Shown here: positions 1 through 64,000 of the stretch, piece after piece
Layout: the number at the start of each line of letters is the position of its first letter
How positions within the stretch are numbered: position 1 is the stretch's first letter
Assembly (NCBI RefSeq): GCF_030068615.1
Contig: NZ_JASJOC010000002.1
Location: 1-64,000, forward strand
Direction of reading: 5' to 3'
Source: Halostagnicola sp. A-GB9-2
GTDB lineage: Archaea; Halobacteriota; Halobacteria; Halobacteriales; Natrialbaceae
Length of the DNA: 64,000 bases
Notes under the pieces: model-generated
What the model was told of the DNA's origin: nothing
The model's input: only the letters and a program-made list of their open reading frames with translations
Database searches by the model: none
Position numbers and translations under genes: made by a program

Positions 1-561
1 TGCGATAAAGGCCGGGTGGACGTCGCCGGTCTCAGGACAGCGGACGTCGTCACCATCGACGTAGACGAACGGGTCATCCTCCGTCTGGAGGAACGCCCGG
101 CCGTCGAGTCGGGGGTCGATCTCGGCCATCGCGATGGTTTCACCATCGCCGTAGTTCTCCTTGAGGCCCCACTTCCAGCGAGCATCTTCGTCGACGTCGG
201 CCTCGGGGTGATCGCGGTCGGCCCAGGGGGCGAACGGCTTCTTGCCGACGTGGCCCATCCACTGCTCGCGCTCGAGCAGTTCGTCGGGCCAGGTGTTCGA
301 GGCGGGGTTCGCGAAGTCCGCGTCTGACCAGTTCGCAAACCGTGTCTCGAGGTCTGGACGCGGCCGTGTTTGCGAACCTCTTAGCCGGTCTCGGGTTCTA
401 CTATTTGAGTCTTCGTCCGAATCGGTGGATTCACCGGTGATGATCTCCGCGATCGCAGCGGGTGACTCTCCGAGCGCTCCGGCGACTTCCGGGACCGACG
501 CGTCGGGGTTGGCCTCGAGGTAGCGCTCGACCTGTTCCTCGAGGGACGGTCGGTCGCTCAC
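1..561 (-). CDS. Plasmid/virus primase-like protein, N-terminal part (runs off the left edge)
   Basis: The reading frame starts at GTG 561 and is open for 187 codons to the window edge, so only the N-terminus is visible. The first 40 residues form a helix-turn-helix-like segment (SLEEQVERYL, then VPEVAGALGES). A later stretch, with WPDELLEREQWMGHVGKKPF and then AEIDPRLDGRAFLQ and DDPFVYVDGDDVR, resembles the N-terminal region of haloarchaeal plasmid and virus primase/polymerase-type replication proteins as I remember them; this is family recall, not a search. The start overlaps the stop of the upstream small gene (GTGA). Its place just beyond the 3' end of tRNA-Met suggests an integrated element. 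The catalytic part lies outside the window. Confidence 0.6.
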   Translation of the reverse strand, partial: MSDRPSLEEQVERYLEANPDASVPEVAGALGESPAAIAEIITGESTDSDEDSNSRTRDRLRGSQTRPRPDLETRFANWSDADFANPASNTWPDELLEREQWMGHVGKKPFAPWADRDHPEADVDEDARWKWGLKENYGDGETIAMAEIDPRLDGRAFLQTEDDPFVYVDGDDVRCPETGDVHPAFIA

Positions 562-794
562 GCGATCTCACCCCGTGCTGCACCACGGACTCTACGTGAA
601 TCGGCTTTTGAGCAGTCGTAACAGAGGTAGTTGTGTGGGTGATCTTCATCGCGACCAATCGCGTACACCTCACGGTCGACCGCAGCGGGGGAGAACATCC
701 CTCCACAGTAGGTGACACCGGGGATGATCTCGACACAGTAGCCGTTGTGCCCGTTGTCGAGGTTGACGACGTAACCGGTCGTCACGACGACCAC
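558..794 (-). CDS. Small cysteine-containing protein of the left-edge element
   Basis: A 78-residue protein with four cysteines: one in GYCVEII, one in TYCGG, and a CYDC pair near residue 60. This spacing could bind one zinc ion. It overlaps the primase-like gene by 4 bases and its own start lies inside the end of the preceding 75-residue ORF, so the three are likely one transcript. Small zinc proteins of this kind are common in haloarchaeal plasmids and viruses. I do not recognise a named family and infer no function. Confidence 0.5.
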   Translation of the reverse strand: MVVVTTGYVVNLDNGHNGYCVEIIPGVTYCGGMFSPAAVDREVYAIGRDEDHPHNYLCYDCSKADSRRVRGAARGEIA

Positions 795-1009
795 CCCCAG
801 TCTTCGAACGACGATTGACCGTCGACATCGGGGCGATCGACCTCCTGTTCGCTGTCGATTTCCGGGACGCCCTCAGTTCGCTCTTGACCGACCGGTTCCG
901 GCTCAGTTGCGTAGACGACGCTCTCGGCTTCTTTGTCGAGTTCCGGTCGTTCAGTTATATACTGAACTGTGCCGTCGAGAGCGGGGCCATCGTACGATCG
1001 CCCGCTCAC
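782..1009 (-). CDS. Small acidic protein of the left-edge element
   Basis: A 75-residue acidic protein starting at GTG 1009 (begins MSGRSYDG, ends EDWGWSS). It has no membrane segment or metal motif and I do not recognise it. Support is the acidic haloarchaeal composition and the 13-base overlap with the next gene, in the usual style of element operons. It is the first gene after the tRNA-Met junction, a place where integrated elements often carry small regulatory or excision genes, but nothing here shows that role. Confidence 0.4.
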   Translation of the reverse strand: MSGRSYDGPALDGTVQYITERPELDKEAESVVYATEPEPVGQERTEGVPEIDSEQEVDRPDVDGQSSFEDWGWSS

Positions 1010-1088
1010 GCGAGAGCACCTCCGTTGGCCGTCGCTATCGCGGTATGTGGTGTATTCTTAGCAGTATCGGAAGTAACGGAATCCCCAC

Positions 1089-1112
1089 AAACACCCTGTT
1101 GAGAGGGTGTTT
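1089..1112. terminator. Perfect 9-bp hairpin with T-run beside the tRNA-Met junction
   Basis: AAACACCCT at 1089-1097 pairs perfectly with AGGGTGTTT at 1104-1112 across a 6-base loop, and T residues follow on the plus strand. It looks like an intrinsic terminator, but could equally be an operator or recombination-related palindrome, as it lies between the tRNA-Met 3' end and the first element gene. Confidence 0.4.
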
Positions 1113-1141
1113 TTACGTGGGCATGTAAAGAAACTGATGAG

Positions 1142-1294
1142 TGCCCGGGGAGGGCTCCGAACCCTCGATCTCCGCATGTCCCAGGTCCGAGGCTCGGCAG
1201 AGTCCTCGAGGGACACGGAGGCTTCCAAGGCGAAACCGCACCGAATCTCTGAACCCTATGAGTGCGGCGCTATGTCCAGCTAAGCCACCCGGGC
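1142..1294 (-). tRNA. Elongator tRNA-Met (CAU) with intron
   Basis: The two exons are 1257-1294 (38 nt) and 1142-1177 (36 nt). The acceptor stem GCCCGGG pairs with CCCGGGC, followed by discriminator A. The anticodon stem CCGCA/TGCGG encloses loop CTCATAA with anticodon CAT. The intron interrupts the loop one base after the anticodon, the usual archaeal position. An intron in elongator tRNA-Met is known in haloarchaea. The 3' end faces the left-edge element, so this gene is the likely integration target. Confidence 0.93.
1178..1256 (-). other. Intron of tRNA-Met
   Basis: These 79 bases lie between the two exons defined by the anticodon stem and loop. They would be removed by the archaeal splicing endonuclease, which recognises a bulge-helix-bulge at the exon-intron junctions. 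I saw no open reading frame or box C/D pair inside. Confidence 0.85.
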
Positions 1295-1382
1295 CTATTC
1301 TTCCGTAGTGCGGTCTCTTTCTTTAACCTTCTCATTCAACTCGTGCATGCACAGCCCCCGCATGGAATCCGTGACTACCCAC

Positions 1383-1391
1383 GGATTTATC
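1383..1391 (+). promoter_or_regulatory. TATA box for the 1417 gene
   Basis: The sequence GATTTATC is centred about 28 bases before the ATG at 1417. This spacing predicts transcription starting at or next to the start codon, that is, a leaderless mRNA. Confidence 0.5.
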
Positions 1392-1416
1392 ACAGGGCAT
1401 TGCGAACACCGGAACC

Positions 1417-2610
1417 ATGAGCGTCCCCGGCATCGTACAGTCCACTCTGGATGGCGAAGAGATCGTCACGCGCGTTTCTCTCGGTGGCGACGATGAGCTC
1501 TTTGTCACCCCAACGGACTCGATCATCTATCGTGCGGATGGCCTGTTGAGCGACGAATCGGTCGAGGAGTTCCCTCACGACGCTGACCGGCTGACGATCT
1601 CGGAAGGCCGTCGAAAAACGCGTTTTTCACTCGAGTACGCCCTCGACGGCACTCGCGAGTTCACGATTCCCTCGGGATCGACGAACGCCGTGCTTACCCC
1701 GCTTGTCGCGGGTGTACTGAACGGCAACGGAATCTCGGATGCCGGTGAAGAGGTTATTCAAACCTACCGGTTCAGCGAACTCACACTGATCGTCACCAGC
1801 GACCGACTCGTCAAACACATCGGAGAGGCGGTATGGGACGAAGACTTCGAGCAGTACCATTTCGACGATGTTACCAACCTCTCGTTCGAGGACGGCAGCG
1901 TCGCAACTCAGATTGTTCTCGAGGTTAACGGCCGCCCGAAACGAATCAAGGCCCCGAACGACGAGGCCGTCGATCTCCGAGAACGCCTCGAGCGAGCGTT
2001 GTTCGCCTATCACGGCGTCGATTCGCTTCCACAACTCAACGCCGCGGTCGGTGAAAAAGCGGATCCGGAACCGAGCGAGGATCCGGCAACGGCATTCGGA
2101 GAGGGCGTCGACCCGCTCGATGCGAACCCGCCGATGCCGGACGAGACGGATCAGGAGTCACCCGAGCCTGTACGCGAAGAGAGTGCGACTATGGACTCGA
2201 GTGCGGCGTCGAACGCGGAGCAGGATCACCAACCGGTCGACGGTCCGAGTTCCGCCCAGGAGGCTGAGAAACAACCCGTCGATCCCCTCGCAGAAAGCTC
2301 GTCTCGAGACGAGCCGTCGAACCAACAATCCGACGCGGACGCCACACAGCGGGGATCGGTATCCCGATCGTCCGGGGCCGCAGTGCAAACGGACCGTCCT
2401 GCCGAAGGGGACACCGAACGCACTGCCGACGGAACGTCGTCCGCATCCTTTGGCGAGAGCGGATTCAAGTCCGCAACTGCGGGGACCGATCCCGAACTGC
2501 TCGAGCGGATCGACGAACTCGAAGCGCAGGTCGCCCGACAGACCGAACTCCTCGAGAGCCAGCAGGAGACGGTCGAACAGTTGATTCAGGAGCTTCGGCA
2601 GGGACGATAA
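1417..2610 (+). CDS. Conserved haloarchaeal protein with C-terminal coiled coil
   Basis: A 397-residue acidic protein that I recognise only as a conserved haloarchaeal hypothetical. Residues 1-205 look like a folded beta-rich domain with two similar halves (stretches around DELFVTPTDSIIYRADG and ELTLIVTSDRLVKHIG), reminiscent of PH-like or GRAM-like repeats. Residues 210-355 are a low-complexity acidic linker rich in S, D, E, P and Q. Residues 360-395 form a short coiled coil (LLERIDELEAQVARQTELLE). There is no signal peptide or membrane segment. A TATA box 28 bases upstream supports this start. Function unknown. Confidence 0.75.
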   Translation: MSVPGIVQSTLDGEEIVTRVSLGGDDELFVTPTDSIIYRADGLLSDESVEEFPHDADRLTISEGRRKTRFSLEYALDGTREFTIPSGSTNAVLTPLVAGVLNGNGISDAGEEVIQTYRFSELTLIVTSDRLVKHIGEAVWDEDFEQYHFDDVTNLSFEDGSVATQIVLEVNGRPKRIKAPNDEAVDLRERLERALFAYHGVDSLPQLNAAVGEKADPEPSEDPATAFGEGVDPLDANPPMPDETDQESPEPVREESATMDSSAASNAEQDHQPVDGPSSAQEAEKQPVDPLAESSSRDEPSNQQSDADATQRGSVSRSSGAAVQTDRPAEGDTERTADGTSSASFGESGFKSATAGTDPELLERIDELEAQVARQTELLESQQETVEQLIQELRQGR

Positions 2611-2646
2611 CAGCCGTCGTTAGCCTGACACGCACAATTTTCGCGA

Positions 2647-3000
2647 CTACTCTCGTCCAGTAACTTTCCGAATACACGAGGAGCCGAACGGACCGATTTC
2701 TCCGGCGTCGAGGTTCAGGAAGTAGCCAGTCGAGACGCTCGAGCCACAGCGCTGGCAGTGAAAGTCACCCTCTTTCGTGATCACGTCTTTATCGAAGCTG
2801 ACGTACTGTCTGCTCTTCGGGCGGATAATTCCGTCTTCGCGTTCGATAATTCCCCGGAGCTCCGCTTCGTCGAGGATCGTTCGAGTGACGGTCGGGTCGT
2901 TGGTCACCGTCTCGATTCGATCGACGGCGTCGGCGAGCGATAACGACTCGTGCTCGAGGCGCTCGAGTAAGGCCAACCCACGTTCGACGCGGTCGTCCAT
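2647..3000 (-). CDS. Conserved haloarchaeal protein, winged-helix-like with zinc site
   Basis: A 117-residue protein converging on the previous gene. Residues 1-65 are helical and resemble a winged-helix segment (LSLADAVDRIETVTNDPTVT, then LRGIIEREDGII). The C-terminal third has HCQRCGSSV and a later SSCIRK, giving three cysteines and a histidine that could hold a zinc ion. It looks like the small DUF5830-type haloarchaeal family, from memory. TTTATT near 3025-3031 on the minus strand, about 28 bases before the ATG, predicts a leaderless transcript. No function is known to me. Confidence 0.7.
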   Translation of the reverse strand: MDDRVERGLALLERLEHESLSLADAVDRIETVTNDPTVTRTILDEAELRGIIEREDGIIRPKSRQYVSFDKDVITKEGDFHCQRCGSSVSTGYFLNLDAGEIGPFGSSCIRKVTGRE

Positions 3001-3090
3001 CGATGAGTGCTGATCTGCGGAGTAGAATAAACGTTGCGTCCGAACTCGAGAGTCACAAAACCTTCAACGATAGCGTTCGAACGTCGGTTG

Positions 3091-3783
3091 ATGTCATGGA
3101 TCCCACCGCGTGCAATCGGGGGTGTCCTCCTCGTATGTGGGATCGTTACTGTGGGAGTCCTATTTTCACCCGCAGCGACGGTGTCGTTCCTCGAGTCGGT
3201 TGCTGGCGACCCGGTTCAGTTCAGCTTGGTCGTTGCGGGGTTGTATCTGGTCCGCCCGCTCTTTGCTTGGCCAACCACGCCGCTCGCGCTCGTCGTCGGC
3301 TACGGGTTCGGCGTGGCACTCGGCGTTCCGATCGCACTGGTGGGAGTGATCGTTACCGTGACGCCAGTTTTCGTCGCGGCTCGATGGTTCGTTTCGGATC
3401 CGAACGACTCGTCGTTGGCGGAGCTCCCATTCGGTGGTGCCATCGATCGAACGGCGACCGCCATCTGTCAATATTATCGAACCGCCGGTCAGATTCGCGG
3501 GGTCGCGGTCTCGAGACTCGCCCCGATTCCGTCGGATATCTCGACGTGCGCGGCGGCGGTCAGCGGCGTTAGCTATCCGAAGTTCGTCCTCGGGACGGTT
3601 CTCGGCGAACTCCCGTGGACGGTCGCCGCGGTCATCGTCGGCTCCTCCGCTGCGACCGTGCGTACGGACGGACTCGGCGAACTGGGCTTGTTCCTCACCG
3701 CCGGCTGTCTCATTGCCGTCGTCGTCTTGCTTGCCGGACCAGCCTATCAAACCATCCAATCGCGATCGACGGACGCCCGATAG
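3091..3783 (+). CDS. TVP38/TMEM64 (VTT-domain) membrane protein
   Basis: A 230-residue membrane protein with about six hydrophobic segments. The central part, from LYLVRPLFAWPTTPLALVVG through the stretch ending SRLAPIPSDIST, is the VTT/SNARE-associated domain, including the conserved R-x-x-P(I/F)P-like region. VTT and DedA proteins are proposed lipid or small-molecule transporters of the cytoplasmic membrane. I chose ATG 3091 because the predicted chain then begins just before the first membrane helix; an in-frame ATG at 3034 would add 19 polar residues and has no promoter at suitable distance. Confidence 0.8.
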   Translation: MSWIPPRAIGGVLLVCGIVTVGVLFSPAATVSFLESVAGDPVQFSLVVAGLYLVRPLFAWPTTPLALVVGYGFGVALGVPIALVGVIVTVTPVFVAARWFVSDPNDSSLAELPFGGAIDRTATAICQYYRTAGQIRGVAVSRLAPIPSDISTCAAAVSGVSYPKFVLGTVLGELPWTVAAVIVGSSAATVRTDGLGELGLFLTAGCLIAVVVLLAGPAYQTIQSRSTDAR

Positions 3784-3929
3784 TCTCCGTTTTCGAGTGT
3801 GGCTTCTCGATCGTTTTCGAGGAACGGACGTGTTGGTCGGAAATCCGATGACTGCTTGTCGGAGCGGAATCGACAGTCGTCGAAACTCCAAACGACAATA
3901 CCATGTATCACGACCCACATTACGGAAGT

Positions 3930-5267
3930 ATGACTGCAGTCGGTATCGACGCCGTCGAGATCTGGACCGGGAATCTCAAACTCGATTTACCTGGTGTATT
4001 CGCACCCGAAAAGGGCGAAGACCCCGAAAAATACACCAAGGGACTCGGCCTGAACGCCAGTTCGTTCCCCGATAGCTACGAAGATATCGTCACGATGGGA
4101 GCCAACGCGGCTCACCGGTTGATGGAACGCAAGGGCCTCGAGCCCGACGATGTCGGCCGAATCGACGTCGCGACCGAGAGCGCGTTCGACAACTCCAAAC
4201 CGGTTTCGACGTACATCGCCGGCTGTCTCGAGTCGGTCTTCGAGGGCGACTTCCACCATGCAAACAAGGGCGAGCGGAAGTTCGCCTGTATCGCCGGCAC
4301 CCAGAGTTTGGACGACGCGTACAACTGGATCCGCGCGGGTCGGAATCGTGGCCGCGGGGCGCTCGTAATCGCGACCGACACGGCGCTGTACGCTCGAGAC
4401 GACCCCGGTGAAGCGACTCAGGGAGCAGGGGCCGTCGCACTGTACATTACCGAGGACCCGGATCTCGTCACGCTTTCGACCGAACAGGGCTACGGTTCGG
4501 CCGACGAGACGGACTTTCTCAAGCCCAACCAGCAGTTCCCGAGCGTCGACGGTAAACGATCGGTGCAGGTCTATCTCGCCCGGATGCGGGAGGCGCTGGT
4601 CGATTACCAGAGCGTCGCCGGAGAGATTCACCTCGACGACGTCCGGTTCGTTCCGTTCCACACGCCGTTCCCCGGAATGGTCCGGAAGGCGGCGATGCTG
4701 GCCTACCGTCACATCATCCGGGATACGGCCGTCGAAGACGAACTCGCAGACGAAATCGGTCGGCAGCCGCGTCCGGAGGCCTTCGAAACCGACGAGGAGT
4801 TCCGCGAGGCCCTCCGGGAGTACATGGACGGCCTCAAAGAGACCGACCGCTACCAGGAGTGGTACGCCGAGACGATCGATCCGACGCTGACAATCGCTCG
4901 AGAGGTCGGAAACTGGTACACGGGCTCGGTCCACGTCGCGCGAATCAGTGCGCTCAAACACGCCCTCGAGCAGGGCGAAGACCTCTCCGGCCAGAAGCTG
5001 GCTGTCGGTTCCTACGGAAGCGGTGCGCAGGCCGAGATTCACTCCGAAGTCGTTCAGGACGCGTGGAAGGACGAAATCGGTGCGTTAAACGTCGACGAAC
5101 AGCTCGAAGAGCGGTACGAACTGAGCTGGGACGACTACGAGGAGATACACGACGTTCACAACCACAATATGGACGTCGATGTCGAGTCGCTAACCACCCC
5201 GGAGGGCGAATTCGTCTTCGGCGGCTGGGGCCGGATGGGCGAACGAGAGTACGAGTACGTCGAGTAA
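3930..5267 (+). CDS. hmgB: Hydroxymethylglutaryl-CoA synthase
   Basis: This 445-residue enzyme condenses acetyl-CoA with acetoacetyl-CoA to HMG-CoA, the step before HMG-CoA reductase in the mevalonate pathway that supplies archaeal isoprenoid lipids. The active-site cysteine is Cys120 in KFACIAGT, the catalytic glutamate is near residue 83 in ATESAFDNSKPV, and the conserved histidine lies in VPFHTPFPGM. The C-terminal SYGSGA motif is present. ATG 3930 is chosen over ATG 3903 because homologues begin at MxAVGID and a TATA-like AATACC sits about 30 bases upstream. It is monocistronic in appearance. Confidence 0.93.
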   Translation: MTAVGIDAVEIWTGNLKLDLPGVFAPEKGEDPEKYTKGLGLNASSFPDSYEDIVTMGANAAHRLMERKGLEPDDVGRIDVATESAFDNSKPVSTYIAGCLESVFEGDFHHANKGERKFACIAGTQSLDDAYNWIRAGRNRGRGALVIATDTALYARDDPGEATQGAGAVALYITEDPDLVTLSTEQGYGSADETDFLKPNQQFPSVDGKRSVQVYLARMREALVDYQSVAGEIHLDDVRFVPFHTPFPGMVRKAAMLAYRHIIRDTAVEDELADEIGRQPRPEAFETDEEFREALREYMDGLKETDRYQEWYAETIDPTLTIAREVGNWYTGSVHVARISALKHALEQGEDLSGQKLAVGSYGSGAQAEIHSEVVQDAWKDEIGALNVDEQLEERYELSWDDYEEIHDVHNHNMDVDVESLTTPEGEFVFGGWGRMGEREYEYVE

Positions 5268-5459
5268 CGTATCAAATCCGACTGCGGCGAGGACTGTTTT
5301 CGACGCGACTATCGGTCGATTTTCGATTCAGCACTCGACTGAAAGAGGTGCGTTCATTACCCTCTGTTCGGTAGTAGTTACTAACGTGTTTCGGACTGAC
5401 CCCTCGGGTGCTCGCGGTCTGAGAACGCAGTTTTTGTCCGTCCGAGACCTTCGCTACCC

Positions 5460-6797
5460 ATGAACGGATTACATGCAACGGGGAGTCCGTACGCCCCCCA
5501 TACGAACGAAAATCTCGAGTCCATGCTCGAGGCGGTCGGCGTCGAGACCGTCGAGGAACTGTTCGACATTCCGGAGGAGGTACAGTACGACGGCGAGTTT
5601 GAAATTAACGCCAGAACTGAACGCGAAACTCGGCAACTGGTCCGTTCGATACTCCAACGGAACGACGATCTGACGGAACTTCTCGGACGAGGTCACTACG
5701 GCTACTACATTCCCTCGGCCGTCGATCACTTGGCGGACCGCTCGGAGTTTTTGACCTCCTACACGCAGTACCAGCCCGAGGTCTCGCAGGGGTTCTTGCA
5801 GGCGCTGTTCGAGTACCAGTCGTTGCTCGTCGAACTGACCGGCCTCGGGATCGCAAACTGTTCGATGTACGACGCCGCGACCGCACTCGGCGAAGCGGCG
5901 ACCCTCGCAGAACGGGTTCGTGACAGCTCGGGCCACCGCGTTCTCGTCCCCGATATTCTGCGCGACGGGAGACGGAGCACCCTCGAGAACTACGTCGCGG
6001 GAACCGACCTCACCGTCGACCTCTACGCAACCGACGACGGAAACGTCGATCTCGAGGCGCTCGAGCGCGCGGTCGACGAGGAGACCGTCATGATCTACGC
6101 CGAAAACCCGACGGTTCGGGGAACGATCGAAGAACGGCTCGAAGAGATCGGTGCAGTCGCAAACGCCGCTGACGCGCTGTTCGTCCTCGGAACCGATCCG
6201 ATCGCGCTCTCCTTGCTCCAGAAACCGGCCGACATCGGCGCGGACGTCGTCATCGGTGACGCGAGCGTTCTCGGTCTGCCGACGAGTTACGGCATGGGTC
6301 TCGGACTGTTCGCGACCCGCGAATCATACCTTCGGCAGGTGCCCGGCCGACTCGTCGGCGTGAGCGAAGACGCGACCGACAGGCGAGCGTTCACGCTGAC
6401 CTTACAGACACGAGAACAACACATTCGCCGCGAACGCGCAACGAGTAACATCTGTACGAATCAGGCGTGGGTCGCCCTTCGAACGGCCATGCACGCCGCC
6501 GAACTCGGTCCCGACGGGATGGTCACACTCGCAAAACGCGGCGTCACTCGAGCGGAGTCCCTGGCCGAGGATGTCGACGCGCTCGTCGGCGTCAAAGCAC
6601 CTGTCCACAATCGCCGGCACTTCCGCGAGTTCGTCGCTCACGTCGACCAACCGGCACAGCCGATCGCCGCCGATCTGGAGAAACACGGATTCGCGGTCCA
6701 TGTCGTCGGCGAACACGAGATACAAATCTGCGTCGCCGGCGTTCCCGACGCCAAACTCGATGCGTTCCTCGAGGCCCTAGAGGAGGTGCTTCGATGA
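5460..6797 (+). CDS. gcvPA: Glycine dehydrogenase (decarboxylating) subunit 1
   Basis: This 445-residue protein is the N-terminal half of the P-protein, which archaea and many bacteria split in two. It supports PLP-dependent glycine decarboxylation by the glycine cleavage system. Recognisable features are the start [11 protein letters not shown], the YIPSAV region, the glycine-rich stretch GHYGYY, and the [14 protein letters not shown] motif. It overlaps gcvPB by ATGA, so the two subunits are made together in equal amounts. The 193 bases upstream show no glycine riboswitch that I could recognise. The partner gcvT-gcvH genes lie 20 kb away. Confidence 0.93.
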
Positions 6798-8269
6798 GCG
6801 ACGATCGTCCCGGAAGTACTGACGACGAGGGCAGTCGACCCGAACAATCGCGATACGATCAGGCTCGCTACGTTCGAAACGGTCGATACGAGCCCTTGCT
6901 CATCGAGAAGGACAGCACTCGCGTCGAAATCGGCGACGACTCGCCACTTCCCGAGGAGTTGACGCGAGACGACCTCGAGTTACCCGCTCCATCCGAACCC
7001 GAACTGGTTCGTCACTACACGCGACTCTCCCAGATGATATACGGCATCGACAGCGGCCCGTACCCGTTGGGATCGTGTACGATGAAGTACAATCCGAAAT
7101 TCACGGAGGATGTCGCGGCCCTGCCAAGCGGTCTGGTCCATCCGGATCGCTCCGACGAGTCGATTCAGGGGACCCTCGAGGTGCTCGCCCGACTGCAGGA
7201 GTACCTCGGTCGAATTGGGGGTATGGACGCCGTTACCCTGCAACCGCCCGCGGGCGCTGCGGGCGAGTTTGTCGGCATCCGCGTCGCGACGGCCTACCAC
7301 GAACACAACGGCGAGGGGCATCGCGACGAAGTGATCGTTCCCGAGAGCGCTCACGGGACCAACTTCGCAACCGCCGCACTTGGCGGGTACGACGTCGTTT
7401 CCCTACCTAGTGACGAAAAGGGACGAGTGAACATAGAGGCGCTCGAGGCCGCACTTTCGGAGAATACCGCGGCGTTGATGCTGACGAACCCGAACACGCT
7501 GGGGCTGTTCGAACGCGACATCTCTGAGATCGCCGAGATGGTCCACGACGCCGGTGGCCTGCTCTACTACGACGGGGCGAATCTGAACGCCCTCCTCGGC
7601 CGCGCCCGCCCCGGCGATATGGGGTTCGACGTGATGCATTATAACGTCCACAAGACGTTCGCAACACCCCACGGCGGCGGCGGACCAGGTGCTGGACCCG
7701 TCGGCGTCGTCGAGGAGCTCGCCCCCTACCTTCCTGAACCCCGCGTTCGCGAATCCGGCGGCGGCTACGAACTGTTCTCTCCCGAGCACTCCATCGGACA
7801 CGTTCACGGCTATCAGGGTAACTGGCTCGTCCTCCTCAAGGCCTTCGCCTACATCGCCAGACTCGGCGACGAGGGACTCACCGACTCGAGCGCGAAGGCA
7901 GTCCTCAACGCGAACTACCTCGCGAGTCAGATCGAGTACGACGTTCCGTACGGCCCCTTCCACCACGAGTTCGTCGCCAGCGCGGGTGATCAGGATGCCG
8001 CGGACGTCGCCAAACGGATGCTCGACTACGGCGTCCACCCGCCGACGACGAAGTGGCCCGAGATCGTCCCGGAGGCGCTCATGACCGAACCGACCGAAAT
8101 CGAGAGCAAGGAAACGCTCGACCAACTGGCCGCCGGCTTCAACGCCGTGGCCAAAGAGGACGACGAGGCGCTCGAGGCCGCACCCGAGCGAACGACCGCG
8201 CGTCGAATCGACCAGACCAGCGCGGCTCGGAACCCGCGGCTGTCCTGGCACGCGCTCGAAGAGAAGTAA
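6794..8269 (+). CDS. gcvPB: Glycine dehydrogenase (decarboxylating) subunit 2
   Basis: A 491-residue subunit that carries the PLP-binding half of the P-protein. The cofactor lysine is about Lys287 in [16 protein letters not shown], typical of this family. Other family blocks are [24 protein letters not shown], and the [13 protein letters not shown] region. The true start is ATG 6794, overlapping the gcvPA stop (ATGA); the frame is open further upstream, but that part is a shadow inside gcvPA. The N-terminal 30 residues are polar and acidic, a haloarchaeal extension. The C-terminus has an unusual 40-residue tail rich in E and A. Confidence 0.94.
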
Positions 8270-8444
8270 TCGCGTTTTAACTTCGAACTCTTCTGAAGAA
8301 GGCGAATTTCAGGCAGTGCCGATCGGAAGCGTCCTTCGCTATCGGATACGGATGACTCGAGAGTTACATCGCTAAACCATCTGTTAACCGTTTAGCAGCA
8401 GTCCAAAAATGAAACCGTAACGCACGAAACGAATCGAGAGCTGC

Positions 8445-9902
8445 CTACTCCCGACCGAACATCTCGCGCATCATCGGGTGCATCTCCATCATCTGCTCTT
8501 CTGCGATCTCCTCGTACAGTTTGTACGTAATGGAGACGGCAAGCAGGAGGCCGGTTCCGTCGACCATCCCGATGGTTCCGAGCATGTTCGCCCAGACGGC
8601 GAGCAGTCCGACGAGTGCACCGCCGATGACGGTCACTTGCGGGATGTACCGCTCCATGACCTTCTCGATGACGCCGACGTTCTGTCGGAAGCCGGGAATC
8701 TGCATCCCGGAGTTTTGGATCTGGCGCGCGGTCGCGTCCGGACCCATGTTGGTCGTCTCGACCCAGAAGATGGCGAAGATCGCGCCACCGATGACCATGA
8801 ACGAAAGGTCGACGCTGACCCGAATCATGACCATCCACCAGGCCTGATCGACAGTGGCGGTCCACCACATCCAGTCGTCCGGCGAGTAGATTGGCGCGGT
8901 GTAGTAGAAGAACCCTGAGACGGGTTCGCTCGCGCCGTCGTAGACGCCGAGTGCGGCTGGCATACCGACCTGACTCTCGAGGATCTGACCCAGGAACTGA
9001 ATGTTCGCTTGCAACGCACGAACGAGGATCATTGGCAGGACGCTCGCGTAGATGAGCTTCACCGGGAAGCGACCGCGAGCACCCTTGACTCGAGCGTGAC
9101 TCAGCGGGATCTCGACGCGAACGGACTCGGCGTAGACGACGATCCCGAAGATCAGGAACGTCGTTAGCAGAGCGATGATCTGTCCGCCGTCACTCATCAG
9201 CAGGGTGGACAGCCCGTCGCTACTGAAGACCGAGCCGACGACGATATCACCGAAGAGAATCTGATACCAGTTATAGAAGAATCCACCCTGTTCAGGTTGG
9301 ATAAATCCGGTAACCAGCCGCTGGCTGACCCCCGCAATAATGAAGAGACCGATACCGCTCCCGATCCCCCATTTGCTCACGACCTCGTCCATGTAGAGGA
9401 TGAGCACGCCGCCGATGAAGATCTGCGCGAACATCAGCAGCTGAATCTCAGTCGTCGAAAACGCAAAGCCGCCGAGTTGAAGCGACTGCTGGGCTGGGAG
9501 GAAGTCGCCGGCAAACACCATTGGCAACGCCGTCAATGCCGTCATGATGATGACGAGCAGTTTCTGAAGCCCCTGATAGAGAACCTGGTCTCGTGGGTCG
9601 TCCGTGTCGAGACCAAGCAAGTTCGCACCGCCGAGTAGTTGCATGACGATGCTGGCCGTGACGATCGGGCCAATACCCACCTGCAACAGTGAGCCGTGTT
9701 CCCCGGCAATGACCGAGCGGAACTGACCGTAGATGTCCTGTCCGCCGGCTGAGCCGAGCAAGTCGATGTTTGTCAAGAAGAAATACAACACGAGAATACC
9801 CGCCGTCCACGCCAGCTTCCGCTTGAAGGGAACGTGTCCCTCCGGACGGCGTACTGTCGGCATCCTCGTCAAAACCGGTTCGGCGGCTTCCTTCCATCCC
9901 AT
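8445..9902 (-). CDS. secY: Preprotein translocase subunit SecY
   Basis: This 485-residue protein is the channel of the Sec translocon, with about ten membrane helices. The N-terminus GWKEAAEPVLTRMPTVRRPE and the block PFKRKLAWT match archaeal Sec61-alpha/SecY. The SHARVKGARGRFPVKLIY stretch is the cytoplasmic loop that contacts the ribosome. It is the last gene of the ribosomal cluster, 3 bases after L15, as in other archaea. Compared with usual archaeal SecY, the loop near residues 300-345 (ESQVGMPAALG onward) is long. The gene converges on gcvPB with 175 bases between stops. Confidence 0.95.
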   Translation of the reverse strand: MGWKEAAEPVLTRMPTVRRPEGHVPFKRKLAWTAGILVLYFFLTNIDLLGSAGGQDIYGQFRSVIAGEHGSLLQVGIGPIVTASIVMQLLGGANLLGLDTDDPRDQVLYQGLQKLLVIIMTALTALPMVFAGDFLPAQQSLQLGGFAFSTTEIQLLMFAQIFIGGVLILYMDEVVSKWGIGSGIGLFIIAGVSQRLVTGFIQPEQGGFFYNWYQILFGDIVVGSVFSSDGLSTLLMSDGGQIIALLTTFLIFGIVVYAESVRVEIPLSHARVKGARGRFPVKLIYASVLPMILVRALQANIQFLGQILESQVGMPAALGVYDGASEPVSGFFYYTAPIYSPDDWMWWTATVDQAWWMVMIRVSVDLSFMVIGGAIFAIFWVETTNMGPDATARQIQNSGMQIPGFRQNVGVIEKVMERYIPQVTVIGGALVGLLAVWANMLGTIGMVDGTGLLLAVSITYKLYEEIAEEQMMEMHPMMREMFGRE

Positions 9903-9905
9903 ATG

Positions 9906-10397
9906 TTATTCCTCGTCGGGTTCGTCGTCGTCGGCTTCGGCTTCCGCAGCTTCTTCGGCGCGTTCGGTGAGGACCGGTTCCCCACCTGCGTCCTCGAGTT
10001 TTTCACGGGCGGTGTCGGTAAATGCATCGGCCGTTATCACGAGCGTGTTCCGGACTTGCCCGCTACCGAGGACTTTTACGACATCTGCCTCGTGACCGTC
10101 TTCGACGACGTCACGGGCGTCGATCTCGTAACCGTCGCCGGATTCCTCGGCGAGATCGTCGGCGACGTAGAGCGCGACATCCTCGTCGAGCTTCTGAACG
10201 TCGATTTCGACGACCTCCTCTCGGATACCCTGTGGTCGTTTGAAGCCGTGTTTGTGCTTCGGTTCGTAGTTGTGGAACTCGTGTTTTGAGCGCCCGGCAC
10301 GGCCGCGTCCGCCACGGTGGCCGGCTCCACGCCGGTTCTTATGGGAGCCGCCACTGTGCGTTCGCGAGCCGCGTTGGCGTCGTTTTTTACTCGTCAT
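9906..10397 (-). CDS. rpl15: Ribosomal protein uL15
   Basis: A 163-residue large-subunit protein. The basic glycine-rich N-terminus (GAGHRGGRGRAGR) threads into 23S rRNA, and the C-terminal globular domain (VVKVLGSGQVRNTLVITADAF) follows. The last 25 residues are almost all acidic or alanine, a haloarchaeal tail not present in most archaeal L15. It lies 2 bases after L30 and 3 bases before secY, in the same transcript. Confidence 0.95.
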   Translation of the reverse strand: MTSKKRRQRGSRTHSGGSHKNRRGAGHRGGRGRAGRSKHEFHNYEPKHKHGFKRPQGIREEVVEIDVQKLDEDVALYVADDLAEESGDGYEIDARDVVEDGHEADVVKVLGSGQVRNTLVITADAFTDTAREKLEDAGGEPVLTERAEEAAEAEADDDEPDEE

Positions 10398-10399
10398 GA

Positions 10400-10867
10400 T
10401 TATCGCATCGATTCTAGGAGCTCGTCAATCTCCGTGGTTGTATGTTTTCCGAGTTGGCCACCTTCGATAGCGGCGTGTTTGACGCCGTCGTGACCACCGC
10501 GCGGTGGGTGCAATCGAAGCGTCGGCGAGAGACCCTGATCGCGGAGGTTCGTCTCCTCTGCCTCCAGTGCCTCGGCCAGCTCGCTGAAATCACTGTACTC
10601 CGTGTTCTCGTCGATCCACTCCTCGTCGACATCGGATTGGCGCCCTTCGAGGGGCTCCGCCCGATTTGCGAGCAGCGTTTCGACGACTTCCAGACTCGGC
10701 TCACCGTGGGCGACGAAGTCGTTGACCTTCGTGACCATCCCGCGGTAGGCGTCGGTGTCCGGAATCAGCGTCGCGTGATTGACGCTGTGAATGTTGAGCA
10801 TCGAGAGCGTGTCGTCGACGTCCGTGTTGCGGTTTACCTCGCCGCGAATCTGCACGATCGCCTTCAT
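10400..10867 (-). CDS. rpl30: Ribosomal protein uL30
   Basis: A 155-residue protein with the archaeal/eukaryotic-type L30 layout, longer than the 60-residue bacterial form. The L30 core is residues 1-55 ([20 protein letters not shown], then [15 protein letters not shown]), followed by the archaeal extension with [16 protein letters not shown]. It sits on the large subunit near the factor-binding region. It overlaps S5 by ATGA. Confidence 0.94.
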
Positions 10868-11493
10868 CCCTCGACCACCTCGGGTTGACGCGCTTGCGAG
10901 GCGTTCTCGAGTGCGTTGTAGGTAGCCTTCGCCAGGTTCACCGTCGTCCGGGTGTTGCCGTGGCTCTTGGTCCAGGCGTTCTCGATTCCGGCGAGCTCGA
11001 GGACGGCGTGGACGGTGTCACTCGCTGCCAGTCCCAATCCTTCCGGAGCGGGGATGAGTTCGACCTCGACGGAGCCGGCTTTGCCGGTCGTCTGGTGGGT
11101 CAGCGAGTGTGGTCGGTCCGAACGGTCCTCCCACGATCCCGAACCGCGCGGGACCTTGATCATGTTGAGCTTTGCAATACCGATCGCTTTCTGGATGGCA
11201 GAGCCGACCTGATCGTCTCGTCCTTCGGCGTAGCCGATGAATCCGTCGCGGTTACCGACGACACAGACACAGCGGAACTTCACCCGCCGTCCGGAGTCGG
11301 TCATCCGCTGGACCATATTGATGTCCAGTACCTCGTCGTCCAGTCCGGGAAGGAGCTGGTCGACGATTTCGGGCTCCTTCAGCGGGAGTCCCGTGTTGAG
11401 GGCGTCTTGCATCGTCTCGATTTCGCCCTCCTGGACCTTTCGGCCGAGACGGGTGACTGGCTGCCAGCCGTCGTTGTAGTTGTTTCCACTCAT
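10864..11493 (-). CDS. rps5: Ribosomal protein uS5
   Basis: A 209-residue small-subunit protein important for decoding accuracy. The double-stranded-RNA-binding part includes [20 protein letters not shown] and the C-terminal S5 domain has [18 protein letters not shown], both standard blocks. An N-terminal extension of about 20 residues ([14 protein letters not shown]) is typical of archaea. It overlaps both L18 and L30 by 4 bases. Confidence 0.95.
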
Positions 11494-12038
11494 TCTAGGA
11501 TTGCCTCTCGTACGTCATCGAAGTGTTCGGGTAGTTCGGTTGCATCGAACTCGCCGCTGTAGAGTGGTTCGTCCAGGCTCTCAGCGTACTCGGCGATATG
11601 TTCGCCGCGAGTTCGTTCCCAGTCCGCGAGCACACTATCGTTGTGTGGAATCTCGAGACCGGCGTCGATTGCACCCTCCTGAACGGCAAACGCCTTGTTA
11701 CCGGGCGTCGCCGTATTGAGGCCGATATCGAGGACCGCTTCCTCGAGACCGGATTCGACGGCGCGCTGGCCAGCCAGTAGGCCGGTCAGATACGCTGCCG
11801 GAATGTTTCCTGTTGGTGCTTCCCAACCGTACTCTGCTAAGTCGCTCGAATGTGCACTTGCGTGCGTTTCGTCGCCTTCTGGGCCGGGGGAGATCAGCTG
11901 CGCCGTAGTATGCTTGTTGCTCTTGCGAGCAACGAGGCGGGGCTTGCCCGATTTCAGCAGGCGCAACCTCTGGTGGTAGTCCGTCCGGACCTCGCGGCGA
12001 CGACGCATTGGCACTTTATATCGTGGTCCTGTCGCCAT
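11490..12038 (-). CDS. rpl18: Ribosomal protein uL18
   Basis: A 182-residue protein that binds 5S rRNA with uL5. The N-terminus [20 protein letters not shown] and the block [18 protein letters not shown] are conserved in archaeal L18. The C-terminal half ([20 protein letters not shown]) is also standard. Its start shares one base with the L19e stop, which is consistent with coupled translation. Confidence 0.95.
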
Positions 12039-12487
12039 TATTGGTCACCGTAGTTTTCGTCGATGTAGCTCAACAGGTACCGAACGCTTCGGAACTCGCC
12101 ACCGCCCGCTTTCTTGTAGAGCTGGCGGTACTGCCTCGGCGTCAGCTCGCCTTTGTCGCGGAGTTCACGGAGCTTTCGGCGCTGTGCGCGAATCTGTTTC
12201 GTCCACTGTTCTTTCTCGTTCTGGCGTGCGCCCTTCTTTCCTTTACGCTTGCCCGGGCCGTTTTGGTGGCCGTAGGCACGTTTCTCGTTGCGCTCGCGGG
12301 CACGGCCGCGGGAGTTTCCGCTGGCATCTTCTGCCTGAATGGTGCCCTCGTCGACGAGTTCGCGAATTTCGTCTCGCGTAATCGCCTCGGCGATATCCGC
12401 CTGGGCGTCGGGGTCGAGCCAGATGCGGTTCTTGCCGACGTCTAGGACGTCGGATGCAAGTCGTTTCTGTGCGGAAAGATCAGTCAT
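12038..12487 (-). CDS. rpl19e: Ribosomal protein eL19
   Basis: A 149-residue basic-acidic helical protein found in archaea and eukaryotes but not bacteria. Recognisable blocks are [20 protein letters not shown], then the K/R/G-rich loop ([20 protein letters not shown]), then [20 protein letters not shown]. It overlaps L32e by ATGA. Confidence 0.95.
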
Positions 12488-13296
12488 TGTTCGTCCTCCA
12501 CTTCGACTTCGACGTAGGTTGGGTTCAGCACCCGGACGCCGTCGTCTTCGGCGACTTCCTCGATTCGCTCGCGTTTGCGAGCGCCGACCGAGGAGGCGAT
12601 TCGGACCGCCTGCGTGTCGCCGTCGACACCCTCGAGGTCGTCAGTGTTCTCGACGTAGACCTCTTCGAAGCCGCTGGGGTGTTTTCCACGGACGGCTTTT
12701 GGCGTTCGGTAGCCGGCCTGAACCTTCGGACCCTTTCCTTTGACACCCTTGCGTTGCTTCGATAGCTGACCGCGCGGGCGTCGCCAGGATTCGGGGGTCC
12801 GCTTTTTCATGTGGTAATCCTGCCGGTTGAACTGCGGTTTGCCTTCGCCGCTTCGCTGGCTCAGCAATCGCTGTTCGGTATCCGAGAGGTCGGGCGTCTT
12901 CTCGACGAGACCGCGCGGTTGCAGTTCCGTCTCGACGTCTTCCTCGACAGCTTCGGCGTCTTCGTCTTCGATCTCGGCTTCGGTCTCCTCTGTGACCTCG
13001 AGATCGCCGACGTCGGCCTTGATACGGGCGGCGAGTGCATTCCCGACGCCTTCCGTGTCGGCCAGATCGTCCTGAGACGCCTCTTTGACGTCTTCGATGG
13101 ACTCGAATCCGGCTTCGCGAAGTGCATCGGCCTTGCTTGCGCCGACACCGCTGATACTCTCGAGATCCTCCGGTTCGTCGCTTTCTTCGGCGACTTCCGG
13201 CTCGGATTCGGTCTCTACGTCCTCGGTTTCCACGTCACCGTCAGTCTCCGAGGGAGCCTGTTCGTCAGCATCGGATTCGTGTTCGTCTTCTGCCAT
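12484..13296 (-). CDS. rpl32e: Ribosomal protein eL32 with N-terminal acidic and helix-hairpin-helix extension
   Basis: A 270-residue protein, about twice the size of the L32e core. Residues 1-50 are almost entirely D, E, S and T. Residues 45-100 form a helix-hairpin-helix unit ([20 protein letters not shown], then [14 protein letters not shown]). The ribosomal core begins near residue 145 ([20 protein letters not shown]) and ends with [16 protein letters not shown]. Acidic and HhH extensions on L32e are known in haloarchaea. A closely similar unit ends PhaC in this window. L6 follows after 3 bases upstream. Confidence 0.95.
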
Positions 13297-13299
13297 TTA

Positions 13300-13833
13300 T
13301 CAGGCACCTCCGGCTGCTGGTTTTTCGGTGATGTAGACCCCGTCCTGGAAGACGCGGGTATCCTTTCCTTTGACCTTCGTCAGCTGTTCGATATCTGCTG
13401 CGGTCTGTCCAACGTCCTCTTTGTTGGGGCCGACGAGGGTGAGTTTTTCACCGTCGACGGAAACGTCGGTATCACCGTGGATAGTCGTTCGTCGCTCTGC
13501 CTTTTCGCCAAGGAAGTTCTCGATGACGACGTCGCCGCTTTCCGAGCGGACCTGCATTGGGAAGTGAGAGTAGAAGACTTCCATCTTGTACTCCCAGCCC
13601 GTGGTCACGCCGTGGAAGGCGTTTTCGACGTGGCTCTCGAACGTGCCAACGGTCGCGTTCGTTTTCGCGTCCTCGTTGTCGCTTTCGATGACCACGGTGT
13701 CGTCTTCGACCTCGACCGTCACGTCAGGATACCAGAGACGCCGCGTAATGGTGCCTTCTGGACCCTCGACTGTCACGTCGAGATGATCAACCTCAGCGGT
13801 TACTTCGTCGGGAATTTCCAGTTCAACTCGCAT
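13300..13833 (-). CDS. rpl6: Ribosomal protein uL6
   Basis: A 177-residue protein of two similar L6 domains near the factor-binding centre. The start is ATG 13833 (MRVELEIPDEV); the open frame runs a further 61 codons upstream inside S8 but that part is a shadow. Domain 1 includes VDHLDVTVEGPEGTI, domain 2 has KLTLVGPNKEDVGQTAADIE and VYITEKP. Two bases separate it from S8. Confidence 0.95.
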   Translation of the reverse strand: MRVELEIPDEVTAEVDHLDVTVEGPEGTITRRLWYPDVTVEVEDDTVVIESDNEDAKTNATVGTFESHVENAFHGVTTGWEYKMEVFYSHFPMQVRSESGDVVIENFLGEKAERRTTIHGDTDVSVDGEKLTLVGPNKEDVGQTAADIEQLTKVKGKDTRVFQDGVYITEKPAAGGA

Positions 13834-13835
13834 TG

Positions 13836-14228
13836 TTAGTAGACGTATGCGATCACCTGCCCTCCAATCCCCTTCTCGCGTGCCTCGTAGTGGCTCATAA
13901 TGCCACTGCTCGTCGTGACGACGAGCGTCCCGAAGTCTCGAGCCGGGAGGAATCGTTTCTCCCATTTCTCGAAGCCATCGGCACCGACGGCGTAGCGGGG
14001 TTTGACGGGCCCACATTCGTTGATCGCTCCTTTCAGTTCGACTTCGAACGTTCCGGCTTTTCCATCGTCGACGAGATCGAATCCGTCGATGTACCCGCGG
14101 TCGTAGAAGACCTCGAGTACGCTGCCGATTTCGTTCGAGGCGGGCTGTACCTCGTGGCTCAGGTGCCCGACATCTTCTGCGTTGTCGAGCCCCGAAAGCG
14201 CGTTACTGAGCGGGTTATTCCCTGTCAT
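13836..14228 (-). CDS. rps8: Ribosomal protein uS8
   Basis: A 130-residue small-subunit assembly protein that binds helix 21 of 16S rRNA. Conserved blocks are [14 protein letters not shown] at the start and the C-terminal [21 protein letters not shown] use ATG 14228 (MTGNN), whose ATG overlaps the S14 stop (ATGA); an upstream in-frame ATG lies inside S14 and would add 18 unrelated residues. Confidence 0.95.
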
Positions 14229-14401
14229 CTGTACTTCTTGAATCCCATGTCGCGGGCGATTTCTCGGAAGCACTGCCGGCACAGGTTGATGTCGTACTTG
14301 CCGACGAGTCCCTGCTTTCGACCGCAGCGCTGACAGGCCTCGATCTGGCCCGTGCGCTTTTCGGCGTGTTCGCCCGTTCGTTCGTTTTCACTTTCACTCA
14401 T
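14225..14401 (-). CDS. rps14: Ribosomal protein uS14 (zinc-binding type)
   Basis: A 58-residue protein, identified by direct translation. Four cysteines at 23, 26, 41 and 44 (CQRC and CRQC) form the zinc site of C+ type S14. The rest follows the family: [13 protein letters not shown], then [14 protein letters not shown] at the C-terminus. The first 15 residues are an acidic extension. It overlaps S8 by 4 bases and L5 by 8 bases, so it is firmly in the operon. Confidence 0.94.
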
Positions 14402-14933
14402 CTGTGGACTCCTCCACGTCGACGTCGAAGTTCGACTCGAGGTACGCGATGGCGTCCTCGGGCGTCAGTCGGTGACTCGATGGAATCTGCTGGGTCGCCT
14501 TGTCGCGTTTCGAGACGCGGTAGCCTGGTCGGACCAGGTTGACGGTGACGTCCAGCCCGTAGATCCCGATGCTCGGGTCGTACTCCTGGCTCGGGAACTC
14601 GGTGTGCTCTTCGACACCGAAACTGAAGTTCCCCGTATTGTCGAACTGGTTCGCCGAGAGATCGGCGAGTTTCAGTGCCGTCTCGAGGAACTCAGCCGCG
14701 TCGTCGTCACGAAGGGTAACCTTCGTGCCGATCGGTTCTCCCTCGCGGATACCGAATTCGGGTTCGGTCTTCTTGGCTTGGGTACGAACGCTTTTCTGGC
14801 TGGTAACTTCCTCGATGATGTCTTCAGCTTTCCCGAGGTCGCGACCACCACGGCCGACGCCCATGTGGACGACGACTTTTTCGACGCGCGGTTTGCGCAT
14901 CTCGTGGAACTCAGCGTTGCTGGCTTCGCTCAT
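14394..14933 (-). CDS. rpl5: Ribosomal protein uL5
   Basis: A 179-residue 5S rRNA-binding protein that works with uL18. Blocks [38 protein letters not shown]-like, and [18 protein letters not shown] identify it. The last 15 residues are acidic. It overlaps S4e by ATGA. Confidence 0.95.
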
Positions 14934-15625
14934 TCATCATCACCCGTGAATTTCTCGTCGATGACGAAGACGTACTCTTCGACGGTTTCGAACAGTTCGT
15001 CGTCGGTCTCGACTGTCACGATGTTCGATCCGCTTCCTTGCGTGACTTCGATCTCCTCGATCGTGCCGATCTTGCCGGCGTGGTTGCCGCGAACGGCGGT
15101 CACGAGTTCGCCCTCTTCGTACGGGAAGTGAGCGACGATCGATTTGTCTTCGTTGTCGATGACGACCGAGTCCTTCGCACTGTACTCGTCGTCGACGATG
15201 ATGTTCGTTCCGTCGTGAAGCGTCAACTGGGTATCGCCGCCAGTGACTTGCTGTTTGCCGTCGATTTTACCGAGGCGGCTGTCGGCCGCGTCGGCGTCGA
15301 TCGGCGTCAGCGCGAGTCGGCCGCCCTCGTCGGGGAAGATGCGGTAGTATTCCTCAAGGTCGGGGAACGCGACGATGTCGAACATCCCGATGGGACGCTG
15401 TTCGTCGTTGATTGCGTCTCCGTTGATGAGGATCGAGTCCTCCGAGAGTGCGTAGCGCGCTTCTTTCTTGGAGTCGACGTAGCCGAGAACGTCCCGCAGG
15501 AGAACGACGAGCGGAACGCCTGCTTCACCGTGCGGGCCGGCGCCGGCCTTGACGGTGAACGTCTCGGTCTTGCGCTCGACGGGCCAAGATTTCGGTACCG
15601 AGAGTCGTTTCTGATGGTTGCTCAT
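14930..15625 (-). CDS. rps4e: Ribosomal protein eS4
   Basis: A 231-residue small-subunit protein of the archaeal/eukaryotic type. In order it has the N-terminal segment [20 protein letters not shown], an S4-type RNA-binding domain ([20 protein letters not shown]), the central eS4 domain, and a KOW motif near residues 175-205 ([20 protein letters not shown]). It overlaps L24 and L5 by 4 bases each. Confidence 0.95.
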
Positions 15626-15978
15626 GCAGTCTCACCTTCCAGGCGTGCCTCGCGTCGGTCGTCCTCGAGATCGAGGTTCGTGATTCGAACGTTCGAGGGC
15701 TCGAGCGGTCGCGGCACTTCTTCGCCGTCTGCCGTCTCGATCGTCACGTCCTCGACGTGGATAACCTGCTCCGTGAGGTCGACCGTCAGCACTTCACCCT
15801 CCTCTCCGGCGTGATCGCCGCGCATGACTTCGACCGTGTCGCCCGCGTTGACGCGGGTGCGACGCGTGTCGTACTCATCGCGAAGATCGTCCGAGAGAGT
15901 GGCGTGAATTTGCTTCTGTCGCTGGTGAAGCGGGGCACGCGCAGTTTCGTTTCGCTGTTTGTGTGGTTGCTTACTCAT
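15622..15978 (-). CDS. rpl24: Ribosomal protein uL24
   Basis: A 118-residue protein, one of the first to bind 23S rRNA in assembly. The N-terminus [20 protein letters not shown] matches archaeal L24/L26. The KOW motif is at about residues 45-72 ([20 protein letters not shown]). It lies 3 bases after the L14 stop and overlaps S4e by ATGA. Confidence 0.95.
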
Positions 15979-15981
15979 TGT

Positions 15982-16383
15982 CTATACGATCATCGTTGCC
16001 GTGCTGGCGATTGCTCCGAAGCGCTCTGCGACTTCGCGGGCGATCGGGCCCTTGATTTCCGTGCCGCGTGGCTCTTCGTTCTCGTCGATGATGACTGCCG
16101 CATTGTCCTCGAACTTCAGCCGCGTGCCGTCCGGTCGGCGGATCGATTTCCGCTGACGAACGACGACGGCTTCGAGGACCTGACGGCGCATTTCCGGGGT
16201 ACCCTTTGTGACCGAAACGGTCACCTTGTCACCGATTCCCGCCTTCGGCTGGCGGCTCTTGGTGCCGTGGTAGCCCGAAACGCTGATGATCTTGAGTTCG
16301 CGTGCGCCGGTGTTGTCGGCACACGTGACCAGCGACCCCTTCTTGAGTCCCTGGGTGACGTCGGCTTTCATTGCCTCCATCAT
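15982..16383 (-). CDS. rpl14: Ribosomal protein uL14
   Basis: A 133-residue beta-barrel protein at the subunit interface. Family blocks are [38 protein letters not shown] and [17 protein letters not shown]. Two adjacent ATGs (16383, 16380) are possible; the first overlaps the S17 stop by ATGA and is used here. Confidence 0.94.
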
Positions 16384-16832
16384 TGATCACCGTCGGTTTC
16401 GTCTTCCTCGTCTGCGTCCGCCGAAACGTCCTCGGCCGAGAGCTCCCGTTCAGGTTCGCTCTGACGGGTCAACTCGGCGAGGTCTTCGGCGGTCGCTTCT
16501 TCGGTTACTTCGACGACCACGTGCGATTTCGTCTTCGACAGTGGTCGGGTCTCTGCGATCTTGACCGTGTCACCGACCGAGAGCGGCTCGAGCACGCCCG
16601 GCACGTGTGCCGGAATGCGCGAGCGACGTTTCATCTGACGGTCGTACTTCGGAACCGTCACGTCGTACTCTCGCTCGACGACTACGGACTTGTCCATGTC
16701 CGTCGAGACGACCGTTCCCTCGAGGATCTGTCCTCGAACGGAAAGCTCGCCGTAGAACGGACACTTCTCGTAGTCGTATTCCTCCGGGTTTTCTGGTTCC
16801 GGAGGTGTTGTTACGTCTAGTCCTATTGCCAT
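16380..16832 (-). CDS. rps17: Ribosomal protein uS17 with acidic tail
   Basis: A 150-residue protein. The OB-fold core covers residues 1-112 with [40 protein letters not shown] and [17 protein letters not shown]. The final 38 residues are an acidic tail ([15 protein letters not shown]) that is longer than in most haloarchaeal S17. It overlaps the Rnp1 gene by 10 bases and L14 by 4. Confidence 0.94.
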
Positions 16833-17323
16833 GGTGAATCACCTGACGTTTCTGTTCGTCGGGCGGGTCGTGAGAGCAGCCGCGATCCATCGACCGTAAC
16901 GTAGGCTACATCCTCGCCGGCGGCGTCGCGGCGGTCCCCTACGGGATCCTCGCGACGACAGCTAACGGTGGAACCGTTAGCTCGGTCCTCGTCGGTCGAC
17001 GAGGGTTGAGTGTCGGCCAGTTTGGACGCAGTCCCCGAGGACTTCTCGTCCTCGGCGGCTTCATCTGTGATCGCGAACTCGAACACCGAGCCCGATTTCG
17101 GCACCATCACCACTCGAGACTCTCCGTCCTCGTGCTCGACGGTCGAACCGTCTCGCCATCGCTCCGCTTCCGGCGGAACGCAGACCTCTATCGAGAGCGT
17201 GTTCGTCGTCTCGACGACGACGCGGCCCTCGAGTCCCTCCCGTCCGTCGTCGTCACTTTCGACGACGCGGACCGGAAGTCCGTTGAGTTCGTGTCGCGGG
17301 AGTGTCTCTGGTGTGAGTGCCAT
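16823..17323 (-). CDS. rnp1: Ribonuclease P protein component 1 (Pop4/Rpp29 family)
   Basis: A 166-residue subunit of archaeal RNase P, which trims the 5' leaders of tRNA precursors. The Rpp29 core is residues 1-90: HELNGLPVRVVESDDDGREG, then GRVVVETTNTLSIEV and SRVVMVPKSGSVFEF. Residues 92-166 are a low-complexity tail not typical of the family, rich in S, D, E and R. The position between L29 and S17 is the conserved archaeal one. Its stop lies within the S17 start region. Confidence 0.9.
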   Translation of the reverse strand: MALTPETLPRHELNGLPVRVVESDDDGREGLEGRVVVETTNTLSIEVCVPPEAERWRDGSTVEHEDGESRVVMVPKSGSVFEFAITDEAAEDEKSSGTASKLADTQPSSTDEDRANGSTVSCRREDPVGDRRDAAGEDVAYVTVDGSRLLSRPARRTETSGDSPWQ

Positions 17324-17334
17324 CTGTATACTGT

Positions 17335-17562
17335 TTATTCGGCGTCTGTGTCTTCGTCTTCGAAGTCGCCTTCTTCTTGCTGAATCGTCTTGATCCGCGC
17401 GATGGTACGGCCCAGTTCGCCGATGCGACCTGGATTTTCCGGTGCACCACCGGCTGCGAGGACGGACTTCTGGTTGAGAAGCTCGGTCTCGAGTTCCTCG
17501 AGTTCGGCTTCTCGTTCAGCAGCCGTCATGTCGCGGATCTCCGCAACGTGGAGGATCGCCAT
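17335..17562 (-). CDS. rpl29: Ribosomal protein uL29
   Basis: A 75-residue helical protein near the exit tunnel, where signal recognition particle docks. It carries [20 protein letters not shown] and the block [16 protein letters not shown]. The last 13 residues are acidic. Its ATG shares one base with the S3 stop (TGATG). Confidence 0.94.
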
Positions 17563-18512
17563 CAGGAATCACCCTCGTCGGCGTCCTCGTCGTCCGCTGC
17601 TTCCATTTCGTCGAGTAGCTCCTCGGCTTCGGCTTCGACGTCTTCCTCGAGTTCATCGAGCTCTTCCTCGATGTCCTCGACGGAGTCGTCGTCTGCCTCG
17701 GCGTCGGCGTCCTCAGACTCGACTTCTTCTTCGATGACCTCCTCGACGACTTCTTCGTCGAGGTCGGGCTCGTCCGCGTCGGCGTCGGTGTCCGCCTCAG
17801 CATCGCCGTCCTCCTCGTCGGCCTCTGCAGTTTCGTCTTCTTCGGGCTCGGCCTCGAGCAGTTCTTCGACGCCTTCGTTCGCTTCGACGGCGTCGGGAAC
17901 GACCTCCTCGGGATCCATATCGTCGTAGATCTGGAAGTCGTCGGGGAGCTCGGCTCCCGGCGGGATGATCTTGACGTCCACGCCGATGGTGCCGAGTTTC
18001 ATGACCGCGACGCCCTGTCCGTGGTCGACGACCTCTTCGGCGGGTTCGCCGTTGTGTTTGATGTAGCCGCGGTTGAACTTCTCAACGCGCGAGCGTGCAC
18101 CGGTAACCTTCCCGGAGAGGACGATTTCGGCACCGAGCGCGCCGGCTTCCATGATCCGGTCGATCGTCGTGTGACCGGCCTTTCGGAAGTACCAACCGCG
18201 TTCGAGTGCGTTCGAAAGTCGGTCGGCAACGATTCGGGCGTTCAGGTCGGGTTCTTCGACCTCCTGAACGTCGATCTGTGGGTCCTCGAGGTTGAACCGG
18301 TCCTCGAGTGCCGTCGTCACTTTCCGAATGTTCTCGCCACCTTTGCCGATGACCATTCCTGGTTTCTCCGCTTTGAGAACGATCTGCGTTCCCATCGGCG
18401 TCTTGGCGACGTCCATACCACCGTAGCCTGCACGACCGAGCTCTTCTTCGAAGAACTCGTCAATCTGGGATCGTTGTAGGCCGTTTTCGATGAATTGGTG
18501 TTCGTCTGCCAT
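17562..18512 (-). CDS. rps3: Ribosomal protein uS3 with long acidic tail
   Basis: A 316-residue protein. The KH domain GxxG loop is in [14 protein letters not shown] (about residues 54-67), followed by the S3 C-terminal domain ([20 protein letters not shown], then [18 protein letters not shown]). From about residue 220 to the end it is nearly all D, E, A and V, a 95-residue acidic tail. Haloarchaeal S3 usually has such a tail; this one is at the long end. It abuts L22 without a gap. Confidence 0.94.
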
Positions 18513-18995
18513 TTAGTTGTCACCTCCCTCATCAGCGGCGTCAGCTTCTTCGACGACGATTTCGACGTCGACCTGCGGCGTGTTCCACGCCGAGGCACGT
18601 CCCATCGCTCGAGGTTTCCGACCAACGGATTCGCCGACCTTGTGGGCGGCGACGTGGGCGATCTCCATCGATTGACCGTCGAATCCCTGATGCTCTGCGT
18701 TCGAGGAAACGTTCTCGAGGAGATCGAGAAATGCCTCGCTGACTTTCTCCGGATAGCGGCCGGCGTCCCAGCCGTCGATATCCGATCGGTGACCGACGCC
18801 GCTGTTGTGTGAGCGGAACGGAACCGATTGGTTCTCGTCGATGACGTCCTGGAGGTACGCCTGTGCGTTCTCAACGGTTCGACCCTTGAGTTCGCGTGCG
18901 ACCTCCTTGCTGTGCTTGTGGCTCATGTGACGCTCCCGGAGCATCGCTTTCGCGGTGGCGTCTGGGTCGGCGTCGACTGAGTAATTGATTCCCAT
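18513..18995 (-). CDS. rpl22: Ribosomal protein uL22
   Basis: A 160-residue protein of the archaeal/eukaryotic L22/L17 form that lines the exit tunnel. Blocks: GINYSVDADPDATAKAMLRE, SHKHSKEVARELKGRTVENA, and SVGRKPRAMGRASAWNTPQV near the end. The C-terminus adds a short acidic tail. Confidence 0.94.
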   Translation of the reverse strand: MGINYSVDADPDATAKAMLRERHMSHKHSKEVARELKGRTVENAQAYLQDVIDENQSVPFRSHNSGVGHRSDIDGWDAGRYPEKVSEAFLDLLENVSSNAEHQGFDGQSMEIAHVAAHKVGESVGRKPRAMGRASAWNTPQVDVEIVVEEADAADEGGDN

Positions 18996-19002
18996 GCGTT
19001 GA

Positions 19003-19425
19003 TCACTTCAGTGGGACGAACTTCGACGAGCGAGTTGCACCGATACCGGCCTGTCCGTGTTCGACGGACGTCCGGGTCAACTGGAACTCGCCGAGATAGT
19101 GTCCGATCATCTCGGGCTCGACGCGCACGCGCTCGAAGGACTGACCGGTGTACACGGCAAACGTCAGTCCGACGAACTCCGGAAGAATCGGCATGTTCCG
19201 AAGGTGCGTGCGAATCGGATTGTTCGCAGTCGTCTCCTCGTCTTTTTCGCGGGCTTTCTCGAGCAGCTTCTGCTGTTCGACCGAAAGACCGCGTTCGATA
19301 CTTCGCCGCTTGCGAGCGGGGAGCAGTTCCACGACGTCCTCGAGTTCCATCTCCTGCAGTTCCTCGAGCGTGTGACCGCGGTAGGTGAACTCACCTTCAC
19401 GGCCGGTTCGGTAATCAGAACTCAT
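19003..19425 (-). CDS. rps19: Ribosomal protein uS19
   Basis: A 140-residue protein of the small-subunit head. Recognised by [20 protein letters not shown], by [20 protein letters not shown], and by [20 protein letters not shown] near the end. The final [14 protein letters not shown] is the conserved archaeal terminus. It overlaps L2 by ATGA. Confidence 0.95.
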
Positions 19426-20144
19426 TTGTCACCACCTCGGCCGGTACGGCGCGAGGAAATGTCTCCCACCTTCCGTCCTGGCGGTGCGTCGCGAGAGACG
19501 GACTTGGGCTTGCCGGGGTGCTGGCGGCCACCGCCACCGAAGGGGTGGTCGATCGCGTTCATCGCAACACCGCGGACGCGGGGCCACTTCGTGCCCCGGG
19601 CCTTCATCTTGTGATACTTGTTCCCTGCCTTGACGAACGGCTTTTCCGTTCGACCGCCGCCGGCGACGACGCCGACGGTTGCACGGCACTGCGGGTCGAG
19701 GCGTTTGACCTCGCCGCTGGGGAGTTGAACGACCGCGGCGTCGCGGTCGTGGGTGATCAGGTCCGCGTTGACGCCGGAGGACCGGGCGAACTTGCCGCCG
19801 TCGCCCTGGTTCGCTTCGACGTTACAGATCGGGACACCTTCGGGGATCTCCGCCAGCGGGAGCGTGTTCCCGGGCTTGATCTCCGCGGAGATGCCGACCT
19901 GAATTTCGTCGCCGACCGTGACTCCCTCGGGAGCGAGGATGAGTCGCTGGTCTCCGTCTTCGAACTCGACGGCGACGACCGGAGCCGAGCGGGCTGGATC
20001 GTGCTCGATGTCGACGATCGTTCCGCGAACGACGTCGCTGTCCTCCGGTTTCTTGTGTTCGAGCTTTGCCTTGTATCGATGTGACGGGGCGCGGAACGTC
20101 GGCGTACCGCGTCCACGTCGCTGTCCGAGAATGCGTCGTCCCAT
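19422..20144 (-). CDS. rpl2: Ribosomal protein uL2
   Basis: A 240-residue protein needed for peptidyl transferase assembly. The start [20 protein letters not shown] and the block [19 protein letters not shown] are archaeal. The conserved loop [15 protein letters not shown] near residue 205 holds the histidine implicated in 23S rRNA interaction. Two bases separate it from L23. Confidence 0.96.
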
Positions 20145-20146
20145 TC

Positions 20147-20401
20147 TCAGAACACCCCGATTCTCGAGGCGACTTCCTGCGCGTCGTCGTCCTCGGAGAG
20201 TTTGACGGTTGCTTTCTTGTTCCCGTTCATCGTTACCTGCGTGTTGACGTCAGTGACACCGACGTCGAAGCGCTCTTCGACGACATCCGCGATCTCCGGT
20301 TTGGTGGCGTCGACGTCGACGACGAACTGGAGCTTGTTCTCGAAGTCCATGTCGTTCATCGCCTTCTCGGTGACGAGCGGGTAGTCGATGATCGAACTCA
20401 T
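20147..20401 (-). CDS. rpl23: Ribosomal protein uL23
   Basis: An 84-residue protein at the tunnel exit. It shows IIDYPLVTEKAMNDMDFENK at the start and VDVNTQVTMNGNKKATVKL-like blocks later. It overlaps L4 by ATGA. Confidence 0.95.
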   Translation of the reverse strand: MSSIIDYPLVTEKAMNDMDFENKLQFVVDVDATKPEIADVVEERFDVGVTDVNTQVTMNGNKKATVKLSEDDDAQEVASRIGVF

Positions 20402-21150
20402 CGGTCTGCCACCTCCTCGAGTGCGCTTTCGGTCCAGATCGTCAGTCGACCCGGCTGGGTGCCCGGCGCGAGATCCTCCGCGTTGACTTCGGCGGCGGTC
20501 GCGACGTCGGCACCAGCGAGGTTGCGAGCGGCCCGCGATGGACCGGTCTCGCTCGAGGTGACGAAGAGGATCGATGTCGGCGTCTTGTACTTTCGGCCAC
20601 GGGTCGTCCCGCGGCCGGACCGGACGTTCCGACCCTCGTCGGCGCGCTCGATATCGGCGTCGACACCGACCTCCTCGAGGAAGGAGACGACCTCCTTCGT
20701 TTTGACGAGGTCTTCGAAATCGTCGCTGACGACCAGCGGAATTTCGGTGTCGTCGTCGAACTCGTGGCCACGGTCGGCGACGAGTTCGGCGTCGGTCGTC
20801 GCAGCGATCGCGCTGCGGACGGCCAGTTTCTTTTCTTTCGTATTGATCGATTCAGTCTGATCTTTCTCGGCTTTCGGCGGGTGTGCCTTTCGTCCCTTGA
20901 CAGCCTGTGGAACGCGGCGAGCGCGTCCGTTCTGTCGTGGAACGTGGGCCATGCCTCGGCCACTACCGAACGATTCCGCAGGCGTTCGCATGCCCGCGAA
21001 CTCGTCGGCGCCGTAGTCCTGTTTTCGATTGGCCTGTGACGTGCGGACGGCACGGGCGATCAGGTCCGGGCGGAACTGCGTGTCGAAGACCGCCGGGAGC
21101 TCGATTTCCCCTGCGTCTGCACCGTCCAGGTCGCGTACTGTTGCCTGCAT
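20398..21150 (-). CDS. rpl4: Ribosomal protein uL4
   Basis: A 250-residue protein whose long loop reaches the exit tunnel. The loop includes RTPAESFGSGRGMAHVPRQN and AVKGRKAHPPKAEKD. The C-terminal half (LVADRGHEFDDDTEIPLVVS, then TSILFVTSSETGPSRAARNL) is standard for archaeal L4. Three bases separate it from L3. Confidence 0.95.
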   Translation of the reverse strand: MQATVRDLDGADAGEIELPAVFDTQFRPDLIARAVRTSQANRKQDYGADEFAGMRTPAESFGSGRGMAHVPRQNGRARRVPQAVKGRKAHPPKAEKDQTESINTKEKKLAVRSAIAATTDAELVADRGHEFDDDTEIPLVVSDDFEDLVKTKEVVSFLEEVGVDADIERADEGRNVRSGRGTTRGRKYKTPTSILFVTSSETGPSRAARNLAGADVATAAEVNAEDLAPGTQPGRLTIWTESALEEVADR

Positions 21151-21153
21151 GGG

Positions 21154-22173
21154 TTATCCCTGGTTTGATGCGGTGGAGACGTACCGAACCTCGGGATCGA
21201 GGCGCGGCTGGTCTCCGGGTCGGATCGCCGGGCGGAAGCGTACGAGACGCTTGTTCGGCCCGGGGAGCGAGCCCTTGATCAGCGCGTGCGGCCCGTCGAC
21301 TTCGCCGTAGTTGACGAAGCCGCCGTCGACCGTCGCGTCTGCGCCGTCGCCGATGTCGACGAGGCGTTTGTTCAGTTCGGTTCGCTGGTGGTAGCCTGTC
21401 TGTCCCTGCTGTGGAACCGTCGAGCGAACGCGGCTCGGGTTCCACGGACCGAGGTTACCGATGCGGCGGCGCCATCCCTGACGGGCGTGTTTGCCCTTTC
21501 GCTTCTGGACGCCCCAGCGTTTGACAGGACCCTGGGTCCCTTTCCCTTTCGTGACGCCGCTTGCGTCGACGTACTCGCCGGCACGGAAGACATCGTTCAG
21601 GACGTGTTCGCCGCCGTCGGCGACCACGTCAAGCGCGAAGTCGACGCGTTCCTCGACGGAACCGCCGCCGACGCGCGTCTCCATGACGTCCGGCTTCTTC
21701 TTGGGGATCGACTGCAGAGATCCGGGTACTGTGTGGGTGATGACGCGGATGTCGTGGACGCGACCCTGTTCGAGCAGGTCGCGAAGCTTGGCCTCCTCGG
21801 CCTCGACATCGTAGTCATCCCCGGGAAGGTCCAGAACGCGATCGAGATCGTCGTCGAACTCGTCGGTCCAGACCTCGGTTATCGGCTTGATACCATACGG
21901 TGTGTCTTCGTACGCACGCAGAGCAACGGCGCGCATTGGCGGCGTCTCCACGATGGTAACGGGAACGGTCGTCTCCATTCCCTCGGTCGTCGAGTTAGCG
22001 GCGTCGTCGACCATTACCACGTGGGTCATGCCGGCCTTGTAGCCCGCGAAGCCCTGGAGCGTTGGCTGTCCATCGTCGTCCGGCCACGAGTTGAATCGTG
22101 GGACCTCGCTGGTCGCACGCTGTCGTGGACCGAACCCGAGTGAGCCTTTGCGTGGTGCGTTTGGTTGTGGCAT
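21154..22173 (-). CDS. rpl3: Ribosomal protein uL3
   Basis: A 339-residue protein of the archaeal/eukaryotic form. The start PQPNAPRKGSLGFGPRQRAT, the block GVTKGKGTQGPVKRWGVQKR, and GWRRRIGNLGPWNPSRVRST identify it. It is the first ribosomal protein of the cluster, 4 bases downstream of the SPOUT methyltransferase gene. Confidence 0.95.
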   Translation of the reverse strand: MPQPNAPRKGSLGFGPRQRATSEVPRFNSWPDDDGQPTLQGFAGYKAGMTHVVMVDDAANSTTEGMETTVPVTIVETPPMRAVALRAYEDTPYGIKPITEVWTDEFDDDLDRVLDLPGDDYDVEAEEAKLRDLLEQGRVHDIRVITHTVPGSLQSIPKKKPDVMETRVGGGSVEERVDFALDVVADGGEHVLNDVFRAGEYVDASGVTKGKGTQGPVKRWGVQKRKGKHARQGWRRRIGNLGPWNPSRVRSTVPQQGQTGYHQRTELNKRLVDIGDGADATVDGGFVNYGEVDGPHALIKGSLPGPNKRLVRFRPAIRPGDQPRLDPEVRYVSTASNQG

Positions 22174-22177
22174 TCTA

Positions 22178-23059
22178 TCACGCTCTCAATGTGAGGGGAG
22201 CGAGCGTGGCGAACAGAGCCTCCTCCGTTCTCACCACGCCGCTTCCCTGGTTCGGAACCGTATTGAGCCAGAGGTCGAACCCCGGATCGCCGTTGGGTTC
22301 GACGTCTGCGTCGTCCTCCGCATCGAGCCGTTTAACACCGTCTTTCTGAACGGCGTCGGCGTCGATGCCGAGGATTGCCGGCAGCCCTCTTTCGGGCGCA
22401 CCGAACGCGACGGTGAGACCGTCTCGTTCGATCCGTCCGGCCAGCGTCTCGAGTTTCCCCACGGTGAGCGGTTCACCGAACCGGGAAGCTGCGATTCGGA
22501 CGCCAGCGTCCTCACGGCTGAGGGCCGCCGAAAGGTCCGTTTCCTCAATCGATAGCCCCTGCGTGGGCTTGTCGACGATTTTCGCACGGACCGGTCGTCG
22601 CGAAGAGATCCTGACTGTCACGCGCTCTCCCTGCTCGAGTGCCATATCCGACGGCACGTTGAGAGAGATCGGGTGTTGCAGACCGCAATTGACCCGGACG
22701 CGTTGATCAGGTCCGACCTCGGTCACGATTCCTTGTCTTTTCGACCCCGAATCGTCGGATTCGGAGCCGGTCTGTGACGTGGCGCGGAGCGGCGGTAAGA
22801 CACCCACGTACTCCAGTTCGTCCCGTTTGCCCCAGATCTCCTTTCGAAGATGCGGAGGCGTCGTGGCGTACCGCAGTACGGTGCTTACGAATCCGCCGTC
22901 GAGATCGCCCCGTTCGCCGTCCCGATCTGGGTAGACGATTAGGCGATCGGCCCGATAGATCGTCGCCGCGCGGGCAACGTATCCGAGTTTGCGAGTAGCC
23001 TCGCGTTTGTCCTCGGCTTCTCGAGCGAGTGACGACGGCACGAGTACGCTTGTGGTCAT
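22178..23059 (-). CDS. SPOUT-fold RNA methyltransferase (SPOUT1/C9orf114-like)
   Basis: A 293-residue protein at the head of the ribosomal cluster. The N-terminus MTTSVLVPSSLAREAEDKRE, then AATIYRADRLIVYPDRDGER and FVSTVLRYATTPPHLRK, match the family annotated as putative RNA uridine-N3 methyltransferase. An inserted OB-like region (residues 95-160) follows, then the C-terminal SPOUT segment with FGAPERGLPAILG and DLWLNTVPNQGSGVVRTEEA, the knotted cofactor site. ATG 23059 is preferred over an upstream ATG because the extra 44 residues would overlap the TATA box. The target RNA is unknown; its place suggests rRNA. Confidence 0.85.
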   Translation of the reverse strand: MTTSVLVPSSLAREAEDKREATRKLGYVARAATIYRADRLIVYPDRDGERGDLDGGFVSTVLRYATTPPHLRKEIWGKRDELEYVGVLPPLRATSQTGSESDDSGSKRQGIVTEVGPDQRVRVNCGLQHPISLNVPSDMALEQGERVTVRISSRRPVRAKIVDKPTQGLSIEETDLSAALSREDAGVRIAASRFGEPLTVGKLETLAGRIERDGLTVAFGAPERGLPAILGIDADAVQKDGVKRLDAEDDADVEPNGDPGFDLWLNTVPNQGSGVVRTEEALFATLAPLTLRA

Positions 23060-23114
23060 ACCGTGACGCTTCGGCGCCTCGTCACTAGACTGTAGCGATA
23101 TTTCCCGACGGGAT

Positions 23115-23122
23115 CTTAAAAG
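23115..23122 (-). promoter_or_regulatory. TATA box of the ribosomal protein cluster
   Basis: CTTTTAAG on the minus strand lies 56-63 bases before the ATG at 23059, predicting transcription from about 23092 with a leader of about 33 bases. It is the only strong TATA-like sequence I see before the 24-gene minus-strand cluster. The rest of 23060-23365 holds no gene that I can support. Confidence 0.5.
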
Positions 23123-23365
23123 GGTAGCGGAATCTCTTTCCGGCTGTGAACCTCTCACAGTATCGAATTCGTGCGTATCAGACACATGCATAGTTCCGTT
23201 GCATAACGTGTCCGAAATTTTGACTTACTGCGGGCAAATATGCGGGTTTCGAAGGGAGTGGCGCTCGAGCGAGTGAAATCGCCGCCCTCGTGTGATTGTC
23301 TCTCGATATCGGATCAATTCGCAACCCTTATACACCTCTCCAGATGTATTTAGAAGTGTAGCAGG

Positions 23366-23436
23366 GCGTTGGTAGTGTAGTGGTATCACGTGACCTTGCC
23401 ATGGTCACAACCTGGGTTCAAATCCCAGCCAACGCA
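23366..23436 (+). tRNA. tRNA-Gly (GCC)
   Basis: A 71-nt tRNA without encoded CCA. Acceptor GCGTTGG pairs with CCAACGC, discriminator A at 23436. The anticodon stem TGACC/GGTCA encloses TTGCCAT with anticodon GCC. The T-arm is CTGGG TTCAAAT CCCAG. Two copies of its 3' end follow downstream. Confidence 0.96.
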
Positions 23437-23545
23437 TCTTTCTCCGAACAATTACGTGAGGAGAAAGATCTCTCTGGAATTTGAATCAGAGAGTGAAACG
23501 AACGAAGTGAGTGGAACGACCGTGGTTCAAATCCCAGCCAACGCA
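23437..23545 (+). repeat. tRNA-Gly tail array, unit 1
   Basis: This 109-base unit ends with a 22-base exact copy of the tRNA-Gly 3' end (23524-23545, T-loop through discriminator). It begins, on the base after the tRNA, with a 9-bp perfect hairpin: TCTTTCTCC (23437-23445) with GGAGAAAGA (23460-23468). Between them, CTGGAATTTGAATC (23474-23487) matches the inverted T-arm at 12 of 14 positions and is itself flanked by CTCTCT/AGAGAG. Confidence 0.85.
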
Positions 23546-23688
23546 TTTTCCAAACTCACTTTCCACGAGCATTGCGTAGCAATTCGAGTATTCGAGTTTG
23601 GAAAAATCCATCTGGATTTGAATTATACTGAGGTTCTGCGAGCGTCGCGAGCAGGTTCTCAGGAGTAGTTCAAATCCCAGTCAACGCT
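23546..23688 (+). repeat. tRNA-Gly tail array, unit 2
   Basis: A second unit of about 142 bases ends with a 20-base copy of the tRNA-Gly 3' end (23668-23687) with one mismatch. It starts with a 12-bp perfect hairpin: TTTTCCAAACTC (23546-23557) with GAGTTTGGAAAA (23594-23605). CTGGATTTGAAT (23612-23623) is an inverted T-arm box. A second hairpin, CTGAG...CTCAG with inner CTGC/GCAG, lies at about 23628-23662. After it, 23689-23771 holds a weaker TCGC...GCGA hairpin and GGATTGAA but no clear third copy. Confidence 0.8.
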
Positions 23689-23771
23689 CTTTTATCGCGA
23701 ACAAACTCGTGAGCGACAACAGTAGTCCGGATTGAAGCGGGTATTGATCGATCATTGCGGGGTCGTTCGTC

Positions 23772-25349
23772 TCAACACGTCCCAGTAATCCGCTCGAGAG
23801 CCTCGGGATCATCGACCGGCCCATCCGGCCCGACGGGTTGCTCGAGGTAGTAGATCGTCAGTACCTCGATCTCGTGATCCGAACGATCACAGAGGTACTC
23901 GAGTACGGGTTCGTACTGGCTCTCGTCGGCGTGGCTCATATCCGTCCCGTAGCGTTTCCAGAGCGTCGTCGGGAACGTTTCGGCGGGGTTCGGCGGGCGA
24001 TCCAGCGTGGCTTCGCCGCCGTGAGTAAGATCGATCGTCTTCCCGGACTCGAGTTTGGCTTCGGCGACGTAGCCACTCGAAGCATCCGGCGGGTTCGGGG
24101 CGAAGAACGTCCAGCCGACGTCACCCATGTCTTCTTCTAGTTCCGGAGCGGGCGAGTCGACCAGACCGACCTGAGCAGTCTGCCAAAACACCAACGTGAG
24201 GAGCACGACGACGAGCAATCCGGATGCACAAAGTCCCCCGATTCGGCGGGTCGCGGACGGAACCGTAATCGCCGGAATCGAACGTGACTTGAGCGGGGAA
24301 CCGCGGGGACGGCTGGCCCGGATGCTGGTTTCGATGCGCTCGAGCGCGTCTCGAGCCCGACTGCGTTCGATCGACTCCCAGATCTCCGGCGGGAGGAACA
24401 ACAGCAATCCGGTTATCAGCACGAAAGGGAACACACCGAGACGCATCGTTGCGGCCATTCCAAGGTGGGTGCAGACGAACGCGACAACGACTGCGCTTCT
24501 GAGTTTTCCGCTACACAGGACGAGAAGCGGAGCGGCCGACAGCGTCGCGATCCAGAGCCAGTTGACTGCGGTTAGGACCGTCGAGAGATCCGAGAGAGAT
24601 GGACCGAGCAGAACGACGAACTGCTCGAGATGCATGGTTCGCCGGACGGCGATTCCGTTCATCCAAGCCTCGCTCTGGAACTTGAAAACCGCGTTCGTCG
24701 CGTAGATGAGGACGATGTGGGCGAGAATTGTAACCGTCGCAACGGAGACGACTTGTGCCGCGTCGCCGGTCACCCCGTCTTCTGTTTCACCAGGCCCTGC
24801 TCGTTCTGGGTCGCCGGTGACTTCTCGAGACCGTCTTCGAGCGGTTCTTCGGGCATCGATCGACCACCGGGTACCAAGCGGGAGGAACAGACCGAGAAAC
24901 AGAAACGAGGTCAGGATGGTGTCGCCGCCGTTGAGAACGTATGGATTCCGGGCCTGAAGCGAGGCGAGGAGGACGAACGAAACAAACGTTGCGAGGCGAG
25001 TTCGGTAGCCGAGAGACAGGGAGACGGCGAAGAGTCCGGCGACCGCGAACAGAACCGCCTGCACCCACATCGATCCTGATAGCGCGTGGATTGACGCCGA
25101 TGCAAACGCCGGATACACCTCAGCGAGCGCGGATCGTGGAAGGACGCCTGCATCGGTGTAGAACGGTACGGTTCCCGGGACTCGGAGGAGAAGCAGATCG
25201 AGGAGGATGACGATACCGAGGGCGATTCGGAACGCGGCGAGGGCTCGAGGGTCGATTCCGAGTCGCGATCCGATCACCGAACGGACGCTCGAGGAATCAC
25301 CTGAACTGCTGGAATCCCGGCCCGGTGCGGGAGAAGGATCGTCGGTCAT
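23772..25349 (-). CDS. HTTM-domain membrane protein
   Basis: A 525-residue integral membrane protein. The N-terminal block RLGIDPRALAAFRIALGIVI, then FYTDAGVLPRS, matches HTTM proteins, a family related to vitamin K-dependent gamma-carboxylase. About eight membrane helices occupy residues 40-395. The C-terminal 130 residues (from VDSPAPELEEDMGDVGWTFF) are predicted outside and include FFAPNPPDASSGYV. The reaction in archaea is unknown. A poly-polar N-terminus of 30 residues precedes the domain. It converges on the tRNA-Gly array. Confidence 0.8.
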   Translation of the reverse strand: MTDDPSPAPGRDSSSSGDSSSVRSVIGSRLGIDPRALAAFRIALGIVILLDLLLLRVPGTVPFYTDAGVLPRSALAEVYPAFASASIHALSGSMWVQAVLFAVAGLFAVSLSLGYRTRLATFVSFVLLASLQARNPYVLNGGDTILTSFLFLGLFLPLGTRWSIDARRTARRRSREVTGDPERAGPGETEDGVTGDAAQVVSVATVTILAHIVLIYATNAVFKFQSEAWMNGIAVRRTMHLEQFVVLLGPSLSDLSTVLTAVNWLWIATLSAAPLLVLCSGKLRSAVVVAFVCTHLGMAATMRLGVFPFVLITGLLLFLPPEIWESIERSRARDALERIETSIRASRPRGSPLKSRSIPAITVPSATRRIGGLCASGLLVVVLLTLVFWQTAQVGLVDSPAPELEEDMGDVGWTFFAPNPPDASSGYVAEAKLESGKTIDLTHGGEATLDRPPNPAETFPTTLWKRYGTDMSHADESQYEPVLEYLCDRSDHEIEVLTIYYLEQPVGPDGPVDDPEALERITGTC

Positions 25350-25430
25350 GCAACGAGTTCAATCGCTTTCGGGGTTGTCAACCCCTCTATAAGTGTTTTC
25401 CCCTCCGGCGATCGGAACCGATCGGCGCGG

Positions 25431-25437
25431 GATATAA
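25431..25437 (+). promoter_or_regulatory. TATA box for the CinA-type gene
   Basis: GATATAA is centred about 29 bases before ATG 25463, predicting a leaderless or nearly leaderless transcript and supporting that start. Confidence 0.55.
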
Positions 25438-25462
25438 CTGCCGACGACGAGAACGGTCTCGT

Positions 25463-26209
25463 ATGCAGGTCGCTATTCTCACGATCGGTGACGAACTGCT
25501 CGCCGGGCAAACGACGAATACGAACGCGTCGTGGCTGGGCTCGCAGATCACCGACCGCGGCGGCTCCGTCCGCCGGATTCTGACGATCCCCGACGATCGG
25601 GAACTCATCGCGGAGACCGTCTCACGGTGGAGCGAGACGTTCGATGCCGTCGTCGTTACCGGGGGTCTCGGCGGGACGCCGGACGACGTCACGATCGAGG
25701 CGGTCGCGGCCGGTCTCGAGCGCGACCTCGTGGTCTTTCCCGACGTTCGAGAACAGATCCTCGAGAAGGGACGCGAACTGCGGGCGGAACGACCGGAGTT
25801 CTTCGAGGAGTACGACCTCGAGTTCGACGTCGACGCCGCGGCCTCGCTTCCCGATGGTGCCAGATCGATCGTCACGGATGCCGGCTGGTCGCCGGGCTGT
25901 GTGATCGAGAACGTCTACGTCTTCGCCGGGATCCCTGACGAAATGAAGGCCATGTTCGATGTCGTCGAAACCGAGTTCTCCGGCGACATCGTTTCGCAGA
26001 CCGTGTTCACGCCTGCCCCCGAAGGGTCCCTTCGGGCGGTTCTCGAGGGGGTGGGCGAACAGTTCGACGTCTCGGTCGGCAGTTATCCTCAGAGTGAGGA
26101 CCGATTAGGACGACTTCGGATTACCGGAACTGACGAGGCCACCGTCGAGGATGCGACGGCGTGGATCCGAGAACGGGTCGAGACGGGTCAACCACCCGAC
26201 TCGAAGTAA
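25463..26209 (+). CDS. CinA-type / molybdopterin-binding domain protein
   Basis: A 248-residue protein with the MoCF fold of COG1058. Family signatures are ILTIGDELLAGQTTNTNASW at the N-terminus and VVTGGLGGTPDDVTIEAVA near residue 68. CinA N-terminal domains act on nucleotides (ADP-ribose or FAD pyrophosphatase activity reported in relatives); the amidase domain of bacterial CinA is absent, as is usual in archaea. ATG 25463 is chosen for the family start and for a TATA box 29 bases upstream, although the frame opens earlier. Precise substrate here is not known. Confidence 0.85.
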   Translation: MQVAILTIGDELLAGQTTNTNASWLGSQITDRGGSVRRILTIPDDRELIAETVSRWSETFDAVVVTGGLGGTPDDVTIEAVAAGLERDLVVFPDVREQILEKGRELRAERPEFFEEYDLEFDVDAAASLPDGARSIVTDAGWSPGCVIENVYVFAGIPDEMKAMFDVVETEFSGDIVSQTVFTPAPEGSLRAVLEGVGEQFDVSVGSYPQSEDRLGRLRITGTDEATVEDATAWIRERVETGQPPDSK

Positions 26210-26260
26210 GCTCGGATTCGGCGGATGGCGGACCGAGTCAACGAAGATCCTTGCTGACTA

Positions 26261-26268
26261 TTTTATAC
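26261..26268 (+). promoter_or_regulatory. TATA box for the 26294 acetyltransferase
   Basis: TTTTATAC lies about 29 bases before ATG 26294, giving a leaderless prediction. Confidence 0.55.
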
Positions 26269-26293
26269 AGCGTGTGCGTACGGTGGCAAACGA

Positions 26294-26899
26294 ATGTTCC
26301 CCGAAACCCTCGAAACCGAGCGCCTCGAGTTCAGAAAACTCACTCGAGAAACGATCGACCCGCTCGAACTGTACGAGTACCGAAACCCTGACAGCGGATT
26401 CGACGAGGTTGCGACCCATTTGACCGACGAGGTTCATCACACCCCAGAGGAGTCCCGGCAGTATCTCCTCGAGTCAGCGGAACAGTGGGATGAGCGTACG
26501 CGCGCGAACTGGGCGATGTATCCGGCCGCCGAGGAACCGAACGCCGGTGAGTTCGCGGGTGTTGCCAGCCTGATCCCGCTCTGGGAGAAACGAACTGCTC
26601 GGCTCGGCGTCTGGCTCCGGAAGCCGTTCTGGGGTCGTGGCTACTCGGGTGAACGAGCCGCCGCGTTAATCGAGCTCGCGTTCGAGGAGCTCGATCTCGA
26701 GATGGTTTCGGCGGGGTATCTGGCTGGAAACGAGAACTCGAAACGAGCGATCGAGAAGTACGTCGACCGCTTCGACGGCGAGTACGATGGGATCCTCCGT
26801 AACTGGGTTCCTATCGGTGATTCGGTTCGCGACCTCCACCGCTACACAATTACTCGAGAGCAGTATCGCGAGTCGCGACGTTTCTCGGACTCGAAGTGA
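26294..26899 (+). CDS. GNAT acetyltransferase, RimJ/RimL type
   Basis: A 201-residue N-acetyltransferase. The start LETERLEFRKLTRETIDPLE is typical of the RimJ/RimL group. Acetyl-CoA binding is suggested by VWLRKPFWGRGYSGERAAAL near residue 112, and the terminal strand by AGNENSKRAIEKY. Members acetylate protein N-termini or small amines; the substrate here cannot be read from sequence. The next gene is a second GNAT protein on the opposite strand, with no close similarity. Confidence 0.85.
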   Translation: MFPETLETERLEFRKLTRETIDPLELYEYRNPDSGFDEVATHLTDEVHHTPEESRQYLLESAEQWDERTRANWAMYPAAEEPNAGEFAGVASLIPLWEKRTARLGVWLRKPFWGRGYSGERAAALIELAFEELDLEMVSAGYLAGNENSKRAIEKYVDRFDGEYDGILRNWVPIGDSVRDLHRYTITREQYRESRRFSDSK

Positions 26900-26929
26900 G
26901 ATGACCGGGCTACCGGAGTTGTCTATCTG

Positions 26930-27457
26930 TCACTCGAGCGGCCGGGAAACGAGTTCGCCCCAATGGTCGAACCCGTATCGCTCGTAGAAGGCCTGGGCGC
27001 GGTCATTAGCCCGATCGACGTCGAGGACGACGCGCTCGAGGGGGAGGTCCTGTTCGGAAAGAACCTCGAGCGCGCGTTCCATGAGTCGGTCGGCAACACC
27101 AGTTCCTCGGTGTGGCTCGGCGACGAAGAGTTCGTTCACGACGCCGGCATCCCAGATGAGCGAGAGCGACTCTGGCAGGACGAATATGTAGCCGACGAGG
27201 CGTTCGCCTCCGTCGGTCGTTCGACCGGCAGTCGCGTTCCGTTCGGCAACCAGGATGGATTGGGCTGCTTCTTCGGTACAGCGTTCGGCCCACTCGAGAT
27301 ACCGAGTTCGGTACTCGCCTGTCAATTTCTGCTCGTAGATCTCGGCTTTCTGTTCGCCCCCAGTATCAGTTCCCAGTCCGAGTTCGAACTGGCGCTTGAG
27401 CCGCCAGAGGCCGTCGCGGTCCGTCTCGAGGTCGGCGGAGCGAATCTCGATCGACAT
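26930..27457 (-). CDS. GNAT acetyltransferase
   Basis: A 175-residue N-acetyltransferase with the classical GNAT motif A: VVNELFVAEPHRGTGVADRL at about residues 105-124, followed by VVLDVDRANDRAQAFYERYG. The N-terminal 60 residues are helical and not distinctive. It converges with the preceding acetyltransferase, with 30 bases between the stops. Substrate unknown. Confidence 0.85.
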   Translation of the reverse strand: MSIEIRSADLETDRDGLWRLKRQFELGLGTDTGGEQKAEIYEQKLTGEYRTRYLEWAERCTEEAAQSILVAERNATAGRTTDGGERLVGYIFVLPESLSLIWDAGVVNELFVAEPHRGTGVADRLMERALEVLSEQDLPLERVVLDVDRANDRAQAFYERYGFDHWGELVSRPLE

Positions 27458-27659
27458 GCCGGAGAATTGAAATCGAGCCGTGTGGCTCTATCGATTGGCG
27501 ATGGCGCGTGTCGACCCAAAATTCGGAAATCGTCCGATTTTAGCCTTTTCGGTACGTGCAGGTGACACGCATATCGTACAGTTCGTTGAAGACTCAGCTT
27601 TCATCAAAAACGGCAGATGATTCATCAAAATTATTTTTCACGAGTAACAATACGTCGAC

Positions 27660-28187
27660 ATGCTCGATTTTCTCTGGAGTATCCTCGGGTTCGTGGTGGT
27701 TGTGCTCGGTACTATTTTCATCCATGAACTAGGACATTATATGACTGGACGGTGGGTGGTTGGCATTCCCTCAGCGGATATCAAACTCGTCATGACGGAG
27801 TTTCCTCAGCACGTCGCATTGTGTGACGATGACGAGTGGGTTGGGCCGGACGAATTCGAACGGTACAGCGAACTGTACGAGGGACACGACCCTGAATATG
27901 AACATCTCGAAGTCTACATCGGTGCCGGAGAACTTGTCCAGACCCTTGGTGTCGTCGCGATCGCAGCCGTTCTCGTTAGTCTTGGATTGCACAGCGCGGC
28001 TGCATCTATCGTCCTCATTTCGCTTCTCATGACCGGGGTGTATCTCGCTTGGGATGTTTCTTTGGCAGTATATAGCGGACAGCCAGTAGGGGATTACTCG
28101 GCACTCTGGCTAGCAACACCGCTCGCTGCTGTTGCGGTATTGGTAGGATTTCTCATTCCGCATGTGGTGATGTATCTGTGGATATAG
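27660..28187 (+). CDS. Small membrane protein with HELGH zinc motif
   Basis: A 175-residue membrane protein. The first helix (residues 3-25) runs straight into FIHELGHYMTGR, an HExxH metalloprotease motif placed inside or at the edge of the membrane, as in site-2 proteases (family M50). Residues 30-80 are soluble and acidic, and three further helices follow (about 92-112, 112-132, 150-172). I see no clear second M50 motif with a distal Asp, so protease activity is an inference. Codon use is less GC-rich than the neighbours and a TATA-like AATTATTTTT lies about 28 bases upstream. Confidence 0.65.
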   Translation: MLDFLWSILGFVVVVLGTIFIHELGHYMTGRWVVGIPSADIKLVMTEFPQHVALCDDDEWVGPDEFERYSELYEGHDPEYEHLEVYIGAGELVQTLGVVAIAAVLVSLGLHSAAASIVLISLLMTGVYLAWDVSLAVYSGQPVGDYSALWLATPLAAVAVLVGFLIPHVVMYLWI

Positions 28188-28344
28188 TTATTTAGGATCG
28201 ATGTTCGCACCTGTAGTAAACGGCTGATACGTTCGACGTGGCATCCGCTCAGTCTGAAGGTCGGGGCATCTCCTTGCCCTCCGTAACCGAAACAATGGTT
28301 GTCGGTTCGAACGGTGATTTGGAAAAACGAACTGTCGTTGCCGT

Positions 28345-28728
28345 TCAGGCAATCTGGTCTTCGTACTCCTCGTCCGTCAGCAACGCCTCGAGTTCGTCCT
28401 CCTCCGCAGGCTCGATCTCGAGCATCCATCCGTCGCCGAACGGATCGTCGTTGACGAGTTCTGGCGTGTCGAAGAGGTCCTCGTTGACCGCGACTACCTC
28501 GCCGCTGACGGGCGCGTAGAGGTCCGAGACGGCTTTGATCGACTCGATGACGCCGAACTCCTCGTCTCGAACGACGTCGTCTCCTTCGTCGGGGAGTTCG
28601 ACGAAGACAACGTCGCCCAGTTCGTCCTGTGCGAAGTCCGTGATGCCGACGCGGACGACGCCGTCTGTCTCGAGTGTCCATTCGTGCGATTCTTGATACC
28701 GTCTGTCTGCTGGGATGTCGAAGCTCAT
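28345..28728 (-). CDS. gcvH: Glycine cleavage system H protein
   Basis: A 127-residue lipoyl carrier that shuttles the aminomethyl group between P-, T- and L-proteins. The lipoylated residue is Lys65 in [14 protein letters not shown], with the usual surrounding GVIES and PVSGE blocks. The ATG shares one base with the gcvT stop (TAATG), so the two are translated together. Confidence 0.95.
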
Positions 28729-29825
28729 TATACTGTGTCGATAAACGGAATCGTTTCGACTCTTGCTTTCTTGGACTGTCCGCGGACAACGACTCTGAGC
28801 GTCGTGCCCGGATCCGCGTACTCGACCGGAACGTAGCCGAGCCCGATCGGCGACTCGAGGGTTGGACTCATGGTCCCGCTCGTCACCGTCCCGATAACGC
28901 GGCTGTCTGTGTTGGTGATGTCGTAGCCGTGTCTCGGGACGCCGCGGTCGATCAGCTTGATGCCGACGAGTTTCTCCTCGACGCCTTCTTCGTGGACTCG
29001 CTCGAGTGCGTCCCGACCGACGAAGTCGGTCTCGAGCTTAACCGCAAACCCGATGCGAGCTTCGTAGGGGTTTCGAGGATTGGACTCGCGGTCAAAATCC
29101 TGCCCGGCGAGGAGGAAGCCGGCTTCGATCCGGAGTGTATCGCGAGCGCCGAGTCCGCACGGTTTACAGTCGAACGCCGACCAGACCGTTTCCGCGTCGT
29201 TCCACGGGACGACGAATTCGAATCCGTCCTCCCCCGTGTACCCGGTTCGGGCGGTCCAACACTCGACGCCGGCGATCGTCGCGTACCGCGCTTCGAACCG
29301 AGAGAGATCCGCGATCGATTCCTCGACGACGTCGCCGAGGAGACTGGCCGCGTTCGGCCCTTGAACGGCGAACATCGCGTACTCGTCGGTCATGTTGTCG
29401 ACCGTCGCCTCGAGATCCCACTCGTTTCGGTGGGTGATCCAGCGCTCGTGCATCGCCTCGTCGGTACCGGCGTTCGGAACGAACAGGTACGTCGCCGTCC
29501 CGTCCTCGTCGGGGAGCCGATAAATCACCGTGTCGTCGATGATCGTGCCGTCCTCGTCGGTGATCGCCGCGTACTGGGAGTCGCCGACCTCGAGTGCCGC
29601 CACGTCGTTCGAGGTGAGTCGCTGCATGAGCCGGGTCGAATCCGGGCCGGTAACGTGAATCTCGCCCATGTGCGAGACGTCGAACTTTCCGGCGTCCTCT
29701 CGGACCGCGACGTGTTCGTCGCGGATCGACTCGAACTCGACGGGCATATCCCAGCCGCCGAACTCGGTAAACTTCGCTCCGTAGTCGTCGTGGACCCCAC
29801 GTAACGGCGGCGTCTGAAGCGGCAT
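28728..29825 (-). CDS. gcvT: Aminomethyltransferase (glycine cleavage T protein)
   Basis: A 365-residue enzyme that transfers the methylene group from the H protein to tetrahydrofolate, releasing ammonia. It starts [20 protein letters not shown]. Conserved folate-site blocks include [26 protein letters not shown] and the acidic region [14 protein letters not shown] 29825 is the family start; the frame is open for another 85 codons upstream but that sequence is not conserved-looking. It is the first gene of gcvT-gcvH, separate from gcvPA-gcvPB at 5.5-8.3 kb. Confidence 0.95.
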
Positions 29826-30072
29826 AATCGACTGGACACCCCCGGGATAGTAATGTCTTTTCGTCGCTGTGGGCGAAGCAGCTCGATTCCGGTTGGCGAT
29901 CGCCGATCGATTCGACGGTAGTCCGTCGAACTGCACTGTCGATCGACTGCCGAACCACACGATAAGCCGTCTGCCGAACCGCACCGCACGGTCCGGGTTC
30001 GGCTCCCTATCCGGAACCGGAGAGGGGATTCTCGAGGAGTACGGCTTTAGGGATGGACGAAGCACTTCTCGT

Positions 30073-30963
30073 ATGGACATTCGAGATCAGTTGCGGGGCA
30101 TCACCTGTCCGATGATCACCCCCTTCGCCGACGGGACCGTCGATACCGGTGCAGTAACCGATCTGATCGACCACCTCGAGGCGGGATCGATTGACGCGCT
30201 ATTTCCGGCCGGGACGACGGGCGAGTTCGCGAGCTTGTCGCCCGACGAACGGCGACTGCTCGTCGAACATACCGTCGAACGGGCCTCGGTTCCCGTCGTC
30301 GCGGGCGCGTCAGCGACGGATGTCGAATCCGCGGTCGAAGCGATCGACGTCGCTTCCGCCGCTGGAGCCGACGCAGCAGTGCTCACGCCGCCGTACTTTC
30401 ATACGGCGAACGCACCGCAGGGAAACCAGCGATTCTTCGAGACCGTCGCCGATCGGTCGTCGCTTCCACTGCTTCTGTACAACATTCCCGCCTGTACCGG
30501 CCGGGAGATTGCCCCGGAAACCGTCGTTTCCCTGGCTGACCACGACCGAATACTCGGGCTCAAAGACTCGAGTGGCGATCTCGAGTACTTTCTTACGGTG
30601 CTTGACCGAACTCCGGAGGAGTTCCTCATGCTTCAGGGGTACGACTCGCTTCTCGTCCCGGCGATGCGGATGGGCGCAGACGGCGGTGTCAACGCGCTCT
30701 CGAACGTGCTCCCGAACGTCTACGATAGCGCATTAACACGCAAACACGACGAGCGCGGCCGAGCGCTTCAGAAGAACGCAATTAGCCCGCTGTTCGAATC
30801 GTGCAAGGAGTTCGGATTCGCGCCGGCGACGAAAACCGCACTCTCCTATCGGGGAGTTATTCAATCAGATCGGGTCCGACCACCGCTGGTGGCCGTCGAA
30901 GACGATGGCACGAGACGGATCGTTACCTCCGTCGATCAGGCACTCGAGGAATTTTCGGACTGA
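30073..30963 (+). CDS. DapA-family aldolase/synthase
   Basis: A 296-residue TIM-barrel enzyme of the dihydrodipicolinate synthase/N-acetylneuraminate lyase family. The Schiff-base lysine is Lys164 in ILGLKDSSGD, the catalytic tyrosine is Tyr136 in LLLYNIP, and the carboxylate loop is AGTTGEF (46-52). The family contains lysine-pathway DapA and sugar-acid aldolases such as KDG aldolase. No other lysine gene is adjacent, so a sugar-acid role is as likely as DapA. CTTTAG, about 28 bases before ATG 30073, gives a leaderless start. Confidence 0.85.
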   Translation: MDIRDQLRGITCPMITPFADGTVDTGAVTDLIDHLEAGSIDALFPAGTTGEFASLSPDERRLLVEHTVERASVPVVAGASATDVESAVEAIDVASAAGADAAVLTPPYFHTANAPQGNQRFFETVADRSSLPLLLYNIPACTGREIAPETVVSLADHDRILGLKDSSGDLEYFLTVLDRTPEEFLMLQGYDSLLVPAMRMGADGGVNALSNVLPNVYDSALTRKHDERGRALQKNAISPLFESCKEFGFAPATKTALSYRGVIQSDRVRPPLVAVEDDGTRRIVTSVDQALEEFSD

Positions 30964-31118
30964 TAGGATCGGTGATCGGGAACCGATCACGAACCGGTAT
31001 TGCCGAAAAATGCTCTCACCGTTACATCCGGTTGACCCCGAAACTCACTGGTTCCAGCGTTAACACCTTCAAAATAGAAAGATTCTTTCATAGTATCTCT
31101 CCTCTTGTACTGTATCAA

Positions 31119-31331
31119 ATGTCCCGAAGAGAAGACATTGAGAGAGTGTTAGCTTCCTGCGAGAACTGCGACTCAGTGTATGCGGCACGACAGTGGCCGG
31201 ATGGAGACATCCAGATCATCGGTCAGGACGGCTGTAGTTGCGGAACCAGTACGTTCGAAGTCGTCGAGCAGACCGATGTGCTCGACGATCCCGACGAGTT
31301 CGATACGGCTGCCGGAACGGGTGCCGAATAA
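31119..31331 (+). CDS. Small zinc-ribbon-like protein
   Basis: A 70-residue acidic protein. CENC near residue 14 and CSC near residue 43 give four cysteines and may bind one zinc ion. The rest (EVVEQTDVLDDPDEFDTAAG) is acidic. Start ATG 31119 is the first Met that precedes the conserved-looking region; the upstream open frame is low quality. Zinc micro-proteins of this kind are abundant in haloarchaea, most without known function. Confidence 0.6.
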   Translation: MSRREDIERVLASCENCDSVYAARQWPDGDIQIIGQDGCSCGTSTFEVVEQTDVLDDPDEFDTAAGTGAE

Positions 31332-31645
31332 GGGTTCATATCGGTACAGGACGAGTTTGTATCCTGGCTTAGTTTCGCGATCGCGAACCGGTTGATTCTG
31401 GGGGTGACCAGTGAATTCGGTAACCGTTCGTTCTCGAGAACCGTACGAATTGCCGATCGCATGCCTCGACAATCGTGCCTATGGGCAATCGCCTCTATCA
31501 GCGACTACGGCTACGGACAATCGCCCTCAGCTGTAACTTCCCATTGACTGTCACGAGGAACCACCACCGCCGGGCATCGAAACGGCCGTCGGTCCCGATC
31601 CTTTCGTCACACCTATTTCGCGACCCCCGCTACGGAGTAGTATCG
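31332..31645. other. Intergenic region with no supported gene
   Basis: These 314 bases between the zinc protein and the NYN gene contain only short overlapping frames without acidic haloarchaeal composition. I see no tRNA, strong hairpin or repeat. A promoter for the NYN gene may lie near its 3' end, but no convincing TATA box was found. Confidence 0.5.
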
Positions 31646-32122
31646 ATGTCCATCTTCGACCGCGTTCGCTCTCGTCTCGAGTCTTCGTCCGATCCCCCTT
31701 CTGACTCGCCGCCCAGCGTCGGACTCTTCGTCGACGGACCGAACGTGCTTCGCGACGAATTTGATGTCGATCTAGACGACGTCCGGGACGAGGCACTCGA
31801 GTACGGACGCGTCGGGATCACCAGGCTCTATCTCGACGAACATGCGACACCGGGATTGATTCAGGCCGCGGAGGCCCGCGGCTACGAGGTCATTATCACG
31901 AGCGGCGATGTGGACGTCAAACTCGCCGTCGATGCGACCGCTTTTAGCGCCGACGAAACCATCGACACCCTCGTCATCGCCTCGCGGGACACGGATTTCA
32001 AGCCGGTACTCGAGTACGCGGGCACGGCCGGCATCCACACCGTCGCAATTGCGCCGGGGAGTCACGGTCGCTCCGACGCCCTTCGGAACGCGGCCGACGA
32101 GGGGGTTACGCTGGCGGAGTAA
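31646..32122 (+). CDS. NYN-domain protein (PIN-like fold)
   Basis: A 158-residue protein of the NYN family (TIGR00288 type). The metal-binding acidic residues are seen in VGLFVDGPNVLRDEF (Asp near 30), SGDVDVKLAVDATAF and VIASRDTDFKPVLEYA, arranged as in PIN-like nucleases. A role in RNA processing or decay is likely by family; the target is not known. ATG 31646 is the family-like start, after which an unstructured serine-rich N-terminus precedes the domain. Confidence 0.8.
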   Translation: MSIFDRVRSRLESSSDPPSDSPPSVGLFVDGPNVLRDEFDVDLDDVRDEALEYGRVGITRLYLDEHATPGLIQAAEARGYEVIITSGDVDVKLAVDATAFSADETIDTLVIASRDTDFKPVLEYAGTAGIHTVAIAPGSHGRSDALRNAADEGVTLAE

Positions 32123-32203
32123 CGACGAAGGGTGTCAGCGAACGGAAAAACAGATCTGGGAGAAAAACGATCGAGCGTGTTTCTTGCCTTGCGGAGGGAC
32201 AGA

Positions 32204-33061
32204 CTACCCGAACTTGCCCGTGATGTAGTCCTCGACGCGCTGGCTCTCCGGGTTGTTAAAGATCTTGTTCGTCTCGTCGAACTCCACGAGTCGACCGCCG
32301 GTCAGGAACACGGCCGTCTTGTCCGAAATCCGGGCGGCCTGTTGCATGTTGTGGGTGACGATAACGACGGTGTACTCCTGAGAGAGTTCCTCGACGAGAT
32401 CCTCGATCTTCGAGGTCGCGACGGGGTCGAGTGCGCTCGCCGGCTCGTCCATCAGGATGACTTCGGGGTCGGGCGCGATCGCGCGGGCGATACAGAGTCG
32501 CTGTTGTTGGCCGCCCGAGAGATCGAGCCCCGAGGAATCAAGCTGATCCTTTACCTCGTCCCAGAGTGCGGCTCGCTCGAGAGCCTGCTGGACCTGTTCG
32601 TCGACGTTGTCCTCCTGATCCTGGACGCGAAGGCCGTAGGCGACGTTGTCGAAGATACTTTTCGGGAACGGGTTCGGCTTCTGGAAGACCATTCCGATCT
32701 TTCGACGGAGTGCAACGGGATCGACGTCGTCGTCGTAGACGTTCTTCCCGTGGAAGTAGAGATCGCCCTCGACGCGAGCGACGTCGATCAGATCGTTCAT
32801 CCGGTTGATCGATCGCAGGAACGTCGACTTTCCACAGCCCGAGGGCCCAATGAGCGCCGTTACCTGCCGTTCGGGAATATCCATGTCGATCTCGTCGAGG
32901 GCCTGTTCGTCGCCGTAAAAGACCTCGAGGTCCCGAGACTGGATTACGGCCTCGTCGCCCCACGCGTCCTCGAGCGTCTCGCTCGTGGTCGTTTCTGCCG
33001 GGGGAGAATCGTCGATTTGGTGCTTCGAGACCGTCTCAGGTCCGCCGCTGTTTGCCGTCAT
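32204..33061 (-). CDS. pstB: Phosphate ABC transporter ATP-binding protein
   Basis: A 285-residue ATPase that powers high-affinity phosphate uptake. Walker A is GPSGCGKST, the Q-loop is in [13 protein letters not shown], the signature is LSGGQQQR, and Walker B is [13 protein letters not shown]. The sequence after residue 40 is a near-standard PstB; the first 40 residues are an acidic extension. It follows pstA by 226 bases, more than elsewhere in the operon, and the spacer holds degenerate repeats. Confidence 0.96.
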
Positions 33062-33287
33062 ACGGGTTACTTGATTGTCGGCCCTCAGGCAGTTACCTGT
33101 TCCGGAATCGAACGCCGAGTGGGTCCCGCTCGAGGCCTCCCGCGGCCGTTCGATAGGCGGCGCTACTGATTCGACATCCCTGGTTCAGCTCGAACTTGGT
33201 ACAGTTCAAATCCGGTTCAGCTTGGATCCGGACCAGCTCGAATCCGGACAAGAAACACATTCGCAAGCCGTAACTGCGTGACGTCCG
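33062..33287 (-). repeat. pstA-pstB spacer with degenerate short repeats
   Basis: The stretch 33181-33250 is built of four similar units of about 16-19 bases. The clearest pair is CAGCTTGGATCCGGAC and CAGCTCGAATCCGGAC, two mismatches apart. GTTCAAATCC at 33204-33213 happens to equal the tRNA-Gly T-arm core. No ORF is supported here. It could be a regulatory or mRNA-processing region between pstA and pstB. Confidence 0.45.
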
Positions 33288-34223
33288 CTATCCTCGTCGA
33301 TCGTACCTGTTCCTGATAAAAATCGCGACTGCGTTCATCAGCAACAAGATCGCGAGCAAGACGACGATCCCGGCGGCAGCGACATGTTGGAAATCGCCTT
33401 CGGGTAAACTCGCCCACTCGAAGATTTGCATCGGCATCGCGGCGAATGGGCCCGTGGGATCAGTTACTTCCGGCGGGGCGAACATCGACGTGGCTGCACC
33501 GACCATTAGAATCGGTGCTGTTTCGCCGATCGCCCGCGAGAGCGAGAGAATTATTCCGGTCATGATCCCCGGGACTGCCTCGGGAAGTACGACGTTTCGG
33601 ACGGTTTGCCACTTCGTCGCGCCCGATCCGTAGGATGCACGACGCATCGAGTCCGGGACGGCCCGGAGCGCCTCCTGTGAGGAGACGATGACGATCGGGA
33701 GGATGAGCAGCGTCAGTGTCAGCGCGCCCGCGATAAGACTCGCGCCGGTGTGGAGCGCCCGAACAAACATCGCCAGTCCGAGGAGACCGTAGACGATCGA
33801 CGGAACACCGGCGAGATTGGAGATGTTCGCCTCGATGAACTGCGTGAGTCGGGTATCCGGCGCGTACTCTTCGAGATAGATCGCCGCACCGACACCGAGG
33901 ACGAGCGTAAAGATTGCGGTCAGGCTAATCAGATAGATCGATCCCACCAGCGCAGGGTAGATCCCGCCGGGTCCTGTTGGAAGATCGCCGTAGTTTGCGG
34001 GGTTGTAGTTCTCGACCAACTGCGACGGAGGATAGGTCAAGAATTCCCAGGTAAGCCATCCCCACGCCTCGACGAGCACGTCGAGTAACAGGGCGACCAG
34101 TGCAACGATGCCGACCATCGTCGCGCCGACGCAGAGGCCGAGGAACACTCGGCCGATCTGGCGTTTGCGTTTGATCGAAGTGCCGTCAAACTCGAACTCT
34201 TCGGATTCAGTTGGAGCGCTCAT
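33288..34223 (-). CDS. pstA: Phosphate ABC transporter permease PstA
   Basis: A 311-residue permease with six membrane helices. The ABC permease loop contacting PstB is in [21 protein letters not shown], followed by [20 protein letters not shown]. The [16 protein letters not shown] block is typical of PstA/PstC. It overlaps pstC by ATGA. Confidence 0.95.
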
Positions 34224-35143
34224 TCATACTCCTCCCGGTACCGTGACCGGATCCACATACTGCCGATGTTCATCGTGAATGTCATGATGAATAGCGTCAA
34301 GCCGATCGCGAACAGGCTCTGGTAGCCAATCGAGCCGACAGAGGCGTCACCAGTCCCGATTTCGACCATAAATGCAGTCATCGTCTGGACCTCATCGAGC
34401 GGATTCGTCGTTATCTGAGAGAGCGCACCTGCGGCGAGCGCCACCGCCATCGTCTCCCCGATTGCCCGCGAGATTGCCAGAATATACGCAGCCAGGATTC
34501 CCGACAGCGATGCAGGGACGACGACCTGTGTCGACACCTCGAACTTCGTCGCACCGAGGCCGTAGGCCGCATTTCGAAGCGAGTCCGGAACCGAACTCAT
34601 CGCGTCTTCCGAAAGCGACGACACCATCGGAATAATCATTACACCGACGACGATCGCACCCGACGCCGCGTTGAACGTTCCCGTTTCCGGGAAGAAAAAC
34701 TGAATTACCGGTGTAATGAACGACAGGGCAAAAAAGCCATAGACGATCGTCGGGATACCTGCGAGAACCTCGAGTGTCGGTTTGACCGTTTTTCGCACGC
34801 GCTGGTCGGCGTATTCGGAGAGGTAAATCGCGGTAAGCGTTCCGACCGGAATCGCAACCAGTGCCGAGCCGACGGTGATCATAAGCGTTCCCCAGACCAG
34901 CGGTAACACACCAAACCCGGGATCGTCCGTTGCCCGCGGGGACCAGTTGGTGCTAGTCAAGTACTCGAGGAGAGACACCTCCGAGAAGAAATCGAGCGCG
35001 CCGTTTACCAGAACAGCGATAATCGCGACCGTCGTTGCGACGGTTACCAGCGCACAGCCGAAGAATACGTAATGTGCGAACCGGTCACCGAGCCCGCCGA
35101 CATCGTTCGTGCTTCTGGAGAGGTCGATCGAATCAGAACTCAT
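34220..35143 (-). CDS. pstC: Phosphate ABC transporter permease PstC
   Basis: A 307-residue permease. Features are [20 protein letters not shown], the loop [20 protein letters not shown], and [19 protein letters not shown]. It forms the membrane channel with PstA and overlaps both pstS and pstA by 4 bases. Confidence 0.95.
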
Positions 35144-36138
35144 GTGTGCTCCTCGATTGCATTTTCGAGTTTCTCGCGTTGGTTAGAAACTGTCTCCTCG
35201 GGAACTGCGTAGAACCCGACCTCACGTGCTGTCTCTCGAGTGTTTTCGAGGTAATACCGTAAGAACTCACGGTAGACCTCTCGACTCAGTTCCTCTGTTC
35301 GGACGTACAGATACATCGGTCGAGCAAGCGGTGTGTACCGATCTTCTTCGTCTTCGGCTTCGATCGTTTCCGAGGTCGGGCGTGTACACCCGTTTCCATC
35401 GTCGATACCAATCAGTTCGAGATCGTCTTCGTTCTCGTAGTAGTAGCCAGCACCGCCGAACCCGATCGCGTCCTCGTTTCCTCGAACACCTCTGACGATG
35501 ACGTTGGTATCAGGGGAACCGCTGTAATCGTCACGAATGTTTGCGACGCCGCCCGTCGCTTCCTCGGTAAAGTAGTCGAACGTCCCGGATGCCGCGTCGC
35601 GTCCGTAAAACGAAATCTCTTCGTCGGGCCAATCGTCATCGATATCCGCCCAGGTTTGGATCGGCGAGTCGTTTCGCCAGAGTTCTTCGAGCTGGTCGCT
35701 CGTGAGACAATCACACCAGTCGTTATCTGGGTGTTTCATAACCGCGATTCCGTCCATCACGACCTCAAGCTCAAGGATGTCCTCGTCCGGATCGATGCCG
35801 TTATCACGGCAAAGTTCCCGTTCGTCGTCACTGATCTCGCGGCTCGCGTTCTGGAGGTCTGTCTCACCCAAACAGAACTGTTGGAATCCGGCACCGGTGC
35901 CGGACCCGCTGACGGGGATTTGCACTTGATTGTTTTGCCAGAGGAATTGCTCTGCAACTAGCGCACTGTTTGGCAACAACGTGTTCGAACCGTCGATGAC
36001 GATACGCCCCTCGAGTCCACTGTCTTCACCGCGGGTGAGACACCCGGCCAGCCCGGTCAGGGCCGTTCCCGCGGTGCCGAGTAGAACGCGACGGCGAGAA
36101 ACGCCCCCGCCGCGTCCCGATATCGGCTCAGTTTCCAT
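35140..36138 (-). CDS. pstS: Phosphate-binding lipoprotein PstS
   Basis: A 332-residue extracellular binding protein. The N-terminus has a Tat signal (SRRRVLLG) followed by a lipobox (LAGC near residue 33), usual for haloarchaeal lipoproteins. Phosphate-site blocks are IDGSNTLLPNSALVAEQF and SGSGTGAGFQQFCLGETDL, with YGRDAASGTFDYFTE later. I favour ATG 36138 because a TATA box lies 27 bases upstream; GTG 36141 is in frame. The whole pst operon is likely induced by low phosphate. Confidence 0.93.
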   Translation of the reverse strand: METEPISGRGGGVSRRRVLLGTAGTALTGLAGCLTRGEDSGLEGRIVIDGSNTLLPNSALVAEQFLWQNNQVQIPVSGSGTGAGFQQFCLGETDLQNASREISDDERELCRDNGIDPDEDILELEVVMDGIAVMKHPDNDWCDCLTSDQLEELWRNDSPIQTWADIDDDWPDEEISFYGRDAASGTFDYFTEEATGGVANIRDDYSGSPDTNVIVRGVRGNEDAIGFGGAGYYYENEDDLELIGIDDGNGCTRPTSETIEAEDEEDRYTPLARPMYLYVRTEELSREVYREFLRYYLENTRETAREVGFYAVPEETVSNQREKLENAIEEHT

Positions 36139-36160
36139 CACGAAATCATTAGAAGATGGG

Positions 36161-36169
36161 ATCTAAATA
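36161..36169 (-). promoter_or_regulatory. TATA box of the pst operon
   Basis: TATTTAGAT on the minus strand is centred about 27 bases before ATG 36138, giving a leaderless prediction for pstS. Confidence 0.5.
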
Positions 36170-36186
36170 CCCTTCTATTATTTCTA

Positions 36187-36199
36187 TATAGTACTATGT
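36187..36199. promoter_or_regulatory. Candidate operator, pst side
   Basis: TATAGTACTATGT, containing the 10-bp palindrome ATAGTACTAT. It lies about 50 bases upstream of the pstS start. The same 13-mer with one change recurs at 36319-36331 on the phoU promoter. Confidence 0.4.
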
Positions 36200-36318
36200 A
36201 GGACAACCATTAACAGGCCCAATATATTGATGGATACTGATCATAATATGCGCGGTTTGCGGCCTTCGAACGCTTCTATAGTCGATTACAGGTGTGTCTC
36301 TATAGATTGGGGTAGATT

Positions 36319-36331
36319 TATAGTACCATGT
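36319..36331. promoter_or_regulatory. Candidate operator and TATA region, phoU side
   Basis: TATAGTACCATGT overlaps the TATA region (TTTATA at 36317-36322) of the phoU gene, whose ATG is at 36347. It matches the pst-side site at 12 of 13 positions in the same orientation. Confidence 0.4.
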
Positions 36332-36346
36332 CCAAAACCCCTGACT

Positions 36347-37342
36347 ATGGAGACGCGAAAAGTCCAGGTGACGGGCGGGTCGACGTACACGGTATCGCTT
36401 CCAAAATCCTGGGCAACGGAGAACGAGGTCAGCGCCGGGACGACCGTCGAGTTCTACCCCGAGGACGATTCGCTCCTGTTGACTCCACAGAGCGACGTCG
36501 ACAGACAGGAGGGGACGCTCGATGTCTCGAATCTCGAGGACGAGCGGTTGACCCGGGCCGTCATGACGATGTACGTCAGCGGGTTCGACCTCATCCGACT
36601 CGAGGCAAACCGGATCACGACCGACCAGCGCCGGGCGATCCGGAACGCAACCCAGAGCCTCGTCGGCGTTGAAGTGCTCGAAGAGACCACCGATAGCGTC
36701 GTTATCCAGGATCTACTCGACTCCTCGGAGCTTTCGATCGTCAACGCCGTCACCCGCATGCGGCTGATCTCTTCGTCGATGCTCGATGACGCCGTCACCG
36801 CCCTCGTCGAGAACGATGACGATATCGCGCGCGACGTGATCGAACGCGACGACGATGTCGACCGTCTCTGGCTGGTCGTCTCGCGGATTTTCCGTGCGAC
36901 GCTCCGTTCGCCGCGCGCCGCCGAAGAGCTGGGGGTTCCCCGGGAGGACTGTTTTGATTACCACTCGAGCGCCAGACAGCTCGAGCGCGTCGCCGACCAC
37001 GCGGTCAAGATCAGTCAGCTCGCGCTCAAACTCGAGGAGATTCCCGAGGGCGTTGCCAGTGCGCTCGTCTCGCTTCACGACGACGCTTTCGACGTGCTGG
37101 AGAAGTCCCTGGACGCGCTGTTCGCCGAAGACGGTGAGGAAGCGAACCGGCTTGGCCACGCCGCTCGAGAGCTAATTTTGGATATCGACGAGCACACCCG
37201 GACGATCGACGACATGCTTCGAGAACTCGACCCGATGCAGGCCCAATCGCTCGGCCTGATCATCGACTCGCTGTCTCGGAGCGCAGATTACGGGGGCAAC
37301 ATCGCGGAAACGGCGTTACAGAAGGCCGCGCCGAGCCCCTGA
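36347..37342 (+). CDS. phoU: AbrB-PhoU phosphate regulator
   Basis: A 331-residue protein divergent from pstSCAB. Residues 1-45 are a SpoVT/AbrB DNA-binding domain (METRKVQVTGGSTYTVSLPK), and two PhoU helical domains follow (about 110-200 and 215-325) with the metal-binding ExxxD patterns of PhoU (YHSSARQLERVADHAVKIS, then LSRSADYGGNIAETAL). This fusion could bind DNA and repress pst when phosphate is high. ATG 36347 lies about 27 bases from a TATA box. The nearby repeated 13-mer is a plausible binding site. Confidence 0.88.
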   Translation: METRKVQVTGGSTYTVSLPKSWATENEVSAGTTVEFYPEDDSLLLTPQSDVDRQEGTLDVSNLEDERLTRAVMTMYVSGFDLIRLEANRITTDQRRAIRNATQSLVGVEVLEETTDSVVIQDLLDSSELSIVNAVTRMRLISSSMLDDAVTALVENDDDIARDVIERDDDVDRLWLVVSRIFRATLRSPRAAEELGVPREDCFDYHSSARQLERVADHAVKISQLALKLEEIPEGVASALVSLHDDAFDVLEKSLDALFAEDGEEANRLGHAARELILDIDEHTRTIDDMLRELDPMQAQSLGLIIDSLSRSADYGGNIAETALQKAAPSP

Positions 37343-37556
37343 GTCGGATCGGCTCTATCGGTCGGCGGAGACCGGCCACTGATCCTCGAGCAATCGTCGG
37401 TGTGTGCCTCGAACAGTGGACGGATGCTGTAGAAATACCTGCTCGAGCACCGTTCTCTCTCCCTCGTGTCACGATCAGTTACCGAAATCACGCGACGAAC
37501 GAGAAAGAACTGCGGATACCGGCAGATTAATTCCCTCCCATTGAGATAGGAGGTGT

Positions 37557-37715
37557 ATGTTCGACACCCTACTACACGCCGGCCACGGTCATCCGAATCT
37601 CTGGTGGATACTCGTTCCGAGTTACCTGACGTTCGTGCTCGGAATCGGCGTCGGAATGTACTCAGATCGACTCCGCGAGTTCGTCAGCGGACACGAAGCG
37701 CAGACTGCCGATTGA
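37557..37715 (+). CDS. Small membrane protein (52 aa)
   Basis: Too short to stand out as an ORF, but well supported: a strong GGAGGTG ribosome-binding site ends 5 bases before ATG 37557, and the third-base pattern is haloarchaeal. It has one hydrophobic helix (WWILVPSYLTFVLGIGVGMY), a histidine-rich start (HAGHGHP) and a polar C-terminus. Function unknown. Confidence 0.6.
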   Translation: MFDTLLHAGHGHPNLWWILVPSYLTFVLGIGVGMYSDRLREFVSGHEAQTAD

Positions 37716-37894
37716 CATCCTCCACGGGCTAACGGCCGTTGTATTGTGCCTGTTCAGCGTATCAATTCTGCTGTGTTCGTCTCTCTCAGACTGTTTCGGC
37801 GGAGTCGTTCGATCGACCGGTATCTGCAGATACTTCGCGCCGCTAGCGAAATAGATGAACGGCACTCGAGAAGATCGCTTTCGAACTCCGACAG

Positions 37895-38266
37895 TTATTC
37901 GACGAGAACGGCGTTAACCTGTCCGTTCTGGCCGGGACGGGAGGTGACTCGAGCGTTCCCTTCGTCGGTGTCGATGATTGCGCCCTTGGTGATGATGTTT
38001 CGTCGAACGTAGTTCGGGTTCGCGTCGTTTTCGACGACGTCGTTGATCTCGGTCGTCACGGTTTCGCCGCCCTTGTTGACGTTTACGACGTCCGTCGCGA
38101 GTGCTCGCGTCTTCTCGCCGTTTCCGCGGACGTCGACGGTCCGGTAGCGCGGTTCACCGACCTGGGTCTCGGTCGGAAGCCGGCCGAGTTCGTATTTGCG
38201 TCGGTTTCGGATGTGCTTGAGTCGCCCGCCTGTTCGCTTGCGTGTAGAACGGCCTTGATCTTGCAT
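37895..38266 (-). CDS. rps8e: Ribosomal protein eS8
   Basis: A 123-residue small-subunit protein of archaea and eukaryotes. Blocks are QGRSTRKRTGGRLKHIRNRR and KYELGRLPTETQVGEPRYRT, then ENDANPNYVRRNIITKGAII near the C-terminus. It is a lone gene, outside the main ribosomal cluster, as is usual. Confidence 0.95.
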   Translation of the reverse strand: MQDQGRSTRKRTGGRLKHIRNRRKYELGRLPTETQVGEPRYRTVDVRGNGEKTRALATDVVNVNKGGETVTTEINDVVENDANPNYVRRNIITKGAIIDTDEGNARVTSRPGQNGQVNAVLVE

Positions 38267-38398
38267 ATCCGTTGAAAGTCCGGGCGGATACTTGAATGCA
38301 ACCTTTTCGCCCGGGCTGTCAGAGCCGACGGACTAGAGTAAACGACGGACCGATACGTGGTGTGGCGGCGGACCGTTACGTGGGTGCGGTCGAAGGCG

Positions 38399-40654
38399 TT
38401 ACTCTTGCTGTGCGTCGACGACCGCGACGCCAGCCAGGTTAACGATGTCCTTGACCTCGTCGCCCCGCTGGAGGACGTGGACGGGTTTGTCCATCCCGGT
38501 CAGCATCGGACCGATCGCGTCGGCACCGCCCAGACGCTGGAGCAGTTTGTAGCCGATGTTCCCCGACTCGAGGTTCGGGAAGACGAGTACGTTCGCCGGC
38601 TCCTCGAGTTCCGAAAAGCCGTAGGTTCCCTCGAGGATGTCCTCGACGACGGCTGTGTCGGCTTGCATCTCGCCGTCGACGGGGAAGTCGACCGCGGGAT
38701 CGTCCTGGAGTTGCTGTGCCGCCTTGCGCGGCTTGACGGTATCTTCGTTCGTGACGCTGCCGAAGTTCGAGTACGACAGGAGCGCGGCGCGGGGTTCGAC
38801 GTTGAACCGTCGGGCGAGCTTGCCCGTCTGTTTGGTCACTTCCGCGAGAACGTCCTCGTCGGGCGACTGGTTGACGGTCGCGTCGGCGATGAAGATTACG
38901 CGGTTCTTGAACGTGAGCATGTAGACGCCGGCGGCGTAGTCGACGTCGTCCGCGGTACCGATAACCTGAAGCGGCGGTCGAAGCGCCGAGGGGTAGTGGT
39001 GAGAGAGGCCGGTCAGGAACGCGTCGGCGTCGCCCTCCTCGACCATCACGCTGCCGAAGTAGTTCGTGTCCCGGCGAACGAGTTCGCCCGCTTCGGTGCG
39101 CGTGATTCCCTTGCGCTGGCGGAGTTCGTGCAGCCGTTCGGCGTAGCGTTCGTAGTCACCCGCATCCGGATCGGCAACTTCCGGTTCGAAGTCGAGGCCG
39201 AGGTTCGTGGCGGTCGATTTGATCTCGGCTTCGTCGCCGATGAGAATCGGGAGGGCGATCCCCTGTTCCTGCAGTTGATAGGCCGCACGGATCATCTTCT
39301 CGTTCTCGCCCTCCGCGAGGGCGACCGTTTTGGGTTCGCTTTTGGCCTTGTTGAGGACGACGCGCATCATCTCTCTGGACTTGCCGAGTCTGGCCTCGAG
39401 TTGTTCTTCGTACTCGTCGATATCGACGTCCGCGCGAGCGGCACCGGAGTCGACCGCGGCCTGGGCAACGGCGGGCGCGATCCGGAACAGGACTCGAGGA
39501 TCGACCGGTTTCGGAATAATGTAATCGGGTCCATACTGGATGGGGTCGTCGCCGTAGGCTTTGACAACCGCGTCGGGGACGTCCTGGCGGGCCAGATCCG
39601 CCAGCGCACTGGCCGCGGCGACTTTCATGTCTTCGTTGATCTCGGTCGCGCGAACGTCGAGTGCGCCGCGGAAGATGAAGGGAAAGCCGAGGACGTTGTT
39701 GACCTGATTCGGATAGTCCGAGCGGCCCGTCGCCATGATGACGGTGTCGTCTCGAGCCTCCTTGGCTTCAGCGTAGCCGATTTCCGGGTCGGGGTTGGCC
39801 ATCGCGAAGATGATCGGGTCGTCGCCCATCGACCGAACCATATTCTGGTCGACGATCCCGCCGATCGAGAGGCCGACGAAGACGTCGGCTCCTTTCATCG
39901 CGTCCGAGAGATCGCCTTCCGGCACGTCTCGAGCGAACTCCCGTTTGTACTCGTTGATGTCGTCGGCCGCGGCGCGGGCTTGCGTGATGATCCCCGAGGA
40001 GTCACACATGAGGATGTTCTCCCGCTTCGCGCCGAGCGAGACGTAGAAGCGAGCGGTTGCGAGCGCGCTTGCGCCGGCTCCGGAGAAGACGATCTGTAGA
40101 TCCTCGAGATCTTTGTCGGCGATATCGGCCGCGTTGAGCAATGCGGCCCCGGAGATGATCGCGGTTCCGTGCTGGTCGTCGTGGAAGACGGGAATGTCCA
40201 TCTCTTCGCGAAGCCGTTCCTCGATGGTGAAACAGCCGGGTGCTTTGATGTCCTCTAAATTGATTCCGCCGAAGGTCGGTTCCATCATTTTCGCGGCTTC
40301 GACCACCTTCTCCGGATCCGCCTCGTCGAGTTCGATATCGAAGACATCGATATCGGCAAATCGCTTGAAGAGGACGCCTTTTCCTTCCATGACTGGCTTG
40401 GACGCCTGGGCACCGATATCGCCCAGTCCGAGCACCGCGGAACCGTTCGAGATCACGCCGACGAGGTTCCCCTTGGCGGTGTACTGAAACGCTTCAGATT
40501 CGTCCTCGTCGATCTCGAGACACGGCGCGGCGACGCCGGGCGAGTACGCGAGTGAAAGATCGCGCTGCGTATTCGTCGGTTTCGTCGTCGAAATCTCGAG
40601 TTTTCCCGGCGGATCGATTCGGTGGTACTCCAGTGCGTCCTCGTCTAGTCCCAT
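38399..40654 (-). CDS. maeB: NADP-dependent malic enzyme with phosphotransacetylase-like domain
   Basis: A 751-residue MaeB-type enzyme that oxidatively decarboxylates malate to pyruvate. The malic domain is residues 1-420 ([51 protein letters not shown]), with a Rossmann motif near [14 protein letters not shown]. From about residue 430, the chain resembles phosphotransacetylase ([20 protein letters not shown]), where catalytic activity is usually lost and acetyl-CoA regulates. ATG 40654 is the family start; the frame opens upstream without family similarity. Confidence 0.93.
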
Positions 40655-40761
40655 ACGGGGATCACTAACGTGAACCACTAAAAACAATGCGAAGCCGCAT
40701 TTCGACAACCGTCGAATTATTTGTCGTCGCGCTCTCGACACGTCCGGGTTCGACGATTCGA

Positions 40762-40770
40762 CCCTTTTAT
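40762..40770 (+). promoter_or_regulatory. TATA box for coaD
   Basis: CCTTTTATA is centred about 29 bases before ATG 40796, giving a leaderless prediction. Confidence 0.55.
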
Positions 40771-40795
40771 ACGGCCTGCGACAGTCCAACCGGGT

Positions 40796-41269
40796 ATGGA
40801 TGTCGCGCTTGGTGGGACGTTCGACCCCGTCCACGACGGCCATCGGCGGCTGTTCGAACGGGCGTTCGAACTCGGAGACGTGACCGTCGGGTTAACGAGT
40901 GACGACCTCGCACCGAAAACGCGCCACGAGGACCGACCCGTGCGGACGTTCGATCAGCGAAAGGATCGTCTCGAGGACGAACTCGAGCCGTTCGCCGAGG
41001 AGTACGATCGGACGTTCGAAGTCCGAACCCTCCGCGAGCCGACGGGAATCGCGACCGAGCCACAGTACGATTATCTCGTCGTTTCACCGGAAACCGTCGA
41101 TGGGGGCGAGAAAATCAACGAAATTCGGCGCGAACGAGGCCACGATTCTCTCGAGGTAATCGTCGTGCCCCACCTTCGGGCCGAAGACGGGGACATTATC
41201 TCGAGTACGCGCATCGTCAACGGCGAAATCGACGAACACGGGCGACTGGTCGATTCGGACGGCCAGTAG
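40796..41269 (+). CDS. coaD: Phosphopantetheine adenylyltransferase (archaeal type)
   Basis: A 157-residue enzyme that makes dephospho-CoA from 4'-phosphopantetheine and ATP. The nucleotidyltransferase HxGH motif is in GGTFDPVHDGHRRLFERA (His13-His16). The second motif is seen in IISSTRIVNGEI. The start is set by the TATA box. A hairpin GTTCGGCG/CGCCGAAC (41287-41307) follows the stop and may end the transcript. Confidence 0.9.
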   Translation: MDVALGGTFDPVHDGHRRLFERAFELGDVTVGLTSDDLAPKTRHEDRPVRTFDQRKDRLEDELEPFAEEYDRTFEVRTLREPTGIATEPQYDYLVVSPETVDGGEKINEIRRERGHDSLEVIVVPHLRAEDGDIISSTRIVNGEIDEHGRLVDSDGQ

Positions 41270-41286
41270 CGGGCGTATCGATCCAC

Positions 41287-41307
41287 GTTCGGCGGGTGTC
41301 GCCGAAC
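41287..41307 (+). terminator. Hairpin after coaD
   Basis: GTTCGGCG pairs perfectly with CGCCGAAC across loop GGTGT, 17 bases after the coaD stop. There is no T-run, so a role in termination or mRNA stability is a guess. Confidence 0.35.
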
Positions 41308-41483
41308 TGCTGTTCTCGCCGCAGTCCCGTTCTCATCGGCCCTTTCCGATGGTTACCGTTTCATCACCGTAGCTGGCACTTACGTGGTTTTGATTTCGGT
41401 AAACCGTTTGATAGCGCCGCTGATCCGGGTGGAATTCGTAGCCGGCGCGGTGATCGGTTAGCCATCGCGGCCGGTGACCGGTG

Positions 41484-41792
41484 CTACCAGCGTGGTGGCT
41501 CGAGCCCGGCGGTCTCGAGCAGACCCTTCCACCGCTGTTGGATCGAGAGCCGCGAGACGTCGGCGGCGTCGGCGACCGTTCCCTGAGTGCGGCCGTCGCC
41601 GGCGACTAGCGAGCCGGCGTAGACGCTTGCGGCGAGGACTGCGCGCTTGGATCGATCCGATTCCGGGACGTCGGTGAGAAAGAGGTCGCCAGCGTACGAC
41701 CGCGCCTCGGTCGAGAGTTCGAGCCGGTCTGCGATGGTTTCGAGTTCCTCGAGCCAGGGTTTGTACTCGACGCGGTCGCGCGCACTGTGCAT
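41484..41792 (-). CDS. One-repeat TFB-like cyclin-box protein
   Basis: A 102-residue protein that resembles a single cyclin repeat of transcription factor B (RLELSTEARSYAGDLFLTD, then SKRAVLAASVYAGSLVAGDG, then TVADAADVSRLSIQQRWKGL). It lacks the zinc ribbon, B-reader and second repeat of TFB. I choose ATG 41792 (MHSARDR) because TTTATT on the minus strand lies 27 bases away; an upstream ATG at 41813 would add 7 residues. It may modulate transcription initiation or be a remnant; both are inference. Confidence 0.7.
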   Translation of the reverse strand: MHSARDRVEYKPWLEELETIADRLELSTEARSYAGDLFLTDVPESDRSKRAVLAASVYAGSLVAGDGRTQGTVADAADVSRLSIQQRWKGLLETAGLEPPRW

Positions 41793-41816
41793 GCACCGAG
41801 ATTTCAGCGCCATCGA

Positions 41817-41824
41817 AATAAATC
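41817..41824 (-). promoter_or_regulatory. TATA box for the TFB-like gene
   Basis: ATTTATTTC on the minus strand is 27 bases from ATG 41792. Confidence 0.45.
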
Positions 41825-42079
41825 CACGGACGTCCTCGCTCGGCTGGCCGCGTCGCTTCGGCTGACCGTTTTCCCCACTCGAAGTTATGGACTCCGTGAA
41901 CTGTCTCTGGGGCTGGATACTCTTCGCAATAGGGGGCTATACCGGGCAACGTTCAGCTACGAACGACTAGGAAAACTGGCCGTTCGCTGGCGATTTCACT
42001 AGGTCACGATTACTAAAGCCGGGGGAGCCGGAAGGTGGATGCGACGCCCGTCGCTCGCTCCCGCGACTCGCGTCTCATC

Positions 42080-42256
42080 ATGAGTACCGAGCCAACTTGC
42101 AAACTCGTCTGTACCGGCTGTGGCCTCGAGATGCCGTACAGAGACAGATCGCTGGCCGAGCAGGCGGCGGAACTCCACCAGTTGCGGGATTCTGAGCACG
42201 TCACCTTCATCGTTCCACCGGATTGGTCGCCCGAGGAGCCGTTAGTTCACGACTGA
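42080..42256 (+). CDS. Small CxxC protein
   Basis: A 58-residue protein with CKLVCTGCGLEM near the N-terminus, followed by a helix (SLAEQAAELHQLRDSEHVTF) and a proline-rich end. The Cys and His residues resemble a small zinc finger. Start ATG 42080 is used because the upstream 15 codons are basic and not haloarchaeal in composition. Function unknown. Confidence 0.6.
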   Translation: MSTEPTCKLVCTGCGLEMPYRDRSLAEQAAELHQLRDSEHVTFIVPPDWSPEEPLVHD

Positions 42257-42325
42257 GTGCGATGCGTCGTGAGGACTAGGACGGATCGACAGGTTCTTAC
42301 TCGAATCGCGAAAACGATAGCCTGC

Positions 42326-42410
42326 GCGCGGGTAGCCAAGCTAGGCCAACGGCGCAGCGCTTAGGACGCTGTCCCGTAGGGGTCCGCCGGTTCGAATCCG
42401 GTCCCGCGCA
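42326..42410 (+). tRNA. tRNA-Leu (UAG)
   Basis: An 85-nt class II tRNA. Acceptor GCGCGGG pairs with CCCGCGC, discriminator A at 42410. The anticodon stem CAGCG/CGCTG encloses CTTAGGA with anticodon TAG. A long variable arm (TCCCGTAGGGGT) marks it as Leu type. The T-arm is GCCGG TTCGAAT CCGGT. Two copies of the 3' end follow. Confidence 0.94.
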
Positions 42411-42552
42411 CTGAACGTAGAACTGTGAGCGGAGCGAACAGTTCGAAGTGAAGGAACAGGAGCGGATTCGAATTCGAGGAGTCGCAGCCCGGGAAGCGAC
42501 CGGAGGGAGTAACCCGGAACGTCTCCACATAGTTCGAATCCGGTCCCGCGCA
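42411..42552 (+). repeat. tRNA-Leu tail array, unit 1
   Basis: A 142-base unit ending with a 21-base exact copy of the tRNA-Leu 3' end (42532-42552). Hairpin GAACTGT (42420-42426) with ACAGTTC (42438-42444) has loop GAGCGGAGCGA. CGGATTCGAA at 42463-42472 matches the inverted T-arm. A second hairpin is GTCGC/GCGAC around 42482-42501. Confidence 0.85.
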
Positions 42553-42658
42553 TTCCTGTCGCTCGCAAACTCGCGAGCGACGGGAATCGCCAATACGGAT
42601 TCGCGGCCCAGAGGACGAGCGGAGCGAAGTCCTCGCGGTTCGAATCCGGTCCCGCGCA
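42553..42658 (+). repeat. tRNA-Leu tail array, unit 2
   Basis: A 106-base unit ending with a 23-base exact copy of the tRNA-Leu 3' end (42636-42658). It starts with a 14-bp hairpin on the base after the preceding copy: TTCCTGTCGCTCGC (42553-42566) with GCGAGCGACGGGAA (42573-42586), one G-T pair. CGGATTCG at 42596-42603 is an inverted T-arm box. A second hairpin AGGAC/GTCCT encloses GAGCGGAGCGAA. The remaining 42659-42721 shows nothing further. Confidence 0.85.
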
Positions 42659-42721
42659 CCGTTCACTGAGGATAATATCTGCAACAGAGAGAAGTCTCGT
42701 TCCGGGAAGTAGCCGGTTTAA

Positions 42722-44527
42722 TTAGACGGTACCGTCGCGTGGTTTTTGAAGGATCGTTGCCCATTCACACTCGATCACTCCTCCTTCGTGTTTTCGTCCC
42801 TGGAATAGGTCGCGGTTCGTAATACTGTCCCATGCTGAACCCACTAAACGGAAGCCTTCTTCCTCCGAGAAGTCTCCACCGTGTCTCTCGAACTTACCGA
42901 GATTTTGTGCAATATCGGCAATATATTTATGACTATGAATGAGTTGTTCTCCAATTGTGTTTTCTCCGATTACGAAAAAGTAGTACGCTCCTGGTTTTAG
43001 ATGCTCGTAGACTCTGGCCAAATTCTTCAACATCCCATCCGCGAAAAATTTCCATGTTACGTATGCTTTGCGTTCTGCTTCATTGTGATCGAGGTTGTGA
43101 ATAGTCTTAATGTCTGCATCTAGATTCGGGAGTCGAGTCGCTTCGAACGCTTCGTCAGTACCGAGCCAGATGTCTCGAAGAGTTGTCGGTAGGTTTCTTT
43201 CTACGGTGCTCATTGAGACGGAGTTGGTCCCAATGATAGACTGGCGCAGTTCCTTTGCTTCGAACTTTTCATCCTCTTCGAGGAAGTCGTAGATCCAGAA
43301 CAGTCGCAATTTCGAACCCCGATAGTAGTTCATTGCGTTGATATACGGTGGCGAAGTAATTGCGATGTCTACCTCTTCCCGGTATTCTGGGATATCGAAG
43401 GTTCTTGCATCTCCGAGACGAATGTCGACCGCCGCATTATGGGCCGCGTTTTGCTCGAAATCGTTCTCAGTATCTGAGGAATCAAATCTCTGTAGGGTCC
43501 GCTGGACGGTCCCACCACTGTAATTGGTTGCGTAGATCTCGTTCCACAATTCAACGAGTTTTCCCCTCGACTCTGCGATCTCCTCCTCGTGGGTTTCGAT
43601 CACATCGGGCGGATGTTCGTCGTTTTCTATGCGACGGCGCATTTTCTTCGATTTATATGCCTTCGAGATACCGGGGTCTGCGTTCGAGACGGTAAAGACG
43701 GTATTGGCAATCATCAAAGTGAGCCAGCGATTGAGTCGGACTTTGATTTTTTTATTGTCGATACCCAGGTCTCCCAGAGCTTCGGTTTCACTCTCTGTAA
43801 GATCCTCGAGAAAGTCAAAATCGCTTTCTTTGAAATCGGCGAGAGCCTTTCTGATGCGAGAGAGGTCACGTACTACTTCCGGCTCGAACCAATGCTCTTT
43901 CTTAGTCCTATCAAGAAACTCCGCATCGTATTTCTCATATAGCTTCGCTTCCGTTTCATGGAGTAAACTGATATATTCCGCTTGTGCCTGTTTCAGCGCA
44001 TTCGGAGGGAGAGGAGAGGTAGAAACCTCAGATACCAGTCTGGATAGTGGATTGATTTCGATACCCAGGTAGTCTCGACCGGTGATTTTTGCTTCCAGTC
44101 CTGTCGTTCCGCTCCCCGAGAACGGGTCGAGAACGATCGGTCTGTCGCCCGATTCGTTCCGTTTGGAGGTGAATTGTCTAATAATGTAACTCGGGATTTG
44201 TGGTATGAATATGGCCGGGTGTTTGTGGATATCGTGAGTGAGGTATGTTGTGTTTGGAATCGTCCTCCCGTCGTCCAGATCGTTAGCTAGGGCACGAAAA
44301 TCCATTTCTGGATACTCGTCAGGTTCTCCTTCGAATGCATAGTTGACACCCTCGCCTTTCGGGACTTCTCCGAGCTGATATCCAGGTTCGTCCGGAACGT
44401 GACTCATACCCGGATTGTCTTCAAAACGAAAATCCGGAAAAACGCGGTTTCCCTTCCGTTTCATTTCCACGTTTCCATGTTGGGTATAGATGGATGGGAT
44501 TTCTGAACCCGAGGCTTCCTCATTCAT
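42722..44527 (-). CDS. DNA methyltransferase (amino-methyltransferase with TSPPY motif)
   Basis: A 601-residue methyltransferase. The cofactor motif DPFSGSGTT is at residues 134-142, with GIEINPLS after it, and the catalytic TSPPY is at 391-395, so the order is I then IV. TSPPY suggests N4-cytosine (or N6-adenine) methylation. A helical, charged segment of about 190 residues lies between and may recognise DNA. It is 54 bases downstream of the large gene at 44582-46648, in the same direction, so the two probably form a restriction-modification pair. The gene is more AT-rich than its surroundings, a sign of transfer. Confidence 0.8.
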   Translation of the reverse strand: MNEEASGSEIPSIYTQHGNVEMKRKGNRVFPDFRFEDNPGMSHVPDEPGYQLGEVPKGEGVNYAFEGEPDEYPEMDFRALANDLDDGRTIPNTTYLTHDIHKHPAIFIPQIPSYIIRQFTSKRNESGDRPIVLDPFSGSGTTGLEAKITGRDYLGIEINPLSRLVSEVSTSPLPPNALKQAQAEYISLLHETEAKLYEKYDAEFLDRTKKEHWFEPEVVRDLSRIRKALADFKESDFDFLEDLTESETEALGDLGIDNKKIKVRLNRWLTLMIANTVFTVSNADPGISKAYKSKKMRRRIENDEHPPDVIETHEEEIAESRGKLVELWNEIYATNYSGGTVQRTLQRFDSSDTENDFEQNAAHNAAVDIRLGDARTFDIPEYREEVDIAITSPPYINAMNYYRGSKLRLFWIYDFLEEDEKFEAKELRQSIIGTNSVSMSTVERNLPTTLRDIWLGTDEAFEATRLPNLDADIKTIHNLDHNEAERKAYVTWKFFADGMLKNLARVYEHLKPGAYYFFVIGENTIGEQLIHSHKYIADIAQNLGKFERHGGDFSEEEGFRLVGSAWDSITNRDLFQGRKHEGGVIECEWATILQKPRDGTV

Positions 44528-44581
44528 TGAGTGTACGTTCCTGCTTGCTCAGTTAAAAAGTACTGGAAGCGTGTATTGTCG

Positions 44582-46648
44582 TTAGGATGATAGAACGGCC
44601 GGTTGTTCAGCCTCCCTTTTGGCATCCTCGGGCAGGTCCCGCATAAAACGACCCATGCGGTGACCGACTCGGGCTGGGACCGCAAATTTATCACCTCTCT
44701 TTTCGAAGAGCCCGCCTTTGTTTTTGGAGGTTCCGGAAGCCATGTTCTTGAGAAGCGATGTCGGTGTTGCAATGTCCAACAAATCGCCGATCTCGGATTT
44801 CGTTGGCGCGTTATCCCAGTCGATCGGGTCATCTTCAGATGCAGGGATATTCGTTCCACTCTGCTCATATTCCGTTTTATTTCGAACGGCCCGGACGATG
44901 TTCTGTTTCTTGGTCGTATCGTCCTCAACGTCGAACAGGTACGTTTCTAGTGTATGCCGAACATCCCCGAGAGAGGCCTCAACGATATCGTCTTTCTCGT
45001 ACTCCGGTTCAGGTGGTGTGGCTTCAGGAAAACGACGTAAGAAGAGGGGTCGGGAAATCGAGTCGTAAACGAGCGTCTCGATCGTAACGTCTTGCAGATA
45101 ATTGAGCGGATTCCCTCCGAACACCCACTCGACATACTGGTTGTCGCGTTTTTCATCGTACATCTCGGAAACGTCTCGAGCAAACGCTAATAACTCTCTA
45201 TCGGCCTTTCGACGTTTTCCGGTGCGGCACAACTCTCGAAACTCGACAAGACGGTCGGTCAGTTGGTCATCCTCGAGTATGAGGTCCGCGATCTCCATCG
45301 CGTTGTTTCGGTTCTGTGTGGAAATTTCGAAGACCTTGTTTTCCCGCTCTGCGATTGAGAACCCGAGCCAAAGGTCGTCGGCGTCGTTCTCGCTGATGAT
45401 TCCTCGAAGCGAGCGTGGCGAATCGAACGTCTCTACCGAACCACTTTCACCGGTGGCAATCCGCGAGCCAGTGTATATTGTATTCAGATACACATCGCCG
45501 TAGAGGAACGACATGTGGAACTGGATCGTTTCATCGCTATTTGGTGATACCGGTACCTCAAACTCGAGTTGTAGGTTCTGCGAATCTAGACTGATATTAC
45601 GCAGGTCTTTTGTGAGATTTGTTGGCAGGTCCTCTTCGAATTCTTCGATGAGTCTCCGACTGGTTCCTTGTTGTGGATCTTCCTCCCAGCGTGCAGGTGT
45701 TCTTTTTTCGTTGAAAAGGATCCCGACGTGGAAGTGAATCTCCTCGACTCCAACCTCGTTTAATAATTCGGTTAACGCATACGAATCCGGTGAGATGTCG
45801 TATTCCTGTCCAATATTATCTGGGATTGTGACGATATTGTTTGACTTTGTTAGCTCACGGACCAACGCTCGCGGCTTTCGCATTAGCGACGGTCTCGCAG
45901 TCGTTCCACCGCTGACAACACTCGTCCTGTGCTCTCCGAAAACGAGCGTCCCTTCTTCCTCAAAAAAGAGCGTGGCGTCTGCGTTCGCCTGCTGGTTGTT
46001 TTCGGCAAGGTCGAAGGTGATGGAATCCAGGTCGCTCAATCGATCCTCCTCATCAGCATCGAGCGTCTCGCGGGTATAGTTGAGGGATTTCCAACACAGT
46101 TCTGGTTCCAGGAGATACTGTAAGAGATGACCGAGGTTTCGGTCCACATCGAGTCGGTGTGAATCCTCTTCGGCGGCTATCACCTTCTCGAAGAACTTGC
46201 CCTTGACCGCGTCAAAGGACCGGGTAAAGTACTCTGCCACGGTGAACAGTCCGCCATAGACTGCGGGCAGGGAATCCTCTGGATTGGCCTCCGTTAGCTC
46301 CCGTGCTCGTTGGACGCCACCGACGCTCTGATTAGTCAATTGGTCACTACTCTCGTCACCGTCGCCGTTCGATTGTTTCTCGTGTTCTTGAAACGTCGCT
46401 AACGGGAGTTTTCGAACGGTCCTGTTTACCGTCCCTTTGAGTATAACTTCAGCTTCGTTCAACTCTTCATCGTTATGAATAGATATAATTTTCCTGTCGA
46501 AGTAATTCATATCTACTACGTTATCGACGGCATGGATAAATATAGGTACAACTCGTTCGCGATCCTGTGTCTTTTGCAACAGCAAAACGAGTTTATCCAC
46601 TGTCTCCTCTGCCCTGTCGCTTGTGCGGTCGTCTGCTTGGTTGCTCAC
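44582..46648 (-). CDS. Probable restriction endonuclease partner of the methyltransferase
   Basis: A 688-residue protein of no family I can name with certainty. GKFFEKVIA (150-158), DLDSITFD (206-213) and GEHRTSVVSGGTTARPSL (238-255) are spaced like a PD-(D/E)xK core, though the usual ExK reads EHR. The last stretch reminds me of ApaLI-type restriction enzymes; this is recall, not a search. Residues 300-560 are beta-rich and 560-688 acidic and helical. The start is GTG 46648. The adjacent methyltransferase and low GC support a mobile restriction-modification module. Confidence 0.6.
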   Translation of the reverse strand: MSNQADDRTSDRAEETVDKLVLLLQKTQDRERVVPIFIHAVDNVVDMNYFDRKIISIHNDEELNEAEVILKGTVNRTVRKLPLATFQEHEKQSNGDGDESSDQLTNQSVGGVQRARELTEANPEDSLPAVYGGLFTVAEYFTRSFDAVKGKFFEKVIAAEEDSHRLDVDRNLGHLLQYLLEPELCWKSLNYTRETLDADEEDRLSDLDSITFDLAENNQQANADATLFFEEEGTLVFGEHRTSVVSGGTTARPSLMRKPRALVRELTKSNNIVTIPDNIGQEYDISPDSYALTELLNEVGVEEIHFHVGILFNEKRTPARWEEDPQQGTSRRLIEEFEEDLPTNLTKDLRNISLDSQNLQLEFEVPVSPNSDETIQFHMSFLYGDVYLNTIYTGSRIATGESGSVETFDSPRSLRGIISENDADDLWLGFSIAERENKVFEISTQNRNNAMEIADLILEDDQLTDRLVEFRELCRTGKRRKADRELLAFARDVSEMYDEKRDNQYVEWVFGGNPLNYLQDVTIETLVYDSISRPLFLRRFPEATPPEPEYEKDDIVEASLGDVRHTLETYLFDVEDDTTKKQNIVRAVRNKTEYEQSGTNIPASEDDPIDWDNAPTKSEIGDLLDIATPTSLLKNMASGTSKNKGGLFEKRGDKFAVPARVGHRMGRFMRDLPEDAKREAEQPAVLSS

Positions 46649-46719
46649 GAGGAACGCACCCGGGCACCCGCGTTCGTCATGGTTCTGTGTCAGTTGTCGT
46701 TTCCTCCTCCCTCAAGACC

Positions 46720-46757
46720 TTGTTCGACGTTCGAAACCTCGTTCGACGTTCGAGCCC
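46720..46757. repeat. Two tandem copies of a 19-base sequence
   Basis: TCGTTCGACGTTCGAGCCC and a copy with three differences (starting TTGTTCGACGTTCG) are adjacent, between the restriction gene start and the aldo-keto reductase. Both contain the palindrome TTCGACGTTCGA-like core. Could be a boundary trace or an operator. Confidence 0.5.
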
Positions 46758-46812
46758 GAGTCCCGTTCGGCGAGTGAAACAGATCCAAGTACCCCCTTGC
46801 CAACAACTACCT

Positions 46813-47802
46813 ATGGACAAGCGACGACTCGGTTCGACGGACCTGGACGTAACGGAGGTCGGCCTCGGCACGTGGAACATCGGCTCGGCCTGGGGCGACG
46901 TTTCGGATGAGGAGGCTCGAGCGGCCGTCCGGACGGCTCTCGAGGAGGGCGTGACGTTTCTGGATACCGCCGACGTCTACGGGGACGGTGCAAGCGAGAA
47001 GTACATCGGGGAAGTTCTCGAGGACTGGGACGACTCGGCGGAGGTGACCGTCGCCACCAAAGTCGGCCGACGGCTTGAGCCCCACGAAGCCGCGGAGTAC
47101 ACCGCCGCAAACCTCGAGGAACACGTTGATCGATCTCGAGAGAATCTGGGCGTCGAAACGCTGGATCTCGTGCAACTACACTGTCCGCCGCGGGAGGTCT
47201 ACTATCAGCCTCGAGTGTTCGACGCGATGGAGTCATTGGTCGAGGATGGGAAGATCGACCACGTCGGCGTGAGCGTCGAAAAAGTCGAGGAGGGGCTGAA
47301 AGCCATCGAGTACCCATGTGTCGACACGATTCAGATCATCTTCAACCCGCTTCGTCAACGCCCCGCGGAGCTGTTCTTCGAGGAGGCCAAACGCCGTAAT
47401 ATCGGCGTTGTCGTCCGCATTCCACTCGCCTCGGGACTCCTGACGGGCGCGCTCTCGACGGACACGACGTTCCCTGAGAGCGACCACCGGAATTTCAATC
47501 GCGATGGCGAGGCGTTCGACCGCGGCGAGACCTTCAGCGGGCTGGCATTCGAGCGGGGGCTCGAGGTCGTCGACCGGATCGAAAGCCACGTCCCCGAGGG
47601 GATGACGACCGCGCAGTTTTCTCTGCGCTGGATTCTGGATCACGACGCCGTTTCGACGGTCATCCCCGGCTCGAGTTCCCCCGAGCACATTCGCGAGAAC
47701 GTCGCCGCCGCCTCCCTGGACCCGCTCTCGAACCAAACCCGCGGCGTCGTTCGAGATATCTACGAGGAGGACGTCTACAACGCGGCCCACCATCAGTGGT
47801 GA
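46813..47802 (+). CDS. Aldo/keto reductase
   Basis: A 329-residue NADPH-dependent oxidoreductase. The catalytic tetrad is visible: Asp and Tyr in FLDTADVYGDG, Lys in VTVATKVGRR, His in LVQLHCPP. NADP-binding residues follow in VIPGSSSPEHIRENVAA. The N-terminus RRLGSTDLDVTEVGLGTWNI is typical. Substrate not inferable from sequence. Start ATG 46813 fits the family. Confidence 0.9.
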   Translation: MDKRRLGSTDLDVTEVGLGTWNIGSAWGDVSDEEARAAVRTALEEGVTFLDTADVYGDGASEKYIGEVLEDWDDSAEVTVATKVGRRLEPHEAAEYTAANLEEHVDRSRENLGVETLDLVQLHCPPREVYYQPRVFDAMESLVEDGKIDHVGVSVEKVEEGLKAIEYPCVDTIQIIFNPLRQRPAELFFEEAKRRNIGVVVRIPLASGLLTGALSTDTTFPESDHRNFNRDGEAFDRGETFSGLAFERGLEVVDRIESHVPEGMTTAQFSLRWILDHDAVSTVIPGSSSPEHIRENVAAASLDPLSNQTRGVVRDIYEEDVYNAAHHQW

Positions 47803-47860
47803 CGAACGGTTACAGCCTGTGAACAATCTTCGGATTGGTCAAAATAAACCTCCTGTTTCT

Positions 47861-47868
47861 ATTTAAGA
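47861..47868 (+). promoter_or_regulatory. TATA box for the dioxygenase gene
   Basis: TATTTAAG lies about 63 bases before ATG 47928, predicting a leader of about 35-40 bases. Confidence 0.45.
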
Positions 47869-47927
47869 GGCGATTTGTCTTCGATTGGACCGAAAGCATT
47901 ACCCCCGAATACCATCGAGTTGTGGTC

Positions 47928-48713
47928 ATGAAACTCACCGACGAGCAGTTCGAACAGTATCAGGCCGAGGGCTACGTCGTCGTCGAAGATGTGCTCGCCG
48001 ACGAAACTATCGACCGAGTGAGGGAACGACTTCGGGAGTACACCCACGGCGATCGGGAACCGGAGACGTTCGGCAAACAGCTCGAGCCCGCCGTCGAACG
48101 CGGCGAGGTGGATGTCGACGAACCCGGCGACGCCGTTCGAAAGATGGAAGGACTGGGGATGGTCGAGGAGGACGAGGTCTTCGAGGAGGTCGCGAGGGAC
48201 GAGACCATCGTCTCGATCAACGAACACCTGCTCGGCGAGCACCTCAAGTTACTCCGAAGTGCCGCGATGCTCAAGCCGCCCCACGTCGGCAGCGAGAAGA
48301 GCTTCCATCAGGATGCGGCCTACTACCCGATCCGTCCAATGGACCACGTCACTGTCTGGATCGCGGTCGATGAGGCAACCCTCGAGAACGGTTGTATGTC
48401 CGTCGTCCCCGGCGAACACACAGAGGGCATCATCACCCACGAAACTGACGAATACGAGACCGATATCGTGATCGGCGGCGAGGAGTACGACGACGAGGAC
48501 CTCGTCAAACTGCCGATGGAGCCAGGTGACGCACTCTTCCAACACTGCCTGCTTCCCCACTACACTGAACCGAACACGACCGACAGTCCCCGTCGAGCGC
48601 TCATCATGTCGTACATGGACGCCCGCTCGAGGTTCACCCAGAACGACGAGGAACGACCCGATTGGGTCGACTCGGTGCACATTCAGGGCGAGGAGTTCCC
48701 GGGCTGCGTCTGA
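47928..48713 (+). CDS. Phytanoyl-CoA dioxygenase (PhyH) family protein
   Basis: A 261-residue non-haem iron, 2-oxoglutarate-dependent oxygenase. The iron ligands are His and Asp in FHQDAAYYP and a distal His in LFQHCLLPHYTEPN. The 2-oxoglutarate-binding arginine is likely in SPRRALIMSY. Family members hydroxylate CoA esters or small metabolites (ectoine hydroxylase is a relative); no neighbouring gene indicates the substrate. The start is the Met after the long AT-rich leader. Confidence 0.88.
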   Translation: MKLTDEQFEQYQAEGYVVVEDVLADETIDRVRERLREYTHGDREPETFGKQLEPAVERGEVDVDEPGDAVRKMEGLGMVEEDEVFEEVARDETIVSINEHLLGEHLKLLRSAAMLKPPHVGSEKSFHQDAAYYPIRPMDHVTVWIAVDEATLENGCMSVVPGEHTEGIITHETDEYETDIVIGGEEYDDEDLVKLPMEPGDALFQHCLLPHYTEPNTTDSPRRALIMSYMDARSRFTQNDEERPDWVDSVHIQGEEFPGCV

Positions 48714-48841
48714 GCGTTCTCAAATACGTGCTCTTTCTCTTAACTTGTGTCCGGCTAACTTGTGTCTCACCGAGTTGATCCCCGCCGAAATATTCCCGAC
48801 GGCGAACGCTTTCCGGTTTCTGTGCGCGCTACCGACGTCTG

Positions 48842-49261
48842 TTATCGCTGATCGGCGTACTCGTCGGAATCTGTCGATTCCTGATTTGCGTCGCCTTCGG
48901 TGGGAGCTGTGACTGTTCCGTCCGTTTCGTCGTCTGAAGCATCCGTTATCGAATCCGGACCCTCGTGGGTCGTCTCCGCGTCGGCGAGCGTGTGCGGATC
49001 AGCGGGTTCGTCGCTGTGTCTGGTGTCATCGCGTTCGAAGACGTAGAAAACGGGGCCGATGAGGACGATGACGAGCAGCCCCGGAATGGGAACCGTCGGA
49101 ACGAACAGGAAGAGTCCGAGCCCTAGCATTCCCGTACTGAATACCAGAAGCGCCCAAACCGGCGGCCAGACGACATCGACTCGTCTCGCGTCCCAGTAGA
49201 CGAGCAACGAGACGACGCCGATCACCACCGGTCCGAGGACGCTGAGGAGGAGATTACTCAT
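48842..49261 (-). CDS. Small membrane protein with acidic tail
   Basis: A 139-residue protein with three hydrophobic helices (about 3-20, 29-52, 55-76) and a 60-residue acidic, low-complexity C-terminus (DSITDASDDETDGTVTAPTE). I do not recognise the family. The topology suggests a membrane anchor with an acidic cytoplasmic or external tail. Confidence 0.65.
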   Translation of the reverse strand: MSNLLLSVLGPVVIGVVSLLVYWDARRVDVVWPPVWALLVFSTGMLGLGLFLFVPTVPIPGLLVIVLIGPVFYVFERDDTRHSDEPADPHTLADAETTHEGPDSITDASDDETDGTVTAPTEGDANQESTDSDEYADQR

Positions 49262-49371
49262 ACCTCATCGATTCGACCGACCGGGAAAAAGCGTTCTGAG
49301 ATTGCGACGGGATCCGACACGAACGAAATCGAAGCGAATCGGGTGCCGTCAGTTCGTCGAGATTCGCGATA

Positions 49372-49623
49372 TCACTCGAGTGCCGGAACGCCGCGGGACT
49401 CCAGACGATCGAGAAGCCGAATTACCGCGATCCCGGTGACCAGTACCGTGACGCTCGCAAATGCGACCATCGCGATCGTTTCGGGATTCCCGGTCGAGAG
49501 CGCGAGCAATGACACTGCACCCGCGAGCAACGAGAGCGTGAGCAGTAACTCGAGGGTTACACATCGCACGTTGAACCAGGCCGACGACGGGACGAGTCGT
49601 TCCGTTCGTTGGTGGTGAACCAT
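49372..49623 (-). CDS. Two-helix membrane protein
   Basis: An 83-residue protein with two membrane helices (TLELLLTLSLLAGAVSLLAL and MVAFASVTVLVTGIAVIRLL). Start ATG 49623 (MVHHQRTERLV) is preferred; the upstream 21 codons are basic and unlike haloarchaeal proteins. Function unknown. Divergent from dacZ. Confidence 0.55.
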   Translation of the reverse strand: MVHHQRTERLVPSSAWFNVRCVTLELLLTLSLLAGAVSLLALSTGNPETIAMVAFASVTVLVTGIAVIRLLDRLESRGVPALE

Positions 49624-49756
49624 AGTAACTTGTTTTTCTTCTATCACAATTGTCTTAACGACGAACAATCTCGAGATTCCCGTCAATCAGTTTCGGGACC
49701 CACTTGGATCGATCCGTTTGGTAACAGCCACCACTACCATCGTCAAGCCCACAACG

Positions 49757-49762
49757 TTTATT
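49757..49762 (+). promoter_or_regulatory. TATA box for dacZ
   Basis: TTTATT is centred about 28 bases before ATG 49788. An AGGAGT directly before the ATG could also act as a ribosome-binding site. Confidence 0.5.
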
Positions 49763-49787
49763 CGATCACGAACGACTTCTAGGAGTA

Positions 49788-50600
49788 ATGGACGGATTAG
49801 ACGATGTGTTCGGGGACATCTTCTCGAGTGTCGATGCCGTCGTACTCTTCGGGCCGAGCGGGTCGTACTACGAGCGCTTTTCGTCGGTCGAAGACCTCGA
49901 CGTCATCGTCGTCGGAACGGAAAACGTCGTAAGCGCCGACACGTTCGTCGAACTGCCACTCGAGTTCGAAGACGTCGCAGAGCGGGTTTCGTTCGGTCTC
50001 GAAGGAGCCTTGCAACAGGGAATTATCGAAGACGGAGACGAACTCGCGTGTGCGACGAGCGTGTTCAGCGATAGTATCGATACGGTTTCGCGCGTCCGAG
50101 CCGATGCCGAATCGAAGACGGGAATTTACGATCTGTTCTCGAGGTCACGCGCGGATCCGGAGGTTATCAAATCGGTTCTCGAGTTAGCGATCGAACTCGG
50201 GAAGAAAGGACAGAAGGGCAAGCCCGTCGGCGCGCTGTTCATCGTCGGCGACGCCGGGAAGGTGATGAACAAGTCCCGGCCGCTTTCGTACAACCCCTTC
50301 GAGAAGTCCCACGTCCACGTCGGCGACCCGATCGTGAGCGTGATGCTCAAGGAGTTCTCGCGACTCGACGGCGCGTTCGTCATCTCGGATTCGGGCAAGA
50401 TCGTCTCGGCCTACCGGTACTTAGAGCCCTCTGCGGAGGGTGTCGACATTCCCAAAGGGCTGGGTGCGCGCCACATGGCAGGTGGTGCGATCACCAGGGA
50501 TACGAACGCGATCGCAATCGCGCTCTCCGAGAGTGATGGAATGGTACGGGCGTTCAAGGGTGGCGAGCTCCTGATCGAGGTCGATCCGGAGGCGTACTGA
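49788..50600 (+). CDS. dacZ: Diadenylate cyclase DacZ
   Basis: A 270-residue protein that makes cyclic di-AMP from ATP. The DAC motifs are DGA (194-196, LDGAFVI) and the RHR-like GARHMA (226-231). The N-terminal 120 residues contain a pyruvate-kinase-like alpha/beta segment found in archaeal DacZ. In Haloferax volcanii dacZ is essential and c-di-AMP levels track salt. ATG 50602 of the MscS-like gene follows one base after the stop, so they share a transcript. Confidence 0.92.
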   Translation: MDGLDDVFGDIFSSVDAVVLFGPSGSYYERFSSVEDLDVIVVGTENVVSADTFVELPLEFEDVAERVSFGLEGALQQGIIEDGDELACATSVFSDSIDTVSRVRADAESKTGIYDLFSRSRADPEVIKSVLELAIELGKKGQKGKPVGALFIVGDAGKVMNKSRPLSYNPFEKSHVHVGDPIVSVMLKEFSRLDGAFVISDSGKIVSAYRYLEPSAEGVDIPKGLGARHMAGGAITRDTNAIAIALSESDGMVRAFKGGELLIEVDPEAY

Positions 50601-50601
50601 T

Positions 50602-51366
50602 ATGGAGTGGCAGACGTTCGTCGACGAGCCGGCGGTCATCGCCGTCGCAGTGCTCGCGCTCGGATTCGTCGTCGGATATCTCGTCGGCAAACTCAACAAG
50701 GAACTGCTGAACGCGGCCGGAGTATCCGACGCCGTCGAAGGGACACCGTTCGAGCGGACCGCCCAGAGTCTCGGAACCTCGACCGTCGAAATCGTCGCGC
50801 GGATCAGTTCATGGTTCATCTATGGCATCGCGGTCCTCACCGCGATACATATCGCAGAATTGCTTCCGACCGACGCGTTCTGGGCGCGAATTATCGAGTT
50901 TATCCCGCAACTGTTCATCGCCGTTCTCGTGCTTATCCTCGGCTTTATTATCGCCGACAAGGCGGAACTGGTGGTCAGCGAATACCTTCGTGGGGTCAAA
51001 CTCCCGGAGGTCGCGATCATCCCGAAAGTCGTGAAGTACTCGGTGCTGTACATCGCGTTTATCGTCGCGTTGGATCAGGTCGGCGTGGCGGTATTCGCCT
51101 TGCTCATCCTGTTGGCCGTCTACGCCATCGGCATCGTCATTGTCGGCGGCTACGCGTTCAAGGATTTCCTCGTCTCGAGCGCGGCGGGCATCTATCTCCT
51201 GTTGAACCAACCCTACAGCATCGGCGATCAGGTGAAGATCGGCGACCACTCCGGCATCGTCCAGGAGGTCGATCTGTTCGTGACGAAGATCGAAGACGAT
51301 TCCGAGGAATTCATCGTTCCGAATCGGAAGGTGTTCGAGGAGGGCGTCGTTCGGATACGAGGCTGA
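50602..51366 (+). CDS. MscS-like mechanosensitive channel protein
   Basis: A 254-residue protein with about four to five membrane helices and a C-terminal MscS-type beta domain: VGGYAFKDFLVSSAAGIYLL, then QPYSIGDQVKIGDHSGIVQE, then TKIEDDSEEFIVPNRKVFEE. Such channels release solutes on hypo-osmotic shock. It is one base after dacZ, and c-di-AMP controls osmolyte transport in other prokaryotes, so a link is plausible but inferred. Confidence 0.87.
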   Translation: MEWQTFVDEPAVIAVAVLALGFVVGYLVGKLNKELLNAAGVSDAVEGTPFERTAQSLGTSTVEIVARISSWFIYGIAVLTAIHIAELLPTDAFWARIIEFIPQLFIAVLVLILGFIIADKAELVVSEYLRGVKLPEVAIIPKVVKYSVLYIAFIVALDQVGVAVFALLILLAVYAIGIVIVGGYAFKDFLVSSAAGIYLLLNQPYSIGDQVKIGDHSGIVQEVDLFVTKIEDDSEEFIVPNRKVFEEGVVRIRG

Positions 51367-51392
51367 TCGGGAACGTTCGATTTCTCGTGGAC

Positions 51393-52214
51393 CTACTCGA
51401 GGCTCAGTCCCGCGTGCCATCGATCTGCACCCGCTTTGCGTTTTACGTCGTCCATTTTCGCGAGAAGGTGCGTCGCCAGCGAGGCGGTTTCTGCGGATCT
51501 GGACTCCCCTTCGGTTCGGAACTCGCCGGTCTCTCGGTTGGCGTAGACCGAACAGACGGCTCCGGCCCGAAGGCCGTAGATCGATGCGATCGTCATGATC
51601 GCGCTGGCTTCCATTTCGATGTTTTTCACGTTCGCTTCTTTGAGGTCGTCGACTATATCCGACGATCCGGCGGCTTCGAATCCCTCGAATCCGGGTCGTC
51701 CCTGTCCCGGATAGAAGGCGTCGGCGCTCATCGTAACGCCGGTGTGATAGTCGTAGCCGAGTCGCTCGGCGGCGGCGACGAGCGCACAGACGACCTCGTA
51801 GTCCGCGGTCGCGGGATAGTCTTCGCGGACGTACTCGTCGCTGGTTCCTTCCTGGCGGACGCCGCCCGTCGTGATCACCAGATCGCCGACTGCCATCTCT
51901 TCTTGTAACGCGCCACAGGAGCCGACGCGGATGAAGGTATCAGCGCCGACGCGAGCGAGTTCTTCGACCGCTATCGCCGTCGACGGACCGCCGATTCCCG
52001 TCGAGGTAACCGAAATCGGCGTCTCGTCGTACGTTCCGGTTGCAGTGCGGTACTCGCGGTGATAGGCGCGCTCGTCGTACTCGTCCCAGTGGGCGACGAT
52101 CTTCTCGATCCGTTCGGGGTTGCCCGGAAGCAAGACGGTGTCTGCAACGTCCGCCGCCCCGACCTCTAAGTGGTACTGTTCGTCCGCGTTCGGGTCTTCG
52201 CTGTGACCTGCCAT
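51393..52214 (-). CDS. Nucleoside phosphorylase (uridine phosphorylase family)
   Basis: A 273-residue enzyme of the PNP/UDP phosphorylase family I. Key blocks are DTVLLPGNPERIEKIVAHWD, the phosphate-site TGIGGPSTAIAVEEL, GSCGALQEEMAVGDLVI, and the nucleoside-site IEMEASAIMTIA. The usual product assignment is uridine phosphorylase. Start ATG 52214 (MAGHSED) is the family-like start. It lies in a pyrimidine salvage neighbourhood with cytidine deaminase. Confidence 0.9.
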   Translation of the reverse strand: MAGHSEDPNADEQYHLEVGAADVADTVLLPGNPERIEKIVAHWDEYDERAYHREYRTATGTYDETPISVTSTGIGGPSTAIAVEELARVGADTFIRVGSCGALQEEMAVGDLVITTGGVRQEGTSDEYVREDYPATADYEVVCALVAAAERLGYDYHTGVTMSADAFYPGQGRPGFEGFEAAGSSDIVDDLKEANVKNIEMEASAIMTIASIYGLRAGAVCSVYANRETGEFRTEGESRSAETASLATHLLAKMDDVKRKAGADRWHAGLSLE

Positions 52215-52273
52215 GAGGTTCGAGTGATTCGATCCGGGCCCGTATATAAATGCGGGGCGACCGTAGGGAACGT

Positions 52274-52714
52274 ATGGGCAGCGGTCACCTCGCGGATACC
52301 TACGTCGCGGCGATCCAGCACGATCTCGCCGACCTTGAGCCCGAAACCACTCTCGTGGGCGTGGTCCGACACCCGACGTCGTGGTTTCACGCGGCGGTCG
52401 ACGAGAACGTCCCCGAACTCGGTCCGCCCGAAGAGCTTCTCGAGTCGATAAGCGAGGCCGAAGAGGCACTCAAAATGCGGGGATTCTGCGGGGAAGGTGC
52501 ACACAATGCCGCCTGGGAGGAGGTCGGATTCGAGGCGGAATATCGAACGTACCTCGAGGAGTCTTCGGCCGCGCGGGCGGCACTCGAGGACCTCGAGGAG
52601 CGTCTCGCGGACGGCGAATCACTCGCACTCGTTTGTTTCGAGAACACGGCGAAAAAGCGGTGTCACCGGACGATTTTGTGTGAGCATCTCGAAGATCGAT
52701 CCCGGTTCCGGTAG
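52274..52714 (+). CDS. DUF488 family protein
   Basis: A 146-residue protein of the DUF488 family, recognised by the C-terminal ALVCFENTAKKRCHRTIL, where CFE and CHR are the family residues. The function is unknown. Divergent from the phosphorylase. ATG 52274 is the preferred start over 52250. Confidence 0.7.
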   Translation: MGSGHLADTYVAAIQHDLADLEPETTLVGVVRHPTSWFHAAVDENVPELGPPEELLESISEAEEALKMRGFCGEGAHNAAWEEVGFEAEYRTYLEESSAARAALEDLEERLADGESLALVCFENTAKKRCHRTILCEHLEDRSRFR

Positions 52715-52747
52715 TCGACCGGTATCGCCCCTGCCCATCATCGACGT

Positions 52748-53146
52748 TCACTCGAGCATCTCTTCGGTGATCGTATTGGGGAGCAATTCGCCCAGCGTGT
52801 ACTTACTGGTCGACTCTCCCTCGTCGCAGACGACGACGAGGTCGTCTCCGCAGAACTCGGCGAGCGTCTGGCGACACATCCCACAGGGGGTGACGCCGTC
52901 ACGTTGGCTCGAGCTGACGACGAGACGCTCGAATTCGGTCGCGCCGTTTTTGACCGCCTCCGCGATGGCGACCTCCTCGGCGTGGAGGCTGTTACTGTAG
53001 TTTGCGTTTTCGAGGTTACAGCCGACGTAGACCTCGCCCTCGGCCGTCTCGAGGGCCGCGCCGACTCGATACTCGGAGTAGGGAACGTGTGCTTCCGACT
53101 GGATGTCTCGTGCCGCTTCGATGAGCGCCTCGTCGTTCATAGCCAT
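52748..53146 (-). CDS. cdd: Cytidine deaminase
   Basis: A 132-residue enzyme that converts cytidine and deoxycytidine to uridine forms. Zinc ligands are Cys/His in SNSLHAEEVAIAEA (HAE motif) and PCGMCRQ. It is near the nucleoside phosphorylase, consistent with pyrimidine salvage. Confidence 0.93.
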   Translation of the reverse strand: MAMNDEALIEAARDIQSEAHVPYSEYRVGAALETAEGEVYVGCNLENANYSNSLHAEEVAIAEAVKNGATEFERLVVSSSQRDGVTPCGMCRQTLAEFCGDDLVVVCDEGESTSKYTLGELLPNTITEEMLE

Positions 53147-53233
53147 GCTACCGCGACCGGCGGCAAGAAAGCACCGACCCCGGCACTCGGCCCCTTCCGT
53201 TTCGAACCCGCCTTCGAGGCGTCTTTCGGTTGC

Positions 53234-54385
53234 TCAGTTCCCGCTTCCGACACCGTCGAGTTCTGCGCGGTCGTCGCCCGCTTCCTCGAGTACTGCCTCC
53301 ATGTGTTCGCCGTGGTCCGGAACTCCCTCGCGGCCGCTCGAGCCGTCGGCGGTGATCGGCGAAACGATCGCGGGGTATCCGTTCTCCGCCCGACGGACCA
53401 TCCCGCGGGACTCGATCTGTGGATGCTCGAGCGCTTCGGCCGGGGAGAGAACCGGTTCGACCGGAACGTCGACCTCCTCGAGATCCGCCCACGCCGAGCG
53501 GGTCCGCTCGGCGAAGATCGACTCGAGCTCCTCGCGGAGCGCGTCTCGTTCGGCGGGATCCTCGGTTCCGTGCACTCCCTCGAGATCGGGGCGATCGATC
53601 GCCTCACAGAAAGCGATCCAGAACTTCTCCTCGAGTGCGGAGAGCGTGACGTACGCCCCGTCGGCGGTTTCGTACACGCCGTACCACGGGAGTGCTCCGG
53701 TGAGGTGGGTCTCGCTTGGACGCGGCTTGTCTCCGAGGAGTGCCGGTAGCGCCACGACCTGCGAGAACGAAACCACCGCGTCGGTCAACGAAACGTCGAG
53801 GTAGGTCCCCGTGCCGTCGCCGAGTTCTCGAGAGAGGAGCCCGGAGACGATTCCGAACGCCGCGGACATGCCACCGGCCATATCTGCGATCGGGTAGCCG
53901 GGAATCTGGGGTGTCGCGTCGGGACCCGACCGGGTCATATCGAGCAGTCCCGAGAGGCCGACGTAGCCCAAGTCGTGGCCGGCGCGGTCACTGTGCGGGC
54001 CGTCCTGTCCGTACCCGGTTATCGAACAGTAGACGACGTCGGGATTACGCTCGCTGACCGTGTCGTAGTCGACGCCGAGTCGTTCGGCGACGCCCGGCCT
54101 GAACCCCTCGACGACCACGTCCGCGTCCTCGAGTAATTGGAAGAACGCCTCGATACCGTCCTCCGATTTCAGATCAAGCGCGACGCTTTGCTTGCCGCGA
54201 TTGACCGCGGCGAAGATCGCACCCGTTCCGTCGTCGGTACGAGGCGGCATCCACCGCGCGTAGTCGCCCACGTTCGGATCTTCGATCTTGATGATTTCGG
54301 CACCGAGATCGGCGAGAAGTTGGGTTGCATACGGCCCCGGAAGTAATCGAGTGAGATCGAGGACGCGAACGTCGTCGAGTTGCAT
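53234..54385 (-). CDS. CaiB/BaiF-family CoA transferase
   Basis: A 383-residue class III CoA transferase. The start MQLDDVRVLDLTRLLPGPYA and the block ADLGAEIIKIEDPNVGDYAR are characteristic; the catalytic aspartate is near GRDLGYVGLSG-like AGHDLGYVGLSGLLD (about residue 145-150). These enzymes move CoA between carboxylic acids; the substrate is unknown. Confidence 0.88.
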   Translation of the reverse strand: MQLDDVRVLDLTRLLPGPYATQLLADLGAEIIKIEDPNVGDYARWMPPRTDDGTGAIFAAVNRGKQSVALDLKSEDGIEAFFQLLEDADVVVEGFRPGVAERLGVDYDTVSERNPDVVYCSITGYGQDGPHSDRAGHDLGYVGLSGLLDMTRSGPDATPQIPGYPIADMAGGMSAAFGIVSGLLSRELGDGTGTYLDVSLTDAVVSFSQVVALPALLGDKPRPSETHLTGALPWYGVYETADGAYVTLSALEEKFWIAFCEAIDRPDLEGVHGTEDPAERDALREELESIFAERTRSAWADLEEVDVPVEPVLSPAEALEHPQIESRGMVRRAENGYPAIVSPITADGSSGREGVPDHGEHMEAVLEEAGDDRAELDGVGSGN

Positions 54386-54429
54386 AGCCTGGCTAACGGA
54401 GCCGAGGGACTTGAAAAGGGGCGTCGAGT

Positions 54430-55833
54430 TCAGTCCGCGGTTTCGATCGCCGTCTCGACGACGTCACGCGCGTCGGCCACGAGTTCGTCGACGTCGTCGC
54501 TCTCGGCGTAAATACGGACGTACGGCTCGGTGCCGCTCGGTCGAACGAGCACCCACGAGGCGTCGGGGAACTCGAGTCGGACCCCGTACTCAGTCTCGAC
54601 TTCGGCGTCCGGAAAGGCGTCCGGAAGGGTCGTCTCGAGCGTCTCCATCGCGGAGACTTTGCTGTCTTCGGGACAGTCAACGCTCACCTTCCGGTAGGGT
54701 CGTTCGGTGACAGGTTCGCGAAGCGCGTCGGTGTCGCCGGCCTCGAGGGTCAGTGCGGCGATGACGCCCGCGCTCGCGACGCCGTCGATCCAGCCGCCGA
54801 AGGAGGTGTGGATGTGTTTCCACGGCTCGGCCGCGAAGACGACCTCGGTGTGTGCGTCGCCCTGTTTGCGTTCGCGGGCGATCCCTTCGTGGAGGGAGCC
54901 GAGTCGGACGCGTTCGACGCGACCGCCCGCGGACCGAACCTGTTCGTCGATCCGCGCAGAGGCGTTCGGTGTCGTGACCACGACGGGATCCTCACGGTCG
55001 GCGCTTCGCGTGTAATGAGCGGCGACGACCGCCAGAATCGTGTCCTCGTGAATCACGTCGCCGTTGGGACCCATGACGACGAACCTGTCGGCGTCTCCGT
55101 CCTGTGCGATTCCGAGGTCGAACGAACCCGACTCGAGAAACGCCGAGAGGTCGGTGAGCGTTTCGGGGGTCGGTTTGCTCTCCCGAGCCGAGAAGTGCCC
55201 GTCGACGGTTGCGTTCAGCGCGGCGACGTCAGCGCCGAGTCGCTCGAGGATCTGCGGCGTCGCGAGCGCGCCGACGCCGCCTCCACAGTCGACGGCGATC
55301 GAAAGTCCGGAGAGCGGCTCCGACCCCTCGGCGGACGAAACGGCTCCTTCCCTTCCGGACAGGTTCGGGAACTGCTCGCGGACGTACGCCGTCACTGCGT
55401 CGCGGTAGCCGCCGAGAGCCTCGAGTTCCTCCGATCGTCCCCACTCGTCCCAGCGAGCGAGTTCGGGACTCTCGACGGCGGCCTCTACGGCTCTTTCGGC
55501 GTCGCGGTCGTATTCGATCCCGTCGACGAACAGCTTGATTCCGTTGTCTTCCGGTGGGTTGTGACTCGCCGTAAGCATCACGCCGCGTCGACCCTGGGAG
55601 GCGAACGCGAGCGCGGGCGTCGGAACCTGTCCGAGACGACTGACGTCAGCACCCGCGCTCTCGAGGCCCGCTTCCATCGCGGCGGCCAGCGCGGGGCCCG
55701 TTTCGCGCCCGTCGCGCCCGACGACGAACGTCTCGCCGGGTTTTCCGGCGGCCTGTCCAACCGACAGTGCAACTGCCGGTGTTACCGTTTCGTCGACTGG
55801 CCCACGGATTCCCGCCGTCCCGAACAGCGTCAT
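54430..55833 (-). CDS. glmM: Phosphoglucosamine/phosphomannomutase (GlmM-like)
   Basis: A 467-residue alpha-D-phosphohexomutase. The phosphoserine is Ser90 in TASHNPPEDNGIKLF, the metal loop is in QDGDADRFVV, the sugar-specificity loop is AEPWKHIHTSFGGW, and the phosphate-binding loop RPSGTEPYVRI is near the end. Start ATG 55833 is the family start (MTLFGTAGIRG); the frame continues upstream into a decayed gene. The substrate (glucosamine-6-P or mannose-6-P) cannot be settled by sequence. Confidence 0.9.
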   Translation of the reverse strand: MTLFGTAGIRGPVDETVTPAVALSVGQAAGKPGETFVVGRDGRETGPALAAAMEAGLESAGADVSRLGQVPTPALAFASQGRRGVMLTASHNPPEDNGIKLFVDGIEYDRDAERAVEAAVESPELARWDEWGRSEELEALGGYRDAVTAYVREQFPNLSGREGAVSSAEGSEPLSGLSIAVDCGGGVGALATPQILERLGADVAALNATVDGHFSARESKPTPETLTDLSAFLESGSFDLGIAQDGDADRFVVMGPNGDVIHEDTILAVVAAHYTRSADREDPVVVTTPNASARIDEQVRSAGGRVERVRLGSLHEGIARERKQGDAHTEVVFAAEPWKHIHTSFGGWIDGVASAGVIAALTLEAGDTDALREPVTERPYRKVSVDCPEDSKVSAMETLETTLPDAFPDAEVETEYGVRLEFPDASWVLVRPSGTEPYVRIYAESDDVDELVADARDVVETAIETAD

Positions 55834-55889
55834 AATCGAGGGTTTCGCGAGCAGCCACTTATGTGTTGATAGCTTCAAACGACGGCTCT

Positions 55890-56261
55890 TCAACCCTGCG
55901 TAGGTGAGTTCGTAGCGATCGTCGGCGTCTTTCCGAAGGGACGGGCCGACGAGTTGGTCGAGGTGGTACGCAAGCCCGCTGAAGTATCGACGGACAACGC
56001 CGTGAACAACGCCGAGAAGGTCCTACCCGCGTTGCTTCCGTCGGTCCGCTCGAGCATCGTCTCGAGGATACCCATTCGGACTTCGTTGCCGAGCGACTGC
56101 AAGGCCTCGCTCGGCTCGGAGGCGGTTTCGGCTGTCGCCGTTCAGGATCCGTCGACCGTCTCGTTCGCGTCCCCCATCGAGACCGGTTCGACGGTCGTCT
56201 CCGGGCTCGATTCGAGACCGCTCCGGTGACGGGATCCGTCGGACTCGTCCTCTGTCGTCAT
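55890..56261 (-). pseudogene. Decayed winged-helix (ArsR-like) regulator
   Basis: Reading from ATG 56261, 39 acidic codons end at TGA 56142-56144. Beyond it the same frame gives SEALQSLGNEVRMGILETML and then TFSALFTALSVDTSAG, the usual wHTH block of haloarchaeal regulators. At about 55971-55978 the frame must shift by one base to continue as LAYHLDQLVGPSLRKDADDR and RYELTYAG. So there are at least one nonsense and one frameshift lesion. The tail runs in frame into glmM. A sequencing error could mimic the frameshift. Confidence 0.65.
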
Positions 56262-56404
56262 ATTCAGTATTCGCGGCGAAGAAAAATACGTCTTCGCGTC
56301 GGGAGCATCGCCTTCCGGAGTGAGTAGAGACTTCTGTGTCGATATTGCCCAGCAGAATCGGATTTGGGCGTCCTCTTTCAGGGACGACCGATCCCGGTTT
56401 TCAG

Positions 56405-57106
56405 CTATTCGGGGAACTCGTCGATGAGCACGACCGCCTCCCCCTCGACGACGGTTTCGTCGGCGTCCTCGTCGCGGACGAGCGTCTCGAGCCGATACTG
56501 GTCGTTACCAAGCGAATCGACGATTTCGACCCGCGCCGAGACGCGGTCGCCGATGCCGACGGGGCCCTGAAACTCGAGGTCCTGGGAAAGGTAGATAGTG
56601 AGTCCGGGAAGGCGCGCGAGTGCGGCGCTGATGAGTCCGGAGACGAGGGTCCCGTGGACGATTCGTTTGCCGAATCGGGTTTTGGCTGCGAAGTCGTCGT
56701 CCAGGTGGAGCCGGTTCGTATCACCGCTGATGTGAGCGAACGCTTGGACATCGTCCTCCGAGAGGGTTTTCTCAAAGGTGACGGTGTCGCCGACGCTGAT
56801 GTGGTCGGGGGTGTCCGTAGTGCGTTCGAACTCCCAGTCGAGATCGGAGTACTCGACTGACGGGATCGGCGCCGAGACGATGTCTGCCGATTGTTCGACA
56901 CCCGTGGGGCCGTTCGATCGAGGCTCGTCGGAACTGGATCGACTCGAGCCGTCCTCGTCCGAACCGTCCGTTACGATGGGAGGAACCATCGCAGATACCG
57001 CCGCTCGGTTTGCGGCGGCTGTGGTCTGGATAAAACTCCGAGTCATCGCGGACCAGGCGTCGGTCATAGCGGAAACGTCCGTTTTCCCCGAATTCTGTTG
57101 GGACAT
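56405..57106 (-). CDS. MaoC-type enoyl-CoA hydratase with N-terminal extension
   Basis: A 233-residue hot-dog-fold hydratase next to the PHA genes, so likely an (R)-specific enoyl-CoA hydratase feeding PHA synthesis. The hydratase motif is AFAHISGDTNRLHLDDDFA (catalytic Asp/His) with GKRIVHGTLVSGLISAAL. Residues 1-45 are helical and alanine-rich (DAWSAMTRSFIQTTAAANRA) and then a Ser/Asp-rich linker to residue 95. The extension resembles phasin helices and may bind granules, which is inference. Divergent from phaR; ACTTAACG near 57133 may be its TATA box. Confidence 0.82.
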   Translation of the reverse strand: MSQQNSGKTDVSAMTDAWSAMTRSFIQTTAAANRAAVSAMVPPIVTDGSDEDGSSRSSSDEPRSNGPTGVEQSADIVSAPIPSVEYSDLDWEFERTTDTPDHISVGDTVTFEKTLSEDDVQAFAHISGDTNRLHLDDDFAAKTRFGKRIVHGTLVSGLISAALARLPGLTIYLSQDLEFQGPVGIGDRVSARVEIVDSLGNDQYRLETLVRDEDADETVVEGEAVVLIDEFPE

Positions 57107-57373
57107 CTGATCGATAGCTACGCGAGTCGTCGTTAAGTCTTCTTTGGCTGAGAGGGGAACCGATTAATAACTGATAAAACGGCGTTACAGGGCATAAAAT
57201 AGCCGCTAACCGCGGATTGGGTAGAAATACCGACGTATTTCCACTCCGAATTGTGAACGTTCTACCCCATCTGAACACACTGAAATGCAATTCACTCCAT
57301 CAAATGTATCTGAATGGTACTAAATGGTAGCTGGTGGAAACGCTTATTACTGCTCGCGCCATTGGAACACGTG

Positions 57374-57694
57374 ATGACGGACGACTCCGACCAGTCACCC
57401 TGGTTTCCGCCTGCGATGTTTACGGAGCAGCTACAGGAAGCCGGTGAGCAGGTCGCCCAATCCCAGCAGGAGCTGATGAAACAGATGATGCAGTCCGGTT
57501 CGACGAATCCTCTCGAAGGGATGTCGTCGTTCGGCCCGATGAACATGGGCACGGCGACGTTCAAAGCGCGTGTCCAGAGCGGCGGCCGGGTCAGCATTCC
57601 CGGCCCGGAACGAGACGCCCTCGATATCGAGGAGGGAGACATCGTTCAGACGATCGTCGTCCCCGTCAAACGCGACCGAGAAGCGGACGAATAA
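57374..57694 (+). CDS. phaR: PHA regulator PhaR (AbrB family)
   Basis: A 106-residue protein. The C-terminal 45 residues are a SpoVT/AbrB domain (FKARVQSGGRVSIPGPERDA, then LDIEEGDIVQTIVVP). The N-terminal half is Q/M-rich and helical (EQVAQSQQELMKQMMQSG). In Haloferax mediterranei an AbrB-like PhaR next to phaP controls PHA genes and granule formation, which matches this order. ATG 57374 follows a TATA-like TTATTA about 28 bases upstream. The phaP start is 1 base after its stop. Confidence 0.85.
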   Translation: MTDDSDQSPWFPPAMFTEQLQEAGEQVAQSQQELMKQMMQSGSTNPLEGMSSFGPMNMGTATFKARVQSGGRVSIPGPERDALDIEEGDIVQTIVVPVKRDREADE

Positions 57695-57695
57695 C

Positions 57696-58181
57696 ATGAC
57701 CCAGACCCCACTCACCCAACTGTTCGACGCACAGCGCACCGCAGTGAAACAGAGCCAGACGCTTACCCACGACGCCGTCGAGGCACAGAAGCAGTCGATC
57801 GACGCTTTCGCGACCGTCGTCGACTCCTCGAGTTCGATGCTCGAGCAGAACGCCGACCTGACGAAAGGCGCGATCCACGCGTCTCTCGACGCCGTCGAAT
57901 CGTCGCTTCCCGAGGACGCCGCGAACGTCGACGAACTCCGCGAACTCGTCGACGAGGGCTTCGAGACCGCGACCGAGGCACAGGTCGAAACCCTCGAAAC
58001 GGTCGTCGAAGCGGTCGAAGAATCCGGTGAAGCCTACGACGAACTCGCCAACAGCTACACTGAGACCGTCGATAGCTCGTTTGATGCGTTCCTCGACGCT
58101 CACGAACAGGCCGAAGCCAACATCACGGCCGTCGCCGAAAACGTCGAAGACGCCGCCGAGGAGTTTGACACCTCCGCGTAG
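57696..58181 (+). CDS. phaP: Phasin PhaP
   Basis: A 161-residue granule protein, nearly all helix, with repeated acidic amphipathic segments (SSSMLEQNADLTKGAIHASL, then AQVETLETVVEAVEESGEAY). Phasins coat polyhydroxyalkanoate granules. It follows phaR by one base, the phaRP unit. ATG 57696 sits right after the PhaR stop; the frame upstream is a shadow of phaR. Confidence 0.88.
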   Translation: MTQTPLTQLFDAQRTAVKQSQTLTHDAVEAQKQSIDAFATVVDSSSSMLEQNADLTKGAIHASLDAVESSLPEDAANVDELRELVDEGFETATEAQVETLETVVEAVEESGEAYDELANSYTETVDSSFDAFLDAHEQAEANITAVAENVEDAAEEFDTSA

Positions 58182-58220
58182 CCCCGAAGCGCTTTCACGA
58201 TCCAACCCACAATTTTATTC

Positions 58221-58775
58221 ATGACAGATCCAGCATCCCAGGGACACGACTGGAACGCGGCCGCCGAACAGTGGAACGAACAGTTTCTCGAGGCGCTCGA
58301 GCAGAACATGGAAGCTCAGGCCCAGTTCGTCGAGAGCTGGTCAGAAACGGTCGGCGAAGCCGCCGAGGAAAACGAAATCTCTGAAGGTGTCGAGGGCTAC
58401 GCCCGGGCCTACGAGACGTGGATGGACGCATCCCAACAGATGGTCGATCGGATGAACGACCAACTCGAGGGCGAGGATGTCGATATCGAAGAGTTTCGCG
58501 ATATCTGGCTCAACACGGCCAACGACGCGTTCAAAGACGTGATGTCCACGACGGCGTTCGCCAAGATGACCGGCGAGACCGTCGGCGACGTCCTCGAGGC
58601 CCAACAGCAAGCCGACGAAGCGGCCGAAACGACGCTTCGAACGCTCGGGTTCGCGACCGAAAGCGACGTCGTCGAGGTCGGCGACCGACTCGTCGAACTC
58701 GAGCGACGCCAACACGCCGTCGAGAACAAGCTGGATCGGGTCCTCGAGCACCTCGAGGAACAGGACGACCAGTAA
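58221..58775 (+). CDS. phaE: PHA synthase subunit PhaE (archaeal type)
   Basis: A 184-residue acidic helical protein, the small subunit that class III and haloarchaeal PhaC needs for activity. It resembles archaeal PhaE in the [20 protein letters not shown] and [20 protein letters not shown] stretches. The C-terminal 40 residues form a coiled coil ([20 protein letters not shown]). It is 39 bases from phaP and 116 from phaC, so probably one transcript. Confidence 0.9.
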
Positions 58776-58891
58776 CTGCGGATCATCGACGCCGGTCGTC
58801 CAGACACGGACCATCCGCACACAGATCACCCACACCGAACCATCCACATCGACCGTCTACACGCAGATCACCCACACACGGACCCCACACA
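58776..58891 (+). repeat. C/A-rich phaE-phaC spacer with direct repeats
   Basis: The 116 bases before phaC are almost free of G-rich or T-rich runs. CAGATCACCCACAC occurs twice (near 58822 and 58863) and ACACGGACC twice (58804 and 58877). There is no Shine-Dalgarno sequence before ATG 58892. It would be a long, unstructured mRNA stretch, which is uncommon at a tightly packed locus. Confidence 0.6.
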
Positions 58892-60295
58892 ATGAAAAAC
58901 CCATACACACTCGCGATGGACATGCAACGGCAGGCCTGGGAAGGGGCCGCCGAACTCGCCGAGAAGAGCCGCGTCGCGCCCGAGCGGACCGAAACGCTCG
59001 AGAACGTCGAGGTCGGACAGACGCCGAGCGAGGTCGTCTACGAGGAGAACAAACTCGAGCTGTTGCACTACGAATCGAAGACGGAGGAACAACACGACGT
59101 GCCGATTCTCATCGTCTACGCCCTGATCAACAAACCCTACATCCTCGACCTACAGCCGGATCGGTCGGTCGTCCAGACCTTACTCGAGGCGGGCTACGAC
59201 GTGTACCTCATCGACTGGGGCGAGCCCTCCGCGCTGGATCGATCGCTCACGCTCGACGACTACGTCAACCGGTACATCGACAACTGCGTCGATACCGTTC
59301 GCGACCGGTCGGGCGAAGACGAGATCAACATTCTGGGCTACTGCATGGGCGGCACCAAGTCGGCCATGTACGCGTCCCTCTATCCCGAGAAAGTCAAGAA
59401 CCTCGCGCTGATGGCTTCCGGCCTCTGTTTCGCCGGCGACGGCGGCGTCCTCGAGCTGTGGGGTGCCGAGGACTACTACGACCCGGATCGGGTCACCAAC
59501 ACGTACGGAAACGTGCCTGCGGAGTTCCTCGATGTCGGCTTCGCGTTGATGGATCCCGTCGCGAACAACGTGACGAAGTACGTCCGCTTTTACGACAATA
59601 TGGACGACGAGGACTTCGTCGAAAACTTCGCGCGGATGGAGCGCTGGCTCTCGGAGGGGATCGACGTCGCTGGAGCCACCTACGAGGAGTTCATCACCGA
59701 CATCTATCAGGAGAACAAGCTGATGGCAAACGAGCTCGTTCTCGGCGGCGAACGCGTCGACCTCGAGAATATCGAAATGCCCGTCCTCCAGATCGTCGCG
59801 GAGTACGACCACCTGATTCCGCCGAACGCATCGAAGCCGTTCAACGACGCGATCGCTTCCGAGGACACCGAGATCCTCGAGTTCCCGACGGGACACATCG
59901 GTATGTCGGTCTCCTCGCGGAGCCACGACGAACTCTGGCCGCAGGTCTGTGAGTGGTTCGAGGAACGATCGGGGACCGATCTTGCGGGGGAAGCGGAACC
60001 GGATGCCGCCGAAGCGGACCCCGACGAGTCGGACGCCGCGCTCGCAGCGGACGTCGAGGGGGACGAAACCGGCGTCGGCGACGAAGGGGTCGAAATCGAA
60101 ATCGACGGAACCGGCGCCGACGGGGACCTCACCGATCTTTCCGGCGTCGGCGACGCCTACGCCCAAGACCTCCGGGAAGCCGGAATCGAGACTGTCGACG
60201 ACCTCGCCGCGGCGGACGCCGCCGATCTGGCTACGGAGACCGGAATCTCCCCGGCGCGACTCGAGGACTGGATCGACCAGGCCGCCTCGAGATAG
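58892..60295 (+). CDS. phaC: PHA synthase PhaC with C-terminal helix-hairpin-helix domain
   Basis: A 467-residue poly(3-hydroxyalkanoate) synthase. The catalytic triad is Cys151 (GYCMGG lipase-like box), Asp306 (AEYDHLIPP) and His335 (PTGHIGMS). The core ends near 362; an acidic linker (363-410) leads to a helix-hairpin-helix unit ([20 protein letters not shown], 413-432, to 462). This tail closely resembles the HhH unit of L32e in this window. Haloarchaeal class III PhaC enzymes have C-terminal extensions. The partner subunit is PhaE just upstream. Confidence 0.93.
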
Positions 60296-60321
60296 CTCCG
60301 GCGGGGCGAGGCTTCGAACAG

Positions 60322-60774
60322 TCAGCAATCGTCCGTCGGCTCGAATTCGACTTCCAACCTGTCGGCCGTTTCGTGTTTATCGATCTGCCTGTAGACGCAG
60401 AGAAGCTCCTCGAGTGGCAATAGCGGGACCGCCGGCTCGGCGGCGCTTTCCATCTCGATGTCGTGGAAATCGACGAGCGGCTCGTGGTGGTCGTTTCCGT
60501 GGTCGGCGAACACCACCTCGAGTTCCTCGCCGTGGATCCGGTACTCGTCGATCTGCGAGTCGCCGACATCGCGAGTCCGAACGAACTCGTCGGAACACGC
60601 GTCTCGGAGCCACTCGGCCCCTGAATCCGTGGTGAGAATATCGATATCGTTCGGATCGTCCTCGAGCCCTCTCAGAACCGAGTCGATGCTTCCGATAACG
60701 TACCACGTCACGTCGTTCGGGATATTCGTCACGAGGTTGCCGAGAACCGCTTCTTGAGAATCGGATAGTGCCAT
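60322..60774 (-). CDS. Nucleotidyltransferase-like protein
   Basis: A 150-residue protein with the nucleotidyltransferase signature VIGSIDSVLRGLEDDPNDID, where GS and the DxD pair are in register. Later residues (EELEVVFADHGND) may supply the third acidic ligand. Related proteins often act as the antitoxin or toxin of MNT-type pairs; no HEPN partner is adjacent. Substrate unknown. Confidence 0.75.
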   Translation of the reverse strand: MALSDSQEAVLGNLVTNIPNDVTWYVIGSIDSVLRGLEDDPNDIDILTTDSGAEWLRDACSDEFVRTRDVGDSQIDEYRIHGEELEVVFADHGNDHHEPLVDFHDIEMESAAEPAVPLLPLEELLCVYRQIDKHETADRLEVEFEPTDDC

Positions 60775-61023
60775 CTGTTCCCCGTCATCGGTCGCGAGTA
60801 ATGATAGTTGTCGGTTGGCGAGAGTTGTGTTGATCGGTACAAGTTATGAGGCCGAGACTGTCACGACGGTCCGAGTTGGTCGTCTCTCGATAGATTGTGT
60901 GCGGTGTTTTTATCCCGGGCTCTCACCGACAACGAAATTACGGCTCGAGACAACTGTTGTTCGCTCATCTTCCACTCTTATTATCCGTTGTCGATACCTG
61001 GCAAATTGAGAGCCCGCACGTCA

Positions 61024-61031
61024 TTATATAG
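61024..61031 (+). promoter_or_regulatory. TATA box for phaB
   Basis: TTATATAG lies about 31 bases before ATG 61059, so the phaB transcript is nearly leaderless and has its own promoter. Confidence 0.55.
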
Positions 61032-61058
61032 GGTATGAGGTTCATTGACTAGGCGTCT

Positions 61059-61802
61059 ATGTCAATGGAGGGGCGAACCTGCGTCATCACCGGGTCGGCT
61101 CGAGGCATTGGTCGAGGAATCGCTGAGCACCTCGGAGAGGAGGGTGCGAACGTCGTGGTCAACTATCGCTCGTCGGAGGGGGATGCTCACGAAGCGGTCG
61201 ATGCGATCGAAACGGCTGGCGGGTCGGCGGTCACTGCACGGGCCGATGTCGCTGACCGCGCGGATGTCGAACACATGCGCGAGGTCTGTCTCGAGGCGTT
61301 CGGCCCGGCGGACGTGCTGGTGAACAACGCTGGCATCACGGCAGACCATCAGTTCACCGAGATGACCCGAGAGGATTGGGACCGCGTGATGGACGTCAAC
61401 CTCGGCGGGATGTTCAACTGCAGTCAGGTCTTCTACGACGACCTCTGGAACGCCGAGGAGGGCCGGTTGATCAACATCTCGAGCGTCGTCGGCAAGCAAG
61501 GTAACTTCGGGCAGGCGAACTACGCCGCGGCCAAGAGCGGCATGTTCGGCTTTACCCGCACGATCGCCCTCGAGCTCGCACAGGGCGGCTCGACGGCCAA
61601 CTGCGTGGCTCCGGGCTTTACGGCGACGGATATGGTCGAGACGGTCCCCGAGCACGTTCTCGAGCGGATTATCTCGAGCGTTCCCTTGGAGCGACTCGCG
61701 GAGGTCGAAGATATCGCCGCAGTCGTGCGGTTCCTCGCGAGCGAGGATTCGTCGTACGTGACCGGAGAAGTGATCGACGTCAACGGCGGCATGGATCTCT
61801 AA
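61059..61802 (+). CDS. phaB: Acetoacetyl-CoA reductase PhaB
   Basis: A 247-residue short-chain dehydrogenase that reduces acetoacetyl-CoA to (R)-3-hydroxybutyryl-CoA for PHA. NADPH site TGSARGIG (residues 11-18), NNAG block (VLVNNAGIT), catalytic Ser in NISSVVGK and Tyr-Lys in NYAAAKSG, and the typical NGGMDL C-terminus. It is set off from phaC by the nucleotidyltransferase gene and has its own promoter. Confidence 0.9.
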   Translation: MSMEGRTCVITGSARGIGRGIAEHLGEEGANVVVNYRSSEGDAHEAVDAIETAGGSAVTARADVADRADVEHMREVCLEAFGPADVLVNNAGITADHQFTEMTREDWDRVMDVNLGGMFNCSQVFYDDLWNAEEGRLINISSVVGKQGNFGQANYAAAKSGMFGFTRTIALELAQGGSTANCVAPGFTATDMVETVPEHVLERIISSVPLERLAEVEDIAAVVRFLASEDSSYVTGEVIDVNGGMDL

Positions 61803-61836
61803 CCGATTCGGCCCGATACTCGTTCGTCTCTTTGCC

Positions 61837-62250
61837 CTACTGGACTTGTGCACTACCCGGCCCAACGCCGTAACAGAGATTCATCGACAGCGGAACGAGA
61901 ACGAGCGCCGCCGGAAACGTCAACAGTACGAGGGTGAACGGATCCGGCGGTGCGATGGTCGTGGCGAGCGCCCATGCGGCGGTCGCACCGATTCCGAACG
62001 AACCGGCCCACCGCTCGATCTTCGACGACGAATCCGTCCGCTCCGGGAGCCGCGTTCTGTACACGAGATCCGCAGGGATCGCGACCGGTAAGAGAACGAA
62101 CGTGACGAATCCCCAGAGGGATCCGCTCGCACCTCGAGCGCTGGCGTCCACCGCGACGGCGTAGCAGAGACACCAGGCTCCGGCAACGAGAAGGAGCAGG
62201 AACGCCAGCAACAGGACCCCTGGAAGATCGATTGACCCGGAAACCATCAT
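61837..62250 (-). CDS. Four-helix membrane protein
   Basis: A 137-residue protein starting MMVSGSIDLPGVLLLAFLL. Hydrophobic helices are at about residues 9-35, 42-60, 85-105 and 106-128. A conserved-looking loop PADLVYRTRLPERTD lies between helices 2 and 3. Start ATG 62250 or 62247 is chosen to begin just before helix 1. Function unknown. Confidence 0.6.
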   Translation of the reverse strand: MMVSGSIDLPGVLLLAFLLLLVAGAWCLCYAVAVDASARGASGSLWGFVTFVLLPVAIPADLVYRTRLPERTDSSSKIERWAGSFGIGATAAWALATTIAPPDPFTLVLLTFPAALVLVPLSMNLCYGVGPGSAQVQ

Positions 62251-62396
62251 ATCTAATCTGACAGGTATTCGAATAAGCACTTTCGTTCGGCTGAAAGGTG
62301 CTTGGAAGTCGTTCCGGAATTCGCTACTCGACCGCGCGTTTGCGTTATCGATTCGCCCACCGCTCCGTCGAAGCGTTTACAGCTTCGTCGATCGGT

Positions 62397-62930
62397 TTAC
62401 AACTCCCGCTTTTCCTTCTCGAGCACTTGCACGTTCTCGATGCCAGTCGCCGGATACTGGCCGTCCTCGTCCTTTTCGACGGCTTTGACCATATCCCAGA
62501 CAACGTTGAGCCCGGTCGTGACGCCCTCGAGCGCTTCCATCTCACAGCCCGTCTTCCCGGTCGTCTCGACGGCAACCTCGAGCGCCACGCGGTCGTCCTC
62601 GAGCGAAAAGCTGGTGTCGACGTTCGTGATCGGGATCTGGTGGCACATCGGGATCGTCTCCCAGGTGTGTTTAATGGCCTGAATCGCGCCGATTCGGGCG
62701 GTGGCGAGCACGTCGCCTTTGCCGATCTGGTCGTCGCGAATCGCCTCGAGGGTCGAGGGCTGGAGTCGGATTTCGCCAGCGGCGACGGCGCGGCGACTGG
62801 TGTCCGGTTTGTCGCCGACGTCGACCATCTGCACGTCGCCGTCGTCGGTGGTGTGGGTGAGTTCGTCGGCGTCGGTTTCGTCGGTATCGGCGGACCCCTC
62901 CGGAACGTTCGTCGGGTGATCGTCGCTCAT
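62397..62930 (-). CDS. moaC: Cyclic pyranopterin monophosphate synthase MoaC
   Basis: A 177-residue enzyme that makes cyclic pyranopterin monophosphate, the first molybdopterin precursor, together with MoaA. Active-site blocks: MCHQIPITNVD (KHTWETIPMCHQ), the VETTGKTGCEMEALEGVTT loop, and DMVKAVEKD. The first 35 residues are a polar extension. It follows the nnr gene by 3 bases on the same strand. Confidence 0.94.
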   Translation of the reverse strand: MSDDHPTNVPEGSADTDETDADELTHTTDDGDVQMVDVGDKPDTSRRAVAAGEIRLQPSTLEAIRDDQIGKGDVLATARIGAIQAIKHTWETIPMCHQIPITNVDTSFSLEDDRVALEVAVETTGKTGCEMEALEGVTTGLNVVWDMVKAVEKDEDGQYPATGIENVQVLEKEKREL

Positions 62931-62933
62931 TGG

Positions 62934-64000
62934 TTACTCGCCCTCGTCGGTCTCGCCCCAAAGCACTGCTGGAATATCCTCGAGCAGGTCGGAGGCGAAG
63001 AATCCCTGTCCCATCCGTTCTGCCCGTAGTTCGCCCGCTCTCCCGTTGACGTAGGCACCCGCCGTCGCGGCCTCGAGCGGCTCCGCGTGCTCGAGCAGTC
63101 CGGCGACGATGCCCGCGAGAAGGTCGCCGGTTCCGCCGACGGCCATTCCGGGTGTCCCGGCTCGACAGATTTGGGTACGTTCGCCGTCGGTCGCCACATC
63201 GTCGACGCCCTTCGCGAGAACGACGTGACCGAGGTCGGCGGCGAACTCCTCGAGTTCGTCCGCGGCGGCCTCGAGGTCGTCCGTCTCCGGTCCACCCATC
63301 CCCGCCAGTTCGCGACGGTTCGGCGTACAGACCAGCGTCGCCTCGGTCTCGAGATCCGGGACGATCTCGAGGGCGTCGGCGTCGACGACCGCCGGACCCG
63401 TGTAGGACTCGAGGAACCGGCGCGCGGCCTCGAGGGTTTCGTCGGCGGTGCCGAGTCCGGGGCCGAGGATCACCACGTCGTCGTAGCGCTCTGCAGTTTC
63501 GACGAGGCCCTCCACCTGCTCCGGAACGAGGCGGTCGCCCTCGTACGGTTGGACGATCAGATCTGCCGCGTAGGACTGGATCTCGCCGCCGACGCCCTCC
63601 GGCGCGGAGACGAACGAGAGCTCCATTCCGCTCCGGAGGGCGGCCTGTGCGGCTAACGCCGGGGCCCCGGTGTACGGACCGCCGCCGATGACGAACGCCC
63701 GTCCCGTTCGCCCGTCGGGTCGCGCGACACGGAGATCGCCCGGTCCGGCGTAGCGCTCTGCGGCCGCCGGAATGCCGATATCTGCCACGGAGACGTCGAC
63801 CGAGAGGTCCTCGAGGCCGGGTTTCTCGTCGTGGAACGTGACGACGCGGTCGGCTTCGACGCCGTTGTCGGCGTGGGCGTCGCGACCTTCGCCATTCGAA
63901 CTCGCCGCCGCGTCGGCGTCGAACCCCGAGGGAACGTCGACCACGATCACGGTCGCGTCGCTCTCGTTGATCGCCCGCGCGGCGGTCGCCTCCGGTTCTC
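62934..64000 (-). CDS. nnr: Bifunctional NAD(P)H-hydrate epimerase/dehydratase (partial at the right edge)
   Basis: The C-terminal dehydratase (NnrD, carbohydrate-kinase-like) is complete: ILGPGLGTADETLEAARRF, then TPNRRELAG and the key GGTGDLLAGIVAG motif. The upstream part visible (ATVIVVDVPSGFDADA) belongs to the NnrE epimerase, and the frame runs off the window end, so the N-terminus is missing. These enzymes repair hydrated NADH and NADPH. Its stop is 3 bases before moaC, so the two likely share a transcript. Confidence 0.93.
   Translation of the reverse strand, partial: EPEATAARAINESDATVIVVDVPSGFDADAAASSNGEGRDAHADNGVEADRVVTFHDEKPGLEDLSVDVSVADIGIPAAAERYAGPGDLRVARPDGRTGRAFVIGGGPYTGAPALAAQAALRSGMELSFVSAPEGVGGEIQSYAADLIVQPYEGDRLVPEQVEGLVETAERYDDVVILGPGLGTADETLEAARRFLESYTGPAVVDADALEIVPDLETEATLVCTPNRRELAGMGGPETDDLEAAADELEEFAADLGHVVLAKGVDDVATDGERTQICRAGTPGMAVGGTGDLLAGIVAGLLEHAEPLEAATAGAYVNGRAGELRAERMGQGFFASDLLEDIPAVLWGETDEGE

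Follow-up and report, generated by a model that had tools for sequence, protein, structure and literature searches.

Why the 3′ end of a tRNA gene should recur, exactly and more than once, directly downstream of the gene itself is the question raised by the tRNA-Leu(UAG) locus of Halostagnicola sp. A-GB9-2, located within a 64,000-nucleotide stretch (contig NZ_JASJOC010000002.1, positions 1 to 64,000; hereafter the window). The repeats themselves, described in a sequence-only reading of the locus as exact copies at 42532-42552 (21 nt) and 42636-42658 (23 nt), are present as reported, as are the two spacer hairpins noted there: one of 7 bp (GAACTGT at 42420-42426, ACAGTTC at 42438-42444, loop GAGCGGAGCGA) and a longer one with 15-nt arms that are 93% complementary (42552-42566 and 42573-42587). 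The occurrence of GAGCGGAGCGA in two hairpin loops and the inverted T-arm boxes CGGATTCGAA (42463-42472) and CGGATTCG (42596-42603) were likewise recovered, the first box extending to a 14-nt arm (42459-42472) with 93% complementarity to the tRNA-Leu 3′ part and to both copies. The locus resolves into a tRNA followed by two units, each built of a first hairpin (HP1), an inverted copy of the tRNA 3′ end, a second hairpin (HP2) and a direct copy:

42326-42410, + strand: tRNA-Leu(UAG), the array anchor (ARAGORN, which gives 42326-42411, and sequence)
42390-42410, + strand: G53-to-discriminator segment of tRNA-Leu(UAG)
42411-42458, + strand: unit 1 HP1, the GAACTGT/ACAGTTC hairpin with loop GAGCGGAGCGA; DNA fold z -1.9
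42459-42472, + strand: unit 1 inverted copy of the tRNA 3′ end (GGAGCGGATTCGAA), 93% complementary over 14 nt
42473-42531, + strand: unit 1 HP2, class GTCGCAGC...GGAACGTC; DNA fold of 42459-42552, z -2.7
42532-42552, + strand: direct copy 1 of the tRNA 3′ end, 21/21 (sequence)
42553-42595, + strand: unit 2 HP1 (TTCCTGTCGCTCGC/GCGAGCGACGGGAA); DNA fold z -5.6
42596-42603, + strand: unit 2 inverted T-arm copy (CGGATTCG), short (sequence)
42604-42637, + strand: unit 2 HP2, GAGGAC/GTCCTC with loop GAGCGGAGCGAA (sequence)
42638-42658, + strand: direct copy 2 of the tRNA 3′ end, 21/21, identity running left to 42636

The tRNA-end repeats lie 121 and 85 nt apart with no gene between them, and unit 1 of a congener (genome G001) carries the same inverted box CGGATTCG and HP2 as unit 2 of the window. 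Elsewhere in the genome, the Leu 22-mer is matched with up to three mismatches only within tRNA-Leu(GAG) (C12:155413-155434, two mismatches) and once on contig C1 (three mismatches), the reversed-pattern control giving 0. The same plan had been claimed for tRNA-Gly(GCC), where it is indeed found:

23366-23436, + strand: tRNA-Gly(GCC), anchor of the second window array
23437-23475, + strand: unit 1 HP1 (sequence, DNA fold)
23476-23486, + strand: unit 1 inverted T-arm copy (GGAATTTGAAT), 9/11
23487-23524, + strand: unit 1 HP2, class CAGAGAGTGAAACG...GACCGTG
23525-23545, + strand: direct copy 1 of the tRNA 3′ end, 21/21
23546-23612, + strand: unit 2 HP1 (TTTTCCAAACTC/GAGTTTGGAAAA); DNA fold z -5.6
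23613-23623, + strand: unit 2 inverted T-arm copy (TGGATTTGAAT)
23624-23667, + strand: unit 2 HP2, class GAGGTTCTGC...GCAGGTTCTC, older and common to congeners; DNA fold of 23613-23688, z -3.5
23668-23688, + strand: direct copy 2 of the tRNA 3′ end, 19/21

Of the two HP2-containing hairpins in each array, one (42596-42658 for Leu, 23476-23545 for Gly) folds as DNA no better than shuffled sequence, so folding energy alone is not uniformly convincing.

The scale of the phenomenon was assessed first within single genomes, using the flanks of 42 tRNA matches located in the Halostagnicola genome (G000) and asking for the last 21 nt of each tRNA (G53 to discriminator) at 17/21 or better, 20-300 nt downstream. 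A tRNA's own 3′ end recurs in this way, about 100 nt away, at 19 of 41 loci, compared with 14 of 1562 comparisons (0.9%) when ends were swapped between loci and 0 of 40 in an upstream control at 15/21 or better; three other haloarchaea gave 13/42, 20/40 and 16/30, with swapped controls of 9/1642, 14/1476 and 28/808. Across genomes, a strict signature was applied, namely the palindrome enclosing HP2 (GGATTYGAA-N30-60-TTCRAATCC), whose counts are lower bounds because only exact T-arm palindromes are caught. Its 10 matches in the Halostagnicola genome all lie, by coordinate, just downstream of tRNAs (reversed control none), and 17 of 18 in genome G011 stand behind a listed tRNA, the remaining one lying beyond a probable integrated island. 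Within class Halobacteria the signature is present in 270 of 292 genomes and 73 of 77 genera, with up to 19 matches per genome, the reversed pattern being absent from every one of the 292; among other genomes of the phylum it was found in 1 of 101 (G393), a match that is not convincing as a unit, its interior being without the HP2 hairpin motifs. The plan is thus found at many further tRNA genes of the genome, in congeners and across the class, as expected of the recurrent system, rather than chance, that had been proposed from the two window loci; the suggested comparison with relatives places the copies well beyond one strain, and two local scars are excluded. It appears that this entire class of archaea has a previously undescribed repeat system associated with its tRNA genes. 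The Halostagnicola genome also contains a tandem triplication of tRNA-Asp (G000:C33:348604, 349407 and 350210; L047), in which the three genes are identical, lie 803 bp from one to the next and are each followed by hairpin units of their own; genomes G001 and G002 likewise have two tRNA-Asp copies close together.

The architecture is constant across these loci: one to five tandem units run away from the tRNA in the order HP1, inverted copy, HP2, direct copy, with HP1 beginning within a few bases of the tRNA end and recurring after the direct copy if a further unit follows. The spacers (median 100 nt) hold hairpins only. The inverted copy is mostly reduced to the T-arm, is complete once (tRNA-Thr(CGU) of genome G002) and in other cases reaches into tRNA-specific acceptor sequence; the idea of the inverted box as a universal T-loop guide was dropped on account of this extension. 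The edges of the direct copies are sharp, identity among 92 well-preserved copies being at chance two bases to the left of G53 and again beyond the discriminator, apart from a mild common T-rich start on the right, and the 3′ edge coincides with the mature tRNA end. The two hairpins behave as separate modules. In other genomes, the closest relatives of HP1 follow the same tRNA (37 to 2, both exceptions being valine isoacceptors), whereas for HP2, which falls into several recurring classes, 30 of 54 closest relatives follow a different tRNA; HP1 is accordingly tied to the locus, and HP2 travels.

Distinctive loops are common to both modules. Exceptionally stable DNA mini-hairpins are an established concept (PMC10527192), and C-GNA-G triloops are enriched in HP2 (84/160 vs 13 shuffled) and in HP1 (54/168 vs 10). 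The motif CGARCGNAGYGAG, also enriched in both, lies in the tRNA sense in 46 cases to 1; in the whole Halostagnicola genome it occurs 58 times, mostly away from tRNAs, against 6 for the reversed control, and its sites in the window include 6864-6876 and 23499-23511. GNA-loop hairpins such as GCGAAGC are exceptionally stable DNA mini-hairpins.

A dynamic component is evident as well, since units turn over between species. Comparison of haloarchaeal tRNA-Leu loci places units behind most Leu(UAG) genes and few Leu(GAG) genes of Natrialbaceae, so unit presence depends on the tRNA; congeners differ in whether units follow the Phe, Thr(UGU), Met, His and Tyr genes. Genomes G000 and G003 carry the shared older HP2 type of tRNA-Gly(GCC) in a distal position and G001 in a distal, decayed form, with other units standing next to the tRNA in these three; in G002 it is proximal. 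Arrays of at least two units are polar: where first and last copies differ in their match to the tRNA, the first is the closer in 23 of 31 (p 0.011), and substitutions per site in the acceptor part rise from 0.006 in proximal copies to 0.120 in last copies, the T part being better kept. This polarity could instead reflect homogenisation of the copies nearest the tRNA, or a recent tandem duplication such as that at L061.

The explanation that we tentatively place first, with less than even confidence, is that the arrays are gene-less DNA cassettes of haloarchaea, class-wide in distribution and added at the tRNA 3′ end by way of a folded-hairpin site, resembling an integron array without being one. 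A more specific and rather improbable version is that a dedicated, class-wide site-specific recombination system inserts the hairpin cassettes, in the form of folded single-stranded DNA, at the 3′ ends of many tRNA genes and with every insertion renews the end of the tRNA, in an integron-like but integron-independent manner. Under the broader cassette explanation, a single strand comprising the inverted copy, HP2 and the direct copy could fold to give a double-stranded replica of the tRNA 3′ end, the proposed recognition site of a putative tyrosine recombinase or similar enzyme; the tRNA T-arm would serve as the insertion point, and the array would operate much as integron cassette arrays do. 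By an exchange close to G53/T54, within the T-loop, the new unit would be placed directly behind the tRNA body, the inserted unit providing the new 3′ end of the tRNA while the old one would become the downstream copy and then decay. A possible benefit is that the copies could act as putative decoy sites, sparing tRNA genes from integrating elements. Counting towards gene-less cassettes are the recurrence of each tRNA's own end, the spread through the class, the sharp edges, the polarity and the distal position of the older HP2 behind other units at Gly(GCC), together with HP1/HP2 modularity, the mismatches in strict stems, the sense-oriented loop motif, the GNA triloops and an ectopic segment in Halostagnicola sp. 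A56; from these, we infer that the units are DNA-level insertions. Against the same cassettes, the units carry no genes, neither within-species gain nor a circular intermediate was seen, and of nine Phage_integrase-family genes in the genome none lies on the window's contig, with no recombinase linked to the arrays. The sharing of HP2 between tRNAs is also left unexplained by cassettes, because a whole foreign cassette would replace the acceptor strand of the tRNA.

Rearrangements within the arrays have been considered in the light of an unlikely reading that dispenses with a dedicated enzyme, in which replication stalling or repair at tRNA genes generates fold-back and template-switch copies of the tRNA 3′ end that are later amplified by unequal crossing-over or deleted. 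Such events would accord with the alternation of direct and inverted copies around hairpins, and with exact tandem duplications (for example, L061), an A-B-C-B-C array behind tRNA-Ser of genome G011 and a microhomology deletion at tRNA-Ile of genome G002. They sit poorly with the same edges at many tRNAs, with restriction to one class of archaea, and with HP2 belonging to a few conserved classes that are common to tRNAs and families and not derived from tRNA.

Two arrays have been identified away from their tRNA. In Halostagnicola sp. A56, a two-unit tRNA-Gly-type array lies between protein-coding genes with no tRNA nearby (L450:8600-8840; G003:C7:26600-26840), circularly permuted and opened inside HP1; it may be an assembly error. 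In genome G011, a tRNA-Arg(UCG)-type unit is found about 55 kb from its tRNA (L451:1827-1960, G011:C1:1221330-1221460; and L343), behind a 13-nt sequence that repeats the tRNA end; a probable integrated island would have displaced the array. As this probable island carries its own 13-nt tRNA-end repeat and separates the array from its tRNA, arrays look resident and distinct from elements, which bears on the proposal that the units are scars of ordinary integrative elements (proviruses, plasmids), since deleted. This proposal is disfavoured and appears very improbable, although archaeal integrases use tRNA 3′ ends (PMC8371274) and partial tRNAs are commonly ascribed to integrative elements (PMC3119063): the short length and plan are uniform at many tRNAs, and the HP2 pattern has no match in viral contigs. 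A looser palindrome scan of the viral contigs returned nothing unit-like among the matches listed; a phage origin, for which a weak Sodalis phage match (E 0.8) was the sole candidate, was set aside as chance. Plasmids yielded one true unit, behind a degenerate tRNA-Glu-like sequence. On a plasmid of Halomicrobium urmianum (L329:1477-1535), the tRNA-Leu 3′ part directly precedes a site-specific integrase gene, forming a canonical attP, and no unit is present; the probable island of G011 lacks the unit as well.

The relationship to known systems is one of partial likeness. Integron arrays (attI/attC) are similarly polar and built at one insertion site, with inverted-repeat sites around a variable hairpin, an exchange beside a G/TT step (here proposed) and distal sites that may decay; the folded inverted-repeat site is present here in that inverted and direct copies enclose HP2, a likeness that is structural only. 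The haloarchaeal arrays differ in their tRNA-gene anchor, the absence of cassette genes and of IntI in cis (the window's contig has no Phage_integrase-family gene that could act as an integron integrase beside the array) and their box, GTTCRAA, the integron box consensus being GTTRRRY. Archaeal integrons have so far been reported from metagenome-assembled genomes of nine phyla (PMC9668308). Attachment-site duplications left by integrases share the direct repeat of the tRNA 3′ end and its start in the T-loop, but here the repeats are about 100 nt rather than kilobases apart, include inverted copies and hairpins and affect many tRNAs at once, and the window's Leu repeats enclose no integrase or element genes as an attL/attR pair would. 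Casposons and Cas1 integration also leave an insertion flanked by duplicated target, tRNA-Leu-like target sites being reported in Methanosarcina mazei, where the duplication is 14 bp and comes with terminal inverted repeats (PMC10359463); the duplication here is 21 bp, the unit has no evident cas1, and such terminal inverted repeats were not seen, the start of HP1 and the end of HP2 not being evident inverted repeats of each other on an unsystematic look. Nor are these CRISPR arrays, the spacers being structured and common to loci rather than unique and unstructured.

The closest published observation is a passing mention of 'partial tRNAs' directly adjoining full copies in a paper on Haloferax gibbonsii LR2-5, whose main text gives no architecture, inverted copies, hairpins or class-wide pattern (PMC7921747). 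The arrays are undescribed in the openly available full texts searched, which leaves priority uncertain. The arrays would account for many 'partial tRNAs' that are at present classed as prophage scars, and genetically tractable haloarchaea offer a place to test tRNA-end rewriting, shielding from integrating elements, or processing; even under the rival explanations, fast, patterned turnover occurs beside some of the most conserved genes.

The last of these roles underlies the strongest rival, a possible though doubtful one, in which the units form a structured RNA trailer whose hairpins and inverted/direct-copy helix terminate, protect or help process the pre-tRNA. In form, the helix is similar to an acceptor/T-arm minihelix that stops at the discriminator, plausibly a predicted RNase Z substrate, and the coincidence of the copy's 3′ edge with the mature tRNA end, the retention of the T part as the acceptor part decays and the strand specificity of the loop motif are all compatible with a transcript. 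The RNA fold of the Leu locus is strong (z -6.9), but the predicted structure pairs the tRNA 5′ acceptor strand with a downstream copy, which would disturb the tRNA. No terminator-like site (G+C-rich hairpin then T run) was found in 42300-42800, and the covariance models of Rfam 15 gave no match up to E 1 in 42400-42800. At 7 of 7 loci where a co-directional gene lies within 150 nt, units are missing, which suits a trailer but is partly trivial; as proof of operon avoidance, this was rejected, the downstream-gene heuristic being too weak. A trailer is harder to reconcile with the absence of units at orthologous tRNAs of close congeners, which shows them to be dispensable.

Whether the hairpins evolve as DNA or RNA has been approached through mismatches in their stems, for which free stem alignment proved noisy and a strict version was used instead; an arm count of 59:18 in favour of G.T over A.C was discarded because a bulged T had in part produced it through misalignment. 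Strict stems contain G.T and A.C mismatches at similarly low frequency (HP1 1:3, HP2 0:4, whole hairpin 4:3), while tRNA stems of the same genomes give 51:1. The strict stems, with no G.U tolerance, therefore stand against a trailer and would favour DNA and gene-less cassettes, on the few mismatches left after filtering. Pulling towards RNA, compensatory double changes number 8 in HP1 and 11 in HP2, and comparison of orthologs gives G.T over A.C at 7:1 in HP2, with 2:3 in HP1; the HP2 ratio and the small number of mismatches both weigh against cassettes.

A further structure has been observed downstream of tRNA-Leu(GAG), where a conserved hairpin ends in CCCACGCA, the tRNA's own acceptor end (L055, L063, L078, L106, L121, L159; in the Halostagnicola genome, L045), and where several genera also have a remnant of tRNA-Leu that is interrupted by hairpins ahead of its T-arm; the structure may represent a distinct conserved RNA or belong to the array system as a variant. 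Directly 3′ of the window's Leu array, a 601-aa N6/N4 DNA methylase-family protein is encoded at 42722-44527, followed by a 688-aa open reading frame without a Pfam match at 44582-46648, possibly representing a defence or modification island. On the minus strand at 22611-22710, the window also carries a match to the Rfam L4-Archaeoglobi ribosomal protein leader (RF03135, 68 bits), here in a haloarchaeon.
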